From a bacterium (lineage in GTDB: Bacteria > Electryoneota > RPQS01), in assembly GCA_023382385.1 (NCBI GenBank), contig JAHDVH010000004.1, positions 1 to 64,000 of the forward strand: DNA of 64,000 nt. Reading direction: 5' to 3'. Positions within the stretch are counted from its first letter, which is position 1, and every line of letters begins with the position of its first letter. A program made the position numbers and the translations under genes. This document shows, in pieces, positions 1 to 64,000 of the stretch. Under the pieces are notes generated by a model. It had not been told where the DNA came from. It ran no database searches and worked only from the letters and a program-made list of their open reading frames with translations.

Positions 1-61
1 CATGGCTCAGTCCCGCAAATGCCATCAGCCCTACGGCCAAAAACAGTGCTTTGAACTTCAT
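1..61 (-). CDS. Start of a small secreted protein (partial, runs off left edge)
   Basis: Only the first 20 codons are inside the window. They read as a typical signal peptide (starting MKFKALFLAVGL) with a Lys-rich start and a hydrophobic core. The ATG at 61 has an AAGGAG ribosome site seven bases upstream. It lies 57 bases downstream of the 293-residue secreted protein and on the same strand, so the two are probably co-transcribed. Function cannot be judged from this fragment. Confidence 0.6.
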   Translation of the reverse strand, partial: MKFKALFLAVGLMAFAGLSH

Positions 62-118
62 CTGCATTCTCCTTATCAAAGAAATTTCCAATTAAATGTC
101 AGTTCGAAATCATCCAGA

Positions 119-1000
119 TTACTTGGAGGAGGTAACCGTCTTGACCGTCTTTCCAGAGCTGGTCTTATTGATCGGGTTCTCCGTATTCACGGGCATCTTG
201 GTCACGGGGACCGAAGCAGGAAGTTCTACGCCTGCAGTAAACGGAGCCGGGCCATCATCACCATCGTAGGAATAGTTCCACGGATTGGCGTGCCTATTGA
301 CGACGTTGTAGTATTGTCCGGGGACAACACCCGTCAGACCGCCTGCCCAAGCATTCGTTCCGGTATTATAGTAGAAGAATCCACCGCCGACGACCTGCGC
401 TACGCGGTCAGACGTCGTGATCGTTCCACCAATGAAACCGTCCTGAAGCAGGTTCAACGCACTGCGATCCAGGTTACGCGAATCACGCCAGGAAACCGGT
501 GCGGCCGCCTGCGTCGCGGGCGGGGTCGGAGCCGGAATCAGGACGACACCGTAGTCACCGGAGTTATCCACGTCACCAGCGAGAACCAAGGTACGCGCAG
601 CACCGGTCCTGTTGATGTACTGATAACCACGGCCCGGGATCATCAAACCGCTACCAGTAGTCTCGAGACCACCAGTCCACGTCCCACTGGCGTTGCGATA
701 TCCGAAGACACCGTTATCCACGCGGGTGATGCGGTCCGCCGTCGTCACGCCGCCAGGGTTGGTCTGCGCGCCGATGATCGACGAGGGCTTGGTGGACTCG
801 TTGCCGTACTGGGGGATACCACCGGTCACCGTCCAGAACTTAAACGGAAGACCAAAGCCCCAAGTCGTGACGACACCTGGAGTCCCAGAACCCGGCACGT
901 TGATCTTGACGTACCCAACATCGTTGGACGGATCAGACTGCTGGGCAAAAGCGGTAGCCGCAAAGACCAGGCATACGATCACAAGCAAGACTTTCTTCAT
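119..1000 (-). CDS. Secreted protein with two internal repeats, unknown function
   Basis: A 293-residue protein with a clear signal peptide (MKKVLLVIVCLVFAATAFAQ). I place the start at the ATG at 1000 because a strong AAGGAGG site sits just upstream; an in-frame ATG at 1066 would put 22 extra residues before the signal peptide. The mature part contains a duplication: a block with TTADR, GVFGYRNASGTWTGGL and IPGRGYQYINR recurs as TTSDR, GFFYYNTGTNAWAGGL and VPGQYYNVVNR. The blocks are separated by a Pro/Ala-rich linker. The C-terminus is Lys/Ser/Thr rich and does not carry the T9SS sorting domain seen on other secreted proteins here. I do not recognise a family. A consensus-like promoter lies about 320 bases upstream, leaving a long leader. 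Confidence 0.8.
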   Translation of the reverse strand: MKKVLLVIVCLVFAATAFAQQSDPSNDVGYVKINVPGSGTPGVVTTWGFGLPFKFWTVTGGIPQYGNESTKPSSIIGAQTNPGGVTTADRITRVDNGVFGYRNASGTWTGGLETTGSGLMIPGRGYQYINRTGAARTLVLAGDVDNSGDYGVVLIPAPTPPATQAAAPVSWRDSRNLDRSALNLLQDGFIGGTITTSDRVAQVVGGGFFYYNTGTNAWAGGLTGVVPGQYYNVVNRHANPWNYSYDGDDGPAPFTAGVELPASVPVTKMPVNTENPINKTSSGKTVKTVTSSK

Positions 1001-1397
1001 CTTTTCCTCCTTAACTTCGAGGACTGCTTTGTGCAATCCCCATCTTTCACATATCACACTCATCAAGTCCGAGTTTTTGGCTCGAACTTAAACGAAACCT
1101 TGTACTTGGTTGCTTTGGTCCCCGCTACCTCAGAGGCTTAACCTACTAAGTATAGTAGCGAAACCAAAGCAAATTGCGTTCTCCGAGGGAACGGAGGCAT
1201 GCGAATTCGGCTTTACAGGGCGGGCGGGGTATTTAAACCAGCCTACTCCACCATCTTAACCCTTAAAATAACATGCAACTTAGCGCGAAACACTAAACTG
1301 CGCCTGCGTGAATTGCCGCAGACATTGGATATTAGTCAAAAGAGGGCCGGATGTCAAGAGATTTTCGACATCCTGCAAGAATTCTCAAGACTGTTGG
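1001..1397 (-). other. Gene-free stretch: long structured leader of the 293-residue secreted protein
   Basis: No convincing gene is present. Read on the minus strand it holds a promoter (1329-1357), then about 320 bases of leader before the ATG at 1000. The leader contains a strong two-part hairpin: 1110-1119 pairs with 1163-1172 (TTGCTTTGGT/ACCAAAGCAA) and, after a small internal loop, 1123-1128 pairs with 1155-1160 (CGCTAC/GTAGCG). The apical loop is 26 bases. I do not recognise a known riboswitch. A 100-residue plus-strand frame at 1199-1501 runs antisense into ssb and has no usable ribosome site. Confidence 0.55.
1329..1357 (-). promoter_or_regulatory. Sigma-70 type promoter for the 293-residue secreted protein
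   Basis: On the minus strand TTGACA (1357-1352), a 17-base spacer and TAATAT (1334-1329). Transcription would begin near 1322. The -35 box overlaps the hairpin GGATGTC/GACATCC (1349-1373), which might be the weak terminator of ssb just upstream. Confidence 0.6.
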
Positions 1398-1814
1398 TTA
1401 GAACGGCAGATCCTCATCCATCGGGGGGCCGCCATGGGTCGGCTCAGATGGTGAAGCACCTGATTCTCCGAAGTTTTCACTCGAGCCGGGACGAGGAGTG
1501 AGGTTCCTGAAGGTGAAACAGATGATCTCAAACGCCGTGCGCTTCTGACCCTCCTTGTCCTCCCAGTCTCTCATGGAGATCTTTCCCTCGAGGTAGATGA
1601 GGTTTCCCTTCTTCAGGCTTTCCGCAGCGCGCTCGGCAGACTGGCCCCAAACCACGATGTTGTGCCATGTCGTTTCCTGATGCCATTGCCCGTCCTGACC
1701 CTTGCGGTTTTCGTCCGTTGCCAAAGAGAAGCGGGCGACCGCCGCTCCGCTGGGGGTATAGCGCATTTCCGGGTCTCTGCCCAGACGCCCAATCAAGGTC
1801 ACGCGATTGACCAC
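1398..1814 (-). CDS. ssb: Single-stranded DNA-binding protein
   Basis: A 138-residue SSB. It coats single-stranded DNA during replication, repair and recombination and recruits partners through its acidic tail. The N-terminal OB-fold is recognisable from MVNRVTLIGRLGRDPEMRYT at the start, the FSLAT strand and the WHNIVVWG segment around residue 50. The tail is Pro/Gly/Ser rich and ends in the conserved acidic-hydrophobic tip MDEDLPF that binds partner proteins. The start is a GTG at 1814 with a GGAG about eight bases upstream. It follows the nnr-vanZ pair on the same strand after a gap of about 80 bases. Confidence 0.97.
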   Translation of the reverse strand: MVNRVTLIGRLGRDPEMRYTPSGAAVARFSLATDENRKGQDGQWHQETTWHNIVVWGQSAERAAESLKKGNLIYLEGKISMRDWEDKEGQKRTAFEIICFTFRNLTPRPGSSENFGESGASPSEPTHGGPPMDEDLPF

Positions 1815-1893
1815 AAATGTACTCCGAATCTGTTTGAATAGTATTGTGAAATTCTATGCAGAGAAGTTATGGAACCGGACGAAGGCAGTGCAC

Positions 1894-2298
1894 TCAGTGA
1901 ACGGAAGCGACGGCGGGTGAAGAAGACCGCCGTCCGCGCACCAGCCCCCAAATGGCCGCACCGACGAGAATTCCGGCAGCATCCGCAAGCAGGTCACCCG
2001 ACTCCGCTGAACGGGTGGGAGTCTGAGTCTGGAGGACTTCGATGATCCCGCCTAAAGCCAAGCATACCAGAGCAGCGAGTCCAACTGAGCGAGCTTTTCC
2101 CGCACCCGTCTCCAGTGTGCCCGCCCAAACAATCGTGCCCAGCATGAAGGCGATGCCGTGAAGGAGTTTGTCAGAGATTGGCGCGGTCAATAGGTTTACA
2201 TTGCGCAGGGGCGAGACGGCCAGTCCGATGACGGCCGCAGACCAAATCGTGGCTGCGGCTTCCCAGAAGCGATGTTTGGCAGGCGAAGTGCTGCTCAT
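1894..2298 (-). CDS. VanZ-like family membrane protein
   Basis: A 134-residue protein with about four hydrophobic segments and the VanZ-like signature: a DK..H pair near residues 43-47, GxxxExxQ (GGIIEVLQTQ) and R..S..D..AD..G (TRSAESGDLLADAAGILVG) near residues 94-112. VanZ-like proteins are small membrane proteins of largely unknown role, first met in teicoplanin resistance; resistance should not be assumed here. The start codon overlaps the stop of nnr by four bases (ATGA), so translation is probably coupled. Confidence 0.85.
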   Translation of the reverse strand: MSSTSPAKHRFWEAAATIWSAAVIGLAVSPLRNVNLLTAPISDKLLHGIAFMLGTIVWAGTLETGAGKARSVGLAALVCLALGGIIEVLQTQTPTRSAESGDLLADAAGILVGAAIWGLVRGRRSSSPAVASVH

Positions 2299-3830
2299 TG
2301 CAGCTCGCGATGGAGGTCCTGCAAGACCTGCGGAATTGCCGCAATGACATCCGTCGGTAAGAGGGAAATCTCTCCAAGAAGTTCAGCGGCAATGTCCGCA
2401 GCGCGACCATGTACGAACGCGGCACCCCAGGCCGCTTGAGCCGGAGGAATCCCTTGTGCCAGCAACGCACCTATCATGCCTGTCAAAATGTCTCCTGAGC
2501 CGCCGGTAGCAAGGCCGGGATTGCCGGTCGAGTTTACGAATGCCGAGCCGTCCGGTGTAACGGTTGTTGACGCAGACGACTTAACATGAATAACTGCATT
2601 GTATTTCTGCGCCAAGGTGCGGGCGATTTCCACGCGCTCGTGCGTACAACTTGAACCCTGTCCCGAAAGTCGGGTAAGCTCTCCCGGGTGCGGTGTGAGC
2701 ACGGCACCTTTAGGAATTCGATTCAAGAGCTTGTGCTCAGCAATCAAGTTAAGTCCGTCCGCGTCAATCACAAGTGTTTTGTCCGTCGTGAGCAGCATTG
2801 AGAGCAACTCTGCCGTTTCAGCTGCGGTTCCCCAGCCCGGGCCGATCGCAACCGCATCGGCCCAGTTCAGCAGAGGTTCAAGCTGCTCCCACGCGCTGGC
2901 AGACAAAGCTCCCTTTGCTGTTTGCGGCAACCCGATAACCATGGCTTCGGCCACAGACGCAACCTCGGCGCGAATGCTTTCTGGAACTCCGACTTTCAGC
3001 AGACCTACTCCACTGCGCAGGGCGGCGAGCGACGCCAAGCGCGGGGCACCGCTCATCCCCTGAGAACCGGCCAGAATCAAAAGCTTTCCAAAGTCTCCTT
3101 TGTGGCTCTCTGGCGGGCGTTGGGCAAAGAGAGCCGCGACGTCCTGCGGTTCAGGTGTGAACCATTTCGTAGCCAGCATATCCTCCGCAGAGACGGGGAG
3201 CGAAATCGGGACAATTTTCACTTCGCCAGCCAGCGTCTTTCCCGGAGGAAGATACAGGCCAGGCTTGCCGCACTGGAAAGTCAGTGTCCATGTTGCATGA
3301 ATGGACGGATCGCTCTGTTGTCCAGTGCCGGCATCCACTCCACTGGGAATGTCCACGGCCAAGACAGGCAATTCAGAGTCATTGATGGCCTCAATGACCT
3401 CGGCGAAGATTCCCTCTGGTGTGCGCAGGACTCCGGTTCCGAAGATAGCATCCACGACCACATCGTACCATTGAAAATCGATATCGAAGGCACTATCAGG
3501 CTGAAGGATGGGCACTTCCAGTGTCCGGCAAATCTCATAATTTGTTCGGGCATCTCCGGTTAAGTTTTCGGGAGAGGTCAACAGCCAGACTTCGACCTCC
3601 GCACCGCGCAGAAACAGAAGGCGAGCCAAAGCGAAACCATCCCCACCATTGTTGCCGGGTCCGCAGAACACGCACACAGATAGATCCTCGGGCGGAGCAA
3701 CTTCCTGAAACAGAAACTCGGCGAGGCGCGTCGCCGCGTTCTCCATCAGGACCATTCCGGGAATGCCAAACTCGGAAATCGCCCTGCGGTCGAGGGCACG
3801 CATTTCTTCAGATGTGAATAGGGGGAGCAT
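2295..3830 (-). CDS. nnr: Bifunctional NAD(P)H-hydrate epimerase / ADP-dependent dehydratase
   Basis: A 511-residue repair enzyme. The N-terminal YjeF_N domain (about 1-215) epimerises R- and S-forms of hydrated NAD(P)H; the C-terminal ribokinase-like domain (about 225-505) dehydrates the S-form with ADP. Evidence: GPGNNGGDGFALARLL in the first domain, and GSQGMSGAP, VIDADGLNLI, LTPHPGEL and GNPGLATGGSGDILTG in the second, which are the nucleotide- and substrate-binding loops. Length matches the fused bacterial form. The ATG lacks a clear ribosome site but lies about 23 bases after a promoter-predicted start. It leads the run nnr-vanZ-ssb. Confidence 0.96.
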   Translation of the reverse strand: MLPLFTSEEMRALDRRAISEFGIPGMVLMENAATRLAEFLFQEVAPPEDLSVCVFCGPGNNGGDGFALARLLFLRGAEVEVWLLTSPENLTGDARTNYEICRTLEVPILQPDSAFDIDFQWYDVVVDAIFGTGVLRTPEGIFAEVIEAINDSELPVLAVDIPSGVDAGTGQQSDPSIHATWTLTFQCGKPGLYLPPGKTLAGEVKIVPISLPVSAEDMLATKWFTPEPQDVAALFAQRPPESHKGDFGKLLILAGSQGMSGAPRLASLAALRSGVGLLKVGVPESIRAEVASVAEAMVIGLPQTAKGALSASAWEQLEPLLNWADAVAIGPGWGTAAETAELLSMLLTTDKTLVIDADGLNLIAEHKLLNRIPKGAVLTPHPGELTRLSGQGSSCTHERVEIARTLAQKYNAVIHVKSSASTTVTPDGSAFVNSTGNPGLATGGSGDILTGMIGALLAQGIPPAQAAWGAAFVHGRAADIAAELLGEISLLPTDVIAAIPQVLQDLHRELQ

Positions 3831-3859
3831 GGGAGTTGGCCAGTAAACAGATGTTCCCT

Positions 3860-3888
3860 AATCTACGATTCTCGGATCGAATTCTCAA
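3860..3888 (-). promoter_or_regulatory. Promoter for nnr-vanZ-ssb
   Basis: Minus strand TTGAGA (3888-3883), 17-base spacer, TAGATT (3865-3860). The predicted start near 3853 gives a leader of about 23 bases to the nnr ATG. Spacer length and -10 box match other promoters in this window. Confidence 0.5.
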
Positions 3889-3906
3889 GTGAGATTTCGG
3901 ATAGAC

Positions 3907-4329
3907 TCAGTCGCGCAAGAGGCGATCTGTTAGATTATGTGGAATTTTCGGGTAGAGGCTGGAGGGAGGCTTGAACCAGCGATGCCGAGTTCCAGCCACC
4001 CAGCGATAGAGGCGGTCGCGCAGGGTGCGCGGGACTAAGGAAGCGAGCGAGGCGACGAGAGGCCACGGCGCACGGCAGTGTCGAAGCAGGTAGAGGACTG
4101 CCGCCGATTCAGCGAGCAGGCGACCGGACTGCGGATCCTGCACGATGATGCTGCGAGGCGCGAAGGCGATATGATGCTGCTGGGCAAAGCGGCGATACAC
4201 CTGCGTCTGAATCGGCGCAAACCGTAAAGCTCCATCGCGGTCGCGTTTCAACAGGAAGGAAACGGCCAGATGGCATACGCCGCACTGGCCGTCATAGAAG
4301 GCATTAACTTCTCGCGGCGGATCGGTCAA
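3907..4329 (-). CDS. DCC-family (DUF393) thiol-disulfide oxidoreductase-like protein
   Basis: A 140-residue protein with the family signature YDGxCxxC (FYDGQCGVCHL; Cys16 and Cys19), followed by a basic stretch (LLKRDRDGALRFAP) and the conserved ESAAVL segment. DCC proteins are thioredoxin-fold-like; their substrate is generally unknown. The start is a TTG at 4329 whose last two bases lie in the CPBP stop codon (TTGA overlap), so it depends on translational coupling. No nearby ATG is available. Confidence 0.88.
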   Translation of the reverse strand: MTDPPREVNAFYDGQCGVCHLAVSFLLKRDRDGALRFAPIQTQVYRRFAQQHHIAFAPRSIIVQDPQSGRLLAESAAVLYLLRHCRAPWPLVASLASLVPRTLRDRLYRWVAGTRHRWFKPPSSLYPKIPHNLTDRLLRD

Positions 4330-5195
4330 GGCATGGCCTGTTCAAGCTGTGGTGCGGCAGCGATACGACGCCGCCAGATTTGCCAAAGCAGAGCGGCAAC
4401 CAGCACAAAGACGATACTGGTCAAGACGCCACCCTCGATGCCTTTTGAACCACCTGTAAGGAGTTCGGTTCCTTGAATCAGAATGGTGTCGTGGTCCCAG
4501 AGATCCACGCCGGTCACGGGCAGACCCAGCAGAGGACCCTGAAGATAGTTCCAGCCGAAGTGAATCCCGATCGGCCACCAAAGATTGCGACCCAGAAGAA
4601 ACGCTATCCCGAAAAGAACACTGGCCGCAAAGAGATTGGTTAAAACCAAAATGGACTCGGTATCGAGAATCGTCCAGTGCAGTAACACAAAGAGCATCGA
4701 TGACGCGACTACCGCTGCCGCTGGACCGAAATAGGACCGCACCATTTGCTGCACGTAACCGCGGATCAGAGTCTCCTGATAGACGGTGTTGCACAACAGC
4801 GAAACAGTTGTCCACAACAAGTTGCGAGGCGGACTGGTCTCAGGCGCGCAAGTGACGAAGCCCCAGGCGGCCATGCCACCAATAACCAGGGCCACCATGC
4901 CTGCTCCGCTCAGAGATCCCAATCCGAATGATCTAATCGCACCAACATGTCCAAGACCCAAATGAGCGAGTGGCCGGCGGTCTGCGTAACGTGTCATGGC
5001 GACCGCAGCTAACGCAACACAGAGCATCGCGAGAAACTCGATGCCTGTGCGAGTCGTATCCTGCCGCAGAGTAGTATACTCCGTATCCGGATAGAGGATG
5101 AACGGGAGCACGAACGGCAAGTAGAGTGCGAGAAACACACCCACAAAGAGCACGAGCCTCCAACTCGCCGCCCAGAGACGGAGAGGGAGGCTCAT
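4326..5195 (-). CDS. CPBP-family intramembrane metalloprotease
   Basis: A 289-residue integral membrane protein with about seven to eight hydrophobic segments. It carries the CPBP (Abi/Rce1) motifs: QETLIRGY near residues 140-147 for motif 1, FVLLHW with His173 for motif 2, and IHFGWN with His212 and Asn216 for motif 3. The first Glu of the usual EExxxR is Gln here, the second is kept. Family members cleave or bind membrane peptides; the substrate is unknown. I choose the ATG at 5195; a TTG at 5234 in the same frame is possible, and neither has a strong ribosome site. It sits directly behind the T9SS cargo gene. Confidence 0.85.
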   Translation of the reverse strand: MSLPLRLWAASWRLVLFVGVFLALYLPFVLPFILYPDTEYTTLRQDTTRTGIEFLAMLCVALAAVAMTRYADRRPLAHLGLGHVGAIRSFGLGSLSGAGMVALVIGGMAAWGFVTCAPETSPPRNLLWTTVSLLCNTVYQETLIRGYVQQMVRSYFGPAAAVVASSMLFVLLHWTILDTESILVLTNLFAASVLFGIAFLLGRNLWWPIGIHFGWNYLQGPLLGLPVTGVDLWDHDTILIQGTELLTGGSKGIEGGVLTSIVFVLVAALLWQIWRRRIAAAPQLEQAMP

Positions 5196-5240
5196 GCCCG
5201 AAGTGTGTTCCCGCTTCTGCGACGGGGACTGCAAAACGGC

Positions 5241-7391
5241 TTACTTCAGCAGAAGCAGTTTCGTGATGCGCTCCGCAGAAGGAGTCTTCAAGACGGCGAA
5301 GTACGTGCCAGAGGCAAGATTCGCACCGTCAAAGGCTACGCGATGCACGCCTGCGCTCAACATGCCGTCATGCAAGACGGCCACTTCCTGACCCGCGAGG
5401 TTATGCACGACTACGCGCGCTTCGGTGCGCTGAGGCAGGGCGAAGTCGATCGTCGTGCTTGGATTGAACGGATTGGGGAAGGCTTCGATTGTGTATTCGG
5501 TCGGAAGCAGACCCGGCTCATCTTCGATGGCCGAGCAGACTCTGACCCACGGTCTCCAGATAACCGAATCGCAATACTCGAAGTCGCAAACGCGGCACAT
5601 CAGCGTGTTCTGATTCAGAGTAATGAAGCGATGGCTATAGGACGCGCTATTCGTGCCCACGTTGTTGCCGTTGTGCACCCACTGGTAGTTCAGGGTCTGG
5701 CCATCGGGATCTTCGGCGAGAACCGCAAACGGAATCGTCGTGTTGAAGCAGATGGTATCCAACTCAGAGGGATCAGGCGTTGCGCCCGTGATTTCCGGTG
5801 GATTGTTGACCTGACCGGGCTGACGTATCGTGGCGCGTAGCATGACGTCTGCTTCGTTCAAGAGGCGGTTTTCGGCCCAGCCGCCGGCATTTTCCCAAGA
5901 GCGGCGGGAGATACCTTGCGCGGAGGAAGTGTCGATACCAAACGACACTGTCGAACCGGCTGTGGTATACCACGCCACGAAGAACTGACCTTCAGTAATC
6001 ACCACTTCGCCGGCCGGAACAGCGGCACTTGCCCAAGCGTTCGGGCTGGCTCCGGTGACAGTCGTTGACCAGAGAATCGCGCCGGGGCCGCCGTTCGCGC
6101 CGCTGTCGTCCAGAATCTGGAATTGGAAGGTGCCGGCCGTTTCACCGACAAACCCGCGGACGCTGATGACTTCGCAAGGATAGACCGGCGGAACAAAGCC
6201 CATACCCATACCGCCTTCTCCGCCTGCCCAACTCCATGTCCGCTCGGCGGTCCCGTCGTCGTATATCAACTCGCCGGGCAGTGTGACCGAATGGATTTCC
6301 GTGCGTAGTGTGTTGTTGCCCGCGAACATATCGCCGGTTAGCGTGACAGTACCGACCAGGCGGTAGACACCGTCAGAAGCCGGAATCCACAGATTCGGGA
6401 AAGTCGCTTCCTGAGTCTGCGCGGGTTGAATGGTGCCGCCTGTATAGTCGCCCTGCGTTATCAACGTGTTGTTGACTTGACGAACCGCGTAATTGGCTGT
6501 GTATGACGCTTCAACTTGGTTTCCGGCGTTGCGCATGCGCATCCAGGCATCCAAGGTGTCGCCCGTCAAGATGAAGATACCCTGCGAATTGGGGTTCTGC
6601 ACACCGGCCATGCCCATGTCGTGAACCTGGAAGGTAACAGTCTGGGGATAGTAGAACTTGATGGCCGTGTTGTTCGGCGGATAGTCCGCAGGCAAACCCG
6701 TGTTGGAGTAGAAGTTGGAGATACCGATTTGTCCGGTCAGATTCTCAATACCAATTGAGATGTTGTTATTGGACACATCGTTCAGCGTGCTGGTTCCATA
6801 CTGGAAGGTAATCGAGGAATCCACGCCGGAGAGAATCAACTGGAAGTTGTGATTGCCGAGGTTTCCACCCTGCGCCCATGCCGTAACGTTCACCCATGAG
6901 ACGATCAAGGTGTCCGTGTTATTGCTCCACCAATAGCATGCGCTCGGATCTGCCGGGCCGAAGAACCAGTCTGCGGCGTATGGCGCAATGATGTCATTGG
7001 GAGCCGTGGCATTGGGGATCTGCGGAATCGGTTGCGCAAGCTGACCGGCCGTTGAGAACTTAATCCAGCCGTTTGAGCCGATCGTGAAGGACGACACGTC
7101 ATACCAGTAGTAATGGAACGTCCAGCCGATTTGGAATGGTCCGACAAAGTTGTCATCGGCCAACCCCGAGACAGGGTTTCCGATTTGCGTAATGTTGATC
7201 CAATTATAGACGGGACCGCCCGGCTCGTTGGAATCCTTGGCAATGTAGCCATACGCATCAGGCCCCCATTGCTCATCAAGTGATCTTATTTCACGATCGC
7301 TGTTTGACACCCAAGGTTCTGAGCTGCTCTTGGCCAGCGCGATGGACAGGCTGGCGACCAACAAGGCAAACAAAAACCAATTTTTCATCAT
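5241..7391 (-). CDS. T9SS-sorted secreted protein with PDAYGY module
   Basis: A 716-residue secreted protein. In order: signal peptide (about 1-20); a module opening with GPDAYGY near residue 42 and containing a GSNGWIKFS strand (to about 250); a CARDB-like beta region (about 250-370); a jelly-roll-like region starting YDDGTAE; an Ig-like domain (about 535-620); and a C-terminal sorting domain from residue 638, starting FPNPFNPSTT and ending KLLLLK. The same PDAYGY module occurs in both C25-like proteins of this window. Enzyme activity cannot be inferred. A strong AAAGGAG site precedes two successive ATGs. Confidence 0.85.
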   Translation of the reverse strand: MMKNWFLFALLVASLSIALAKSSSEPWVSNSDREIRSLDEQWGPDAYGYIAKDSNEPGGPVYNWINITQIGNPVSGLADDNFVGPFQIGWTFHYYWYDVSSFTIGSNGWIKFSTAGQLAQPIPQIPNATAPNDIIAPYAADWFFGPADPSACYWWSNNTDTLIVSWVNVTAWAQGGNLGNHNFQLILSGVDSSITFQYGTSTLNDVSNNNISIGIENLTGQIGISNFYSNTGLPADYPPNNTAIKFYYPQTVTFQVHDMGMAGVQNPNSQGIFILTGDTLDAWMRMRNAGNQVEASYTANYAVRQVNNTLITQGDYTGGTIQPAQTQEATFPNLWIPASDGVYRLVGTVTLTGDMFAGNNTLRTEIHSVTLPGELIYDDGTAERTWSWAGGEGGMGMGFVPPVYPCEVISVRGFVGETAGTFQFQILDDSGANGGPGAILWSTTVTGASPNAWASAAVPAGEVVITEGQFFVAWYTTAGSTVSFGIDTSSAQGISRRSWENAGGWAENRLLNEADVMLRATIRQPGQVNNPPEITGATPDPSELDTICFNTTIPFAVLAEDPDGQTLNYQWVHNGNNVGTNSASYSHRFITLNQNTLMCRVCDFEYCDSVIWRPWVRVCSAIEDEPGLLPTEYTIEAFPNPFNPSTTIDFALPQRTEARVVVHNLAGQEVAVLHDGMLSAGVHRVAFDGANLASGTYFAVLKTPSAERITKLLLLK

Positions 7392-7459
7392 AATGCTCCT
7401 TTCAAGGCTGCGGGACTGCCGGGACCACCGGAGTCGACTACGAAAAGTTTAGAAAAAAG

Positions 7460-7867
7460 TTACTCTATAATCTGTTGTGACGATTCAGGGAAAATCATGA
7501 CGACCGCGGCGGCCGTCGTTCGAGTGTGTGTCAGCGAGACAGAGACGCGCATCGGGTAGCTGGCGTAAGGTCCGGAGATACGCACTCGTGGTCCTTTGCC
7601 GGGAACGGTCAACACCTCGATATCCTTGAACGCTATGAACTCGCCGATGCCCGTGCCCAGCGCTTTGGCGACAGCTTCTTTGGTCGCCCATCGAGCGGCA
7701 AGGCATTCTTCGGGTTTCGCACGCTTCAAACACTCGGCGCGCTCTTGTTCGGTGAAGATCCGTTCGAGAAACACCTCGTCATTCAGATGAGCGGCAATTC
7801 GCTCCACTTCCACAAGGTCAATGCCTAACGAAGGCAGGATTGGGGCGGGCGGAGTTTTGTCGGACAT
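7460..7867 (-). CDS. acpS: Holo-[acyl-carrier-protein] synthase
   Basis: A 135-residue AcpS, which moves the 4'-phosphopantetheine arm from CoA to a serine of acyl carrier protein, switching on fatty-acid synthesis. The magnesium-binding residues sit in GIDLVEVERI near the N-terminus and WATKEAVAKALG near residues 60-75, and FTEQERAECL is also typical. The ATG overlaps the stop codon of the HAD gene by one base (TGATG), so the pair is translationally coupled. There is an extended Pro-rich N-terminus (SDKTPPAPILPS). Confidence 0.95.
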   Translation of the reverse strand: MSDKTPPAPILPSLGIDLVEVERIAAHLNDEVFLERIFTEQERAECLKRAKPEECLAARWATKEAVAKALGTGIGEFIAFKDIEVLTVPGKGPRVRISGPYASYPMRVSVSLTHTRTTAAAVVMIFPESSQQIIE

Positions 7868-8577
7868 CAATAGTCGAACAAGGAGGTCTGGTCTTCGTCG
7901 ATCTCCATCAGGTTCAAGACCTGCAGGAGCTGACTGATGTCGTCAATATCGTAGTCGGCACCGCTTTCGACGGTATTCTTGGTATCTCCGTAGCGGGCAA
8001 ACACTGTTACGATGCCAAGCTGTTTGGCGCCGACCATGTCGCGCTCCGGCCAATCGCCGACCATTATCACTTCCCTCGGCAGGAGACCCATCAGGGCCAA
8101 AGCACGTTCGAACGGAACGGGTGAAGGTTTGCGATGGCCCGTATCGTCAAACGTGACGACCGGATCAAACATGTGGTGCAAGTCGAGCTGTGCGAGCCGG
8201 AGCCAAGCGCCGAGACGCGGGGCGTCGGAGATTACCGCCAGCTGCAACCCGCGCTGCAAAAGCGCAGCAAGAGTCGAGCGGACGTGGGGATACGTGACGA
8301 GGTAGTTATTGCGCGCCCGTCGATACGACACAATTCCGGCAGCCAGCCACTTGTAGTCCACCATGTGGTACTGCTCTTCCAGAAAGATATTGAAAATCTC
8401 CTGGTGCTCAATCCCCACGCGGTCGTAGATTTCATAGATCTTGCTCACCGCCTCGTCGTGCGGCATGGGCAGGCCACAGTCAATCATGGCCGTGACACCG
8501 GCGTCAATCGAGGCACGCTTCATCCGCATGAAGTCGAGCAGGGTGTTATCGAGGTCGAACAGAATCCCGCGAATCAT
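7867..8577 (-). CDS. HAD-family hydrolase (phosphatase-like)
   Basis: A 236-residue haloacid dehalogenase-superfamily protein. The four motifs are visible: FDLDNTLLD (nucleophile Asp) near the N-terminus, ISDAPR, a Lys in HRKPSP, and MVGDWPERD. The helical cap lies between motif I and II. The substrate is unknown; relatives hydrolyse small phosphate esters such as phosphoglycolate or nucleotides. I start it at the ATG at 8577 (MIRGILFDLDNT) because longer readings add residues outside the fold. A promoter-like pair lies about 35 bases upstream. Confidence 0.88.
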   Translation of the reverse strand: MIRGILFDLDNTLLDFMRMKRASIDAGVTAMIDCGLPMPHDEAVSKIYEIYDRVGIEHQEIFNIFLEEQYHMVDYKWLAAGIVSYRRARNNYLVTYPHVRSTLAALLQRGLQLAVISDAPRLGAWLRLAQLDLHHMFDPVVTFDDTGHRKPSPVPFERALALMGLLPREVIMVGDWPERDMVGAKQLGIVTVFARYGDTKNTVESGADYDIDDISQLLQVLNLMEIDEDQTSLFDY

Positions 8578-8611
8578 GTGGGCATGAGAAATTAAGGTAA
8601 GCGCAAGTTTC

Positions 8612-8640
8612 AATCTATTGACATTCTTGCGAATATGCAA
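8612..8640 (-). promoter_or_regulatory. Promoter for the HAD-acpS pair
   Basis: Minus strand TTGCAT (8640-8635), 17-base spacer, TAGATT (8617-8612), giving a leader of about 28 bases to the ATG at 8577. The -10 box is identical to that predicted for nnr. Confidence 0.45.
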
Positions 8641-8740
8641 GCAACCCATGCAAATTCAGACATGTCACCCTTATTGCAGTAATGCGCTCGGCAGGGCGTG
8701 CGCATGATGGCTAAGTTATTGTATTTATAGGAAAGGCGCG

Positions 8741-8769
8741 TTGACAATGCGGATCCGACTTCGTATATT
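8741..8769 (+). promoter_or_regulatory. Consensus-like promoter overlapping the start of the TPM gene
   Basis: TTGACA (8741-8746), 17-base spacer, TATATT (8764-8769), the same boxes and spacing as the ispG promoter. It overlaps the first codons of the TPM reading frame: transcription would start near 8776, just before an in-frame ATG at 8780. Either the protein starts later than annotated on an almost leaderless message, or the match is fortuitous. Confidence 0.45.
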
Positions 8770-9487
8770 GCAACGGATAATGCAAATTGTCTGTCTGTTG
8801 GTTGCGGTGCCGTTTGCGGGGGCCAACGAAACGCTGCCAGTCGCACCGGAACCCATCGGATTTGTCAGCGACTACGGGCGAGTGATTGCACCTTCCTATG
8901 AACGGCGTTTAGCAGAAATCGGGAGCGAGCTTGAGCGCAAGACGGGAGTACGGATTCGGGTTGTCACCCTGCCGGGCCTTGGTGGTGCCGATATAGAAGC
9001 GTTTTCGAAATATCTGCTGCAGTCGTGGATGGACTCCGCACATGCCGCACGCACCATCCTGATTGTGGATGCCGTTGCAGACAAGAAGATGCGGGTGACA
9101 TTAGGGGAGGGTTTGGGTGACGTGATAACCCCCGACCTCTCCGCAACAGTGCAACGGCAGGTTATGCTGCCTTTACTCCTGCGGGGTCATCGAGGTGAAG
9201 CTTATACACTTGCGGTTACGGAGCTGTCGGTTGCCATCGGGATGTCCGAACGGGTGGCCTTATACTCCGTTCCGGGCTACCTGAAGCTGCAGCCTGCGGC
9301 CTATCATCCTAATGGCGAGGAAGCTGAGAGTTTTCCGGAAATTTTATATTTTGTGCCATTGCTGATCTTCATGGTCGCCATGGCGAGGCTGGAGAGTAAG
9401 ATGGCGCGGGCAACACAGGTCTTTGGCGCCGTTAACCTATGGAACCCCGGCAGGCGGCGGCTGAAGCTCAAGGGGGGACAGGATTAG
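8747..9487 (+). CDS. TPM-domain secreted/membrane protein (YgcG-like)
   Basis: A 246-residue protein with an Arg-rich signal peptide (MRIRLRILQR, then a hydrophobic core) and a TPM domain at about 35-165. Typical features are FVSDYGRVIAP at its start, RIRVVTLPGLGGADIE, and GEGLGDVITPD. A C-terminal hydrophobic segment near residues 200-215 probably anchors it with the domain in the periplasm. TPM domains occur in a plant photosystem II repair phosphatase and in many bacterial proteins of unknown role, often beside LemA as here. The start is ATG 8747 (AGGAAAGG upstream) or ATG 8780 if the overlapping promoter is real. Confidence 0.82.
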   Translation: MRIRLRILQRIMQIVCLLVAVPFAGANETLPVAPEPIGFVSDYGRVIAPSYERRLAEIGSELERKTGVRIRVVTLPGLGGADIEAFSKYLLQSWMDSAHAARTILIVDAVADKKMRVTLGEGLGDVITPDLSATVQRQVMLPLLLRGHRGEAYTLAVTELSVAIGMSERVALYSVPGYLKLQPAAYHPNGEEAESFPEILYFVPLLIFMVAMARLESKMARATQVFGAVNLWNPGRRRLKLKGGQD

Positions 9488-9509
9488 TTAGAGTTTAAGA
9501 GGGCTGCAA

Positions 9510-10052
9510 ATGCGATTGTTGCGGGTTGCCGCATCCATTTTTGTCTTGGCATTACTGGCCGGCTTCGCGCTGGCCTTCTCTGTTTATCAGTGCTACTCTG
9601 ACCTCGCAGAATTGAATCGCGTATCCAAATCACGATTTGCCGATTGGGAGGCGACATTGGCTCCGCGCCGCGCGATGCTCGCCGAACTCGCCGAAATGGC
9701 GCGCGTCTATGAACCTGCCGCCGGTGAGATTGCAGCACGCGCGAACGATGCATTAGCGGAGAGTTCCTCTGGCTCAAACGTGGAAGCACGCATTCGCATG
9801 CACTTGTTGTATGGCAAGGCGATGCGCGACCTTCGTTCCACGGCGGCGAGGTTTCCGCAGTTGACGCGGTCAGATGTTTACAGGGAATGGATCAGTGAGC
9901 GGGAAAAGGATCAGATTCTCGAGGAGGCTGCGAGGCTTGCGTATAATACGGCGGCGCGGGACTACAATGCAGTGCTCAATACGTTTTCCGGAAAACTAAT
10001 TTCCTTGATCTATACTGTGCCTCCCAAGCCGGAAATTCCCGCGGGAGACTGA
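9510..10052 (+). CDS. LemA-family membrane protein
   Basis: A 180-residue protein with an N-terminal transmembrane segment (about 5-25) and a long helical body. It resembles LemA proteins through the early SVYQCYSDLAELNRV segment, the RRAMLAELAEMARVYE helix where LemA has its RxxLIPNLV region, and the late YNTAARDYNAVLNTF signature near 150-165. LemA's biochemical role is unknown. It lies 22 bases after the TPM gene, and a terminator follows, so the two form a compact operon. Confidence 0.78.
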   Translation: MRLLRVAASIFVLALLAGFALAFSVYQCYSDLAELNRVSKSRFADWEATLAPRRAMLAELAEMARVYEPAAGEIAARANDALAESSSGSNVEARIRMHLLYGKAMRDLRSTAARFPQLTRSDVYREWISEREKDQILEEAARLAYNTAARDYNAVLNTFSGKLISLIYTVPPKPEIPAGD

Positions 10053-10121
10053 CGGGTCGAAGCATCTCACGTTCCTGTTCCCACTGGAGCTGTGAGGTAT
10101 GTTTGTGGAGAAAGAAAATTG

Positions 10122-10153
10122 AACCGCACCTTGTGAGAGGCGCGGTTTTTTTG
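10122..10153 (+). terminator. Rho-independent terminator of the TPM-LemA operon
   Basis: AACCGC (10122-10127) pairs with GCGGTT (10142-10147) and is followed by an unbroken T run. It lies about 70 bases after the LemA stop codon. Confidence 0.75.
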
Positions 10154-10203
10154 TTACTTAAGGGTTCCTGTAGCGGTCGCGCACTATTTGCGCGGGTGCA
10201 CCA

Positions 10204-10410
10204 TCAGGGCGCAGGAGGAGGAGGAGCCGGGGGAGCTTCCTCGCTGCGCACGGGAGCCTCTAAATCAATAATTTTAGTTGAGATAGTAGAAATCTGCCCA
10301 TTGCAGGGGTTTTCGACCATCAGGCGATACCAGTCTTCTTCGTCCGGGGCAGTTTCCACAAAAACAAGCCAATGCGGGCGGCGTTCATCGTATCTCATTG
10401 TATTCCTCAT
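10204..10410 (-). CDS. Small hypothetical protein with Pro-rich tail
   Basis: A possible 68-residue protein. The ATG at 10410 has a good AGGGGAG ribosome site eight bases upstream. The N-terminal two thirds looks like a small folded unit (RPHWLVFVE, EEDWYRLMVENP), and the tail is Ala/Pro rich (EEAPPAPPPPAP). It lies alone on the minus strand between two plus-strand operons. No family is recognised. Confidence 0.5.
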   Translation of the reverse strand: MRNTMRYDERRPHWLVFVETAPDEEDWYRLMVENPCNGQISTISTKIIDLEAPVRSEEAPPAPPPPAP

Positions 10411-10438
10411 CAGATTTGCTCCCCTCTTATACTCCCGA

Positions 10439-10466
10439 TTGGCAAGTAAAGTGCCACGTTTATAAA
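10439..10466 (+). promoter_or_regulatory. Promoter for dnaG-hslV-hslU
   Basis: TTGGCA (10439-10444), 16-base spacer, TATAAA (10461-10466). The predicted start near 10473 leaves only about nine bases before the dnaG GTG, which has no ribosome site. Confidence 0.5.
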
Positions 10467-10481
10467 ATCAATTAAAACAAA

Positions 10482-12260
10482 GTGATACCTGAAGATAAGC
10501 TGGAAGAGGTGCGGCTTGCCAACGATATTGTTGGAGTCGTGCAAGAATACGTGGCACTCAAGCGACGGGGTCAGAACTTTTTCGGCCTTTGCCCGTTTCA
10601 TGAGGAAAACACACCCAGCTTTTCGGTTCACCCGGGTCGGCAGATGTTCCGTTGTTTCGGCTGCGGTCGGGGAGGCAACGTCTTCGGGTTCGTAATGGAA
10701 CTTGAGAGGATGTCGTTCATCGAGGCCGTGAAAATGCTGGCCGAACGTGCCCACATCGAACTTCCGGCATTTTCACGGAGAGAGGGCGACGGCCCGACGG
10801 AAAGTGAACAGATTGTTGAAGCCAATCAGCTTGCGCGCGACTTCTTTCACACACAACTTCTTAATCAGACGAATGACGGCGCAAAGCGTGCGATGCAGTA
10901 TCTGCTTGAGCGCGGCTTTACGGACGAGATTATTCGTGCTTATATGATTGGATATGCGCCCGAAGGCTGGGACGGGCTGGCGAAACGAGCGCAAGGCAGC
11001 GCAATCGCGCAGGACATTTTCATCAAGGCGGGTCTGCTGAAGGTAGGGCAGCAGGCAGGCAGGCCATACGATGCGTTTCGGGATCGCGTGATGTTTCCGA
11101 TCCGCAATCTGGCGGGTAGAGTGATTGCCTTCGGGGGCCGCAGGCTGAGCGAGCCGGAACCCGGAGAGCCTTCTGCGAAGTATATTAACTCCCCGGAGAC
11201 CGCCGCCTACAGCAAGGGACGCGAGCTGTTCGGTTTGTGGGAAGCACGCAATGAGATTCGCCGTCAGGAACGCGTAATCCTTGTGGAAGGATATACAGAC
11301 GCAATCTCACTGGCCGCCGCAGGAATCCGCTGCGTCTGCGCAAGTTTGGGGACGGCCCTGACCGAACAACAGGCACGTCTGCTGCTGCGATTCGCACGAA
11401 ATGTGTTTATTCTCTATGATGGAGACGACGCGGGATTGAGCGCGGCGCGGCGCGCATCGGATGTGCTGTTGTCCTGCGGAGCCGAGCCGCGAATTGTTGT
11501 CATTCCGGGGGGGGAAGATCCGGATTCCTTTGTTCGAGCGCACGGGACAGAAGCCGTCTGGTCGTTGGTAAATGACTCCAAGCCCGTCGTCGAGTTTCAT
11601 GTCGAACGCGGCAAAGCAAGCGGTGCGACGCAAGCGCAGTTGGCGCGCGAGTTATTGGCGACAGCGCTGCAAATTCCCTCTGTCCTCGAACGCGAGGCTT
11701 TTGTGCAGCAGATTGCGATGCACACAGGGCTATCCGCAGACACGCTGCTGTCCGAACTTGCTCAGCAGAGAAAACCAATACAACGCCAGAGCGCAGTCCG
11801 ACAGGCGCAAACTTGGCCGCCCAAGGGGACCGAGACTCTGATTTCGAGTTCGCTGATTCGCTCCCCGGAAATCCGCGACAGAGTGTTTCAGGAGTGGTCG
11901 CCGGAACATACGCGAGACGAACGGCTGAAGAAGATTCTGATACATCTCTTTGACGCGCACATGGGGCATCGCTATCCGGACATCACTCATCTGCTGAGTG
12001 TGTTTCCGGAGTCTCCGGAGCGCGACTTTATTGCCACGTGCGAAGTGGAAGACGAGCTCGAAGACGACAAGCGAATCGAGATCGATCTCAAGACTGCACT
12101 GGATTGTTTGAAGGCGCTGCAAGTGGAGTCTGTGCGGAAACAAATCAACGACGTCAAGCAGCGGATCCGGACAGAGCCGGAGAACCCCGAGCTGACGAGA
12201 CTTTTAATGGAACTCATCGCCCGCGAGAAAGAGTTGCGCGGCGCGAGCAACATCACCTAA
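10482..12260 (+). CDS. dnaG: DNA primase
   Basis: A 592-residue primase that makes RNA primers at the replication fork. The CHC2 zinc finger is intact (Cys37, His40, Cys58, Cys61). The catalytic Toprim core shows VEGYTDAISLAAAG near 268 and YDGDDAGLSAARRA near 312. The C-terminal part (about 430-592) would bind the DnaB helicase. Start is GTG 10482; no Shine-Dalgarno sequence is visible. It is followed directly by hslV (seven-base gap), and no rpoD or rpsU gene is next to it as in the classic macromolecular synthesis operon. Confidence 0.97.
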   Translation: MIPEDKLEEVRLANDIVGVVQEYVALKRRGQNFFGLCPFHEENTPSFSVHPGRQMFRCFGCGRGGNVFGFVMELERMSFIEAVKMLAERAHIELPAFSRREGDGPTESEQIVEANQLARDFFHTQLLNQTNDGAKRAMQYLLERGFTDEIIRAYMIGYAPEGWDGLAKRAQGSAIAQDIFIKAGLLKVGQQAGRPYDAFRDRVMFPIRNLAGRVIAFGGRRLSEPEPGEPSAKYINSPETAAYSKGRELFGLWEARNEIRRQERVILVEGYTDAISLAAAGIRCVCASLGTALTEQQARLLLRFARNVFILYDGDDAGLSAARRASDVLLSCGAEPRIVVIPGGEDPDSFVRAHGTEAVWSLVNDSKPVVEFHVERGKASGATQAQLARELLATALQIPSVLEREAFVQQIAMHTGLSADTLLSELAQQRKPIQRQSAVRQAQTWPPKGTETLISSSLIRSPEIRDRVFQEWSPEHTRDERLKKILIHLFDAHMGHRYPDITHLLSVFPESPERDFIATCEVEDELEDDKRIEIDLKTALDCLKALQVESVRKQINDVKQRIRTEPENPELTRLLMELIAREKELRGASNIT

Positions 12261-12267
12261 CTTCTCC

Positions 12268-12804
12268 ATGAGCAACTATCACGGAACGACAATACTTGCC
12301 GTGCGGCGCAACGGGCAATTCGCCATCGGTGGCGACGGACAGCTCACCCTTGACGATACCATCATCAAGAGCAAAGGTCGCAAAGTCCGGAAGATTTTCG
12401 AGGATCAGGTGCTGGTCGGTTATGCCGGCGGCGCCGCCGACGCGCTGGCGTTGCTCGACATTTTTGAGGGCAAGCTCAAGCAGCATAACGGAAATCTGAC
12501 GATGAGCGCGCTCGACATGGCCAAAGAGTGGCGAATGGACCGGAATCTCCGTCGGCTCGAAGCCGACATGGTCGTGATGGACAAGAACAAGATGTATCTT
12601 GTGAGCGGCCTTGGGGAAGTCATAGAGCCGGACGATGATATCATTGCCCTGGGATCCGGCGGATCGTTCGCATTGTCCGCTGCACGTGCGCTGTTTCAGC
12701 ATACAGAGATGGGCGCGACAGAGATTGTCAGAGCCGCGCTTTTGATAGCCGCAGAAATCTGTATCTTCACGAACTCGAACATCACGGTCGAAGAACTTAA
12801 GTAG
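12268..12804 (+). CDS. hslV: ATP-dependent protease subunit HslV (ClpQ)
   Basis: A 178-residue proteolytic subunit of the HslUV proteasome-like complex. It has a short leader MSNYHG before TTILAVRR; in E. coli the mature protein begins at the equivalent Thr, so Thr7 is the likely nucleophile after removal of six residues, although the related B. subtilis ClpQ (CodW) is reported to differ. Other signatures are GGDGQLTLDD, KVRKIF, GYAGG and GSGGSFAL. It starts seven bases after dnaG, without a visible ribosome site, and is followed by hslU. Confidence 0.97.
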   Translation: MSNYHGTTILAVRRNGQFAIGGDGQLTLDDTIIKSKGRKVRKIFEDQVLVGYAGGAADALALLDIFEGKLKQHNGNLTMSALDMAKEWRMDRNLRRLEADMVVMDKNKMYLVSGLGEVIEPDDDIIALGSGGSFALSAARALFQHTEMGATEIVRAALLIAAEICIFTNSNITVEELK

Positions 12805-12869
12805 GCCGTTGAGTCAGACACTACTTTCGTCCCTGCTCTCTTAATACGAGAAAAGGCGACACACCCATC

Positions 12870-14261
12870 ATGACACCACATACCCCCCCACTGCAAATTC
12901 CCCAACTTTCTCCGCGAGAAATCGTCAAAGAGTTGGATCATTACATCATCGGACAGGACGCCGCCAAAAAGGCCGTGGCGATCGCGTTGCGCAATCGCTG
13001 GCGGCGTCAGCAGGTGGAAGGTGAGCTTCGCGACGAAATCTATCCGAACAACATCATTCTAATCGGCCCGACGGGTGTCGGTAAGACGGAACTCGCGCGC
13101 AGGCTGGCAAATCTGGCGGGCGCACCGTTCATTAAAGTTGAAGCCTCAAAGTATACGGAAGTCGGTTATGTCGGCCGTGATGTGGAGTCTATGGTCCGCG
13201 ACTTGACGGATTTGGCAGTCGCGAAAGTTCGCGCGGAGTACATGGACTCAGCGCACGGCAAGCTCGATGCGTTGATCGAGGAGCGGCTGCTGGATCTGCT
13301 GCAACCGCCATCGATTCCTGATTCCGAAGAGGGCGATTCGGCAGCAAAAGCAGAACAACAACAGAAACGGGATGCTTGGCAGAAGAGACGAACCGAGTTG
13401 CGTGATGAGCTGCGCACCGGAAAGCTCGACGAAGAGTCGGTTGAGATTGAGATTAGCGAATCTTCCATGCCGTTGATGCAAATCTTTTCGGCTCAGGGGA
13501 TTGAGGAAATGGGTTTCAACCTGCCCGAAGCGATGGGCGAAGGCGCGACACGCCGCAAGCTGGTTGAGGCATCGATTCCTGAAGCGCGTGAACTGTTATT
13601 CGAAGAAGAGTTTGACAGAGAGATCGACATGGACCGTATCGTGCGCGAGGCAATTCGCCGCACGGAGGCCTTGGGGATCGTGTTCTTCGACGAAATTGAC
13701 AAGATCGTCGCTTCATCCGATGGCGAGAATAGCGGTCCCGACGTTTCGCGCTCGGGAGTGCAGCGCGATATTCTGCCTGTCGTGGAAGGGACGACAGTCA
13801 CGACCAAGTATGGTCCGGTGAAGACGGATCACATTCTGTTCATCGCTGCGGGCGCGTTTTCGAATGCAAAGCCTTCCGATTTGATCCCTGAATTGCAGGG
13901 GCGATTTCCGATTCGAGTAGAGATGGACAGGCTTGGTGAGGAAGAATATTATCGAATCTTGACCGAGCCGCGCAATGCTCTTATCAAACAGTATCAGGCG
14001 CTGTTAGCCACCGAAGGCGTCAAGCTGGAGTTTACGCGAGACGCCCTACGGGAGCTTGCGCGCACCGCAAGCGACGTGAACGAGCGGACGGAGGATATCG
14101 GGGCCAGACGGCTGCATACGATCTTGACGACGTTGCTCGAGGATATCCTGTTTGACGCTGCAGACATGGAGAAAAAAGACGTACGAATCACGAAAGGGTT
14201 TGTGCAGTCGCGACTGAAGGACATTGTTGAAGATGAAGACCTGTCGAGATTCATTCTCTAA
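12870..14261 (+). CDS. hslU: ATP-dependent protease ATPase subunit HslU (ClpY)
   Basis: A 463-residue AAA+ unfoldase that feeds proteins to HslV. Walker A is GPTGVGKT at residues 66-73, Walker B is [10 protein letters not shown] near 270, and the sensor/arginine region includes [12 protein letters not shown] and [13 protein letters not shown]. The I-domain insertion (about 130-250) is rich in Glu, Arg and Gln. The C-terminus ends DEDLSRFIL; HslU tails insert into HslV to activate it. It is about 20 residues longer than E. coli HslU, mainly in the I-domain. Confidence 0.97.
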
Positions 14262-14322
14262 AGCCGAATGTTTTCGACAAGAGGCATGATTCTCGCCAAT
14301 AGAGAAGTGTGAGTTTGCAAAA

Positions 14323-14369
14323 AAGCTTGTTTGGGAACAACTTACGAGTTGTGGCCCATGCGCAAGCTT
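14323..14369 (+). promoter_or_regulatory. Nested inverted repeats upstream of the first C25-like gene
   Basis: Outer arms AAGCTTG (14323-14329) and CAAGCTT (14363-14369) enclose a tight hairpin ACAACT-TACG-AGTTGT (14337-14352). They lie in the 167-base gap between hslU and the C25-like gene. There is no T run, so a leader structure or protein-binding site is more likely than a terminator. I could not find a convincing promoter in this gap. Confidence 0.35.
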
Positions 14370-14428
14370 TGCGCTCTTCGCAAGAATTGCAAGTTAGGAA
14401 ATTATCATACATTGAGTGAGGTCCCAAG

Positions 14429-17400
14429 ATGAAGACAACGCGCATGGCACGCCATGGATTGTGGGTGCTCTGTTTGTGCTTCGTTGCGTCTGCCTACGCG
14501 GGTTCGGATGCAGAGGTTGCAAGAAAGACGGTGCTGAATGCATCACTTTCACGCACCGTCATGAGCTATGAATTTGATCAGCAGGAAGTGGTATTGCAGG
14601 CAAGTCTTGCTCGAGAGTTGGGCGACCTGAGCGGCTGCGGCTCTCTGCTGGCCATTGCGGGGACGGGAGCACCTGTTGCCCACGTCTTGAACGTGGAACT
14701 GGGTGAACAGGTATTCTCTGCCATGAGTCTTGCTCAAGTTCCCCAAAGTGAACAGGAGCTGATTCATGTCGGAGAACCGGCAATCGTGCACGGAGTTCGG
14801 ATTGTGGGCGTTCATGCATCGCCGCTGGTCATGACGGAATCGGGACTTCGAACAGTTCGGCGGGTTGAATTTGAGATCACAACGTCAGGAGGAGCAAGCG
14901 TCAATGAGATATGGGCTCCACGGCCATTGCACTGGGCGTTTATGCCGATGCTCAGGCAGATGGTTGACAATCTCGATGATCTCAATCCGCTTGTTTCGCT
15001 CGACGCACCTGCGCGCTTGCTCGTGCTGGGATCAACCAAGTTGCTTACCCAAGACCTCGCAGGACAAGCGAGATACGAAGAGTGGCTTGATCTGAAGCGC
15101 CGCAAGGGTTACAGCGTGCAAATCGTCACGCTGGCGCAGATTCAGCAGGCGTTCGGCGACTCGACCAAGATCGGGATTCGCAACTTCGTTGCTTCAACCT
15201 ACAACGATCCTTCTTTGCCGCCGCTGGTCTATGCGACGATCATCGGGGATTACAATACGAGCAATACCTCGTTTCCTACAGACTTGATCGTCAACCCCGA
15301 GCACGCTAACGAGACGTCGGTGGGAGACAACTACTTTTTTGCCGTTGACGGAACGGATTACATCAGCGACGTGTTTCACGGACGCATTTCCGGACAGTCT
15401 GTTGCAGAGTACTTGGCCTATTTCCGCAAGGTCGTCGTCTATGAAACAACCCCTGTCACGGACAATCCTCAGTGGTTTCGCAGTCTGACCGCTGTTGCCG
15501 GCAACTACGCTGACGGATCAGGTACGTTTCCGGTGACTCCGGTGTGGAACATGAATTGGGCGCGCGAGTATGTCATGAATAACGGTTGCATCACCGATGC
15601 GGACACGTTCTATTACCATGACAACACCGAGAGCGCCGGCGAGTGGACGGAGGAAATAGTTCAGGACATCAATCAAGGCGTTTGCGCGGTTTGGTATCGT
15701 GGGTGGGCGGGTTCTCAGGCATGGCAGTATCCTGTTCTGAGAATTCAGGATATTCAGAATCTGAACGTAGGCGGACGCTTTCCGGCAGTCTGGGCGATTG
15801 TCTGCGGAAGCGGCAATTTCGCCTTCCCGGGCGGACCTTGCCTTGGCGAGAAGTTTACAACCGGACTCGGCACACCAAACGCGCCGAATGGAGCAATCGT
15901 GTTCTACGGCGCAAGCGATTTGCACACGAACACGAAGCATAACAATGCCATGCTCGCGGCGATGGCACAGGGGCTAATCGTGGATGGACTTCGGGCATCG
16001 GGTCCGTTGGCGTTGGCCGGGAAGTTGGAAGTTTACCGGCAGTATCCATTGGAGCGGGCGCCGGGCGACCAAGTGCACTTCTACGGATTCCACGTGTTCA
16101 ACATTCTTGGGGATCCGGAGACGCCGCTCTATTTCTGTGAGCCAGGCGACTTCAATGTTAATTATCCCCCGACACTTTCGCAGGGAGAAACATTCTTCAG
16201 GGTAACCGTCACGAATTCGTCCAGCGGACAGCCCGTCCCCAATGCGGTGGTTGCGGCGCGCCCTTCCGGAGCGTCCTTGTCATCATGGACGAGCCTCACG
16301 GACGCGCAAGGACAGGCCAATGTGCCTGTTAGCCTGACCGGTGCTTCGAACATGCAGCTTACGGTTTGGCGTCCAGAGTATGTTATGTATCGCAATGAAC
16401 TCTCAGTTGCTCAGCTTCCGCGTGACCCGTTCATTGGTGAATCTGAGTTTGATGCGGGAGAAGACGGCGTGCCGAATCCGGGAGAGACGTTCCAGATTCG
16501 ATTTAACGTCCTGAATCACGGGACTGAGGCAGCAACGTGGTCGCTCTCGACAACGGCAGAGAATGACTGGTGCACCGTTATTAGCGGATCCGCGACTACA
16601 CCACAGATTGCTCCAGGTTCTTCCGCTCTTAGCTCGCCAATTACCGTCCACGTCGCGGACAACATGTGGAACGGCGCACAACCTGCACTCAATGTCTCCT
16701 TTGACGATGGACAGATGAGTGTCACCAGGCAGTTCCGTTTTGCGGTTCATGCCCCAGATCCACACATTCTCGCGCTGATTGTGCAAGATGGAGACGGAGT
16801 GCTGTCGCCCGGTGAGTCAGCAAACATAGCCGTCCGTATCAAGAATATGAGCCAGACCAACGCCACGGCGCTATCTGCCACGGTTCATAGTTTTGACAAT
16901 GCGATCAGCTTCACTGATAACAGCCTGGATTGGACGAATGTCAATTTCGGTGAAGAGACGGTAAGCACGACAACGATAACCGCCTCTATTCCCGGCAACG
17001 TGACACAAGGAAGACAGATTGCACTGAGATTTGTATTCTCGTGGAATGGAGTACCCTATACGTTTAAGCAGGCCATTCTGACTGCCGGTGCTATTACGCC
17101 GAACGTACCGACGGGACCGGACGCCTACGGGTATTATGCTTATGAAGACACCGATGTCGGATATTCTGCAACACCGACCTATTCCTGGACTGAGCTTGAT
17201 CCGGACTTCGGAGGAATTGGAGGTACCGCTTTCGTCGTGCGAGATGACACCCATGAAGGCCTGCCCCTGCCTGCACCGTTCACGTTCTACGGTGAGACAT
17301 ACGACTCCATCTTTGTGTGTTCGAACGGCTGGTTGTCGTTCGGCACTGCCACTCTTCCTGAGTTTCGCAACTGGGAAATCCCTTCTCCGATTGGACCGCC

Positions 17401-18106
17401 AGCCATGGTGTGCCCGTTCTGGGATGATTTGATTTCATATCTTGATACGCTCGAGCCGAACGACAATCTCGAGCACAGAATCTACACACGTCAAGACGGC
17501 AATCGGTTCATCGTTCAGTGGAGAACTTTGAATCGCGCGGGACTGAATCAGAGCATACCGAACGCCGATTCGTGCATCTTCCAAGTAGTGCTCGAGTATC
17601 CCGCCGGAAGCGGCGATGGCTCAATCCTGTTTCTCTACAATCAGATCGCAAATACCGACAGCCGCAATAACTATGGAACGGTCGGCATTCAGGATGAAAT
17701 GCATCTGCGCGGTATTGGTCTAACGTTTGCGAACAGCTACCTGCCTTCTGTTTCGCCGTTGGCCGCTGGACGAGCGATTCGATTTACGACGACACCGCCG
17801 GATTCATACCTTGATGCGGAGAATCCAACAGTCGGAGTGCCTTCAGCTTTTGCCTTCCATTCGGCGTATCCGAATCCCTTTAACCCCTCCACTGAATTGC
17901 GATTCGATCTCCCGCAAGGCGGTGTGACGGTGTTGAAGATTTATGATACTTTGGGGCGTGAAGTGGCAACGTTGATCGATGACCGCCTTGCAGCCGGGAC
18001 ACATGTCGCCCATTTTGACGCGTCAAGCTTGGGCTCCGGCGTTTACTTCGCACGGTTGATTTCCGGAACAAACACCGCCGTGCAGAAGATAGTTCTGCTG
18101 AAGTAA
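14429..18106 (+). CDS. Gingipain-like (peptidase C25) T9SS-sorted protein, catalytic His replaced
   Basis: A 1225-residue secreted protein: signal peptide (about 1-25), propeptide-like region, C25-like domain (about 190-560), an Ig-like domain (about 590-660), CARDB-like domains (about 670-890), a PDAYGY module from residue 896, and a T9SS sorting domain from residue 1147 (YPNPFNPSTE to a final KIVLLK). C25 enzymes are cysteine proteases such as gingipains and the T9SS sortase PorU. The Cys is kept (Cys459 in AIVCGSGNF), but the usual GHG is RGWAG with Trp426 in the His position. The Trp-to-Cys distance is 33, as between His211 and Cys244 of gingipain RgpB. It may be an inactive or altered homologue. 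A GTGAGG site precedes the ATG. Confidence 0.85.
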   Translation: MKTTRMARHGLWVLCLCFVASAYAGSDAEVARKTVLNASLSRTVMSYEFDQQEVVLQASLARELGDLSGCGSLLAIAGTGAPVAHVLNVELGEQVFSAMSLAQVPQSEQELIHVGEPAIVHGVRIVGVHASPLVMTESGLRTVRRVEFEITTSGGASVNEIWAPRPLHWAFMPMLRQMVDNLDDLNPLVSLDAPARLLVLGSTKLLTQDLAGQARYEEWLDLKRRKGYSVQIVTLAQIQQAFGDSTKIGIRNFVASTYNDPSLPPLVYATIIGDYNTSNTSFPTDLIVNPEHANETSVGDNYFFAVDGTDYISDVFHGRISGQSVAEYLAYFRKVVVYETTPVTDNPQWFRSLTAVAGNYADGSGTFPVTPVWNMNWAREYVMNNGCITDADTFYYHDNTESAGEWTEEIVQDINQGVCAVWYRGWAGSQAWQYPVLRIQDIQNLNVGGRFPAVWAIVCGSGNFAFPGGPCLGEKFTTGLGTPNAPNGAIVFYGASDLHTNTKHNNAMLAAMAQGLIVDGLRASGPLALAGKLEVYRQYPLERAPGDQVHFYGFHVFNILGDPETPLYFCEPGDFNVNYPPTLSQGETFFRVTVTNSSSGQPVPNAVVAARPSGASLSSWTSLTDAQGQANVPVSLTGASNMQLTVWRPEYVMYRNELSVAQLPRDPFIGESEFDAGEDGVPNPGETFQIRFNVLNHGTEAATWSLSTTAENDWCTVISGSATTPQIAPGSSALSSPITVHVADNMWNGAQPALNVSFDDGQMSVTRQFRFAVHAPDPHILALIVQDGDGVLSPGESANIAVRIKNMSQTNATALSATVHSFDNAISFTDNSLDWTNVNFGEETVSTTTITASIPGNVTQGRQIALRFVFSWNGVPYTFKQAILTAGAITPNVPTGPDAYGYYAYEDTDVGYSATPTYSWTELDPDFGGIGGTAFVVRDDTHEGLPLPAPFTFYGETYDSIFVCSNGWLSFGTATLPEFRNWEIPSPIGPPAMVCPFWDDLISYLDTLEPNDNLEHRIYTRQDGNRFIVQWRTLNRAGLNQSIPNADSCIFQVVLEYPAGSGDGSILFLYNQIANTDSRNNYGTVGIQDEMHLRGIGLTFANSYLPSVSPLAAGRAIRFTTTPPDSYLDAENPTVGVPSAFAFHSAYPNPFNPSTELRFDLPQGGVTVLKIYDTLGREVATLIDDRLAAGTHVAHFDASSLGSGVYFARLISGTNTAVQKIVLLK

Positions 18107-18138
18107 TCTTGTACACATTCCGTTGCAGATAACGAAGT

Positions 18139-18170
18139 GCGGGCCGTCCAAAGGACGGCCCGCTTATTCT
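18139..18170. terminator. Bidirectional terminator between the C25-like gene and mscS
   Basis: An 11-bp perfect stem GCGGGCCGTCC/GGACGGCCCGC (18139-18149 with 18153-18163), loop AAA, followed by TTATTCT. It lies between convergent genes. Confidence 0.75.
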
Positions 18171-18187
18171 CGAGGAGGCTCAAGCCT

Positions 18188-19294
18188 CTAAGAGGCGTGA
18201 GTGACTGATTTTGTGCCCAGGCTTTCTGGAAATCCCGCAATATGAAGCGTCTGTGTCGGGAAGGCAAACTCGACACCTATCCTTTCAAGCTCACGCTTGA
18301 TGTTCATCAAGAGCCTGTGCTGTGTTTCAAGAAACAACTGAAAGTCTGTGTCAACCGTGAAGCACTGGACAAGTATGTTTAGACTTGACGTGTCAAACTT
18401 GAAGAAATAGACGTGATGGGCATCCGTATGCAGACCTTCGTCCTCGACAATCAGCTGTCGAATACTTGCGATTGCCTCTTCGAGTTTTGCAGCCGGAGTG
18501 TCATAGGTAACCGCGATTTCCATGCGGATGCGGCGCTTCTCGCGACGACTAAAGTTCTCGATCGGTTTCGTCGTCAGATCCGAATTGGGCACTGTGATCA
18601 GGCTACGTTCAAACGTGCGGATGCGCGTGACACGGAGAGTCACTTCTTCAACGATTCCTTCGATTGATCCGACTTTTACGTAATCCCCCACAGCGAACGG
18701 CTTGTCCACAAAAATGACAATGCTTCCGAACACATTCGACAATGTGTCTTTAGCCGCGAGGGCCAGCGCGGCGCCGCCCAGTCCAATACCCGCAAGCAGC
18801 GACGTCACCGAGTAGCCGATGTTTTGAAGAGCAATGAGCGTCGCGACTATCCACATGACAACGACGATCGACTTGCGTCCCAACGGGATAATTCCTGCAA
18901 TCTGCGGATTGACCAGTTTGGCGCGCTCTTCAGCCGACTTCATGAATCCGCTGATCAGACGCACAATCAGCCAGAATCCGATAAAGATCGTCGCGGACTT
19001 CATGAAAGAGTAGAAGAACCTGTCGATGTCAACAGGTTCGGACGGAAGGGGAAGAACTGTCAGCGCGACCCAGAGTCCAAGAAAGAAGCACATCCAGGCA
19101 ACAGGACGCCGCACGGCTGCGAGAATGATATCATCGGCGTCCCCCTGCGTTCGTTCCGCGAGCTTCGCTAATCGACGGATTACGAGCATGGCGAGTTTCA
19201 TCAGAATCCAGCCACCCGCCAGCGCCGCGCCAGCCAAGATCCATTCTTCTAAAGTAATGTACCTAAACTGTTCAAGCAGGGAATCTTCTCGCAT
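18188..19294 (-). CDS. MscS-family mechanosensitive ion channel
   Basis: A 368-residue channel that opens under membrane tension to release solutes in osmotic downshock. Three to four hydrophobic helices fill the first 190 residues. The pore helix is GIGLGGAALALAAKDTLSN, followed by the beta domain with FAVGDYVKVGSIEGIVEEV, TVPNSDLTTKPIENFSRR and a C-terminal alpha/beta domain. AAGGAGAG lies just before the ATG. It starts 17 bases after the glycosyltransferase and is probably co-transcribed with it. Confidence 0.93.
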   Translation of the reverse strand: MREDSLLEQFRYITLEEWILAGAALAGGWILMKLAMLVIRRLAKLAERTQGDADDIILAAVRRPVAWMCFFLGLWVALTVLPLPSEPVDIDRFFYSFMKSATIFIGFWLIVRLISGFMKSAEERAKLVNPQIAGIIPLGRKSIVVVMWIVATLIALQNIGYSVTSLLAGIGLGGAALALAAKDTLSNVFGSIVIFVDKPFAVGDYVKVGSIEGIVEEVTLRVTRIRTFERSLITVPNSDLTTKPIENFSRREKRRIRMEIAVTYDTPAAKLEEAIASIRQLIVEDEGLHTDAHHVYFFKFDTSSLNILVQCFTVDTDFQLFLETQHRLLMNIKRELERIGVEFAFPTQTLHIAGFPESLGTKSVTHAS

Positions 19295-19310
19295 CTATCT
19301 CTCCTTGCCT

Positions 19311-20456
19311 CTATAAACTCTCAAGAATTCTCCGGCAGCGAGCTTCCCATGTATAGTCTCGCGCAACTTTCTGAAAAGCGCTGTCCGGCATGTCGGTCTC
19401 ATCACATCGCGCAAGCCCTTCTCGCAACGCCTGTTCCATCTCTTCGATGCTATCCGGTTCAAAAAGAATTGCGTCCTTTCGATTTTCAAGAACTTCAAGC
19501 ACTGTGGGAAAGGCGGGCCCGACAATCATCCGCCGCGCGGCCATATATTCAAACAACTTCATCGGTGAGCAGACCGATATCGTTGGCACCTTCCATGTCC
19601 ACATCATCAAAAGGATGTCTGAAGCGGCCAGCCAACGCGGTACCTCCTGATGCGCGATTCGCCCGACCAAGTGTGTATTCGACAGCTGTAACCGATTAAT
19701 CTCGCTTTGCCAAAAACGAATCTCTTGCTCGTCACCCCCGACGATGTAATACTCAGCATCGGACACCCGTTGCGCCGCGGCGAGGATCATGTTGATTCCC
19801 CGATCCCGCTTAAGTGCACCTGTATAGACAACGACCCGCTTGTTTGGACTTATGCCCAGCGCCATTCTGGCGGATAGCCTGCTTTGCGGGGCTCCAAACA
19901 GTTCCAAGTCAACTCCGTCATGAGCGGCTATCAATTTGCCGCGTGGCACGCCATAGCCTTCCCACACCCGCGCCAGAGCTCCGGAAATTGCGACAACCTT
20001 GACCAATTCGGGCCGCTTCGATGTGCGCACGATCAAACTTTGAAGCAATTTTCCGAGGAACTTGGAGCGTTTGTGCACATGTTCTTCGTGCGCTTCCCAG
20101 ATGAACGGCACGTTTGCCCGCGGCAGAAACGCAACCGACCAAGGATTGCGGCTGTAAATCAAGTCCTGTGGGTGCTTGCGAATTGCTTCGAGGGTTCCAG
20201 AAACACTGCCCAGGACCTCGAGACGACCGAAAATCTTCCTCCGTGGAACAAAGACAATCTTGAAACCGAGTTGCTCTCCGAAGAGATTCCGCGCCTGCAC
20301 GAGAGCGGTTTCGTCCGTATCAAACTCGTTTCGACGTGGAATGAAGAGTGTAACTTCGTGACCAAGTGCAGCAAAAGCTCGGCACATCTGCACGACTTGA
20401 ACAACGTTGGCTTCCACCGATGGGAAAGCGCGGCTATGGACGTAACCGATTCGCAA
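19311..20456 (-). CDS. Glycosyltransferase family 4-like protein
   Basis: A glycosyltransferase of GT-B fold, about 381 residues, transferring a sugar from an activated donor. The N-terminal domain begins RIGYVHSRAFPSVEAN. The donor-binding half shows VVYTGALKRDRGI, the PMKLFEYMAARRMIVG region with its conserved Glu, and EVLENRKDAILFEPD. The product (cell-surface glycan or other) is unknown. The start is uncertain: the frame has no ATG before the conserved region, so I use the TTG at 20456; a TTG at 20561 would translate through an intergenic hairpin. A weak promoter-like pair (TTGCGT, 17 bp, TACCTT) lies upstream. Confidence 0.85.
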   Translation of the reverse strand: MRIGYVHSRAFPSVEANVVQVVQMCRAFAALGHEVTLFIPRRNEFDTDETALVQARNLFGEQLGFKIVFVPRRKIFGRLEVLGSVSGTLEAIRKHPQDLIYSRNPWSVAFLPRANVPFIWEAHEEHVHKRSKFLGKLLQSLIVRTSKRPELVKVVAISGALARVWEGYGVPRGKLIAAHDGVDLELFGAPQSRLSARMALGISPNKRVVVYTGALKRDRGINMILAAAQRVSDAEYYIVGGDEQEIRFWQSEINRLQLSNTHLVGRIAHQEVPRWLAASDILLMMWTWKVPTISVCSPMKLFEYMAARRMIVGPAFPTVLEVLENRKDAILFEPDSIEEMEQALREGLARCDETDMPDSAFQKVARDYTWEARCRRILESL

Positions 20457-20527
20457 GGTAACTTTCGTGTTTGTTCGAATGGCAGAAGGTACACATTTCG
20501 TCCGCGATACGCAACTATCCAAATGCA

Positions 20528-20552
20528 GAGCGGGACGCTCTGCGTCCCGCTC
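20528..20552. other. Perfect 11-bp hairpin between the C25-like gene and the glycosyltransferase
   Basis: GAGCGGGACGC pairs with GCGTCCCGCTC around the loop TCT. It lies 23 bases after the stop of the 1668-residue gene. It lacks a T run but probably ends or stabilises that transcript. Confidence 0.55.
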
Positions 20553-20574
20553 CGTCAGCAATCATGGACCACTG

Positions 20575-23500
20575 CTACTTCAACAAAATCATCTTCGCAG
20601 AGCGAGTGAAATTCCCGCTTTCCAGTCGGTAGAAATACATACCAGAGGGGAGACCGGACGCATCAAACTGGACAGAGTGCGCCCCAGCCTGCTGCATCCC
20701 ATCCACTAATCGCGCGACCTCCTGGCCAGCCACGTTATAGACGGACAAGCGAGTCTGGTTCGTCTGCTTCAAGCTGTATTCAATCGTGGTTGTCGGGTTA
20801 AAGGGATTCGGGTAATTCTGACCAAGTGAGTATTCAAGCGGCAATAGATCATTACGAGGATCGTCACCGATCGCGGTCGCCACGTCCAAAGTCACAGGCA
20901 ATTCGATATCCATCTCGAGGACGGCATTGGACACGAAGAGCGAAACCGTATGCACTGCGGTGCGGAAGTTTGTCAGATTCGCCGTGAGCGTCACTTCCCG
21001 CGCCTGTCCGCCAGAGACCGTCGCCTGCGCCGGCGTTATGGTTGCCCAGTCTTGGACAAATTTCATCTGGTAGATCCCGAGCTTGTCGCCCGTCGAATGC
21101 TGCAGAACGCCGCCGAATGAAACCATCAGGTCATCATAGTCCGCCGTGACTGTACAGCCACCCGCTGTGTAATCAGAGCTTTCGAGCACGGCCACCGTCT
21201 GACGATCGTAGGTGGTTGGATGCATGCGGGTGACACGCGTTTGATTGGTCCCGCCGTCGCGGCTGAATATGTAGAGCTTATAGCCATCCGGATCCTGCGG
21301 CCACCAGGCAAGTCCTGTTATGGCCAGTTCACCCGGTCCGTCATTCACGACTTGTGCAAATATATTGCCGTCGCGGTCAATGGAGTAGATGTTCTGCGTA
21401 AAGTCGCCAATCCAGAATCTGTCCAACGCGGGGTCGTAAGCAATTGCACGGGTCGGATTCAGAGGGCTGGGGATTTGAACGACCACGTTGCCATTCAAAT
21501 CAATGCCGGTTATTGTGCCTGAGCCGTCCTGCGAGCCATAGAGGTAGGAGCCGTCGAAGGCGAGGTCATACCACCCGAATGGTGACGTAGAAGGCTGCGG
21601 GATCGCTGGCTCAACACGATTCCCTTCACGGTCAAAACGATAAATCCAGTTTGTTCCGGTCGGACCCGAACCTCCTGAGACAAACCAGAGGTCATTGACG
21701 AACTCACAGCCAAGCATCTGGAAGTCACCTGTCAATTCCGAAATATTGATGTACTGAACCGGACTCCAGTCATTGACGACTTCGCCATTTATCGTATGAG
21801 ACATCCGAATCTGATAATCGAGCGGGCCGTTGCCGTCATTGATGACGTTGAACGAGGCAGAACTCTGCTGTGGGTAGGCAATCGTCAGCGCCTGCGCAGA
21901 TAACTCCATTTCGGGATGAAGCATGCTGAAGTTGACGGTTACCGTGCTGTCCAAATCGACCAGCACTCCACTCACCGTGGACTCGTTGAAGCCAGACTTG
22001 TTCGCTCGCACCGTGTATTCGCCAATCAGCACGTTTTCAATCACGTATTGGCCGTTCGCGTCGGTCATATCACTGTAGTTAAACCCGTCAATCGTGACGC
22101 GGACGTCCTGCATCGGTTGACTGGTTTCCGCATCCGTGACCGTTCCCACAACTGTGCCAAACAACGCGCGGGCATCGGTCGTGATGAGGATGGCACGTCC
22201 CGCCTGAATTGTTGCACAGCCGGGCGAGTAGGTACTGCGATAGGCCAGCTGCAAGCCAATCAGTTGTGATTCGTCATGAATACCGACCGAAGAACCTGAA
22301 ATCTCAGTACCGAACGCTCCACTGGTGTTCATTGTCACGGTATTATACTGAATCAGAATCCTGCCGTTTCCGTCGAGTGTCGGCGTCAAGGATTGACCAT
22401 AGAGAATGACCTGGAAGTTTTGATTTGTGCTCCATCCGCTGCCGGAGGATGCTTTCCATTGCACAATCACGCGGTCGTTGGCCTGATCGTGATAGTACCA
22501 AACTCCCTGGCCTGCACCATTCGTCTTCAAGTCATCCCAGTAAGGAGCAATCATTGCGCGCGGCGCCGACTGTGCAGGGATGGGATAGTTACGGAAATGG
22601 TCGACCCAAGCTTGATTGCCAAATGCCACCCAACCGCTTGCGGTTATCGTCAAGGTATCATACTGCACGCCGTAGAACTGGAACGGGAACGGCAATTGAC
22701 GTGCCGTAGCATAAATCGAAGTGATCTGAGTCTTTTCACCCGGATCATTGAGATTCAAATTCGTCCCCAGACCTGTGCTGATATCAACCCAGTTGTAGTC
22801 AGGATGAAGTTCGTAGGCTACATCGACATTGTCATACGCATAATATCCGTAGGCATCCGGTCCACAGGGGTCCGTTCCTGCCGCGGATCCCACCGCCGCG
22901 TTGAAGAAGACCGTATCAGCGAATCCCCCGTTCCCCGTCACAATCAACGTCATCGGCGCCTGATGCCCGGGAAATGTCAGAGTGTTTGCACTTAAAGTGA
23001 AGCGATTTGCAGTATTTACTGCCGTGCCGCCAACAGCGATGTCAGGATAGCTGACGATTCCGGTTTCGACAGAGACAAACGGACTTCCCGAAATCAATCG
23101 CGCCGTGACACCTGTCATCGGCAATACGCCACGATTCCGGAGTGTCACACTCAAATCGCGGGTCTGACCCGGACCGAATGCACCCACGAAAGCGTGCGTC
23201 GAATACTGGATACGCGCCGCACGAACGCTCATATCCACAAGGCTAACCGTCGGCGTTCCAGACGAGGCAATCGCAAATCGCAATGGAACGATTTCGTTAT
23301 GCTGCAGGTCCTGACTCAATTGAAGTCGGAAAGGCGTCGCCCCCATCGCTGATTGACCCGGGGCCAGTGCCGGATAGGTAGAGGTGCCCGAGACCACCGT
23401 AGCTTTGCCATTGGTCGTTGTAAGTGTGGCGGTGATGCCAGTTACGGTAACTGACGTTCCGGAATTCTGCATTACGACGGCCAAATCCACAGTTTCGCCG

Positions 23501-25581
23501 GGATTCGGATTGCCGTCGCCATTGCCCGAGGTTCCGCCCGCATTGTCATCATCCACGGTCATCGTCAGGTAGCCGATGTTCTCACTGGCCGCGGCAACGC
23601 TCACGTTCGCCAAATAGGGCTTCATGTTGTGTTTCGTTGCGGTCAACAGCAGCGTGCCGGGCGAATCAACCGTAATCGGTAAAACAATGTCACCATTCGA
23701 GTTTGTCAGCCCACGAACGTAGCATTCTGTACCCTTCCACGCCGTCACCAACGCATCAGCCACCGGAGCACCAGACTGATTATCGCCAAGATGCACCGTC
23801 AACGAACGTGCACCAACATTCAGCGTGCCGGCATGTGTGGCGGCAACAACCTGCGGGGTCTCCGTCCAAATTGCCAGACCGGGATCTCCCATCAAGTTGA
23901 ACCAGCGCTGGAAGTTATTGGACTGCGACGAACCTGCGCCGAATGTCGGAACCAGCCAGGCCTTTGCGGCGTTCACGCAATGCGAAAGGTGTTCGATGCG
24001 CTGATTGGCAATTGCGTAGCACAACCCACCCGTCACACAAAGGTTTTCCGGCGGGTGCGTTCCTGCAGTTGCGGTGCCAAGGCCGCACACCGCTCCCTTG
24101 GGTGATGCTGCAGAACCTGCCAAGGCCCAGGACTCTGAAACTGCTACTCCGCTCTCAAACGATCCCGTTGCACAGGTTACAGTGAGCGAAATCGGAAGCT
24201 TCGCACCGTTATTGCACTGTCCTGCCACACTCGTGCTCATGCCCCCGATCCAACTTCCTCTCCACAAGAAGATGCTGCGCCCAGCGTTTATCTGCTGAAC
24301 GATTGTCGCGTCATTCACGGCGTCACTGGAATGCGTCAGGAGATACACGCTGTCGATTCCGGTATTGCGAATCAGCATATCCTGAAACCACTGAAACGTC
24401 GTATAGTTGGACGTCAACTCGCGTGCGATACCGGCATAGAGGAACGCCTTGCGGAACCATGTGGGGTCGTCCATGTGCGGATTGCGTTCATACGCAACCG
24501 TCTTGGCAAACAAGGTCGCAAAGTCTGAAGAAGAGGAGGCGCAGAAGCGACCCACGCCGATGTCTTCAATGTCATCCCCCGTGTTGCCCAGCGCGTAGCC
24601 GTGGTCATAGTCGCTCGATCCAGAAACCGGAATCCCGAAACTTGCCTGAGGGTCACCCATCAAACAGACGAATTCCACGCGATCCTCATCCTCAATATCC
24701 TGATTCTGGAAGTTCGCGCGGATGATATTCATAATCTGTGTCGCGGTCCAACTCGCCTGCTGATTTACCTCAACCAGGTGGCCGGAGCGCTTCTTCCACA
24801 GCACAAGGCTATCCACCCACTGATTGACCGCACCGTCTGTGCGGGCGAAAATCATGTAGGTTCCGGGCTTCGTCGTGGCGTCGTCCAGCGCGTGATCATC
24901 CAGATTTTCGATCAAGTGTTGATACATCGGCACGTACGACTTCGTGGGACGGCGAACGCGACCCAACTCATTCACCGATGGAAGGTCGTTGGGAACCAGA
25001 TCCACCTGAACATTGCCATATATGCGCGCCTGCCGCGTCACCGGATTGATTTGAACAGGGTAGATACGCACGGTCACAACACGGAAATCGCGCATGATCA
25101 TCGGCTCCGACATCTCCACGATATTCGGCGGATACCAGGCATTATCGCCGTAGATCATCGGATCCTTGACATCGCGGCGAAACTCATTTCCCTCTTCGAC
25201 ATAGGGGATCGCATTGATGTTCTCAACAAGATCAAACTCGGCTGCGCGAATTACCAGATCCACTCCACCCGTCTCAGGGATCCGGTAATACCGCGTCACG
25301 TGCGGCAGCGCCGGAGCCCCTTCATCAACGATCAAGCCTTCGCCGTCAATACCAAAGAAGTCGTAGGACTCAAAGTCCTTGACCAGCGTCTGGCGCTGAA
25401 GGTCTGAACCATCAAAAGCAATGGTCGTGAATTCTGGGCCGGTCTTGCTGACCGTTAGATTCGCCCCTTTGCCTTGATAGGTCGAATAAATGGGTGCGGT
25501 GTTCGCCTGCTCTGCCAACGCCGCACTGGCGAAAGCAAGTACGATGAGAGTGCGCGTGAACAGTCCTGTAATACTCGCCAT
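20575..25581 (-). CDS. Giant gingipain-like (C25) T9SS-sorted protein with propeller-like region, catalytic His replaced
   Basis: A 1668-residue secreted protein, started at the ATG at 25581 (GGAGGAG five bases upstream, then a signal peptide). Order: propeptide; C25-like domain (about 200-600); CARDB-like repeats; PDAYGY module from about residue 907; a carboxypeptidase-regulatory-like domain (GTVTDAETSQPMQDVRVTID) near 1145; a region of beta-propeller-like strands (about 1250-1480); and a T9SS sorting domain from residue 1590 ending KMILLK. Cys470 is present in VTCATGSF, but the His motif reads RGSWIGG, so Ser443 stands where GHG is expected. Like the 1225-residue paralogue it may be catalytically altered. 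It has its own promoter and a leader hairpin. Confidence 0.85.
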   Translation of the reverse strand: MASITGLFTRTLIVLAFASAALAEQANTAPIYSTYQGKGANLTVSKTGPEFTTIAFDGSDLQRQTLVKDFESYDFFGIDGEGLIVDEGAPALPHVTRYYRIPETGGVDLVIRAAEFDLVENINAIPYVEEGNEFRRDVKDPMIYGDNAWYPPNIVEMSEPMIMRDFRVVTVRIYPVQINPVTRQARIYGNVQVDLVPNDLPSVNELGRVRRPTKSYVPMYQHLIENLDDHALDDATTKPGTYMIFARTDGAVNQWVDSLVLWKKRSGHLVEVNQQASWTATQIMNIIRANFQNQDIEDEDRVEFVCLMGDPQASFGIPVSGSSDYDHGYALGNTGDDIEDIGVGRFCASSSSDFATLFAKTVAYERNPHMDDPTWFRKAFLYAGIARELTSNYTTFQWFQDMLIRNTGIDSVYLLTHSSDAVNDATIVQQINAGRSIFLWRGSWIGGMSTSVAGQCNNGAKLPISLTVTCATGSFESGVAVSESWALAGSAASPKGAVCGLGTATAGTHPPENLCVTGGLCYAIANQRIEHLSHCVNAAKAWLVPTFGAGSSQSNNFQRWFNLMGDPGLAIWTETPQVVAATHAGTLNVGARSLTVHLGDNQSGAPVADALVTAWKGTECYVRGLTNSNGDIVLPITVDSPGTLLLTATKHNMKPYLANVSVAAASENIGYLTMTVDDDNAGGTSGNGDGNPNPGETVDLAVVMQNSGTSVTVTGITATLTTTNGKATVVSGTSTYPALAPGQSAMGATPFRLQLSQDLQHNEIVPLRFAIASSGTPTVSLVDMSVRAARIQYSTHAFVGAFGPGQTRDLSVTLRNRGVLPMTGVTARLISGSPFVSVETGIVSYPDIAVGGTAVNTANRFTLSANTLTFPGHQAPMTLIVTGNGGFADTVFFNAAVGSAAGTDPCGPDAYGYYAYDNVDVAYELHPDYNWVDISTGLGTNLNLNDPGEKTQITSIYATARQLPFPFQFYGVQYDTLTITASGWVAFGNQAWVDHFRNYPIPAQSAPRAMIAPYWDDLKTNGAGQGVWYYHDQANDRVIVQWKASSGSGWSTNQNFQVILYGQSLTPTLDGNGRILIQYNTVTMNTSGAFGTEISGSSVGIHDESQLIGLQLAYRSTYSPGCATIQAGRAILITTDARALFGTVVGTVTDAETSQPMQDVRVTIDGFNYSDMTDANGQYVIENVLIGEYTVRANKSGFNESTVSGVLVDLDSTVTVNFSMLHPEMELSAQALTIAYPQQSSASFNVINDGNGPLDYQIRMSHTINGEVVNDWSPVQYINISELTGDFQMLGCEFVNDLWFVSGGSGPTGTNWIYRFDREGNRVEPAIPQPSTSPFGWYDLAFDGSYLYGSQDGSGTITGIDLNGNVVVQIPSPLNPTRAIAYDPALDRFWIGDFTQNIYSIDRDGNIFAQVVNDGPGELAITGLAWWPQDPDGYKLYIFSRDGGTNQTRVTRMHPTTYDRQTVAVLESSDYTAGGCTVTADYDDLMVSFGGVLQHSTGDKLGIYQMKFVQDWATITPAQATVSGGQAREVTLTANLTNFRTAVHTVSLFVSNAVLEMDIELPVTLDVATAIGDDPRNDLLPLEYSLGQNYPNPFNPTTTIEYSLKQTNQTRLSVYNVAGQEVARLVDGMQQAGAHSVQFDASGLPSGMYFYRLESGNFTRSAKMILLK

Positions 25582-25619
25582 CAAGTCTCCTCCATGTCGT
25601 CCAAAATGGATACGGGAAA

Positions 25620-25638
25620 GCCCGGTTCTGGACCGGGC
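25620..25638 (-). promoter_or_regulatory. Leader hairpin of the giant C25-like gene
   Basis: GCCCGGT (25620-25626) pairs with ACCGGGC (25632-25638). On the transcribed strand it is followed by TTTCCCG. It lies between the predicted transcription start (about 25648) and the ribosome site, so it could act as an attenuator or stabilise the 5' end. Confidence 0.4.
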
Positions 25639-25654
25639 CGGTCTAATTTGGGTT

Positions 25655-25683
25655 AAATTAACTATTCGTGATGGGCTGTGCAA
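25655..25683 (-). promoter_or_regulatory. Promoter of the giant C25-like gene, overlapped by a palindrome
   Basis: Minus strand TTGCAC (25683-25678), 17-base spacer, TAATTT (25660-25655). A 12-bp perfect palindrome GCAAGCGCTTGC (25680-25691) overlaps the -35 box, an arrangement typical of a repressor or activator site. A second inverted pair, TCAAGCGATT (25767-25776) and AATCGCTTGA (25838-25847), lies further upstream. Confidence 0.5.
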
Positions 25684-25847
25684 GCGCTTGCGGACTTATT
25701 CTCAGGCAAAATTTACGGGGCTTTCTCGCCACGCATATCTCATTCTTTACTTAAGTATTTAATTAATCAAGCGATTAAAGCGATCGGCGTGGAGCAAAAC
25801 CTCGTGGGTCTATCTCATGCCTCCTCTCAATACAAGCAATCGCTTGA

Positions 25848-28370
25848 CTATCTTGGGTAGGAGTTCATCCGCGATTCCCAAGCCTCGGGTTGGTCTTTCA
25901 GGTATCTGTCGAACCATTCAAGCATCATCTGGCGATGTTCGACGAGGTTGCTGTACTTTGTATTGATGTTGTGAGTTTCATCCTTGAAACGGGCATACAC
26001 CACTTCCTGTCCGAGCAGTTTCAAACTCACAAACATCTGGTCGGACTCGATCCATGGCACGTTATTATCTGCCCCGCCGTGCAGAATCAGCAAGGGAGTC
26101 TTTATTTTATCCGCATTGTAGATCGGCGATTTGTCAACGAATACATCGCGGTGCGACCAGGGGAAACTCCCCGGCGCAGCAATTTCTCCATACCAATACC
26201 CCCACGTTCCGCCGCCAAAGTAGTTTGTGATATTCGAAATCCCGTACATGTCTATCGCGGTCTTGAACATCGAGGTCTTTGTCAGCAGGTCAAGCACAAT
26301 GAAACCGCCATAACTCCCGCCGTAACATCCCATCCGCGTGGAATCCAGGTATGGGTGTGCGGCAAGTAGTTTCTGTGTTCCCTCGATGACGTCCTGCGTC
26401 GCTTCCGTTCCCCAGTCGTTGGCATGGTAGTCCGCGAACTCCTGTCCCCGACCAAACGCTCCAACAGAATTCAGCACGTAGACCACGTAGCCATTGGCAA
26501 GCCAGAATTGATAGGTGTAGCTGAATCGTACATCTCGAGGTGAGACGCCCGCATAGAAATAGACAATCAGCGGCCACGTCTGATCAGGGGTGAAGTCGGC
26601 CGGTTTGTAGAGCCAACCGTCTATTTGAATCCCAAGGCGATTCACAAAATTGGCCTCTTCCATTGTCCCCAATTCCCAGTCGGCTGCTATCTTTGCATTG
26701 GGATCAAACAGGACACGCTCTCGACTTGCAGCAACGTCAAGGACGGCGAGAGCTTTGGGCGAGCCAAAACCGGATGCGGCATATGCGATCCGTGTTCCGT
26801 TTGCCGCGAAGGCCGGGGTGTCTGTGAAATCGTAGCGGCTCTTGAACGGGCGATAGACAATGCTCTTGCCGTCCGGCGAGCACTTTGCAAACTGAACATG
26901 TCCGCCACGTGCAACATGAAAATAGAGATGACGATCTCTCGGGTTATAGAATATTTTGGGATCACTTCCCTCGTCCAACAGCGAGAATTCCTCCCCGCCT
27001 GTCAGATTGCGATGCTCGCCGGTGCGCAAATTCAATGTATAGGCAACGAGCTGCGCAGAGTTGTGAAAGGTCGTATCATCAGGCGAAGCGTCGTGGGCTC
27101 CAGCGGAATAGGCAATTCTGCTGTCATCTATCCAGCAGATGTTTTGTGGTAGTTCCACGTTGTTGTGAGTGAAAACATACTTACTCTCTCCTGAAACCAG
27201 ATCCAACGTCCAGAATTCCTGCTTCGAATACGGCCGCACGGACAAGGGGAAACTGCGCAGCAGCACGAGCTGCTTGCCGCTGGGCGATAGCGACCATTTC
27301 TCAACTTCAAAGTCTCCAGTCATCGTAAGCTTGCGCGACACGCCAGTCGTAAGGTCTGCTAAATACAGTTCGCGACGATTGTTGAATGTCGGCAGGCGAT
27401 CTTCAATTTCTCGAAACAGCTCGTAGCTTGACTTGTTTTCGGGTTTCTCTTTGCTTAGGGCGTATACGACTTGTTTGCCATCGGGGGAAACCTGAAAACT
27501 CTCAAGGCCTTTGACAGAAGCGAGCAGTCTTTCGGACGTTCGCGAGGCGATGTTCATGCGCCAAACTTCCGCGCCTTCTTCCTGCTGCGACAGATAGTAG
27601 AGTGACTTGCCGTCGTGAGAGAATTTCAACTTCGACATGCCGTCTTTGCTGCTGAAAACGTGGTAAGGCATAGACAATTCTACGTCCCAGATTTCGTACC
27701 ATGATACCTTCTTGTTGTCATCGCCGACACGAATCGAACGTTGAAGTGCAAGATACTTTCCGTCGGGGGACAGTGCGAGTCCGCCGAAGTCTTCAAGGTC
27801 GGATTCACGTTCAAAGTGTGCTGGGCGAAACGGCAAAGCCGTACCCGACTGAACTTTGGCCAAAGAAGCGGAATCCGTCTTGACCACCGCAGAAACACGC
27901 CAAGCTCCGCTGTCGGTCGTCTGAGAAACAGTTACTATCACGATCTGCATCCGCGAGCGGTCGAGGGTAATTTCTGATATGACCTCATATCGGCCGCTAT
28001 CCGTAGATGCGGCCTTCCCGAGCTCTTTGCCGCTCGAATGTACTGTAAACGGCCGCGTACCGGTCGCCACGAGTTTCGCCTTTGCAAAGCGGTCGGCAGT
28101 TAAATAGGTTGCCGCAACTCCGTAGGCGCGCGGTGCCTCGGTGCGAAAAGTCAGTTCGGTCTCCCACTGATTCGACCACTCAGATACATCAAGCTGACTG
28201 GACGGCCAATCCAGCCGAACGTAGTTCAGTAGCTCGACCGTCTTGAGCGAAGAGTCTTCAAAAGCCGCCGGGGGAAGCGGAGTGACCGGAGAGACTTTCC
28301 ATCCGGAGATCGGAGTTTCCGCAGCACGGACTGCGAATGCAAAGAAGAGGGTGATGACGAGATAATGCAT
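25848..28370 (-). CDS. S9-family (prolyl oligopeptidase/DPP IV-like) secreted peptidase
   Basis: An 840-residue peptidase with a short signal peptide (MHYLVITLFFAFAVRAA). The middle carries WD40-like beta-propeller strands (for example GLALSPDGKYLALQR, KLKFSHDGKSLYYLS, SFQVSPDGKQVVYAL), and the C-terminal alpha/beta-hydrolase domain has the Ser in GCYGGSYGGF, an Asp in HGGADNNVPW and the His in DETHNINTK. S9 enzymes remove or cut short peptides, often after proline. It lies 12 bases after spmB on the same strand. The ATG has no strong ribosome site. Confidence 0.92.
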   Translation of the reverse strand: MHYLVITLFFAFAVRAAETPISGWKVSPVTPLPPAAFEDSSLKTVELLNYVRLDWPSSQLDVSEWSNQWETELTFRTEAPRAYGVAATYLTADRFAKAKLVATGTRPFTVHSSGKELGKAASTDSGRYEVISEITLDRSRMQIVIVTVSQTTDSGAWRVSAVVKTDSASLAKVQSGTALPFRPAHFERESDLEDFGGLALSPDGKYLALQRSIRVGDDNKKVSWYEIWDVELSMPYHVFSSKDGMSKLKFSHDGKSLYYLSQQEEGAEVWRMNIASRTSERLLASVKGLESFQVSPDGKQVVYALSKEKPENKSSYELFREIEDRLPTFNNRRELYLADLTTGVSRKLTMTGDFEVEKWSLSPSGKQLVLLRSFPLSVRPYSKQEFWTLDLVSGESKYVFTHNNVELPQNICWIDDSRIAYSAGAHDASPDDTTFHNSAQLVAYTLNLRTGEHRNLTGGEEFSLLDEGSDPKIFYNPRDRHLYFHVARGGHVQFAKCSPDGKSIVYRPFKSRYDFTDTPAFAANGTRIAYAASGFGSPKALAVLDVAASRERVLFDPNAKIAADWELGTMEEANFVNRLGIQIDGWLYKPADFTPDQTWPLIVYFYAGVSPRDVRFSYTYQFWLANGYVVYVLNSVGAFGRGQEFADYHANDWGTEATQDVIEGTQKLLAAHPYLDSTRMGCYGGSYGGFIVLDLLTKTSMFKTAIDMYGISNITNYFGGGTWGYWYGEIAAPGSFPWSHRDVFVDKSPIYNADKIKTPLLILHGGADNNVPWIESDQMFVSLKLLGQEVVYARFKDETHNINTKYSNLVEHRQMMLEWFDRYLKDQPEAWESRMNSYPR

Positions 28371-28381
28371 GGCGCGAAATT

Positions 28382-28927
28382 CTAATTGAAGAAGAACTTG
28401 CTGACATAAATCGCAGCTAACAGACCCGCCGCGTCACCGATAAGACAGGCGGGCAGGGTATGGCGTGTCTTGCGCACTGACACTGAGCCGAAATAGACTG
28501 CCAACACGTAAAAAGTGGTTTCTGTCGAACCCATCATGACGGACAGCGTGTTGCCGAGCAGTGAATCCGGCCCATATGTATCCAATCCTTCGGAAAGCAC
28601 GCCAAGAGCACCAGAACCCGAGAGCGGGCGCACCAGTGCCATTGGCAGCACTTCAGGAGGAATGCCCAGTGGTTCAAGAATGAAGCTCAGGCCGTTGACG
28701 GCGAAATCCAGCGCCCCTGATGACCTGAAAATTGCTATGGCACACAGAACTGCGACCAAATAGGGAATGATGCGCACACCTACGTTAAAGCCGTCCTTGG
28801 CTCCTTCCACAAATTCTTCATAGAGCTTGACTTTCTTGACAGTCGCAGCAATCACAATGATCAAGAAAAGCAGCGGAATCGCCCAATCTGATGCCGTTTG
28901 AGCGGCCTGTAGAATCCACTCTTTCAT
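28382..28927 (-). CDS. spmB: Spore maturation protein B-like (nucleoside-recognition domain) membrane protein
   Basis: A 181-residue membrane protein of the SpmB type with a Gate (nucleoside-recognition) domain. Typical segments are GFNVGVRIIPYLVAVLCAIAI, then ALVRPLSGSGALG and MMGSTETTFYVLAVYFG. Its start overlaps the stop of spmA by four bases. In Bacillus SpmA/SpmB are needed for spore core dehydration, but the pair is widespread in non-spore-formers, where its role (perhaps transport) is unknown. Nothing here suggests sporulation. Confidence 0.9.
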   Translation of the reverse strand: MKEWILQAAQTASDWAIPLLFLIIVIAATVKKVKLYEEFVEGAKDGFNVGVRIIPYLVAVLCAIAIFRSSGALDFAVNGLSFILEPLGIPPEVLPMALVRPLSGSGALGVLSEGLDTYGPDSLLGNTLSVMMGSTETTFYVLAVYFGSVSVRKTRHTLPACLIGDAAGLLAAIYVSKFFFN

Positions 28928-29529
28928 TGCGTTGCTTCCTCCTCCGGCAGACGATACGCTTTGCGCTTCTCGAGCAGCTTCGCCATGGTCACGCCGACCG
29001 CCGTCGAACAGATAGTCGCGATGATTGCTGCGCCAATTATTCCGGCAGGATTCTCCGACCCTGCCGAGGCACGCATGGCGATCACGGTTGCCGGGATAAC
29101 TGTCACAGACGTGGTGTTTATGGTGAGAAAGGTCGCCATCGCATTTGTTGCGGTTTCGGCATGTTTACTAAGACTCTTCAGGTCTTGCATCGCCTTCAGG
29201 CCAAGCGCTGTCGCCGAGTTACCTAAACCCAACATGTTCGCAGCGATATTCGAGAGCATTGACCCCATCGCCGGATGCTCGGGAGGCACGTCCGGGAAAA
29301 GCCTCTTCATGGCAGGCCGGAGTAGACGAGCCAAAGCCTGGACTAAGCCAGCCCCTTCCGCTAACTTCATAAAACCCAACCATAAAGCCATGATTCCGAT
29401 GAGGCCGATTGACAGCTCAACGGAGGTCTTTGCGGCCTCTATGACAGCTTTTGTAACGTCCGCCATTCTGCCTGTCAACATGGCAGTAATGACTCCGGTG
29501 GCAACAAGAAACAACCAGATGACCTGCAC
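28924..29529 (-). CDS. spmA: Spore maturation protein A-like (nucleoside-recognition domain) membrane protein
   Basis: A 201-residue membrane protein of the SpmA type. Signatures include SVELSIGLIGIMALWLGFMK, the MGSMLSNIAANMLGLGNSAT segment and LNIxTTSVTVIPAT-like ITINTTSVTVIPATVIAMRA near residues 130-150. The start is GTG 29529 with a strong AGGAGG site four bases upstream. It heads the spmA-spmB-S9 peptidase run and is divergent from the ispG operon. Confidence 0.9.
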   Translation of the reverse strand: MQVIWLFLVATGVITAMLTGRMADVTKAVIEAAKTSVELSIGLIGIMALWLGFMKLAEGAGLVQALARLLRPAMKRLFPDVPPEHPAMGSMLSNIAANMLGLGNSATALGLKAMQDLKSLSKHAETATNAMATFLTINTTSVTVIPATVIAMRASAGSENPAGIIGAAIIATICSTAVGVTMAKLLEKRKAYRLPEEEATQ

Positions 29530-29557
29530 GGTCCCTCCTAAGTTTTCAGTTGATATG

Positions 29558-29586
29558 AGATTACAAAATCAGGAGCCAAGATGCAA
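29558..29586 (-). promoter_or_regulatory. Promoter for spmA-spmB
   Basis: Minus strand TTGCAT (29586-29581), 17-base spacer, TAATCT (29563-29558), about 21 bases of leader. Boxes are weaker than others here. Confidence 0.35.
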
Positions 29587-29619
29587 CGCAAATACCCCAA
29601 GCAGCGAAATTCAATCAAA

Positions 29620-29651
29620 TTTCACTGCCGGAGATGATCGCTGCAGTGAAA
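29620..29651. other. Inverted repeat between the divergent spmA and ispG promoters
   Basis: TTTCACTGC (29620-29628) and GCAGTGAAA (29643-29651), a perfect 9-bp inverted repeat with a 14-base gap. It lies upstream of both predicted promoters, so it may be a regulator-binding site or a stray hairpin. Confidence 0.35.
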
Positions 29652-29703
29652 CTTCTTGCGTGCCAAAACGTTGAAAAAACAATGGGTCGAGTGACAAGCA
29701 AAA

Positions 29704-29732
29704 TTGACATTTCCCCGCCGAGAGTGTATATT
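29704..29732 (+). promoter_or_regulatory. Promoter of the ispG Fe-S/isoprenoid operon
   Basis: TTGACA (29704-29709), 17-base spacer, TATATT (29727-29732). The predicted start near 29739 gives a leader of about 50 bases. The -35 box is a perfect consensus. Confidence 0.7.
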
Positions 29733-29789
29733 AACGGGTTAATAGCTTCGCTAAGCTGACAACTTAAGTCATATTTGAAAGAGTGTGCC

Positions 29790-30977
29790 GTGTTTGAATT
29801 GCCGTTAATGGGCAGTTGTACAGACAAGCCAGCCATAGGGTTGGCTCTGCCGGAGCCAGTGGAGTTCTCCCCGAAATCGTTTCGTCACAAGCGCGTGCGG
29901 GAGTGCCGAATCGGCGCGGTGACCATCGGAGGAGACCATCCGGTAGCGATTCAATCCATGACGCTGACGGACACGCGCGATGCCAAAGCGACCCTCGAGC
30001 AGATTCATCGCCTCGAAGAAGCAGGTTGTGAGATCATTCGTGTTGCGGTTCCAGATGACGAGGCAGCAGGCGCGCTGCCCGAAATCAAGAAGAACATGCG
30101 CGTTCCGCTGGTGGCCGACATTCACTTTCACTATAAGTTGGCGCTCAAAGCGATTGACGCAGGAGTCGATAAAATCCGCATCAATCCCGGAAATCTGGGA
30201 GGCGAAGGCCGCGCGAAAGTCGTGACGAAAGCGGCCCGCGAGGCTGGAGTGGCGATGCGCGTGGGTGTGAATTCGGGTTCGCTGGAAAAGGATATCATTG
30301 ACAAGTATCAGGGCCCGACACCCATGGGCATGGTCGAGTCGGCGATTCGGCATCTGGAGTTTCTGGAGGACGAGGGATTCACAAACACCACAGTGTCTCT
30401 GAAGGCTTCCAATGTGCCGCGCATGATTGAAGCGTATACGCTGTTTCGTGAACGTAGCGACTACCCGCTGCATCTGGGAGTGACCGAGGCGGGACCACTC
30501 TTTACGGGTTCAATTAAGTCCGCGCTCGGTATTGGCTATCTTCTGCAAAACGGCATCGGCGAGACGCTGCGAGTGTCACTCACGGCGGACCCGGTGCAGG
30601 AAGTCAAGGTAGCGTGGGAGATTCTTAAGTCACTTGGTCTGAGGACAAAAGGTGTGAATCTGGTGGCGTGCCCGTCCTGCGGACGCTGTGAAGTGGACTT
30701 GCTGGACCTGACAGCCCGCGTGGAACAGGCCGTTTCCAAGATAGAGAAGCCACTGCATATTGCGGTAATGGGCTGTGTTGTGAATGGTCCCGGTGAAGCG
30801 CGCGAGGCAGACCTCGCGGTTGTCGGCGGCAAGGGCAAAGGCCTTCTGATGAAAGACGGCAAGGTCGTGGCAACGCTGCCTGAAGAAGAACTCATCCCCG
30901 CCCTGCTCCGCGAAGCCGATGCTTACGATGTTTCGCAAAGACCGGCTGGGAAAGCTCGGTTCATAGCAAGCGCTTAA
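29790..30977 (+). CDS. ispG: 4-hydroxy-3-methylbut-2-en-1-yl diphosphate synthase (flavodoxin/ferredoxin)
   Basis: A 395-residue IspG, the sixth MEP-pathway step, which reduces the cyclic diphosphate MEcPP to HMBPP with a 4Fe-4S cluster. The TIM-barrel part shows GGDHPVAIQSM, VPLVADIHFHY, KIRINPGNLG and RVGVNSGSLE. The cluster ligands lie in CPSCGRCE and in GCVVNGPGEA with its conserved Glu. The start is uncertain: GTG 29790 (GAAAGAG upstream), ATG 29808 or TTG 29775. It is the first gene of a ten-gene run and abuts the cupin gene with no gap. Confidence 0.96.
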   Translation: MFELPLMGSCTDKPAIGLALPEPVEFSPKSFRHKRVRECRIGAVTIGGDHPVAIQSMTLTDTRDAKATLEQIHRLEEAGCEIIRVAVPDDEAAGALPEIKKNMRVPLVADIHFHYKLALKAIDAGVDKIRINPGNLGGEGRAKVVTKAAREAGVAMRVGVNSGSLEKDIIDKYQGPTPMGMVESAIRHLEFLEDEGFTNTTVSLKASNVPRMIEAYTLFRERSDYPLHLGVTEAGPLFTGSIKSALGIGYLLQNGIGETLRVSLTADPVQEVKVAWEILKSLGLRTKGVNLVACPSCGRCEVDLLDLTARVEQAVSKIEKPLHIAVMGCVVNGPGEAREADLAVVGGKGKGLLMKDGKVVATLPEEELIPALLREADAYDVSQRPAGKARFIASA

Positions 30978-31391
30978 GTGCCCACCAAGATCTCCATCGC
31001 AGACGCATTTGCCCGCATCGATGACTACGAGCATCCGAGGATTGCCGCGCTGGTCAATGAGTGTGCGGTCAAGTTCGTCAAGCTGAAGGGGGACTTCGTC
31101 TGGCATCATCATGATGTTGAGGATGAACTCTTCATGGTCGTGCAAGGCAAACTGCTGATGAAACTGCGTGACGGCGATGTTGAGGTGAGTGCCGGTGAGA
31201 TGATTTTGATTCCGCACGGCGTCGAGCATTGTCCCGTCGCCATTGAAGAAGTGCATTTGATCTTGTTCGAGCACGCGAATACAGTGAATACGGGAAACGT
31301 CTTCAACGAAAAGACGCGCGTGACTACCGAAAACCTTGAACACTTTACCCCTTTATCCTCCGGAAACCGGAGGGAGTCCATAGAGCATTGA
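30978..31391 (+). CDS. Small cupin-domain protein
   Basis: A 137-residue single-domain cupin. The metal-binding signature is visible as WHHHDVEDELFMVVQGKL near residues 42-59 and the second box as GEMILIPHGVEHCPVA near 72-90. The metal and substrate are unknown; relatives act as isomerases, dioxygenases or sensors. The GTG start follows the ispG stop directly, and its stop overlaps the TTG of the reductase, so it is tightly built into the operon. Confidence 0.88.
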   Translation: MPTKISIADAFARIDDYEHPRIAALVNECAVKFVKLKGDFVWHHHDVEDELFMVVQGKLLMKLRDGDVEVSAGEMILIPHGVEHCPVAIEEVHLILFEHANTVNTGNVFNEKTRVTTENLEHFTPLSSGNRRESIEH

Positions 31392-32146
31392 GCAGCTTAG
31401 TAGAGAACATCCAGGTTGAGCCTCGGAAGGGGCCGAAATACAATTTCTTCGACGTCGAGGTTGTCCGCATTACCGATGTCACTCCGTCCGTCAAGCTTTT
31501 CGACCTTCGTGTGCCGGAACGCGACTCCTACAACTTCAAAGCCGGGCAGTTCATCCAGCTTGACTTCCCGTCGATTCCCGCCAAAGTCACGCGCCGCAGC
31601 TACTCGATTGCGTCGGCGCCAAACGGAACAAACGAGATTCAGCTTTGCGTGGGCCGCGTGCCGGATGGGCTGGCGACACGCATCTTGTTTGAAGAGACGA
31701 AACCCGGGTCGCACTTGAAGGGAACAGACGCCATCGGCCACTTCGTGCTTCCCGAAGTCGTCGAGAAGGAGACATGTTTCATCTCGACAGGCGTAGGGAT
31801 CGCGCCGTTTCGTTCGATGCTGCTCGACGGTTACGCGCGGGGAATCATCAAAGCGCCTGTGAGCCTGTTTTTCGGCAACCGTTACGAATCTGACATACTC
31901 TATCGCGAAGATTTTGAGAAGATGCGGCGCGAACATGGGCTGCACTTCTTCCCCGTCCTGTCGCGGCAGCACGATTGGCACGGACCGCAGGGGCATGTTC
32001 ACCTGCATTATACCAAACATTTTTCCGACCGCCGTCCAGCTACTTTCTATCTCTGCGGTTGGCGGGCGATGCTTGATGACGCTCGCGCACATCTGACCGA
32101 GATGGGCTATGATCGGAAAGATGTGAAAATCGAGCTTTACGACTAA
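31388..32146 (+). CDS. FAD/NAD(P)H ferredoxin reductase-like oxidoreductase
   Basis: A 252-residue flavin reductase of the ferredoxin-NADP reductase superfamily. RRSYSIAS (about residue 69) binds FAD, GVGIAPFRSML (about 136) and FFGNRYESDILY bind the pyridine nucleotide, and the C-terminus holds YLCGWRAMLDDARAHL. No 2Fe-2S domain is attached. In this operon it may pass electrons, through a ferredoxin or flavodoxin, to IspG, IspH or LipA; that is inference. The start is a TTG inside ATTGA, overlapping the cupin stop, with GGAGG further upstream. Confidence 0.88.
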   Translation: MSSLVENIQVEPRKGPKYNFFDVEVVRITDVTPSVKLFDLRVPERDSYNFKAGQFIQLDFPSIPAKVTRRSYSIASAPNGTNEIQLCVGRVPDGLATRILFEETKPGSHLKGTDAIGHFVLPEVVEKETCFISTGVGIAPFRSMLLDGYARGIIKAPVSLFFGNRYESDILYREDFEKMRREHGLHFFPVLSRQHDWHGPQGHVHLHYTKHFSDRRPATFYLCGWRAMLDDARAHLTEMGYDRKDVKIELYD

Positions 32147-32193
32147 GGTCTAAGTGAATCCTGAGAATTCAAAGCAGAAAAGGGATGCGGTCC

Positions 32194-32454
32194 ATGAGCA
32201 CCATTGAAACGACGACCGATCTCGATCAGGAACTGGCACAGAAAGTGACCAGACTGTTGGATATGTTTCGTCCGATCTTTCAGTCAGAAGGCGGGGATGC
32301 GCAGCTTTTGTCGCTGAAGGACGGCGTAGCGACGATTTCCATGGGCGGAGGATGTGACGGCTGCGGAGGATCTCTTTCGGCTATGGAGGGCGGCGTCACG
32401 CGCACGCTGCTGGAAAAAGTGGACGGCCTCAAGGATGTGCTGATTGTCCAGTGA
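32194..32454 (+). CDS. NifU C-terminal-domain (Nfu) Fe-S scaffold/carrier
   Basis: An 86-residue Nfu-type protein that binds an Fe-S cluster between two subunits and passes it on. The CxxC ligand pair is in GGGCDGCGGS near residue 53, preceded by MFRPIFQSEGGDAQL, the conserved start of the domain. The ATG at 32194 is chosen over 32185 because the AAAAGGG site ends right at 32184. In E. coli the related NfuA restores the auxiliary cluster of lipoyl synthase, and lipA is six genes downstream here. Confidence 0.93.
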   Translation: MSTIETTTDLDQELAQKVTRLLDMFRPIFQSEGGDAQLLSLKDGVATISMGGGCDGCGGSLSAMEGGVTRTLLEKVDGLKDVLIVQ

Positions 32455-32513
32455 CGCGTTCGAGTTTATGAGTTTGGCGTCCGGGCACAATTCGTTATCA
32501 TAAGGGAAGTGAC

Positions 32514-33359
32514 TTGGTAAAGATACTCGACCGGATTTGGCTGATCTTCTCATCGGTCAAGCTGACCATCGTGCTGCTGTTCCTGTTCGCAATTGCGATG
32601 GGCTACGGCACATGGATTGAGACCGTCTATTCAAACGGGGCAGCACGGATACTCATCTACCGCACATGGTGGTTCGATCTGATGATTGTGCTGCTCGCGC
32701 TGAACCTGATCGGCTGCACGTTGCGACGCGCGCCTTATTCCCCGCATCAATACCCGTGGCTACTCACGCACATTTCGCTCCTGTTGATTATGGCCGGCTC
32801 ATTGGTCACCCACAGGTTCGGAATGCAGGGGCAGATGGTGATTCTGGAGGGCGAAACCGAGAACCGATTCGGACTCGAACAGCTCGACCTTGAGAACTGG
32901 GAGACAACGATCGGTGAAGAGCGTGTGCTGCCCTTCGGCGTTCATTGTGTCAATTTCGAACAGGTCTTCTACCCGGGCACAGGCATGACGTCGCTGTTCA
33001 AGTCGCACGTGATCGTGGATGATCCCGGTAATCCCGAGCGGATTGAATGGGATGTTATTCTCAATCACCCGCTGGTCTACAAGGGCTACAAAATCAGTCA
33101 GGCATCATGGATTGACTTGCCCGATGGACGGCAAGCCACAGTGCTCGGAGTATCCTATGACCCGGGTATCCCCTACCTGTACATCGGTGGCAGTTTGCTC
33201 GTGCTGTCCATGGTCGGGATTATCTTTTTGAAGCCGTGGCTGAAACGACGATTTCCCCCGAAGCAGCGCTTGACGCAGCGGGAATTGCTCGAGAATACTG
33301 AAATGACTGAGGAATTGATGGCTGAATCTCCCAACCTTAAAGAGGGAGCCAACGTATGA
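32514..33359 (+). CDS. resB: ResB-like cytochrome c biogenesis protein
   Basis: A 281-residue membrane protein. Two to three N-terminal helices (about 15-35, 55-75, 82-100), a periplasmic beta-rich domain (about 105-225, with NHPLVYKGYKISQASW, a ResB hallmark) and a last helix near 225-245. With CcsA it forms the system II haem-transfer complex that attaches haem to c-type cytochromes. It is shorter than B. subtilis ResB. The start is TTG 32514 with AAGGGAAG close upstream. Its stop overlaps the ccsA start (ATGA). Confidence 0.88.
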   Translation: MVKILDRIWLIFSSVKLTIVLLFLFAIAMGYGTWIETVYSNGAARILIYRTWWFDLMIVLLALNLIGCTLRRAPYSPHQYPWLLTHISLLLIMAGSLVTHRFGMQGQMVILEGETENRFGLEQLDLENWETTIGEERVLPFGVHCVNFEQVFYPGTGMTSLFKSHVIVDDPGNPERIEWDVILNHPLVYKGYKISQASWIDLPDGRQATVLGVSYDPGIPYLYIGGSLLVLSMVGIIFLKPWLKRRFPPKQRLTQRELLENTEMTEELMAESPNLKEGANV

Positions 33360-35092
33360 AGAAGGCCCTGATCCTGCTCGTCGCCTTGCTGGCGGTCTTG
33401 ACTTTGGCACAGGCGGAAGAGAAATTCGACTGGAACCTCGCCGGCAAGATTGTCGTGCAGGACGGCGGACGTCTGAAACCGCTCGACACTTTTGCACGCG
33501 AACTTGTCACTGATGTCATTGGCAAAGACCGTTACGAAGGACAGCATCCCGTAGAAACCTACTTCCGGTGGATGGCGGAAGGAAGCCGCTGGTCACAGAT
33601 GCCGTTGCTGTATTTGCCCAAAGGAGATTTGAGGCAGGAGCTTGGATTACAGGATCAGCCCGGCAGCCGCTTCTCGATCGCCGAGTTGCACGGCAAGCCG
33701 CGTTTGATGCAGATTGTCATGGAGGCTCAACAGGCGCAAAAAGCAGGCGAGAAGCTGACCTTCACCCAGTCGAAGGCCAACGAAGTCCTGCATAAACTGA
33801 ACGTGCTCGCGTCCGTGTTCAGCCATGACCTGCCGCTGTTCGTCCCGCCGCTCTCGGGCGACGCGAAGACGGTGACTTGGATGACGATGCCTCAAATGCT
33901 GGCGTTGGTCGATCACGACTCCGTGCACGGACGTGCTACCAACGATGTGTATTCGACGCTCGGATTGGCGTTCGCCGGAATGTATCACTCCGTGTCGGAT
34001 AATCGACCGGATATGTTTAACAGCTCGGCGGAGATGTTCGTCACTATGCAGAGTTCGTTGCTTGAAGGGCAGCCTGAAATTTCATCGACGCTGCGCTGGG
34101 AGATTTTCTATAACCGTCTGCAGCCGTTCTTCTGGGCGCGTCTGCTCTTGCTGCTGGGTGCTGCTCTGTTTGCGTTCAGCTATAGAGAACGTTTCGCGAA
34201 ATGGCGTGGCAGCGGTGCCTATGCGATGTTCGGGGGCCTGCTGCTGTATTCTGCAGGGATGTTCTTGCGCTGGCAGATCGGCGGGCGTGCACCGTGGTCG
34301 AATATGTACGAATCACTGCTGGCAATCGGTTGGGCAGTTGTTATTGTCTCCTTGATCTACGAATTAGTGAAGCGTGACCGGATTTTCGGTTTGTCAGGTT
34401 CGTTGATGGGCGGTATCGTGTTGTGGCTCGCGCACTACGCCAATCTGGATCGCGGAATCAATCCGCTGGTGCCCGCGCTCCAGAGCTACTGGCTGATTTA
34501 CCACGTGATTATCGTGCTCGCAAGCTACGGTTGTTTTGCGATTGCGATGGTGATCGGGCACATCCTGTTGATTGGCGCGACGAAAACCAAAGGGAATATC
34601 ACACCGCCGCTCGCGCGCATGGCAGGGGCAAATCTGCACGTTATACAAGTCGGATCGGTGTTGCTCATTTTCGGGATTCTGCTGGGCGCAGTTTGGGCGG
34701 ATTCGAGCTGGGGCCGCTTCTGGGGTTGGGATCCGAAGGAAACTTGGGCGCTGATTACGTGGTTCGTTTATATTGCATTCCTGCACGGCCGCAGCGCAGG
34801 ATGGTTAAACTGGAAGGGTTTAGCGTTTGTTTCCGTTGCCGCTTTCCCTGTAGTCGTCATGACATATTACGGCGTGAACTTCTATCTTTCCGGACTGCAC
34901 AGCTACGGCGCGGGATCGTCCCCGGGTATCCCTTGGGAAGCTTTCGCCTATTTGTTCATAGAGGCTGGATTCCTCGGATGGGTTGCCATGAAGCTCAAAG
35001 GAAAGTGGGGCAACATGACTCCCAAGCGACCTTCGAGTGACACGGCGACCGCTCCTCGAGCTATGCATGAACCTGCTGGAGCTAACCCTTGA
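33356..35092 (+). CDS. ccsA: Cytochrome c biogenesis protein CcsA with N-terminal periplasmic domain
   Basis: A 578-residue protein. An N-terminal signal (MKKALILLVALLAVL) leads to a soluble domain (about 20-250, starting with KIVVQDGGRLKPLDTFAREL), followed by about eight helices of the CcsA/ResC type. The haem-handling WWD segment reads WGRFWGWDPKETWALITW near residue 460, with conserved His residues in nearby helices. CcsA proteins usually lack the long soluble domain; similar extended forms are known in other Gram-negative lineages. It overlaps resB and dxs by four bases on each side. Confidence 0.93.
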   Translation: MKKALILLVALLAVLTLAQAEEKFDWNLAGKIVVQDGGRLKPLDTFARELVTDVIGKDRYEGQHPVETYFRWMAEGSRWSQMPLLYLPKGDLRQELGLQDQPGSRFSIAELHGKPRLMQIVMEAQQAQKAGEKLTFTQSKANEVLHKLNVLASVFSHDLPLFVPPLSGDAKTVTWMTMPQMLALVDHDSVHGRATNDVYSTLGLAFAGMYHSVSDNRPDMFNSSAEMFVTMQSSLLEGQPEISSTLRWEIFYNRLQPFFWARLLLLLGAALFAFSYRERFAKWRGSGAYAMFGGLLLYSAGMFLRWQIGGRAPWSNMYESLLAIGWAVVIVSLIYELVKRDRIFGLSGSLMGGIVLWLAHYANLDRGINPLVPALQSYWLIYHVIIVLASYGCFAIAMVIGHILLIGATKTKGNITPPLARMAGANLHVIQVGSVLLIFGILLGAVWADSSWGRFWGWDPKETWALITWFVYIAFLHGRSAGWLNWKGLAFVSVAAFPVVVMTYYGVNFYLSGLHSYGAGSSPGIPWEAFAYLFIEAGFLGWVAMKLKGKWGNMTPKRPSSDTATAPRAMHEPAGANP

Positions 35093-37059
35093 GCACAATT
35101 TCGATGGAAGACTATCCTTTGCTTGCGCGTGTGGATTCTCCAGAGGATCTGCGTAAGCTCAGCCTCGATGAATTGGAACTTGCCTGCGCAGAATTGCGCC
35201 GCTATTTGTGGGACACCATCAACGCGGTTGGCGGACACCTCGCCGCGTCACTCGGTGTCGTAGAATTAACGGCCGCACTGCACTATGTCTACAATACGCC
35301 TGAAGATCGTATTGTTTGGGACGTCGGGCATCAGGGATATATTCATAAGATTCTGACCGGCCGCCGCGACAAGCTGCCCACCATTCGCAGTCTGGGAGGA
35401 ATATCCGGTTTCCTGAAACGGAATGAAAGCGAGTACGACACGTTCGGCGCGGGTCACGCCTCCACCTCTCTTTCCGCCGCATACGGAATGGCGGTTGCCC
35501 GTGACATGAAAGGTGAAGGCCACAGCGTCGTTTCGGTTATCGGCGATGGCGGCATGACGGGAGGGCTTGCGTTCGAGGCCTTGAACAATGCAGGTCACTC
35601 GGGCAGGGATTTCACGATTATCCTGAACGACAACCGGATGTCCATTTCTCCGAATGTCGGCGCTGTTCCGAAGTTTCTGGCTAAGATGGAGACGAATCCC
35701 CTGCTCGCCCGCATTAAAGATGAGATGTGGGACCTGATGGGCAAGTCGCCGGTTGGAGCAAAGACGATGCGGGATTTTGCAGGTCGTTTCGAGGCATCGC
35801 TCAAAGGACTTGTGTCGCCCGGTATGTTGTTTGAAGAGTTCGGTTTTCAATACTTCGGGCCGTTTGACGGACACAACGTGCGCGAGGCCGTAGAGATCCT
35901 GAGAAACATCAAGGCGTCGCATAAACATCCTGTGATCGTGCATTTTCTGACGCGCAAGGGGAAAGGTTACGACGTTGCAGAGGCGGATTCTGTGACATGG
36001 CACGCCGTGAAAACTCCCGCGAAAGTCGAGCCAAAGCCTGAGGCGAACGCCGAGCCGGAAAAGGAAGCCTACATGAACATCTTTGGCAAGGCGGTGATTC
36101 AGGAAGCGAAGCGCGACTCACGCGTCTGCGTGATCACGGCCGCGATGAAAGAAGGCACCGGACTCGTTGAATTTGCGCAAGAGTGCCCTCAGCAGTTCTT
36201 TGACGTAGGAATCGCCGAAGGACATGCAGTGACATTCGCGGCTGGTTTAGCTGCCGAAGGGATGCGGCCGATCGCGGCAATCTACTCGACGTTTCTGCAG
36301 CGCGCCTACGACCATGTATTGCACGACTGCGGAATCCAACATCTGCCCGTGCTGTTGTGCATGGATCGCGGCGGATTAGTCGGTGAGGACGGCCCCACGC
36401 ATCACGGCTGTTATGATCTTGGTTACCTCTCCACGATTCCGGGTATTGTTGTGTGCGCACCGCGTGACGGGCAGGAATTGCGCAACCTTATTCACACCGG
36501 ACTGCATTGGCATGACGGCCCGTTCGCAGTTCGCTACCCGCGCGACAAAGCGCCGGACCATGTGCGCTGGGATGAACCGCCTGCGCTCCTGAAAGTCGGA
36601 AGCTGGGAAGTTCTGCGTGAAGGCAAGAAGGTCGCCGTCCTGGCGGTCGGCACGATGGTTGAGGCTGCACGCAAAGTGATTCTTGCAGAAGAATACAACG
36701 TAACTCTCGTGAATTGCCGGTTCGTCAAACCGATGGATGATATGCTGCTTGAACAGCTGCTGGACTCCCATGATGCCGTGTTGACCATTGAAGAAGGCAC
36801 GGCCTTCGGCGGATTCGGGTCACAAGTGGCGATGTATCTCAAGTCCAATGGACACGAGCATCTCTTCCACGCACTGCACTTGCCGGACAGCTACATTGAA
36901 CATGGATCGCGCACTCAGATTCTCGAAGTAGCCGGACTGTCGCCGCGGCATATATCAGAGGCCATCAACGGTCTCCTGCGCGCCGAACGGCCGACCAAGC
37001 AGGGAAGCGCCCCAAAAGACCTGATTACAAGCGGCCCTTCCCGTGGAGACGTGGAATGA
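35089..37059 (+). CDS. dxs: 1-deoxy-D-xylulose-5-phosphate synthase
   Basis: A 656-residue thiamine-diphosphate enzyme that joins pyruvate and glyceraldehyde-3-phosphate in the first MEP-pathway step. Signatures are DVGHQGYIHKILTGR, GAGHASTSLSAAYGMA, the ThDP-binding GDGGMTGGLAFEALNNAGH, FEEFGFQYFGPFDGHN, and EGHAVTFAAGLAAEGMRP with YSTFLQRAYDH in the second half. The start is a TTG inside the ccsA stop (TTGA) with GGAG seven bases upstream. It overlaps ispH by four bases. Confidence 0.97.
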   Translation: MSTISMEDYPLLARVDSPEDLRKLSLDELELACAELRRYLWDTINAVGGHLAASLGVVELTAALHYVYNTPEDRIVWDVGHQGYIHKILTGRRDKLPTIRSLGGISGFLKRNESEYDTFGAGHASTSLSAAYGMAVARDMKGEGHSVVSVIGDGGMTGGLAFEALNNAGHSGRDFTIILNDNRMSISPNVGAVPKFLAKMETNPLLARIKDEMWDLMGKSPVGAKTMRDFAGRFEASLKGLVSPGMLFEEFGFQYFGPFDGHNVREAVEILRNIKASHKHPVIVHFLTRKGKGYDVAEADSVTWHAVKTPAKVEPKPEANAEPEKEAYMNIFGKAVIQEAKRDSRVCVITAAMKEGTGLVEFAQECPQQFFDVGIAEGHAVTFAAGLAAEGMRPIAAIYSTFLQRAYDHVLHDCGIQHLPVLLCMDRGGLVGEDGPTHHGCYDLGYLSTIPGIVVCAPRDGQELRNLIHTGLHWHDGPFAVRYPRDKAPDHVRWDEPPALLKVGSWEVLREGKKVAVLAVGTMVEAARKVILAEEYNVTLVNCRFVKPMDDMLLEQLLDSHDAVLTIEEGTAFGGFGSQVAMYLKSNGHEHLFHALHLPDSYIEHGSRTQILEVAGLSPRHISEAINGLLRAERPTKQGSAPKDLITSGPSRGDVE

Positions 37060-38006
37060 GCATGAAAGTCTTAGTGGACCCGCGCGCGGGTTTCTGCGGC
37101 GGCGTCCGCCGCGTAGTGAAGATGGCCGAAAAGGTCATGAGTGACACGGGATTGCCGCTCGTATCGCTGGGTGACATCATTCACAATGAAGTTGAAATTT
37201 CGCGCCTTGAAAAGAGCGGATTATCTTCGATTGATCACAGCGGCATGGCCGCACAGAGTGGCCCGAAACAAGTGTTGATTCGTGCGCACGGCGAACCGCC
37301 GGAAACTTATGCAAAAGCTAAGGAGCTTGGCGTTGAACTGATTGACGGAACCTGTCCGGTTGTGACGCGTTCTCAAAATATCGCGCGCAAACATTACGAA
37401 GCCGGGTCTCAGGTCGTCATCATCGGCAAACCGTACCATCCCGAAACTATCGGCATCAAAGGTCACTGTGACAACGAAGCGTTTGTTGTCTATGAACGCG
37501 AAGATGTCAGGCAACTCGATCCCGAGAAGAAGGTCTTCATCCTTGCGCAGACCACAGTCGCAAAGGAGTGGTTCGAAGAACGCATCGCGTGGATCAAGGA
37601 GTATGCTCGTGACGTTGAAGTGCAGGTTGAGAATACGCTCTGCCGCTTTGTCGTTGGCCGCGACCGCGACCTCGAGCAATTTGCCACTCAAGTGGACGTT
37701 ATCCTGATGGTCGGCGGGACGAAGAGTTCCAACACCAAGGCGCTCTATGGCGTCTGCAAACGCATGAATGATCGTGCTCATCTTATCGTGGATGAGCATG
37801 ACATTGACTTCTCGTGGTTCCGTGACGGCGATACCATCGGCGTGACGGGTTCGGCTTCCACTCCTCACTGGCTCTTGGAAAAAGTCCGTGATCTCATCGG
37901 TGAGCGCACTGGTGCCGACGTTTTGCGGGATACGACCCAATGGCAGGCGCAGCAGCAGGAGCAGGAGCTTGAAGAAATGGAAAAAGACGACTGCGAGTGT
38001 GACTGA
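37056..38006 (+). CDS. ispH: 4-hydroxy-3-methylbut-2-enyl diphosphate reductase
   Basis: A 316-residue 4Fe-4S enzyme, the last MEP-pathway step, making IPP and DMAPP. The three cluster cysteines lie in AGFCGGVRR (near residue 14), DGTCPVV (near 98) and ENTLCRF (near 194). Substrate residues are in LGDIIHNEVE, RAHGEPPE, KPYHPETIG and TGSASTP. The third-Cys region (NTLCRFVVGRDRDL) differs from the E. coli type. The C-terminal extension is Gln/Glu rich. It starts in an ATGA overlap with dxs. Confidence 0.97.
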   Translation: MSMKVLVDPRAGFCGGVRRVVKMAEKVMSDTGLPLVSLGDIIHNEVEISRLEKSGLSSIDHSGMAAQSGPKQVLIRAHGEPPETYAKAKELGVELIDGTCPVVTRSQNIARKHYEAGSQVVIIGKPYHPETIGIKGHCDNEAFVVYEREDVRQLDPEKKVFILAQTTVAKEWFEERIAWIKEYARDVEVQVENTLCRFVVGRDRDLEQFATQVDVILMVGGTKSSNTKALYGVCKRMNDRAHLIVDEHDIDFSWFRDGDTIGVTGSASTPHWLLEKVRDLIGERTGADVLRDTTQWQAQQQEQELEEMEKDDCECD

Positions 38007-38054
38007 GAAGGTGTTTGATTTGCAGCGACCTTAGGTGCTGCTCGAGAGATACAC

Positions 38055-38963
38055 ATGCAAGCATTACCTATTTTAACCGATACCGAACCTAATTCGCCGC
38101 GCAAGCCCGATTGGCTCAAGATCCGTCTCGGGCACACGAAGAAGTTTCACGGTGTCCGAGAGCTGATTCACGGATCCAAGCTCTTCACGGTATGCGAAGA
38201 GGCCGCATGTCCGAACATGGCCGAGTGCTGGTCGCGCGGCACCGCAACGATTATGATCATGGGTGATACCTGCACCCGCTCGTGCGGATTCTGCAACGTC
38301 AAGACCGGCAAACCGCTTCCGCTTGACCCTGAAGAGCCGCGACGTGTGGCCGATGCCCTTAAGGAGTTCAGTCTGAAATACATCGTGATAACTTCCGTGG
38401 ATCGCGATGAGCTTCCTGACTGCGGCGCGGGCCACTTTGCTGAGACAATTCGCATCTGCAAGGAGATTTCGCCTGAGACACGTCTCGAAGTGCTTGTCCC
38501 AGATTTCAAGGGCAAACCCGAGTGCGTGAAGCTTGTATGTGACGCGGGTCCGGCCGTCTATGCGCACAACATGGAGACGGTTTTCCGGCTGCACGCGCAA
38601 GTTCGTCCGCAGGCGAAATACTGGCGGAGCCTCGATACGCTCGCACGTGCCAAACAGCACGGCATGGTCGTGAAATCGGGCATCATGGTGGGTCTGGGCG
38701 AAACCCCGAAAGAGGTCAAGGAAGTCATGCGCGATCTGGTGGATGCAGGTTGTGATCTCTTGACGATCGGGCAGTATATGCAGCCCTCCCGCAGGCATTT
38801 GCCTGTCATTGAGTACATCCACCCCGACCTGTTCCGAGAATACAAAGAACTCGGGCAGTCATTTGGTCTGAAGCATGTCGAGTCAGGTCCGCTGGTTCGC
38901 AGCTCCTACAAAGCGGAAACACAGGAAGATCTGATGCGGAACGGAGCACTCGCCAGAGCATAA
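38055..38963 (+). CDS. lipA: Lipoyl synthase
   Basis: A 302-residue radical-SAM enzyme that inserts two sulfurs into octanoyl groups of 2-oxoacid dehydrogenases and the glycine cleavage H protein. The radical-SAM cluster motif is CTRSCGFC. The auxiliary cluster, which is consumed as sulfur donor, is held by CEEAACPNMAEC and the C-terminal RSSY serine. LGHTKKFHGVRELI and DLLTIGQYMQPSRRHLPV are also characteristic. It lies 48 bases after ispH. Confidence 0.97.
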   Translation: MQALPILTDTEPNSPRKPDWLKIRLGHTKKFHGVRELIHGSKLFTVCEEAACPNMAECWSRGTATIMIMGDTCTRSCGFCNVKTGKPLPLDPEEPRRVADALKEFSLKYIVITSVDRDELPDCGAGHFAETIRICKEISPETRLEVLVPDFKGKPECVKLVCDAGPAVYAHNMETVFRLHAQVRPQAKYWRSLDTLARAKQHGMVVKSGIMVGLGETPKEVKEVMRDLVDAGCDLLTIGQYMQPSRRHLPVIEYIHPDLFREYKELGQSFGLKHVESGPLVRSSYKAETQEDLMRNGALARA

Positions 38964-39039
38964 CCCTGTCGGCGAAAGCCGGATGATTGGTTTCTAAGAT
39001 TTCTCAATTTTTCATTTTCAGTTTTCGGAGACTCGTAGC

Positions 39040-39363
39040 ATGATTACACTGACGGGAACGGCCCATACGAAAGTCAAGGCCATTATGGAGCAGGAACAGA
39101 AGAGCGATTGGAATCTGCGCATGGGTGTGCGCGGCGGCGGGTGCAGCGGCATGAACTACGTGCTCGGCTTCGACAACCAGCTGTCCGAGGATGATCAGGT
39201 CTTTGAGCAGGACGGCATTAAGCTGGTGTGCGACATGAAGAGCTATCTCTATTTGAACGGCACGGAGATTGATTATGAAGACGGCTTGAACGGCTCCGGT
39301 TTCGTGTTCAAAAATCCCAATGCCAAGCGCTCCTGCGGGTGCGGACAGTCGTTTAGTTCCTAA
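39040..39363 (+). CDS. A-type Fe-S cluster carrier (HesB/IscA/ErpA family)
   Basis: A 107-residue A-type carrier that delivers Fe-S clusters to target enzymes. The three cysteines are in GGGCSGMNY near residue 35 and SCGCG at 101-105. In E. coli the related ErpA serves IspG and IspH, and those clients are in the same operon here. It lies 76 bases after lipA and is the last gene before the terminator. Which A-type subgroup it belongs to cannot be decided by eye. Confidence 0.93.
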   Translation: MITLTGTAHTKVKAIMEQEQKSDWNLRMGVRGGGCSGMNYVLGFDNQLSEDDQVFEQDGIKLVCDMKSYLYLNGTEIDYEDGLNGSGFVFKNPNAKRSCGCGQSFSS

Positions 39364-39399
39364 CTAGCCGCTCGCTCTAAGCGAGAGGAATTCAGAACT

Positions 39400-39425
39400 A
39401 CGGGCCGAAATCCGGCCCGTTTTCC
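39400..39425 (+). terminator. Rho-independent terminator of the ispG operon
   Basis: ACGGGCCG (39400-39407) pairs with CGGCCCGT (39413-39420), then TTTCC. A smaller hairpin CTCGCT-CTA-AGCGAG (39371-39385) precedes it. It lies about 40 bases after the A-type carrier stop. Confidence 0.8.
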
Positions 39426-39439
39426 ATTGGTGAGAACCC

Positions 39440-39781
39440 ATGCCAGACAAGACATTTCACGAAATACCCGTTACAAAAGAGTCCCTCTGGTTTCTCGAAA
39501 GGTACCTGAATGTGTTCGATTTTCTGGAACTTTTTCCGCCGGAAGCGGTCTCTAAGGCAGACGGCTCGCACGGGCAACTGGTCATTATCCATACTGACCT
39601 TGGGTTTTCCATCGAATCCGACATCGACCACTCTAAAATGCAGCTTCGTAACCGATCTAAACTGCATGGCTGGACAAGATTTACGATGGAGCACGGCCTG
39701 CAGATTGGAGATGTTTTACGGATTGAGCGGCTGTCGCATCGCGAGTTTTCACTTAGACTAATTCGTTCAAATCAGGTGTAA
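39440..39781 (+). CDS. Small protein with B3-like DNA-binding signature
   Basis: A 113-residue protein, unknown by name. Its second half reads GW..F....GL..GD followed by a strand (Gly77, Trp78, Phe81, Gly86, Leu87, Gly90, Asp91). That spacing is a hallmark of the B3 DNA-binding pseudobarrel found in plant transcription factors and at the N-terminus of some restriction enzymes such as EcoRII. The first 35 residues look helical. No nuclease domain is attached. This is a motif-level reading only. The ATG has a GGTGAG site, lies just after the operon terminator, and is followed closely by the next small gene. Confidence 0.6.
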   Translation: MPDKTFHEIPVTKESLWFLERYLNVFDFLELFPPEAVSKADGSHGQLVIIHTDLGFSIESDIDHSKMQLRNRSKLHGWTRFTMEHGLQIGDVLRIERLSHREFSLRLIRSNQV

Positions 39782-39784
39782 CTA

Positions 39785-40066
39785 TTGGAATTAATTAGAT
39801 TTCCACTTGAGGACTTGCTCGGAGACGGGATTATTCGCGAAAGCGAATACCGTCAGAAGTTGAATAACATGGACTTAACCCCCTACCGCGACAAGCCCGT
39901 GATGGTTCCGTGGATCCACAAGCAGGAGATACCTATCTGGGTCTATCTAATGGCCGTTGCAAAGCTATCCGCAGTCGCGGCAGTCCTGTCTTTTGGCGAA
40001 CCGTGCAGCCCGATTGTCCTCGCGCAAAACAGGCGCGCCGAGCCACCAGAATACGATTTTTCTTGA
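39785..40066 (+). CDS. Half-length DUF2480-like protein
   Basis: A 93-residue protein beginning at a TTG three bases after the previous stop. PLEDLLGDGIIRESEYR, the YRDKPVMV segment, IPIWVYLMAVAKL and GEPCSP resemble, from memory, DUF2480 proteins of Bacteroidota and Chlorobiota. Those are about twice as long and appear to contain two copies of this unit. Here only one copy is present and it combines features of the start of the first and end of the second. Function unknown. The tail (RRAEPPEYDFS) leads into the tol promoter, whose -35 box overlaps its end. Confidence 0.55.
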   Translation: MELIRFPLEDLLGDGIIRESEYRQKLNNMDLTPYRDKPVMVPWIHKQEIPIWVYLMAVAKLSAVAAVLSFGEPCSPIVLAQNRRAEPPEYDFS

Positions 40067-40091
40067 CAATTGGGCCAGTTTTTCATATCTT
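40063..40091 (+). promoter_or_regulatory. Promoter of the tol-pal operon
   Basis: TTGACA (40063-40068), 17-base spacer, TATCTT (40086-40091). The predicted start near 40098 gives a leader of about 70 bases to tolQ. Confidence 0.6.
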
Positions 40092-40169
40092 TGTAATTTA
40101 TGGAATAGGCTATAATATAATGCGAACTTGGTGGGGGAATTAGTTTCAGGATGAACAAAGAGTTGCACT

Positions 40170-40862
40170 ATGGGAACTGGTAGCGAAAGTATTTGGCAGC
40201 TACTCATCGTAGCGTCGCCATTTGCGAAGTTCGTCCTGCTGATTTTGGGCGTAATGTCCCTGCTGTCATGGACGGTCATTCTCGACAAGGCTATTCTGTG
40301 GCTGCGCGTGCGCAAGGATTCGAAAGGTCTGGAAGGCGTAAGCTGGAAGAACTTTGACCCGCGCAATATGTACGGCGAAGCCCGTCGTTATTCGGCAGCC
40401 TTCCCTGCTCGTGCTTATATGTATGCGCATCGTGAACTCTTCGAGCGCGGTGTTCCCGATGATTTGGATGGCGAGCTCGTTGCGCGCGAGTATGCCCGCG
40501 CGGCGGCTCATCACTTGAACCGTGCCGAGAAGTATCTGCCGTTTCTGGCTACTTGTTCTGCGGCAGGTCCGTTCTTGGGGCTGTTGGGAACGGTGTGGGG
40601 AATCATTTCAGCCTTTCAGCGTATCGGAATTTGGGGAAACGCGAGCATTGCTGTCGTTGCACCGGGCATTGCGGAAGCGCTGGTTGCCACGGCACTTGGC
40701 TTGTTCGTCGCGATTCCTGCTCTTGTGGCTTACAATTTCTTCTCGAATTGGCTGCGCAAGGAAGCGGAAAAGGCAGAAGCGTTCGGCGATGACTTGGCCT
40801 TCGCAGTGGATCGCCAACTGGTTCGCCGCAGTGCGGTGACCGGCCGCGTAGGAGTAGCATAA
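40170..40862 (+). CDS. tolQ: TolQ/ExbB-type proton channel protein
   Basis: A 230-residue inner-membrane protein of the MotA/TolQ/ExbB family, half of the proton-driven motor that energises Tol-Pal. The first helix is near residues 15-40. The signature helices contain FLGLLGTVWGIISAFQRIG and VAPGIAEALVATALGLFVAI in the last third. Named TolQ rather than ExbB because tolB, pal and cpoB follow. AAAGAG lies seven bases before the ATG. Confidence 0.93.
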   Translation: MGTGSESIWQLLIVASPFAKFVLLILGVMSLLSWTVILDKAILWLRVRKDSKGLEGVSWKNFDPRNMYGEARRYSAAFPARAYMYAHRELFERGVPDDLDGELVAREYARAAAHHLNRAEKYLPFLATCSAAGPFLGLLGTVWGIISAFQRIGIWGNASIAVVAPGIAEALVATALGLFVAIPALVAYNFFSNWLRKEAEKAEAFGDDLAFAVDRQLVRRSAVTGRVGVA

Positions 40863-40865
40863 GCC

Positions 40866-41339
40866 ATGGCTGGCGCAGGGGGACTTCCCGTTGAGGAGCG
40901 TGCAGGATCGAGTCGGCGAAAGAAGCTGACCAAGATCAACTATCGGCCTGTTGCGGATATCAATATCACCGCACTTGTAGACGTCACGCTCGTGCTGCTG
41001 ATTATCTTCATGGTGGCAGCACCCATGCTCAAGAACTCCGTTGATGTTGCCGTGCCGCAGGCCTCGACCGCCGAGTCCAAGAGCGAAGAGGGGATTACGA
41101 TTACGGTCAAGAAAGACGGCTCGATCATGATCGACCAGAGCAAGGTGGATGAATCGAGCTTCGATCTGGCCTTTGAACAAACTTACGGCTCCTCTAAGGA
41201 ACCTGTGTTCCTGCAGGCAGATGCCGAAGTGCCGTATCAGAAGGTCCTGTATGTGATTGACGTGCTGCGGCAAGTAGGTGTAACGGATCTCGGTCTGATC
41301 GCCGATCCGCTGCAGTCGCGCACAGGCCGCAGAGGATAA
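40866..41339 (+). CDS. tolR: TolR/ExbD-type protein
   Basis: A 157-residue biopolymer-transport protein with one helix (about 38-58) carrying the essential proton-binding Asp in ALVDVTLVLLIIFMV, and a periplasmic domain with ITITVKKDGSIMIDQ and VFLQADAEVPYQKVL. It pairs with TolQ to form the motor. The gene begins three bases after the tolQ stop. The N-terminus is unusually charged (EERAGSSRRKKLT). Confidence 0.93.
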   Translation: MAGAGGLPVEERAGSSRRKKLTKINYRPVADINITALVDVTLVLLIIFMVAAPMLKNSVDVAVPQASTAESKSEEGITITVKKDGSIMIDQSKVDESSFDLAFEQTYGSSKEPVFLQADAEVPYQKVLYVIDVLRQVGVTDLGLIADPLQSRTGRRG

Positions 41340-41345
41340 CTCCTC

Positions 41346-41990
41346 ATGCGCAAGTCATTCCTTGGTTCGCTGCTGCTGCACGCGCTGTTCATTGTCGTCT
41401 TGATTGTAGCAGGCTATGCAAAGACTGAGGAGAAGCGGCCTTTGCCGGAAGTGACTAAGGTTAAACTGATACGGCCTATGCAGCCGCCTGTGCAGCAGAT
41501 TACGACGACTCCGCGGGAGTTCAAGGTGCCCGAGACCGTGCCCCCGCTCGTGCAGCCGCAGAAAAAACCGCCCAAGCCCAAAGAGGTTGTTCAGGAAAAG
41601 AAGCCTGACCTCCCCAAGGAAAAGAGACCGCGTTCAACTGAACCGGTACCCAAGGAGCTGAAAGGCGAAGCCGGAACGATGCGCTTGCAGCAGTCAGGCT
41701 TCGAGTACGATTTCTATCTGGCGTTGATACAGTCCAAGATAGAACGCAATTTCCGCCCTCCTCCGGGCGTACGCGGACAGGCAATGTCGACGGTTGGGTT
41801 TGTGATTTTGCGTGACGGCACCGTTTCATCCATCGCGATGGTGCAATCTTCCAATAACCTTTTAATCGATCAGGCGGCGGAACGCGCCGTACGTGCGGCG
41901 GGAAAGTTTCCTCCGCTTCCACCTCAATATGAGCAGGGGCAACTGGGAATACACTTTGAGTTTGTCGTCAATCCGGGTTCGAATTCTTAG
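41346..41990 (+). CDS. TonB/TolA-like energy-transducing protein
   Basis: A 214-residue protein: an N-terminal membrane anchor (about 5-25), a Pro/Lys-rich periplasm-spanning linker (about 45-110), and a C-terminal TonB/TolA-type domain (about 120-210, with YLALIQSKIERNFRPPP and GTVSSIAMVQSSNN). In this position it plays the TolA part, linking the TolQR motor to outer-membrane TolB/Pal. The C-terminal fold is closer to TonB by eye. The tolB frame overlaps its 3' end. Confidence 0.88.
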   Translation: MRKSFLGSLLLHALFIVVLIVAGYAKTEEKRPLPEVTKVKLIRPMQPPVQQITTTPREFKVPETVPPLVQPQKKPPKPKEVVQEKKPDLPKEKRPRSTEPVPKELKGEAGTMRLQQSGFEYDFYLALIQSKIERNFRPPPGVRGQAMSTVGFVILRDGTVSSIAMVQSSNNLLIDQAAERAVRAAGKFPPLPPQYEQGQLGIHFEFVVNPGSNS

Positions 41991-43293
41991 CTCGCTTCTG
42001 CTGTTGCTGGCATCTGCCGGCTTAGCTCTTTCACAGGTTACTCTACGAACTGAAACTGCTTCAGTCGGCAGACTTGACTTGGTCGTCTATCCCTTCACCG
42101 CGACCGGCGATGCTGCCTTCATTGGTGAGCTGCCGCGTCAGCTTTCTGATTTGGTACGAGGTGACTTAGCCTACTCGGGATATTTCAATATTCTGAATCC
42201 CGAGGATCTGCCGCCCGACACAACAGTTCAGTACCGCCGCGTCGGCAATGCTGTGGATTCGCTGGTGACATTCACCGGTTCGAGCGCACCCCGCGTACGG
42301 GGAACGGTATCGCTTGGGTGGGACAAAGCCACGGCCTCCATCGCAATCTTCCAGCCGCCGTTGCGAGACCCGATTCACATCTCGGATTTCACATTCGAAA
42401 CTGACAAGGCACGTGATGCTGCCCACGAAATCGCGGCGTGGATTACTCAGATGCTGACCGGGGAACTTGGCGCATTCACTTCGCGTATCGTGTTTGTAGT
42501 CAAGACGGGACCCAATAAAGATCTGTGGATCATGGATTGGGACGGAGCAAACGCACGCAGCCTGACGCGCGATCAGACGCTGAACATGTCTCCAACGTGG
42601 GCGCCTGACGGCAAAACGATTTACTTCACGTCGTTCCGTAACGGCGATGCAGATATCTACAGCTACGATGTTTCGAGTGGACGTGCGCGGCCTTTCGTGC
42701 AGACCCCTCGGACGGATAGTGCACCGTCGGTATCTGCGGATGGAAACTGGGTGGCATACGCTTCCAGTGTGTCGGGTAACTTTGAAATCTATCGCGTCCG
42801 ACCGGACGGCACGGGCAGAGTACAGTTGACGTTTAGCGGGCGTGATGACACGTCTCCCTCGTGGTCGCAGACCGGACGACAAATCGTCTTCACTTCTGAC
42901 CGCGGCGGAAGTCCACAGATTTACGTCATGGACTTTGACGGAGTTGACGTGCGCCGTTTGACATTCGGAGGCGTTTACAATGAGACCGCCCGCTGGTCTC
43001 CGCGCGGAGATTTGATTGTGTATTGCAGCCGCGAAAGCGATGCGTACCCAAAGTTTCAGATCTTTACGATGCAGCCGGTCGGCGGTCGGGAGCGTCGTTT
43101 GACAGAAGGCGGCAATAAGTTTGATCCTTCCTGGTCACCTGACGGAATGAAGATCGTCTACACTGATTCAAAAGACGGGCGCACGGCCATCTGGACGTGC
43201 AACTGGGACGGCAGCAACCCGCGCCAGCTTACGTTTGGACTTGAAGCGTCGCAGCCTCAGTGGGGACCAATTGTTCCCCTCACTTCACGATAA
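41956..43293 (+). CDS. tolB: Tol-Pal system beta-propeller protein TolB
   Basis: A periplasmic protein of about 445 residues. A hydrophobic signal (RILSSLLLLLASAGLALS) leads to the TolB N-terminal domain and then a six-bladed propeller with repeated units such as SPTWAPDGKTIYFTS, APSVSADGNWVAYAS, SPSWSQTGRQIVFTS and DPSWSPDGMKIVYTD. TolB binds Pal and the TolA side. The start is uncertain because the frame overlaps the tonB/tolA end; I use the TTG at 41956, the ATG at 41929 gives a longer N-terminus. Confidence 0.92.
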   Translation: MSLSSIRVRILSSLLLLLASAGLALSQVTLRTETASVGRLDLVVYPFTATGDAAFIGELPRQLSDLVRGDLAYSGYFNILNPEDLPPDTTVQYRRVGNAVDSLVTFTGSSAPRVRGTVSLGWDKATASIAIFQPPLRDPIHISDFTFETDKARDAAHEIAAWITQMLTGELGAFTSRIVFVVKTGPNKDLWIMDWDGANARSLTRDQTLNMSPTWAPDGKTIYFTSFRNGDADIYSYDVSSGRARPFVQTPRTDSAPSVSADGNWVAYASSVSGNFEIYRVRPDGTGRVQLTFSGRDDTSPSWSQTGRQIVFTSDRGGSPQIYVMDFDGVDVRRLTFGGVYNETARWSPRGDLIVYCSRESDAYPKFQIFTMQPVGGRERRLTEGGNKFDPSWSPDGMKIVYTDSKDGRTAIWTCNWDGSNPRQLTFGLEASQPQWGPIVPLTSR

Positions 43294-43332
43294 ATACGAT
43301 TCTTTACATTATCCCGCACATTAGGAGAGAAA

Positions 43333-43860
43333 ATGAAAACACAGAGACTCGGTTTTACCGCCCTTCTGTTAATGCTGACACTGGCTCTCGTCATTGCGCC
43401 AGGCTGCAAGAAAAAGATGCCGAAGGAGACTCCTCCGCCCGCTAAAGAAGTCATCGAACCTGTTCAGACGGAGATGCCGGAGGAAACGGGTGATTCGCGC
43501 AGCGAGATGGAACGTGATCTCGCGCTCATTCGGATCCTTTACTTTGACTACGACAAGTCGGATATTCGCGCTGACGGTCGTGAAGTGATTCGTAACAATG
43601 CCGATATCTTCCGGAAGTGGGAGAGCTGGCAGATTACTGTGGAAGGCCATTGCGATGAGCGCGGCACAAACGAATACAACCTCGCATTAGGCGAGCGTCG
43701 TGCCCGTTCTGCGCAGCGTGCGCTGGAAGCAGAAGGAATCTCCGGTTCACGGATTCGTACAATCAGCTATGGAGAAGAGCGTCCACTTGATCCGGGTCAC
43801 ACCGAGACTTCGTGGTCACGCAATCGCCGCGCTGAATTCCGCGTTGACACTGGTAACTAA
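43333..43860 (+). CDS. pal: Peptidoglycan-associated lipoprotein
   Basis: A 175-residue outer-membrane lipoprotein. The signal peptide ends at Cys25 (IAPGC), with Lys-rich residues following. The OmpA-like peptidoglycan-binding domain (about 65-172) shows ILYFDYDKSDIR, EGHCDERGTNEYNLALGERR and SYGEERPL, including the Asp and Arg that bind diaminopimelate. Pal tethers the outer membrane to peptidoglycan. A strong TAGGAGA site precedes the ATG. Confidence 0.95.
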   Translation: MKTQRLGFTALLLMLTLALVIAPGCKKKMPKETPPPAKEVIEPVQTEMPEETGDSRSEMERDLALIRILYFDYDKSDIRADGREVIRNNADIFRKWESWQITVEGHCDERGTNEYNLALGERRARSAQRALEAEGISGSRIRTISYGEERPLDPGHTETSWSRNRRAEFRVDTGN

Positions 43861-43874
43861 TACAACAGAAATTC

Positions 43875-44597
43875 ATGTTACGCTACTTCCTCCCCGGCGC
43901 ACTCTTGCTCGCGGTCTTGTCCGGATGTGCCACGCGCAAAGAGATCGTCGGCTTTCAGGAGGATAGCCGCTATCTTCGGCAACGCACGGATTCCATCACG
44001 GTGTCCCAGCGTTCGATGCAGGCGCAAATAGAGAGACTGTCCGAAGACCTGCGCAAACTGCAGTCGAATTCGGAGTACGGCTCATCCGAAATGCAGGAGC
44101 GCGTCAGCACATTGGCGGCTCGACTTGACGAGATTTTGAATCGTCTCGATCGGTCGCTTGCTCCGCTTGAAGAATTCCTGCGAAATCAGGTCGGCGCTCA
44201 AGGCCCGGGACCTGCGCCTGCGATGGGCGTGGATGTTTATGATGCTGCCATGCAGGACTTAAGTTTGGGAAACTATGACTTGGCTGAAGTCGGTTTCCTG
44301 ACGTTCCTTCAGCAGAATTCGAAATCCGAGCTTGCCGATGACGCACGGTACGGACTTGCGGAAAGTTTCTATGCACGCAAGAAGTACGAAGAGGCTGCTG
44401 CGGAATACGCAAGAGTTATTGATATGGATCCGATGGGCTGGAAGGCTCCGGCAGCCATGCTCAAACTCGGGCTTTCCTACAGGCAACTTGGCCGCACGCG
44501 CGAAGCCCGCACGGTGTGGCAACAGCTGATGCGTGATTTCCCAAAGAGCGAGGAAGCAAAGGTAGCCGAACAGCGAATGAATGAAGCTGGCTGGTAG
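43875..44597 (+). CDS. cpoB: Tol-Pal system protein CpoB/YbgF-like lipoprotein
   Basis: A 240-residue protein: lipoprotein signal with Cys18 (VLSGC), a coiled-coil region (about 28-95, rich in Arg, Gln, Leu) and C-terminal TPR repeats (about 120-238: YDAAMQDLSLGNYDLAE, ADDARYGLAESFYARKKYEEA, MLKLGLSYRQLGRT). CpoB coordinates Tol function with peptidoglycan synthesis at division. E. coli CpoB is a soluble periplasmic protein, whereas a lipid anchor is predicted here. It ends the tol operon. Confidence 0.88.
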   Translation: MLRYFLPGALLLAVLSGCATRKEIVGFQEDSRYLRQRTDSITVSQRSMQAQIERLSEDLRKLQSNSEYGSSEMQERVSTLAARLDEILNRLDRSLAPLEEFLRNQVGAQGPGPAPAMGVDVYDAAMQDLSLGNYDLAEVGFLTFLQQNSKSELADDARYGLAESFYARKKYEEAAAEYARVIDMDPMGWKAPAAMLKLGLSYRQLGRTREARTVWQQLMRDFPKSEEAKVAEQRMNEAGW

Positions 44598-44619
44598 GAT
44601 TCCAAAACTAAGGTAGAAG

Positions 44620-44657
44620 ATCGCCCCGTCTGCATCAACTGACGGGGCGATTATTTT
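44620..44657 (+). terminator. Terminator of the tol-pal operon
   Basis: An 11-bp perfect stem ATCGCCCCGTC/GACGGGGCGAT (44620-44630 with 44641-44651), 10-base loop, then TATTTTC. Confidence 0.8.
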
Positions 44658-44667
44658 CAAATCCATA

Positions 44668-45735
44668 ATGCAATCCGAAGAGTCAAAGACAACAGATCGA
44701 GTGACGCGCAGGCGATTCATTTCAGTTGCCTTGCTCCTGCTGATAGGTGTTTCTATCTTCGTCATATCTTCGTTGCTTCTGGGCGTCATCGGCGGCTTTA
44801 TCCTGTGGGCCATGTCGCGCTGGATATTCGAGTGGTTTGAACGAAAGCTGCGCGGTAGACGAACGCTCGCCGCATCGCTGTCCGTTTTGTCGTTGTTTCT
44901 CCTGGTCGTTGCACCGGTGGCCGGAGTTCTTTCACTCATGGTGAATGACGCGGTTTCACTCGCTGAGCGAGGCTATAGTTTTTTTCAGCAACTTGAGCCG
45001 CAACTTGATGCTCTGATTACCCGCTTGACCGGCCAACAAGCGCCAGTCTTCTGGGGCTATGAACTTGACATCGAGCTGGTCGTCAGCAAACTTCAGGAAT
45101 TGGCCGGCACGGCAACGTCCTACATGGTTGTCGCAATGCAGAAGACCGCCGGCGGAATCGCTAGTGCAGTCCTGCAGGTGCTTGTGATGCTCTATACGCT
45201 GTTCTTCTGCTATCTCGATGGTGCGAAGTTCGTGGACTGGATCAAGAGATTGTTACCACTGACATCGGATGAATCCGAACAGCTTCTACAGAATTTCTTT
45301 AGGACAGCAATCACATCGCTTAAGGCATTTGGAGTAATTGGAGTGGTTCAAGGAGTCCTCGGAGGCCTGGCATTCTGGGCTTGCGGTATTCCGTCGCCGT
45401 TCTTTTGGGGCGTGATTTTAGTATTCACCACGATTATTCCGGTCGTCGGGGCACAGATTGTCTTGTTTCCCGCGGGCATTTTGCTCATCCTTACTGGCAA
45501 GACGGTGCCGGGAATCGCTTTGCTTCTCTGGAGCTGGATAGTCATCGCGAACATCGATAACCTCCTCCGGCCCTACCTCGTTGGCAAGGCGGCGCAGCTG
45601 CACGAACTGGTTGTCTTCCTCATGACAATTGGTGGAATTGCAGTTTTCGGTTTCTGGGGATTTCTAATCGGACCTGTGATTGCGGCATTGCTGAAAGCTG
45701 TCGCAGAGTTCTATTGGGAAACGGTAGCAAGTTGA
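44668..45735 (+). CDS. AI-2E family (PerM/UPF0118) transporter
   Basis: A 355-residue membrane protein with seven to eight helices. Typical segments are LLGVIGGFILWAMSRWIFEWF in the first third, GVIGVVQGVLGGLAFW, and FWGVILVFTTIIPVVGAQIVLFPAG in the last third, with FGFWGFLIGPVIAALLKAVAE at the end. The family includes the autoinducer-2 exporter TqsA but many members move other substrates. It lies just after the tol terminator and has no visible promoter of its own. Confidence 0.9.
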   Translation: MQSEESKTTDRVTRRRFISVALLLLIGVSIFVISSLLLGVIGGFILWAMSRWIFEWFERKLRGRRTLAASLSVLSLFLLVVAPVAGVLSLMVNDAVSLAERGYSFFQQLEPQLDALITRLTGQQAPVFWGYELDIELVVSKLQELAGTATSYMVVAMQKTAGGIASAVLQVLVMLYTLFFCYLDGAKFVDWIKRLLPLTSDESEQLLQNFFRTAITSLKAFGVIGVVQGVLGGLAFWACGIPSPFFWGVILVFTTIIPVVGAQIVLFPAGILLILTGKTVPGIALLLWSWIVIANIDNLLRPYLVGKAAQLHELVVFLMTIGGIAVFGFWGFLIGPVIAALLKAVAEFYWETVAS

Positions 45736-45761
45736 TTCCTTGAGACCAATGCACACATGAA

Positions 45762-45786
45762 AAACGCCCGGCTTGACCGGGCGTTT
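45762..45786. terminator. Bidirectional terminator
   Basis: A 10-bp stem AAACGCCCGG/CCGGGCGTTT around CTTGA, with A's on one side and T's on the other, between the convergent transporter and DUF502 genes. Confidence 0.8.
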
Positions 45787-45806
45787 GCGTATTTCGAGCT
45801 GAATCG

Positions 45807-46466
45807 TTATCTCGTGAATCTCTCGGGTGGAATCGACCCTCCGGAAACGATTAGCTTGAATGCTTCATCTGTCGTCATATCAAGCTTGATCACTTCGCTT
45901 TCCGGGACGAGCAGCAAGTAACCAGAAGTTGGGTTGGGTGTAGTGGGCAGAAAGACATGGACCATCTTTCCCTTCTGTTCAAGCATTGTACTTTCGCCTG
46001 TCACGAAGGCAATCGCCCACGACGTATCATTTGGAAACTTAGTTGCAACCACTCCACGAAAGCCCGTCTTGTCGCCGAAGAACGCTTCAAGCAGTTTTCG
46101 CACCGCATTATAGACGTCACTGACCACAGGAATGCGGCTCAATATCCGGTCAATCATATTAAAGAGCCGCCGGCCCAGCACGCGCTGCACAATCGATCCA
46201 ATTAGGGCGATCAGTATGACCGTAAGGACAAAGGCAACAACGTCCGTCAGCAGCTCAATAGACTTGGGAAGTGCTTCAAGCTCCAGGATTTCAAGGGCAG
46301 TATAGCGAATGTAGGGTGACAGAACGCCTCCCAACAGCCGAACGATGACCAAGACAATGTAACCGGTGAGCCAGATTGGCGCGAGCATCAAAAGTCCCGT
46401 CGCAAACGCGCGGCGGAACTTCTTGAACCGCGACTCTGGCAGCGTGAATTGTTTCGCTTCGTGCAT
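45807..46466 (-). CDS. DUF502 membrane protein
   Basis: A 219-residue protein with two N-terminal helices (about 20-45 and 75-100) and a soluble C-terminal domain. The family signatures are FATGLLMLAPIWLTGYIV, RILSRIPVVSDVYNAVRKLLEAF, FRGVVATKFP, and HVFLPTTPNPTSGYLLLVPE. DUF502 proteins are widespread in Gram-negative bacteria and plants; their function is unknown. Transcribed away from the ftsB gene after a strong hairpin. Confidence 0.9.
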   Translation of the reverse strand: MHEAKQFTLPESRFKKFRRAFATGLLMLAPIWLTGYIVLVIVRLLGGVLSPYIRYTALEILELEALPKSIELLTDVVAFVLTVILIALIGSIVQRVLGRRLFNMIDRILSRIPVVSDVYNAVRKLLEAFFGDKTGFRGVVATKFPNDTSWAIAFVTGESTMLEQKGKMVHVFLPTTPNPTSGYLLLVPESEVIKLDMTTDEAFKLIVSGGSIPPERFTR

Positions 46467-46474
46467 GTAAAGGA

Positions 46475-46497
46475 AGCGCCCGGTGTCGCCGGGCGCT
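46475..46497 (-). terminator. Terminator after the eno-ftsB pair
   Basis: A 9-bp stem AGCGCCCGG/CCGGGCGCT around TGTCG. On the minus strand it is followed by TCCTTT, a partial T run. It lies just before the DUF502 start. Confidence 0.6.
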
Positions 46498-46503
46498 CAC
46501 AGT

Positions 46504-46821
46504 TTATTCATTGGTCGAGTCTGTCGGCAACGGAACTATCTTCCAGAGATACTCATTTTGCGCTACCAGTCCGTAACGTCGAGCGGCAAGCTCAAGCGCT
46601 GCGCGATCCCCCCTGCGAACAGCCTCGAGGTAGCTGCTCAACTCCTGCTTTTGCAACTCCAATCGAGCAATTTCCAGCTTCTGCTCTGCGAATGTGGCTC
46701 GTAGCCTGTTGTGATCGCGCAGGCCGCCTTCACCATAGTAGAACCACACCGCATACACGATCACTCCTGCGCCGAGCAGAGAGAGTAACGTAATTCGGGT
46801 AATGCGGCTCCAATCTGCCAT
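46504..46821 (-). CDS. FtsB/DivIC-like septum formation initiator
   Basis: A 105-residue protein with one N-terminal helix (about 9-29), then a coiled coil (about 35-72: NRLRATFAEQKLEIARLELQKQEL) and the typical ending ExAARxxYGLV (LELAARRYGLVAQNE). FtsB/DivIC bridges FtsL and FtsQ in the divisome. The gene starts three bases after the eno stop with GGAAGTGA as ribosome site. The eno-ftsB order is also seen in many other bacteria. Confidence 0.88.
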   Translation of the reverse strand: MADWSRITRITLLSLLGAGVIVYAVWFYYGEGGLRDHNRLRATFAEQKLEIARLELQKQELSSYLEAVRRGDRAALELAARRYGLVAQNEYLWKIVPLPTDSTNE

Positions 46822-46824
46822 ATT

Positions 46825-48105
<1,281 letters not shown>

Positions 48106-48132
48106 CTAAAGTCTTGAGTTTCAGGTTTACAG

Positions 48133-48161
48133 AATATACGAAGGGATTTAGGAATGTGCAA
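48133..48161 (-). promoter_or_regulatory. Promoter of eno-ftsB
   Basis: Minus strand TTGCAC (48161-48156), 17-base spacer, TATATT (48138-48133). The predicted start near 48126 gives a short leader. Confidence 0.55.
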
Positions 48162-48200
48162 GGCTTGGGCGACATCCAGCCGGTGCAGCAGCGAGCATTC

Positions 48201-48497
48201 CTATGCGTTCGGGTCGTCTAACTCTTCTGCTGGTTCGCCACCGCTTTGTTCCCCGAGAACCGACTCGTAAATAGCCAGTGCGCGTGAAAAGAATTCAGCT
48301 GGAACTTGAACTCGCCAAGCTTTGCCAAGGGTCTCGGTTCCAGTGATTACCCCCAAGCCTCCGGCAGCCAAGTCAGTCTTTACAAGGTTCGGTATCCCTT
48401 CGTTGTCAAGCACTTCGGTCACCATCGCCACCCAGACTCCTCCCTCGAACGGCGGAAGTGACTTCCAGTCGGAATAGGATTTGACTTCTTCGCTCAT
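48201..48497 (-). CDS. DUF2007-like small protein
   Basis: A 98-residue protein. WVAMVTEVLDNEGIPNLVKTD followed by WRVQVPAEFFSRALAIYESVL matches the plan of DUF2007 (a putative signal-transducing domain: a value read across two copies of a small beta-alpha unit). The tail is acidic. The ATG at 48497 is chosen because GGAGTGA, which includes the stop codon of the preceding gene, sits four bases upstream. Function unknown. Confidence 0.6.
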   Translation of the reverse strand: MSEEVKSYSDWKSLPPFEGGVWVAMVTEVLDNEGIPNLVKTDLAAGGLGVITGTETLGKAWRVQVPAEFFSRALAIYESVLGEQSGGEPAEELDDPNA

Positions 48498-48501
48498 ACG
48501 T

Positions 48502-49500
48502 TCACTCCGGTTGATCATCGCCTTCTGGCGCACGGAAATAAAAGAATCGCTCCATCAGTCGCTGATAGTCTGAAAAGTCCTGCGACTCCGGCGTGCGCGC
48601 GCGAACCTGTTCAAACGCACTCATCCTGCTGTCCAGTTCATCAAGGTAGTGCAGGGCGAGCGCTTCGAGCGTCATCGGTTTGATCGGCGATCCCTTTAAC
48701 GGATCTCCTTGATGTGATAAAACGATGTGCAGAAGCTGCTTCCGCATCTCAGCGGACAAATCGGGACAGTATTCCCTGATCGCCTTGTCAATCAGCAGCG
48801 CACCTTGTGTGATATGACCGAGGAGGCGGCCCTCGCTGGTGTAGTCAATCGCGGGTTCAAGTGTGAATTCAGCAACTTTGCCCAAATCGTGCAGCAAAGT
48901 ACCGGCCAACAACAGATCACGATGGAGTTGCGGATAGTGAGCGGCAACCAAATCTGCAAGTGCGGTCATCGACAACGTGTGCTCCGCGAGGCCTCCTACC
49001 GCCGCATGATGCCAAGCTTTCCCGCCAGGAGCTTCAAGAAACTGTTTGCGAAGAGTCTGATCGCCGAATATAGAATCAAGCAGAGCGCGCAAGTGCGGAT
49101 GCTCGATCGTATTAATCAAGTGCGAAAGTTGCTCATCAGCCTGCGCAGACGTGAGTGAAGAGTGGGGAAGGAAACTGCGTCTGTCGGGGACTTCCTGTGC
49201 CGTGGCTTTTCTCAGAGTATGCAGGACCAGCCCGGGAATGTTCTGATAACGATCCACCCTGCCATCCACAAACACAGGATCTCCGGCCCTCAACGTTTCG
49301 AGCGCTGCCTCGAAGTTCTCCCACATCTTGCCGTCAAGTTTGCCGGAGTGGTCCTGCAATTCGACGATCAGAAAAGGCTCCCCGCTCTTCTTGGGCCGCG
49401 TCTCAATCTTCGTCAGGAGGTAGAATCCCTGAACCTGATCATTAGGCGGCAATTCCCGTACGCCACGCAGCGGCATGGTGGTTGCGAGCGAAACTGTCAT
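48502..49500 (-). CDS. YhaM-like 3'-5' exoribonuclease (OB fold plus HD domain)
   Basis: A 332-residue protein. The N-terminal OB-fold (about 20-100: FYLLTKIETRPKKSGEPFL, LEDL-like VELQDHSGKLDGKMW) binds nucleic acid. The HD domain (about 155-290) carries WHHAAVGGLAEHTLSM, LLAGTLLHDLGKVAEF and the late His in IVLSHQGD, then LHYLDELDSRM. B. subtilis YhaM trims RNA and DNA from the 3' end. The ATG at 49500 follows the TPR gene stop after three bases; an ATG at 49476 is also possible. Confidence 0.87.
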   Translation of the reverse strand: MTVSLATTMPLRGVRELPPNDQVQGFYLLTKIETRPKKSGEPFLIVELQDHSGKLDGKMWENFEAALETLRAGDPVFVDGRVDRYQNIPGLVLHTLRKATAQEVPDRRSFLPHSSLTSAQADEQLSHLINTIEHPHLRALLDSIFGDQTLRKQFLEAPGGKAWHHAAVGGLAEHTLSMTALADLVAAHYPQLHRDLLLAGTLLHDLGKVAEFTLEPAIDYTSEGRLLGHITQGALLIDKAIREYCPDLSAEMRKQLLHIVLSHQGDPLKGSPIKPMTLEALALHYLDELDSRMSAFEQVRARTPESQDFSDYQRLMERFFYFRAPEGDDQPE

Positions 49501-49503
49501 AGG

Positions 49504-50388
49504 CTAATCACATTCCGCGAGTCGCTTGTCAAAGAGATCAAAATCCTCTTGCGGTCGACCTGCTTCCTGCCCAAGCATTCGCACCAAGATCAGCTCATAC
49601 TTTGCCATGCCGCGCTTATTGGAAGCTTCCAGCGGCTCTTCGATTTGCCCTGCCCACCTAAGGTAGATGTCCGCCAGGGCATAATGAGCCCAGCCGGAAC
49701 GAAACTCTCTGGTGTCTCCGGTCATATTCTCCCACTCTGTCCAGTCTGCAAGAGCCGTCTGAGCCTTTTCGGCCGCTTCTTCAAAGTTTCCTACTTCGGC
49801 AAGCGTACTCGCGAGATTATTGTTGCTGGTGGCCATTGCGCGCGTTCGAGCCACGGGATCCTTAATCTGCGATGCCACGGCGAGACTCTGACGTAACACG
49901 CGCTCGGACTCACTCCATCTTTGCAGATGCCAGCAGTCAACATCAATGCTGATCAGACAATCGTGTTCTTCCTCGGCAGATCCGTAGAGCTGAGCCAACT
50001 CAAGTGCTTCATAGTGCACGTCGAGCGACTTCTCGTAGTTCTTCAACTTGCGTTGCACCAGCCCAAGTTTGCGCTCAACTCGTGAAAGCAATCGCTTTGC
50101 CGTGTTATCTTCGGAAAGCGGCGCTAAATGCGTTCTGGCTTTCTGCAGTGCTTCATCGGCGTCGCCGAAGCGCTCAAGTCCGATGAAAGCAAGTCCGGAC
50201 AGGTAATCATGCCACGCATGATCCAACGGTGTCAGTCGATCCACGCGCAACAAAACGAGCGCTTCATCGAAGCGCCCGCTGTCAATTGCCGCTTGAGCTT
50301 TCTGTGCCCAGGGATGTCCGGTCAGGATTCCTTCGGGCCGCGCCCATGCCATTGTGGTGAGCAATAGTATCAATCCCCAGTGTTTCAT
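49504..50388 (-). CDS. Secreted TPR-repeat protein
   Basis: A 294-residue protein with a short signal peptide (MKHWGLILLLTTMAWA) and TPR-like helical pairs throughout (about 25-260): AAIDSGRFDEALVLL, YLSGLAFIGLERFGDADEAL, RKLKNYEKSLDVHYEAL, NNLASTLAEVGNFEEAAEKAQTAL. TPRs bind partner proteins; the partner is unknown. It lies 18 bases after the outer-membrane barrel gene and is likely co-transcribed. Confidence 0.78.
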   Translation of the reverse strand: MKHWGLILLLTTMAWARPEGILTGHPWAQKAQAAIDSGRFDEALVLLRVDRLTPLDHAWHDYLSGLAFIGLERFGDADEALQKARTHLAPLSEDNTAKRLLSRVERKLGLVQRKLKNYEKSLDVHYEALELAQLYGSAEEEHDCLISIDVDCWHLQRWSESERVLRQSLAVASQIKDPVARTRAMATSNNNLASTLAEVGNFEEAAEKAQTALADWTEWENMTGDTREFRSGWAHYALADIYLRWAGQIEEPLEASNKRGMAKYELILVRMLGQEAGRPQEDFDLFDKRLAECD

Positions 50389-50406
50389 GCGGGAAGGTGC
50401 TGCAAG

Positions 50407-51618
50407 TTACATGCGGTAGCTGATGGTCATCAGCAGCTGCGAAGAGCGGATATCTTCCTTCAATCCTTCGGTCACTTGCTCCGTATAACCGACCGTCCGC
50501 CAAGTGGCATCGAGCATGACAGAGCGGTCAATCAAGACGCCAATCCCGAGCGAGAGGATTCCTTTGTCCGCATCGTCTCCTGCACTCTTGAAATTTGAGG
50601 GATCAAGACTGTATCCCGCGCGTCCTCGCAACCCGTAGGCCGGAAAGAGATACTCGCCACCGAATGAGAGTCGGGTTGTGCTTTCGTATGTGTCGCGGAT
50701 CTGGCGATTCGCTTCCGTGCGGCTCACGTTTTGGAATGGCGTGTCGCTGCGAAACTCAAGCGACTGCCAGTCGCGGTGTTCAATGTCCGTTGCCAACATC
50801 CAGCGTCCCGGGGCGATGCTTGCGCCGAGGCGCCAAACCCATGGATAGGTCATGCGATAGTCAAAGTATCCCGTGTCGCCGTCGAACTCCCAGTCCTCGT
50901 CTAAAGACATCGAGAACGGCGTGGATGCGGCAAGGCCAATACGCACCATTCGACCCGGGCGGAACATGCCGCCAAGATTGAAATTCCAACCACCAAGTTT
51001 CGTGTATATTGTCTGCTCTGTATTAACAGTCGAGCCAGCCTCAGAGTAGGTGCCGAGCAGGGAATAATCATTTGCGCCAGTCCAGTAGTTGATACTCGCA
51101 CCCACCGACAGATTCGGTGATACGTCCACGGCTGACGCGAAAGACCATTGTCCGAGCCTACCGCTTTCCAATTCGTCGAAACTATCCCACGATTGACCTG
51201 ACTGCCCGCTCGCCACACGTGTGCGGCGGTCAAAATCAGTTATCTGTGAATAGCCGAACGCAAAACTCAATGCGCCCTGATAAACCGGAACCGGAAACAC
51301 CGCGCCGATGTTGTTCAACCGCATCGCGTCCGTGCTGCCTTCCCGACCCAAACCATAATAGTTGGCGTCATTTGAGAAGCCTGTGCGTAAGATTGTGCCC
51401 TGCACCTCGATACGCTTGACCTGTGCCAATCCGGCAGGATTCCACCAAATTGCCGAGTAGTCATCCGCGATGCCGGTGTATGTGCCGCCGAGTCCGAGAG
51501 CTCGTGCGCCGGAGCCGAGCTGCTGGCCGCCGGTCAGCAACAGACGCTCAGGGATCTCGTCTTGCGCAAATGCAAACGTTGCAAACAGCAAAGAAGAGAG
51601 AATGAGTAATTTTTTCAT
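50407..51618 (-). CDS. FadL/PorV-like outer-membrane beta-barrel protein
   Basis: A 403-residue outer-membrane protein with a signal peptide (MKKLLILSSLLFATFAFAQ). It opens with SGARALGLGGTYTGIADDYSAIWWNPAGLA, split here as the family's N-terminal plug signature at about residues 36-65, followed by alternating strands and a final aromatic-rich strand (LLMTISYRM). Relatives include FadL fatty-acid channels and PorV/LptO, the T9SS shuttle protein that hands cargo to the PorU sortase. Which one this is cannot be decided here; many such paralogues exist in T9SS genomes. Confidence 0.85.
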   Translation of the reverse strand: MKKLLILSSLLFATFAFAQDEIPERLLLTGGQQLGSGARALGLGGTYTGIADDYSAIWWNPAGLAQVKRIEVQGTILRTGFSNDANYYGLGREGSTDAMRLNNIGAVFPVPVYQGALSFAFGYSQITDFDRRTRVASGQSGQSWDSFDELESGRLGQWSFASAVDVSPNLSVGASINYWTGANDYSLLGTYSEAGSTVNTEQTIYTKLGGWNFNLGGMFRPGRMVRIGLAASTPFSMSLDEDWEFDGDTGYFDYRMTYPWVWRLGASIAPGRWMLATDIEHRDWQSLEFRSDTPFQNVSRTEANRQIRDTYESTTRLSFGGEYLFPAYGLRGRAGYSLDPSNFKSAGDDADKGILSLGIGVLIDRSVMLDATWRTVGYTEQVTEGLKEDIRSSQLLMTISYRM

Positions 51619-51640
51619 GTAAGTCTATTGTGAATCCGGC

Positions 51641-51656
51641 CGAGTCTGAAGACTCG
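51641..51656 (-). other. Small hairpin in the leader of the barrel gene
   Basis: CGAGTC-TGAA-GACTCG, a 6-bp stem with a tetraloop, 22 bases before the barrel start codon, which itself lacks a ribosome site. Confidence 0.35.
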
Positions 51657-51721
51657 CGCAGGATATCGTTTCGTTCACCGTTTCGGGCCTCCAGACCCGT
51701 CGTGGCTGCCTGTTAGCCGGG

Positions 51722-52318
51722 TTAGCGTCTGCGCTTGCCGTTGCGCTTCTGCGAGTTATCGTCCTGCGGTGCCGGATTTTTTGTCTCCGGTGGTGCAGGC
51801 TGAGACGGTGGAGTCGGATTTGGCTGAACATACGCTGGTGGAGATCCACCGCCACTCCCAATCACTGCTGGCGGTACGCCTGCATCATTCGACCGGCGAC
51901 CCGGCCGCTGAGAAGGCGGCTCGCTCGGTCCACCGCCACCACCGCCGCCGTACCACCACGGATCCCGATGATACCAGTCGTGCCACCACGGACGGCTGTA
52001 GTAGTCATAATAGCCGTAGTACGACCAGTGGTAGTTCGGCGAGAAACGATCGAAGTCGAATCCCCAACGTGTATAGCCGCGCGGACGGCCCCAATATGAC
52101 CAACCGTAATAGTCGTTGTAGGGATTTGGATACACGTCCACGACTTCGGGCTTGGTCAGCGTTGTGTCAATGGCCGTCGAGTCGTAGCGGTTATACAGCG
52201 TGTTCGATGAGAACGGCCCCATGTTGTCCATGCCTGGACGGTAGAGTTTCGTGTAGCAGCCCGTGGACAGAATAATGAGTCCAAGAGTCATGCTGAATAG
52301 TAAAATGCGGGCTTTCAT
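51722..52318 (-). CDS. Trp/Tyr-rich lipoprotein with Pro/Gly/Gln tail
   Basis: A 198-residue lipoprotein (Cys21 in LSTGC). The middle (about 60-125) is extraordinarily rich in Tyr, Trp, Arg, His and Asp (for example YNDYYGWSYWGR, YGYYDYYSRPWWHDWYHRD), followed by a Gly run and a Pro/Ser/Gln-rich basic tail ending KRNGKRRR. The composition suggests an extended or carbohydrate-binding surface protein but no family is recognised. GAGGA precedes the ATG. Confidence 0.75.
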   Translation of the reverse strand: MKARILLFSMTLGLIILSTGCYTKLYRPGMDNMGPFSSNTLYNRYDSTAIDTTLTKPEVVDVYPNPYNDYYGWSYWGRPRGYTRWGFDFDRFSPNYHWSYYGYYDYYSRPWWHDWYHRDPWWYGGGGGGGPSEPPSQRPGRRSNDAGVPPAVIGSGGGSPPAYVQPNPTPPSQPAPPETKNPAPQDDNSQKRNGKRRR

Positions 52319-52335
52319 AACAATCCTCTATCAAT

Positions 52336-52806
52336 CTATCGCGGCACTGCACCGGTAAATTGTACCGTGCCATCCGCTTTTTCGAACTTCAAAAACAAAT
52401 CGGCATAGCCTAACGCCGGTAGACTCTCGCCGGTTGGAAGCGACGATCGCAGGTGAATGAATGCATCCTCGTGGCGGCGAGTGACAGATTCCACTCGCTC
52501 TTCCAGATTCTGTCCAATGTGCGACTCCAAGCCCCAGAAAATGCCAACCACAGAGTAGGTCTCAAAATCGACATATGGCGGGGCATACACGCAACCGCTA
52601 TTGCACTCGGGATGCTGCGCCCAGAATGCCGACCACTCATGCCAGTTGCGGAAGACCTGCGTGTGCGGGTCCTCCACCTGCAGATGGACTGATGTGGTCA
52701 TCACTTCATAAGCAACCGGCTCGGCCATGGGATCGCCATCGTTCGCTTGATCGCAGGCAGTGATAAACGCTGCAAGAGTTACGACGATGATGATTCTGAC
52801 GAACAT
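52336..52806 (-). CDS. Putative lipoprotein, PrcB-like
   Basis: A 156-residue lipoprotein (signal ending FITAC, Cys18). The mature part has FRNWHEWSAFWAQHP, DFETYSVVGIFWG, and a following basic-acidic strand region, which resembles the PrcB C-terminal type domain (protease complex accessory) by motif. Two extra cysteines in PECNSGC may form a disulfide. The role is unknown. GGAGGAG precedes the ATG. It sits between argF and the Trp/Tyr-rich lipoprotein. Confidence 0.65.
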   Translation of the reverse strand: MFVRIIIVVTLAAFITACDQANDGDPMAEPVAYEVMTTSVHLQVEDPHTQVFRNWHEWSAFWAQHPECNSGCVYAPPYVDFETYSVVGIFWGLESHIGQNLEERVESVTRRHEDAFIHLRSSLPTGESLPALGYADLFLKFEKADGTVQFTGAVPR

Positions 52807-52861
52807 TAAAGCTCCTCCACAGCTGATTCGGGCACGAACAACCGCTTCTGCGGTCCAATCC

Positions 52862-53785
52862 TTACTTCTTTTCCATCAGAATTGCCATTACCGCTTTTTG
52901 GGCGTGCAGGCGGTTCTCTGCCTGATCAAACACCACGCTGTGCGGGCCGTCCATCACTCCGTCGGTGATTTCCTTGCCTCGTTCGGCAGGCAAACAGTGC
53001 AAAACGATGCAATTCTTGTCGGCATGAGACACTAACTGCTCATTGACCTGAAACGGACGCAATTTACGCGCCTTGTCATCCGCTTGATCCTTCTGACCCA
53101 TCGACGCCCAGACGTCGGTATAGATCACATGCGCGCCGCTGACGGCGCGTACCGGATCATGTTCAATCTTCACGATTGAGTTGCCAAGTCTATTTGTCGC
53201 TTCGACAAGCTTCATATCGGGCAAGGTGTCGTCCGCCGTTCCAACCACTAACTCGAAGTTCAGACGCTGAGCAAGCTCAATCAAACTGTTTGTGATATTG
53301 TTGCCGTCGCCGACGTACGTAATCTTGAAATCGTCATAACGGCCAAGCTTCTCATAAACGGTCTGAATATCCGCCATAATCTGGCAGGGATGCGAATAAT
53401 CCGTTAGCCCGTTGATGATGGGGATATCCGCGAATTTCGCAAGCTCCAACACGTCGGCGTGACTGAAGGTGCGGATCATGATGCCACCCAAATAGCGCGA
53501 CAGGACTTGGGCCGCATCCGAAATAGTTTCACGCTTGCCGAGTTCTATCTCTTTCTCCGTGATGTAAATGGCATTCCCGCCCAGTTCCGCAATTCCCACT
53601 TCAAAGGAGATTCTCGTACGAAGACTTGGCTTGTGAAAGATCAATCCCCACGTTTGACCCGAGAGCGGGAGCACGTGCTCATGGCGGTTCCTCCGCTCTT
53701 TTAACTCGCACGCAAGCGCTATGGTTTCAATGATTTCGTCACGGTTGAAGTCGGTGACGGCGATGAAGTCACGATGTGGACGCAT
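52862..53785 (-). CDS. argF: Ornithine carbamoyltransferase
   Basis: A 307-residue transcarbamylase making citrulline from ornithine and carbamoyl phosphate in arginine synthesis. The carbamoyl-phosphate loop reads KPSLRTR at 52-58 (Leu replaces the first Thr of the usual STRTR, a variant known in other OTCs). DYSHPCQ, the ornithine SMG loop DVWASMG and HCLPAERGKEI with the catalytic Cys are present. No other arg gene is nearby. It follows the M14 carboxypeptidase gene; no promoter was recognised. Confidence 0.94.
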   Translation of the reverse strand: MRPHRDFIAVTDFNRDEIIETIALACELKERRNRHEHVLPLSGQTWGLIFHKPSLRTRISFEVGIAELGGNAIYITEKEIELGKRETISDAAQVLSRYLGGIMIRTFSHADVLELAKFADIPIINGLTDYSHPCQIMADIQTVYEKLGRYDDFKITYVGDGNNITNSLIELAQRLNFELVVGTADDTLPDMKLVEATNRLGNSIVKIEHDPVRAVSGAHVIYTDVWASMGQKDQADDKARKLRPFQVNEQLVSHADKNCIVLHCLPAERGKEITDGVMDGPHSVVFDQAENRLHAQKAVMAILMEKK

Positions 53786-53842
53786 AAAGAACTAATTTGA
53801 ATGTAGCTTAAGAGGGAACAGGAGATAACAATCCCCTGACAA

Positions 53843-56218
53843 TTACTTCAAAAACATCAACTTCTGAGTTCCGTGGAAACCCCGATGTGTTTGCATCCGC
53901 ACGAAATAGATACCCGATGGCAAAAGCTCATGGGAGTTATTCGTGCCATTCCAGCGAAGCTCGTAGTGGCCCGGACCGGGCAGAACCTCCGTTGATGACC
54001 AGACAGACTGACCCAGCAAATTGTGAATTGTGAACTGAATTGGTCCAGATGAGGCAGCCTCGTATGCGATGGTGGTGGTTGGGTTGAACGGATTAGGGTA
54101 TACCTTTGTCAACTTGAACTCTGCCGGGAAGGGCAACGGCTGTTCCGGGGCCGATGTGTCCAATCCGCCGACCACTTCGATATTGTCGAAGTGGACGCCA
54201 AGATCGCCCAGTAAAGCATCGGTTCTTAATCTGAAGCGCAGGCTGATTGTGTTGCCAGCCCAATAACTGAGGTCCACAAATGTTCGAGTCCACGGCACCT
54301 GCAACTCAGAAAAACCTGCCGCAGTCTGCCAATCTGTACCGTTGTGCGAAACGTCAACGAAGAAGCTGTCCGCAGGAACATCCAGTCTGCCGCGCCGGTC
54401 AAACTTCAAATGAAACGCATTCCCGCCCGTGAGGGGAATCGTTCCGTTGAACGTCAGCGTCGCGTCCCAATTGCTGCCGTATTGTGTGCGATACCCTGCT
54501 GCGTTCGTGTGTACGACCATCCCATAGTTTAATGAGGTCGTGTCCGCTTCCAGTCTCCACTCGCCGCCCGTGCCACCAGCCGTCCAACCACTCATTCCGC
54601 TCTCGAAGTTCTCACTGTAGAGTACCGTGCCATCCGGCAGAACAAGATTCAGCGTCGTATCCTGATCATGCCAGAAATCGTACCAGCGTGCAATCACTGA
54701 TTGCTGCTGGAGGGGCTCGACTCTGAGCACGCAGACTGCCTCCGGCTTATCGAAACTAATCGTTCCCGACGGAATGTCATATGTTTGGGGGAAGCCGTTG
54801 TCAAAATACACGCGTGCCGGAATCAACTGTCCACTCTCATTCCGTACATTGATCGTGACATTATGCCACGGGAGCGGCTGCAAGTTCAGTATCGCAGACA
54901 CCGCCCCACTGCCGGGATTCAGCGTAACAGAAGTGGTATCGTTGCGATAGCCCTCTTTGCGGGCCATAACCCTCACAACTCCCGGTGGCGGCAAACAGGT
55001 TGCGCGGCCATGCTCCGTGTTCGTATACCAAGGGCTAAGCAGCGGCGACCAAGTGTCGACCAGTCGATACTCTGCCGAGATGGGGCTTCCTGTTGATGCA
55101 TCCCGAGTGTAGATGTTCAAAGGAGCACCCTGATTCGACATATCATTACTTACAGGATAATTGATGACGCGGCGACACAGCCATTCCATCGGAGGAAGTA
55201 GCGTCTGCACCAAGCCCGGCAAGTTTACCGGATCGCTCGGACTGCACGGAGGCTGTATCTGCCGCGGTGGACTTGTTTCAGTGAGGATTTGGATTGTGCC
55301 TAATTCACGATAAAACCAATCCTGCAAGGCACCGTTTCGCGTGCCGCCCCAGACTTCGAGATATGTCGCGGCTCCGGACGGAGGATACTTGCGCGTCTTA
55401 TCTGTATAGGCTCGCATGACGCGATGAATCGCCGCGCTGTCGGGGCTGAATTTCGCCGCGCCATCCGGCCCCCATTGCCACGCGACGATACAGCGTTCGG
55501 AGACATTGCCTGTGCGCGAGGAGTGCCAAACGATTGATACCGTTGGCTTGATTTGATACGAAAAGTCCCGCACTGCGCGAGCTTCCGGCTCAGAGAATGG
55601 GGACGGTCCACGAAAATAGTCGAACGGCTGATCCGAACCTCGCACCCACAGCGAATCGCCGTAGATCCAGTTAATGTCGAAATTGCGATTCAAGTCTACG
55701 CCGCAGGAATCCTCTCCCTCACCGACGACAATGATACACGTGTCCGAATGAAGTTCCGGTGGCACGTAGCCGTTCTTGCGCCAAGTGTTATCCCAACCTA
55801 ATGAAATGACTTCGAGTCCGTCCGGATTCATCGTCGGGATAATATAGACCTGTGTCTCGTTCCTGATCGTGCGATAGGGCTGCTGATTGGTCAGGAGCAA
55901 GCGCATGAATTCGATCGTCGCCTCCATACCCGCCACTTCTTCGGCGTGAATATGTGCGATGATCAGTGACGTAGGCTCGTCCTCGAATTCCTGCACGTTG
56001 TCAGAGATCTTCACGGCATAGATCGGAAACTGCACGCCCAATTGATCTCCGCGGGAATGCCCAATGGAGTCTACTCGCAGAAGATTCGGAAAGGAATCCT
56101 GCAATGCAAAGATGTAGTCATATAACTCTGCGCGAGTATGATAACAGTCCGGCAACGGCTGTGCACCGGCTCGTGCGGCGAGAAGAAGCAGTCCTAAGAT
56201 GCAAACAAGTCTTGGCAT
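53843..56218 (-). CDS. T9SS-sorted zinc carboxypeptidase (M14 family)
   Basis: A 791-residue secreted metallopeptidase. Signal peptide, then M14 domain (about 20-330): zinc ligands in HIHAEE (HxxE) and the late His in VSIVWHSSRTGN, with NPDGLEVISLGWDNTWRKNG, VDLNRNFDINW and LTETSPP completing the site. After it come a carboxypeptidase-regulatory-like pair (about 370-510), a jelly-roll (about 530-690) and the T9SS sorting domain from 707 (YPNPFNPTTT to KLMFLK). It probably trims C-terminal residues from peptides outside the cell. Confidence 0.93.
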   Translation of the reverse strand: MPRLVCILGLLLLAARAGAQPLPDCYHTRAELYDYIFALQDSFPNLLRVDSIGHSRGDQLGVQFPIYAVKISDNVQEFEDEPTSLIIAHIHAEEVAGMEATIEFMRLLLTNQQPYRTIRNETQVYIIPTMNPDGLEVISLGWDNTWRKNGYVPPELHSDTCIIVVGEGEDSCGVDLNRNFDINWIYGDSLWVRGSDQPFDYFRGPSPFSEPEARAVRDFSYQIKPTVSIVWHSSRTGNVSERCIVAWQWGPDGAAKFSPDSAAIHRVMRAYTDKTRKYPPSGAATYLEVWGGTRNGALQDWFYRELGTIQILTETSPPRQIQPPCSPSDPVNLPGLVQTLLPPMEWLCRRVINYPVSNDMSNQGAPLNIYTRDASTGSPISAEYRLVDTWSPLLSPWYTNTEHGRATCLPPPGVVRVMARKEGYRNDTTSVTLNPGSGAVSAILNLQPLPWHNVTINVRNESGQLIPARVYFDNGFPQTYDIPSGTISFDKPEAVCVLRVEPLQQQSVIARWYDFWHDQDTTLNLVLPDGTVLYSENFESGMSGWTAGGTGGEWRLEADTTSLNYGMVVHTNAAGYRTQYGSNWDATLTFNGTIPLTGGNAFHLKFDRRGRLDVPADSFFVDVSHNGTDWQTAAGFSELQVPWTRTFVDLSYWAGNTISLRFRLRTDALLGDLGVHFDNIEVVGGLDTSAPEQPLPFPAEFKLTKVYPNPFNPTTTIAYEAASSGPIQFTIHNLLGQSVWSSTEVLPGPGHYELRWNGTNNSHELLPSGIYFVRMQTHRGFHGTQKLMFLK

Positions 56219-56316
56219 GAAAGAGTTCCTGGCAATTTCTGAATGGGCTGTGCTCGCAGACTTCCGACGGCGTCTCCCCGCCCCCTGTAAGAGAGCGGGA
56301 AAAGCCGAGGGAGGGG

Positions 56317-59300
56317 TTACTTGATCAACTGCATCTTCTTGACTGTCTCAAACGTCGGGGTTTCGAGGCGGTAGAAGTAAACGCCGGACGAAAGCTCCGA
56401 TGCGTCAAAGTACACTTCATAGGTGCCCGCTCGCATCACCTCGTCCACAAGCGTCCGCACCTGCTGACCGAGCGTGTTGAAAACCGAGATCTTCACGGCT
56501 TCCGTTGCCGGAATAGTGAAGCGGAATTGAGTTGAAGGATTGAACGGATTCGGGAAGTTTTGAGTCAACATATAGTCGCGCGGCAACGGAGCCGGCAATT
56601 CGCGAACGCTTACCATGTAATCGTTGATCCAGTTACCCCAGATATTCTGCAACGGTTCCTTGCCCGACGAGCGCCAGTCCACCCAACCCACCACCGTTCC
56701 GCCGTGGTAATCGTGTGCCAAACAGGGTGCGGTCTGATTTTGGTACTCATTGTTCACCACGCCGCCGACTGGATTCTGAGCGTTGCCCCACCACGGATCG
56801 GCAATGTTGCCGCCCGCATCTATATGAACTCCGTAGAGATCACTATACGATGAGGTCTCGTCCACCCAGACCATGTAAATTCCGTCGTTCCACTCGACCA
56901 GCATCTCGAGATCACTTTGGTTGGATGTGGACCCTGAAAGTGGTCGTCCCGAAACTTGGTCCGTCCACAACCTCGCTCCGGCCGGACTGAGCTTCTGTCC
57001 GTAAATATCCAGTTGATTGCCGGAGCGGAAGTCTTCCCACACCACGTACAAGTTATGCTGACTATCCGTTGCCAGTCTCGGCTTCTTCTGATCATTCGCC
57101 GCGTTGCCCACCAAACGGCCATTTTCCGCCGTCCACGATGGAGCGAGATTACCGTTAGCATCGAACCGATTGGCGTAGATGTCTTTGCCTTGCGTTTCAT
57201 CGCGGCCGTCCGCCCACGCGAAGTAGAATCCGCCTTGTCCGTCGTAGATAACTTGCGATTCGCTTTGCTCGCGCGGGGCTCCACAAATCACCCGGCGCCA
57301 CGCGACTTCGCCGTCTGCGCAAAGCTTCGCGCCCCAGATATCGTAGTTTCCGAATGTTCCGGTTTGCCAGACCACGGCGATGCAGCCGTTTTCGTCAATC
57401 GAAACACCCTGCAACTGATCGTCGTCTTCATCGTTGTTTGAGAGCGAAACCGGTTCGGGCCACAGCGGTTCGCAATTCGAGTTCATGCGCAAGGCAAACA
57501 CATCCAATTGGAAGCCTTCATCGTAGCCCGCCCAAACGACATAGCAGCCGCCTTGATTGTCCGAGATAATTCGTGCCGTGTTCTGATCGACGTTTGACGC
57601 CGAGACAATAGCACCTGCCTGGTCGCACAGCAGTCCACCGCCTACACCAACACGCTGCAAACGCACCTGCTTGGTGCCAGCGCGGTTGTCAATAAACGAG
57701 CAGAAGAATCCATTTGCACCGTCCGAACATACCCACGGCTGTTCCTGCGAATAGCGCGTCAGCCCGCTGTTATCCGGTGCCAGCGGAGCTCCATTCGGAG
57801 GAATCACGTCTGCGAACGGGTAGACGTAGGGCGTGTCAATCACTTGATAGTAAATCTGCTTGCCGAAGCCGAGACCGCGATTGTCTTCCCATGCGAAGGC
57901 CACGATGCCGTGCACCATCTCGATGTTTGTCGGATTCGTCGCGTCTCCGTCCAAACCGTAGATAATCTCGCGGCCGCCTTCACGCACGCAGTCGCTGATC
58001 CGTGCGCGGTCCACACTTAACGTGGAAGAACCGCGATAATAGTCACGGTAAATAATGAACACTTCCGTGCCGTCTCCGTTCGTTCGAAGGACTGCTTCCT
58101 GCTGCTGATTCGGGCCGTCCTTGATCAATTGTCCACAGTCACCGCACGCCAATTCACCGGCGGCATTCACACGGCTCATGTAGAGATCATACTCTGTAAC
58201 CTGACCTACTGCATTGCGGGTGTCTTCCCAGATAAACAACGCGCCGCCCTGCAGATCGGAAGTCAGACGGCTGTTGTCACGGGTATACCCGCCAAACGGT
58301 TCGGCATCGCCGCAGACTTTGACACCGTTGGGTGTCCACTGATGCACGCCTGAGGCATTCGTTTTCTGTCCATAGATCTCAGAAATCGAACCGTTAACTC
58401 GCAGGTCATCCCAGCATGTGATCACACCGTCCTGCTGGCCACCATTCATGCTTACTGCGATGCGGACACCGATTTGCTCTTCGTTCGCGTCACTCAGCAC
58501 AATGCCATTGGCCTGCCAAAGCGGTGTTCCATTGGCCGATACGCGCTGCATGTATAAGTCATCGCTCGTACTTGTGCGCTCGTCGCGCCAAGCGTAATAT
58601 GCTCCGCCCGTCGTCAAGTCCGGACAAATCTTCGCGCTGGTCTGACGCTCCGCTGCCGTGCAGATGGGAATGCCACCCACGCCGCCCCAAGGCAGCGTAC
58701 CATCACGCGTGACCTTGGCACCAAAAACGTCCTGCTCATTCGTCCGCAGGTCCACCCAGCCGAGAATCATATTGCCTTGACCATCGCCATCTGCAGTGAT
58801 TCCGGACTGTGCGCCGTTATGATCCGTAACAGCGAGCCGCTGTGCCCACGCGCGGGTCCCATTCGCAAGAATGCGCTGCGCATAAATGTCGGGGTCGCCC
58901 CGCATGTCCGATTCCCAAGCGATGATTGCGCCTCCCTGACCGTCATGTGCCGCGCGAAGCGTAGTTTCCAATACACCTGAATCGCTTGCTCTAACAAACG
59001 TGTCTACAATCACGCCCTCGACAGGCCAAAGGTGGTTGCCAGCATAATCGAGCTTTTGCGCAAGGACGTCACCTGTGCTGTCAAATCGAAAGTCAATCCA
59101 TGCAATGATAAAGCCGCCGTCAACGGGAACCGGCTCCGGATCCTCTTGACGAAACGGCCAGTTTACTACATGGACTGGCCAGCCCGGCGCAAGATCGCCG
59201 TCCGGTTCTATCAGTTGCGCAAACACGTCGCGGTCACCCGTTCGGGTATCCGACCATACTAACAGCGTGTAGCCGTCCGCATCGTTGCGATAAGCCGCGC

Positions 59301-59457
59301 GCTGCCACTCAATGTGGTGCCCTTGGCGAATCGGCTGGCCGGGCGCGCCCCAGTTACGGGGATCTACTGCAAATCCGTTGGCCGACCACAGCAATCCGAC
59401 CGTGCCAAGCAGCAGTGCAAAGGACCTCAGTAAAGAGGCGGTGCTGGGGATTCTCAT
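56317..59457 (-). CDS. T9SS-sorted 1046-residue protein of tandem D-x-R/D-[IV]-[YF] repeats
   Basis: A 1046-residue secreted protein. After a signal peptide (about 1-30), nearly the whole length consists of about a dozen or more degenerate repeats of some 55-70 residues. Each contains a strand ending in W.D.R (for example VVWEDFRSGNQ, AWESDMRGDP, LGWVDLRTNEQ) followed by D[IV][YF][AG].[KR]...[GDN]G (DIYAQRILANG, DVFGAKVTRDG, DIYGQKLSPAG). This suggests a beta-propeller or long solenoid. The last 79 residues are a T9SS sorting domain (FPNPFNPSTQ to KMQLIK). The ligand is unknown. A GAGGAG site precedes the ATG. Confidence 0.85.
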   Translation of the reverse strand: MRIPSTASLLRSFALLLGTVGLLWSANGFAVDPRNWGAPGQPIRQGHHIEWQRAAYRNDADGYTLLVWSDTRTGDRDVFAQLIEPDGDLAPGWPVHVVNWPFRQEDPEPVPVDGGFIIAWIDFRFDSTGDVLAQKLDYAGNHLWPVEGVIVDTFVRASDSGVLETTLRAAHDGQGGAIIAWESDMRGDPDIYAQRILANGTRAWAQRLAVTDHNGAQSGITADGDGQGNMILGWVDLRTNEQDVFGAKVTRDGTLPWGGVGGIPICTAAERQTSAKICPDLTTGGAYYAWRDERTSTSDDLYMQRVSANGTPLWQANGIVLSDANEEQIGVRIAVSMNGGQQDGVITCWDDLRVNGSISEIYGQKTNASGVHQWTPNGVKVCGDAEPFGGYTRDNSRLTSDLQGGALFIWEDTRNAVGQVTEYDLYMSRVNAAGELACGDCGQLIKDGPNQQQEAVLRTNGDGTEVFIIYRDYYRGSSTLSVDRARISDCVREGGREIIYGLDGDATNPTNIEMVHGIVAFAWEDNRGLGFGKQIYYQVIDTPYVYPFADVIPPNGAPLAPDNSGLTRYSQEQPWVCSDGANGFFCSFIDNRAGTKQVRLQRVGVGGGLLCDQAGAIVSASNVDQNTARIISDNQGGCYVVWAGYDEGFQLDVFALRMNSNCEPLWPEPVSLSNNDEDDDQLQGVSIDENGCIAVVWQTGTFGNYDIWGAKLCADGEVAWRRVICGAPREQSESQVIYDGQGGFYFAWADGRDETQGKDIYANRFDANGNLAPSWTAENGRLVGNAANDQKKPRLATDSQHNLYVVWEDFRSGNQLDIYGQKLSPAGARLWTDQVSGRPLSGSTSNQSDLEMLVEWNDGIYMVWVDETSSYSDLYGVHIDAGGNIADPWWGNAQNPVGGVVNNEYQNQTAPCLAHDYHGGTVVGWVDWRSSGKEPLQNIWGNWINDYMVSVRELPAPLPRDYMLTQNFPNPFNPSTQFRFTIPATEAVKISVFNTLGQQVRTLVDEVMRAGTYEVYFDASELSSGVYFYRLETPTFETVKKMQLIK

Positions 59458-59514
59458 CTGTCTATGCTCCTCACTCTGAAACGAAGGGGAATTGAAAAAA
59501 CAACAAGTTAAAAG

Positions 59515-59543
59515 ATATTAGCCCATTAGTCCGAAGCAGTTAA
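59515..59543 (-). promoter_or_regulatory. Promoter for the 1046-residue repeat protein
   Basis: Minus strand TTAACT (59543-59538), 17-base spacer, TAATAT (59520-59515), about 50 bases of leader. The rest of the 240-base divergent gap shows nothing else except the opposite promoter. Confidence 0.4.
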
Positions 59544-59641
59544 CTTACTCAATTTGCCAGCGAGTTGCAAGCAAGTTGAGGTTTCTTCGCAGTTTAGATT
59601 GCCTGCTCTATCTGTATTAGAAACAAACCTTTTTGATCTGG

Positions 59642-59670
59642 TTGGAGTTTCCAAGCAAAAGCCCTATATT
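59642..59670 (+). promoter_or_regulatory. Promoter of the SRPBCC/DLH fusion gene
   Basis: TTGGAG (59642-59647), 17-base spacer, TATATT (59665-59670), about 21 bases of leader including AGAGGAAA before the ATG. Confidence 0.55.
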
Positions 59671-59697
59671 CTGCACATACAATAGAGGAAACATGGC

Positions 59698-60792
59698 ATG
59701 AGAAAAGTGGTTTTTTTGGCGTTGTTTGTGGCTGTTTCAAGCGCATTGGCGGAGGAGTCGCTCATCCGCACTGTCGAAACAAGTGCCTCCCCGCTGCAAG
59801 CTTATCGTGCGCTGACAGAAGACTGGCTCTACCTGCAATGGAGTGGCGCCAAAACAGCAGCCTTCGGCGTGGCACCTGAAGCCCCCTGGCGAGTAACTTA
59901 TTCCGATGGTGCCTTGCTTGAAGGTATTCTCAAGACTCTCGAACCCGGGCAATTGCTTGAGTATTCAATGCTCAGGCACGATATTGTCTCGTCTGTTCGA
60001 ATTGACTTTAGCTCTTCACCCAATGGGACCACGATCCGCGTGCTGCATCATATCCCTCTGCAAGGCGGGGGCGCCATGATCGAAGCGATCGCGGCGGGAA
60101 ATCTCTGGGACGAGATGCTGCCCAAATTGACCGCCTATCTTGACTCTCGACCAAATTCCTACCTGGTACGACCACGTGGCGAAAATCAGTATCCTGCCGT
60201 CCTGCTCTTGCATGACCGATTCGGACTCACACGCACCGTTCGTGACTTTGCGGATACACTTGCGCTTCGCGGTTTCGTCGTTCTTGCCGTGGATATGTTC
60301 AGAGGAGACCGCACGTCCGACATTTCACAGGCGATGCGCTATCTTGAACTGGTGCGCGAAGACGATGCCGTCGCGGCGATTGGTTCCGGCTGGAGAGCAC
60401 TCTTAGCAGATTCGGGCGTGAATCGCAAGCGAATCGGAGTCGTTGGCTTCGGTTATGGAGGTGAGATGGCAATGCGCGCGATGACTGCAGAGTCTTCCAT
60501 TCGCTGCGGTGTGGCGTGGTATCCGTCCAAAGCTCCGGCGGACTCGCTTCTGCCGCGCATCGCGACACCCCTGATGATAATCACGGCTAATCCGGCGGGC
60601 ACCACCCCCACGCCCCAAGCAGAAGCCCTAAGCAGGCAACTAATCCAGCAGGGTGTGCGCGCAGAAATGCTGGTCATAAAGGCTGAGAATGGTTTCTTTG
60701 AACCGGCTAACGGCGCAGCCTACAGTGCGGCGGCATCCGGCGATGCGATGCGTTTGACTCTCCCCTTCCTCGACAGAAGACTGAAACTTTAG
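59698..60792 (+). CDS. Secreted SRPBCC domain fused to a degenerate dienelactone hydrolase domain
   Basis: A 364-residue protein: signal peptide (about 1-18), an SRPBCC/AHSA1-type domain (about 22-155: VETSASPLQAYRALTEDWLY, PEAPWRVTYSDG, LLEGILKTLEPGQLLEYS) and a dienelactone-hydrolase-type alpha/beta domain (about 158-364: PAVLLLHDRFGL, VVLAVDMFRGDRT). The usual nucleophile motif GxCxGG reads GFGYGG at 250-255, so Cys is Gly252, and the usual HGF reads NGF with Asn331. The enzyme should be inactive as a hydrolase and may bind a lipophilic ligand instead. It has its own promoter and terminator. Confidence 0.85.
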   Translation: MRKVVFLALFVAVSSALAEESLIRTVETSASPLQAYRALTEDWLYLQWSGAKTAAFGVAPEAPWRVTYSDGALLEGILKTLEPGQLLEYSMLRHDIVSSVRIDFSSSPNGTTIRVLHHIPLQGGGAMIEAIAAGNLWDEMLPKLTAYLDSRPNSYLVRPRGENQYPAVLLLHDRFGLTRTVRDFADTLALRGFVVLAVDMFRGDRTSDISQAMRYLELVREDDAVAAIGSGWRALLADSGVNRKRIGVVGFGYGGEMAMRAMTAESSIRCGVAWYPSKAPADSLLPRIATPLMIITANPAGTTPTPQAEALSRQLIQQGVRAEMLVIKAENGFFEPANGAAYSAAASGDAMRLTLPFLDRRLKL

Positions 60793-60814
60793 ATCTCCTC
60801 TTGATCTGAATGCA

Positions 60815-60848
60815 AGAAGGCAGACCTTTTAAGTCTGCCTTCTTTTTG
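60815..60848 (+). terminator. Terminator after the SRPBCC/DLH gene
   Basis: An 11-bp stem AGAAGGCAGAC/GTCTGCCTTCT (60815-60825 with 60833-60843) followed by TTTTTG. It also faces the convergent S9 peptidase gene. Confidence 0.85.
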
Positions 60849-60863
60849 TTACTTGGTCAAACA

Positions 60864-62774
60864 TCAATCCGTTGACTTCATCCCGAGGTTGGAAATCATG
60901 AAGTCATACATTGCGTGATATGCCTTGAGCTTATTTTCGCGCTTGCGCAGACCGTGACCCTCGTCTTCGAAAATGAGATATTCAACCTGCTTACCATTCT
61001 TGCGCGCGGCTTCGACAATTTGATCCGACTCCGCGACTTTCACGCGAGGGTCATTCCGACCCTGCACAATGAGTAGCGGCCGGACGATGCGATCCGCGAA
61101 ATTCACTGGTGACTGACGAAACATGCGAGCACTGTCCTCAGGGATCTCCGGATTGCCGATTTCCTGATGGAAATACGACTGATAGGGACGCCAATACGGT
61201 GGAACGGATTCGAGCAGCGTAAACAGATTTGAGGGGCCGACCCAGTCCATGCCCAATGCAAATTCTTCCGGTGTGAATGTCAGAGCAGCCAATGTCATGT
61301 AGCCGCCGTAAGAGCCTCCCCAGATGACAGTTTTCGACGTGTCCGCTTCAGGATACGTCTCTGCAATGTAGCTCTTGAGTGCGACCACGTCCCAGAGCGG
61401 ATCTTCCCCCCAACGCTTGTCGTCAGCCAAGTAATACGACTTGCCATAACCCGTCGAGCCGCGCACGTTTGGGGTTGCAACTATGAATCCACGACTGACA
61501 AGATACTGAATCCACGGGGAATAGAATGGTTTTTGCTGAGCCATCGGACCGCCGTGTATCTCAATCACCACGGGCGTTCGGTTGCCCCATTTGGGCTTCA
61601 CTGGTCGATAAATCCATGCCGGAATCTCCAAGCCGTCAAACGACTCGTAGCGCACCAACTCCGAGCGCACCAGCATATCTGATCGCAATTGACTCGCGTC
61701 AAAAAGATTTGTCAGCTTAATCAACTCATACGTTTCAAGATCATACAGATACTGGTCGCCCGGAATATTATCCGCATTGACATAGATTCGCAAGTAGCGC
61801 TCGCTTCGGGAGAATCCTACCGGTATAATCTCGGCGGGTGGAAGCGGCGGCAATTGAAGCTCTTCTCCAGTCTTCACGTTCTCGATATTCACGCGCGTAA
61901 TCCCGTCTTCGTTGATGCGCGTCACGAAATATGTGTTCTTATGACTGAAACTCGCGCCGACAACATCCCAGTCTGCTTCCAGCGCGACTTCCCACTCCTT
62001 GTTTTCCGTGTTATACGACATTAGTCTGTAGAACTCGGAATCTTTGTCAGTGATCACATAGAGCGTCTTGCCATCGGGCGCAAAGTCCGCGAATTCGTAG
62101 TTGGCCTCGCCGTCTTCCTGCGAGGTGATCGCCGTCATCGTCTTTTGGGTTACATCATAAGAGAAAAGATTAGAGGACAAGGTGTTGATGAATTGCGAGA
62201 GAATCAGTGTGCTGTTATCCGGCGAGACGCCAACTACCGTAAGCGTGGAATTGTTCTCGAAAATTCGTGACGCTTTCATCGTTCGCACGTCAAGGCTGTA
62301 GGTGTCCATGTATTGCGGGTCGCGTTCGTTGGTGCTGTAGTAGAGATAGTAACCGTCATGGGACCAGCCCAGAAAATCCGCGCGCGTACCTTCCGCCGTC
62401 AGCGACTGCGACTTCTTATTGACAAAACTGTAAACAAAGAGCCGGAAATTCTCGTCGCCGCCCTTATCCATGATGTAGAAAATCATCTCAGCATTCGTCG
62501 GGCACCACGTGATTCTGTAAATCGCGTCCTCGGTCGTGAACAGCGGGGTCCAATCTCCGCCGCGCACGGGCATGAGATACGGCTGGGAGTGTCCGTATTT
62601 GTCCGACACAAACACAAACTGTTTTTCATCGGGCGAAAAGGACAGGCTCCCGACCCGATAGGTCCTGAAGAACTCCTCGAGAGTCAACTCCGCCGTACTT
62701 TGTGCAGTAGCCGCATTCATAATAAGCACAAGCGCCGCGAGGGCGCTCCACATTCTCGAAACTCGCTTGTCCAT
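60864..62774 (-). CDS. S9-family secreted peptidase (acylaminoacyl/prolyl-type)
   Basis: A 636-residue peptidase with a signal peptide (MDKRVSRMWSALAALVLIMN). WD40-like propeller strands fill about 40-380 (LSFSPDEKQFVFVS, FADFAPDGKTLYVI). The alpha/beta-hydrolase end has EIHGGPMAQ, the Ser in WGGSYGGYMTLAAL, an Asp in QGRNDPRVKVAES and the His in EDEGHGLRKREN. I choose the ATG at 62774 (GGAGAGAG right upstream) over an ATG at 62801. Probably cuts oligopeptides in the periplasm or outside. Confidence 0.93.
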   Translation of the reverse strand: MDKRVSRMWSALAALVLIMNAATAQSTAELTLEEFFRTYRVGSLSFSPDEKQFVFVSDKYGHSQPYLMPVRGGDWTPLFTTEDAIYRITWCPTNAEMIFYIMDKGGDENFRLFVYSFVNKKSQSLTAEGTRADFLGWSHDGYYLYYSTNERDPQYMDTYSLDVRTMKASRIFENNSTLTVVGVSPDNSTLILSQFINTLSSNLFSYDVTQKTMTAITSQEDGEANYEFADFAPDGKTLYVITDKDSEFYRLMSYNTENKEWEVALEADWDVVGASFSHKNTYFVTRINEDGITRVNIENVKTGEELQLPPLPPAEIIPVGFSRSERYLRIYVNADNIPGDQYLYDLETYELIKLTNLFDASQLRSDMLVRSELVRYESFDGLEIPAWIYRPVKPKWGNRTPVVIEIHGGPMAQQKPFYSPWIQYLVSRGFIVATPNVRGSTGYGKSYYLADDKRWGEDPLWDVVALKSYIAETYPEADTSKTVIWGGSYGGYMTLAALTFTPEEFALGMDWVGPSNLFTLLESVPPYWRPYQSYFHQEIGNPEIPEDSARMFRQSPVNFADRIVRPLLIVQGRNDPRVKVAESDQIVEAARKNGKQVEYLIFEDEGHGLRKRENKLKAYHAMYDFMISNLGMKSTD

Positions 62775-62797
62775 CTCTCTCCGTTTGACACCTGATT

Positions 62798-63400
62798 TCA
62801 ATCCTGCTTTGGTTCCGGGACTCGAATCAAATCATCGTTCTCTCGATACTTTTCCCATATCGGCAGCCATTCCGTTCGTAACAGTCCGGTTTCAATCGAA
62901 TCCCAGTAGCGCCCCGCGCGGAATAGGTGCTCGCGGCGGCGACCCTCTACCTTGTATCCGCACTTTTCGTTGAACTTCTGACTTGCTGTGTTGAATTCGT
63001 AACTGAATGTATAAAGCTTGTGGAGATTCAACGTGCAAAACGCATGATAGCACAACAGCATCTTTGCATCCGTCGCATAGCCTTTGCCCCTATCCTCCGG
63101 ACGTCCAATCCACACTCCTGACGTCGCATTGCGATGCACGAAATCGATCCGGATAAGCCCCATCATCCCGATCCAGCGGTCGTCGTGTCCACAAACTGCG
63201 AAGATCTGATTGTCCTCAGACTTCGACATCTTGTCCACGAACTCCCGCGTATCTTGGGTGCGGTTTGGTCCGGTGAGCAGCAGGTTAAGATAGACGTCCG
63301 GGTCATTGATCAAATCGGCGATAAGCGGAATATCCGCATCGTCGACCGCGCGCAAAGTGACCTTCTTTCCGCGCAGGAATGGAGTGTGAAGATGTGACAC
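62798..63400 (-). CDS. GNAT-family (RimJ/RimL-like) acetyltransferase
   Basis: A 200-residue N-acetyltransferase. The acetyl-CoA loop reads RPEDRGKGYATDAKMLL (about residues 103-118), preceded by WIGMMGLIRIDFVHRNATSGVWIG and followed by NLHKLYTFSYEFNTASQKFNEKCGY, as in RimJ/RimL and spermidine acetyltransferases. The acceptor is unknown. The start is GTG 63400 with GAGGA six bases upstream. It lies 15 bases after the ABC permease gene. Confidence 0.92.
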   Translation of the reverse strand: MSHLHTPFLRGKKVTLRAVDDADIPLIADLINDPDVYLNLLLTGPNRTQDTREFVDKMSKSEDNQIFAVCGHDDRWIGMMGLIRIDFVHRNATSGVWIGRPEDRGKGYATDAKMLLCYHAFCTLNLHKLYTFSYEFNTASQKFNEKCGYKVEGRRREHLFRAGRYWDSIETGLLRTEWLPIWEKYRENDDLIRVPEPKQD

Positions 63401-63415
63401 CGTTTTCCTCGAAAG

Positions 63416-64000
63416 CTATTCGTAACGCAATGCGTCGATCGGATCAAGCCGCGACGCTTTCATCGCCGGCCACATGCCAAAACCGACTCCGACCGCTGTG
63501 CAGAAAATCGTCGCAAGAAACACCGCCCAGACCGGCACCGGTGCGGGGAAGTTCAGATAATTGTTGATAAAGATCGCGACCCCGTATCCCAGAAGAATGC
63601 CGATCGCCCCGCCCACCAAAGACAACGTCGTCGCTTCAATCAAGAACTGACGCAAAATGGAAGATCGCGTTCCGCCAAGGGCCTTCCGCACCCCGATCTC
63701 CCGCGTGCGCTCGGTGACAGATACAAGCATGATGTTCATGATGCCAATGCCGGCTACCAGAAGGGAGATGCCGCATATTCCAAAAGCAGCAATCCCGATC
63801 CACGCAGTCTGCTCCGTGAACTGCTTGTTCAACACATCGGGTGTCCACATGCCAAAATTATTCTCTTCACCCGGCCGCAACCCACGTATGATGCGCATCG
63901 CTTCAATCACCTCCGACTGCGCCTTACGGTAGGCGGTCGGGTCCCACGCCTGGACCGTTAGGTTCACCGACTTTTCGCCGTAGATGCGCTCAAAGGTGGA
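63416..64000 (-). CDS. MacB/FtsX-type ABC transporter permease (C-terminal part, cut by right edge)
   Basis: The last 194 residues of a permease. The reading frame is open to the window edge, so the true start is outside. The FtsX-like region contains AGIGIMNIMLVSVTERTREIGVRKALGG, broken here at about residues 85-112 of the fragment, then three more helices and a final WPAMKASRLDPIDALRYE. MacB-type permeases move lipoproteins, peptides or drugs with an ATPase and a membrane-fusion protein. Partners would lie beyond the edge. Confidence 0.9.
   Translation of the reverse strand, partial: STFERIYGEKSVNLTVQAWDPTAYRKAQSEVIEAMRIIRGLRPGEENNFGMWTPDVLNKQFTEQTAWIGIAAFGICGISLLVAGIGIMNIMLVSVTERTREIGVRKALGGTRSSILRQFLIEATTLSLVGGAIGILLGYGVAIFINNYLNFPAPVPVWAVFLATIFCTAVGVGFGMWPAMKASRLDPIDALRYE

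Follow-up and report, generated by a model that had tools for sequence, protein, structure and literature searches.

What brings genes for isoprenoid and lipoate synthesis, Fe-S carriers and cytochrome c maturation together in one tight run, and what are a cupin and a reductase doing among them? This question is raised by ten genes in the 64,000-nucleotide stretch of DNA that we analyzed (which we refer to as the window; GCA_023382385.1, contig JAHDVH010000004.1, positions 1-64,000 of the forward strand), from a bacterium of a little-studied phylum (lineage Electryoneota, RPQS01). A first-pass annotation had read the run as an operon for coordinated Fe-S supply, with the cupin and the reductase as the new parts to explain. 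We compared the locus across a phylum sample of 39 genomes, using the 11 genomes of the window's family for the cupin and reductase counts, and searched the window's genome by family profile rather than as one whole file. A literature search found no published description of such an operon.

Gene content and order

All ten open reading frames lie on the forward strand in the order first claimed (Table 1), and their tight packing (overlaps, or gaps under 80 bases) is as described: the successive gaps are 0, -4, 38, 59, -4, -4, -4, 48 and 76 bases. Family profile searches back ispG, a cupin, an FAD/NAD reductase, an Nfu-domain protein, a short ResB and CcsA, followed by dxs, ispH, lipA and an A-type carrier above the ErpA cut-off; IspG, IspH, LipA and Dxs all score above curated equivalog cut-offs. 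The gene families are as first named, except that 'flavin reductase' is unsupported as a specific name and that the Nfu protein is an Nfu domain on its own (see below). The ispG frame opens at TTG 29775, and the GTG listed in Table 1 is the likelier start because the N-termini in two relatives, G001 and G006 (contig JADLDM010000042.1), align from there. A conserved small ORF (39440-39781), with a weak, sub-cut-off B3 DNA-binding-like match, lies 3' of the hairpin that follows the last gene.

Table 1. Features of the operon in the window, with two further genes seen at the locus in relatives
Feature	Position	Strand	Evidence
A-rich box (GTTGAAAAAACAATGGGTCGAG)	29671..29692	+	About 30 bases upstream of the -35; possible UP element or regulator site
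Promoter, TTGACA-17-TATATT	29704..29732	+	11/12 match; 9/9 family members
ispG (GcpE)	29790..30977	+	PF04551, 492 bits; TIGR00612 over cut-off
Cupin, 137 aa	30978..31391	+	PF07883; alignment of 12 homologues; nearest solved structure 3d82
FAD/NAD(P)H reductase without Fe-S domain (RRSYSIAS, STGVGIAPFRS)	31388..32146	+	PF00970 and PF00175; PDB
nfu, single Nfu domain, CxxC (GGCDGCGG)	32185..32454	+	PF01106, sole match in genome
Short resB, N-terminal part of split CcsBA	32514..33359	+	PF05140; collinear with H. hepaticus CcsBA 5-328
ccsA	33356..35092	+	PF01578, TIGR03144 over cut-off; collinear with CcsBA 404-910
dxs	35089..37059	+	TIGR00204, 737.6 bits
ispH (LytB)	37056..38006	+	NF002187 and TIGR00216 over cut-off
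lipA, lipoyl synthase	38055..38963	+	TIGR00510 over cut-off
A-type Fe-S carrier, ErpA type	39040..39363	+	NF010147, 128.9 bits vs cut-off 117; sole PF01521 match
Terminator-like hairpin, short T run	39400..39420	+	Scan; hairpins at that place in relatives
MPRDYSKPPR protein (relatives)	L037:8639-9349 (reverse strand); L038:3872-4423; L040:12155-12661		
BNR-repeat-like gene (relatives)	L034:13361-14944; L035:2544-4481; L146:4315-5937 (reverse strand); L037:849-2507		

Promoter, hairpin and transcription

The consensus promoter reported in the first pass is the best match in the 12 kb scanned, and TTGAC(A/T)-17-TATATT recurs at the same place 5' of ispG in every family member with upstream sequence (shuffles, 0.2-1.1%); it is absent before ispG from two sister-family genomes. 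An AAAACA-type A-rich block stands at the distance of the A-rich box in all nine of those family members. The reported terminator was also recovered by a scan, and the relatives examined have a GC-rich hairpin 3' of the A-type gene, with a T run that is not always present.

Judged by this layout, the run from promoter to hairpin is probably a single transcript. Division into several transcription units with internal promoters would account for the several internal 9/12 promoter-like matches, which exceed shuffles (13 sites in the scanned region as compared with 6.6 +/- 2.7, one of them in the nfu-resB gap, which is only about 13 bases long in G001), but we consider this arrangement improbable, given the 4-base overlaps at four of the nine junctions, the abutting of ispG and the cupin, the conservation of the ispG promoter and the orientation of inserted genes. 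Approximately twenty inserted ORFs judged to be real, from nine relatives, all have the orientation of the operon, as cotranscription of the run would predict. Longer antisense ORFs in three slots were judged spurious; the sense ORF was preferred in each on the strength of a Pfam match or a counterpart in another genome.

Conservation of the operon in relatives

Comparison of gene order with related genomes, which the first pass had proposed as a check, shows that the core ispG-nfu-resB-ccsA-dxs-ispH-lipA-A-type carrier is conserved in the family, the order being kept at about 45-97% protein identity across genera. Contigs permitting, G001 to G010 carry spmAB (divergent), ispG, variable genes, nfu, resB, ccsA, dxs, ispH, lipA, the A-type carrier and the small ORF; the exception is G007, in which nfu, resB, ccsA and the A-type gene are missing at the operon locus. 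Partial orders are found in other families: ispG-dxs-ispH in sister family f2 (with lipA next wherever the contig reaches it), dxs-ispH-lipA in family f4, and resB-ccsA-ispH in two genomes of family f3, one of them preceded by ispG and KorAB-like genes. A MEP-lipA core thus seems to have been the nucleus around which the operon grew.

In that f3 genome the KorAB-like genes (named by eye; L048:9466-12839) lie between ispG and resB-ccsA-ispH, filling the interval where the window has the cupin and the reductase. Four close relatives, a same-genus genome included, carry a secreted BNR-repeat-like gene between ispH and lipA (Table 1); it is absent from the window and was probably lost there.

Fe-S clients and carriers

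As the first-pass annotation had it, three clients (IspG, IspH and LipA) and two carriers (Nfu and the A-type protein) are joined in one conserved promoter-to-hairpin unit. In the family searches of the genome, the operon holds the only PF01106 match and the only PF01521 match, and the SufBD genes are on another contig. The ErpA-type assignment of the A-type carrier is accompanied by the cysteine motifs GGGCSG and SCGCG. Its gene is linked to ispH in 10 of the 10 family genomes having one and in none of six genomes of other families, where it is on another contig; no A-type carrier was found in the sister family, which keeps the MEP core, so the carrier link is an addition rather than a need. 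The operon Nfu protein consists of the Nfu domain only (89 aa) and has no counterpart of the A-type domain of Escherichia coli NfuA; identity with NfuA was rejected (TIGR03341, 33 bits against a cut-off of 269).

In E. coli, the carriers ErpA and NfuA serve the clients IspG, IspH and LipA (PMC8593673). NfuA joins a degenerate A-type domain to an Nfu domain, and the A-type domain is required for renewal of the LipA cluster, a point for which that article cites its reference 66. The window resembles this system in having an ErpA-type carrier, an Nfu domain and the same clients, and differs from it in that Nfu and A-type, fused in NfuA, are separate genes within one operon with the clients. A single network links SufA, Nfu, Fd/FNR, IspG, IspH and LipA in the apicoplast (PMC8844926). 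There the client set and the two carrier types are alike, and an FNR-superfamily reductase occurs in the window's clade; here, however, the set is one bacterial operon, and the reductase, not of the plant FNR type, is missing in most relatives.

The explanation we favor, and hold to be probable, is a housekeeping operon that co-produces Fe-S clients and their carriers, the cupin and the reductase being later insertions. One conserved sigma-70-type promoter would drive the three 4Fe-4S clients, the MEP entry enzyme Dxs, both carriers and a split CcsBA; clusters would be assembled by SufBD-type machinery encoded elsewhere, and the A-type and Nfu proteins would probably hand them to IspG, IspH, LipA and other clients. 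A shared mRNA for clients and carriers may keep supply in step. The grouping of clients with carriers argues well for the coordinated supply proposed in the first pass, although the cupin and the reductase are the weaker part of that proposal. Because neither Dxs nor the cytochrome genes count as Fe-S clients, the Fe-S theme leaves part of the set unexplained, and plain accretion, in which highly expressed housekeeping genes collect behind a strong promoter and the client-carrier grouping is a by-product, is a possible if doubtful alternative. Accretion would suit these unrelated genes, the variable cargo described below, and the downstream small ORF and tol genes, which are likewise retained as neighbors; it suits less well the constancy of the A-type-ispH linkage and the way in which nfu keeps its order despite repeated insertions beside it.

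The insertion slot and the gain of the cupin and reductase

The ispG-nfu interval is an insertion slot, one of two slots with variable cargo among the relatives. Besides the cupin and the reductase, it holds DUF1579 and SnoaL-like proteins, a basic low-complexity protein and ORFs of unknown family. The low-complexity protein, which starts MPRDYSKPPR, occurs near nfu or dxs in three relatives (Table 1); the one of the three searched had no Pfam match. Similar proteins of about 280 aa, of unknown family, are inserted 3' of ispG in two genomes (L054:708-1550 and L041:1910-2746).

The cupin is present in 5 of the 11 family genomes, which form one clade (G000, G001, G006, G005 and G002), and the reductase in three (G000, G001 and G006), in each of which it adjoins or overlaps the 3' end of the cupin. 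The eight other family genomes, some of them incomplete assemblies, yielded no close homologue of the reductase. Because a tree of four core proteins places the two genes in nested clades (support 100), the simplest history has each gained a single time, first the cupin and later, within the nested clade, the reductase. Conservation of the pair beside ispG, which the first pass expected, is therefore borne out by half. Measured against G001, dN/dS is about 0.08 for the cupin and 0.05 for the reductase, much as for core genes, at dS values close to saturation. Purifying selection appears to act on both genes, which are hence maintained; any part that they have in Fe-S metabolism is conjectural. 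The core exists without them in other relatives.

The cupin has the motifs WHxH...DE and PHGxxH of the metal type, and its homologues in G001 and G006 stop near residue 120. It aligns with 3d82 over 94 residues (E 2.2e-21) with like histidine motifs; the sole name of the entry, 'Cupin 2, conserved barrel domain protein', carries no function that could be transferred. On its ligand-type motif the cupin is a candidate metal-dependent enzyme. We rejected it as a general partner of isoprenoid synthesis, since its homologues in other families adjoin unrelated genes (acetate kinase, nitroreductase, carboxylase and glyoxalase-like genes, by eye).

Reductase and electron supply

The reductase belongs to the FNR superfamily, with FAD_binding_6 and NAD_binding_1 both over gathering score. 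Neither a Fre-type flavin reductase (NF005963, 72.1 bits against a cut-off of 230) nor an Fpr ferredoxin/flavodoxin-NADP reductase (NF008178, 49.8 bits against 390) fits it; its top scores are to BenC/MmoC/NqrF reductase modules, and NqrF and BenC modules are nearest in the PDB. Apart from one family member, the relatives of the reductase in 80 genome contigs include several near 30% that belong to nqr-like operons and some that stand by themselves; none of them is next to ispG or a cupin.

IspG depends on a taxon-specific electron donor, which limits the enzyme in foreign hosts (PMC8896826). The family search of this genome gave no match to flavodoxin, and it found 2-oxoacid:ferredoxin oxidoreductases (POR domains at three places) and many 4Fe-4S ferredoxin domains; one stretch carries genes for a dicluster ferredoxin of 87 aa (L165:1471-1734), for oxidoreductase subunits and for an NfnAB-like pair. 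Given these, IspG and IspH are plausibly supplied without the operon reductase, as must hold in family members in which no close homologue was found. No plant-type 2Fe-2S ferredoxin was found in a short frame: both Fer2 matches in the genome are in long frames, and joint gain of such a ferredoxin with the reductase was not seen.

In the housekeeping explanation, the most likely source of electrons for IspG and IspH would be a 4Fe-4S ferredoxin that takes its own from the 2-oxoacid:ferredoxin oxidoreductases or the NfnAB-like pair, and the cupin, then the reductase, would have entered a permissive slot 3' of ispG. Alternatively, both could be working parts, electrons passing from NAD(P)H through the reductase and a 4Fe-4S ferredoxin to IspG, IspH and LipA, with the cupin helping (for example, in a metal-binding or protective role). 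The superfamily of the reductase, its place beside the cupin and downstream of ispG, and the selection on both genes are consistent with this, as are the apicoplast, in which FNR with ferredoxin is the IspH donor (PMC8844926), and the KorAB-like genes of the f3 genome (named by eye), likewise a source of reduced ferredoxin. We nevertheless think it unlikely, considering the restriction of both genes to a minority of the family, the other electron sources in the genome, the score far under the Fpr cut-off and the unrelated neighbors of cupin relatives in other families. Still less probable is a self-contained client-carrier-electron module, in which the A-rich box would bind an Fe-S or redox sensor and the reductase and cupin of the youngest clade would give IspG and IspH an NAD(P)H-driven electron supply of their own.

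A split cytochrome c synthase

Together, resB and ccsA are collinear with the fused H. hepaticus CcsBA (PDB 7s9y). We assigned CcsBA/system II by a CcsA domain with the heme-handling WWD segment plus a CcsB partner; TIGR03144 scores 189 bits against 187.6. The natural gene break falls between CcsBA residues of about 328 and 404, and not at the ccsB/ccsA junction (659) of the fused protein. ccsA carries an extra domain at its N-terminus, with a start resembling a signal peptide (by eye). In recombinant form the fused CcsBA is proteolysed at 368, and a split engineered at that point retains at least 15% activity (PMC6299221). By its sequence, the pair is a split CcsBA cytochrome c synthase, broken at a linker that tolerates an engineered split; nature thus uses a break so far made by engineering in H. 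hepaticus CcsBA. The same split form occurs in the two f3 genomes. Cytochrome c maturation, listed among the operon's functions in the first pass, is part of the conserved core, but a second, canonical full-length ResB/CcsA pair lies elsewhere (C2:320474), beside a gene with CxxCH motifs.

Conclusion

The operon is real, conserved and biologically sensible, but built of known parts. The organism has its clients in one operon with the only Nfu and the only A-type carrier detected, and no flavodoxin was found; this makes it an uncomplicated natural case in which to test how Fe-S clients are matched to their carriers and donors.
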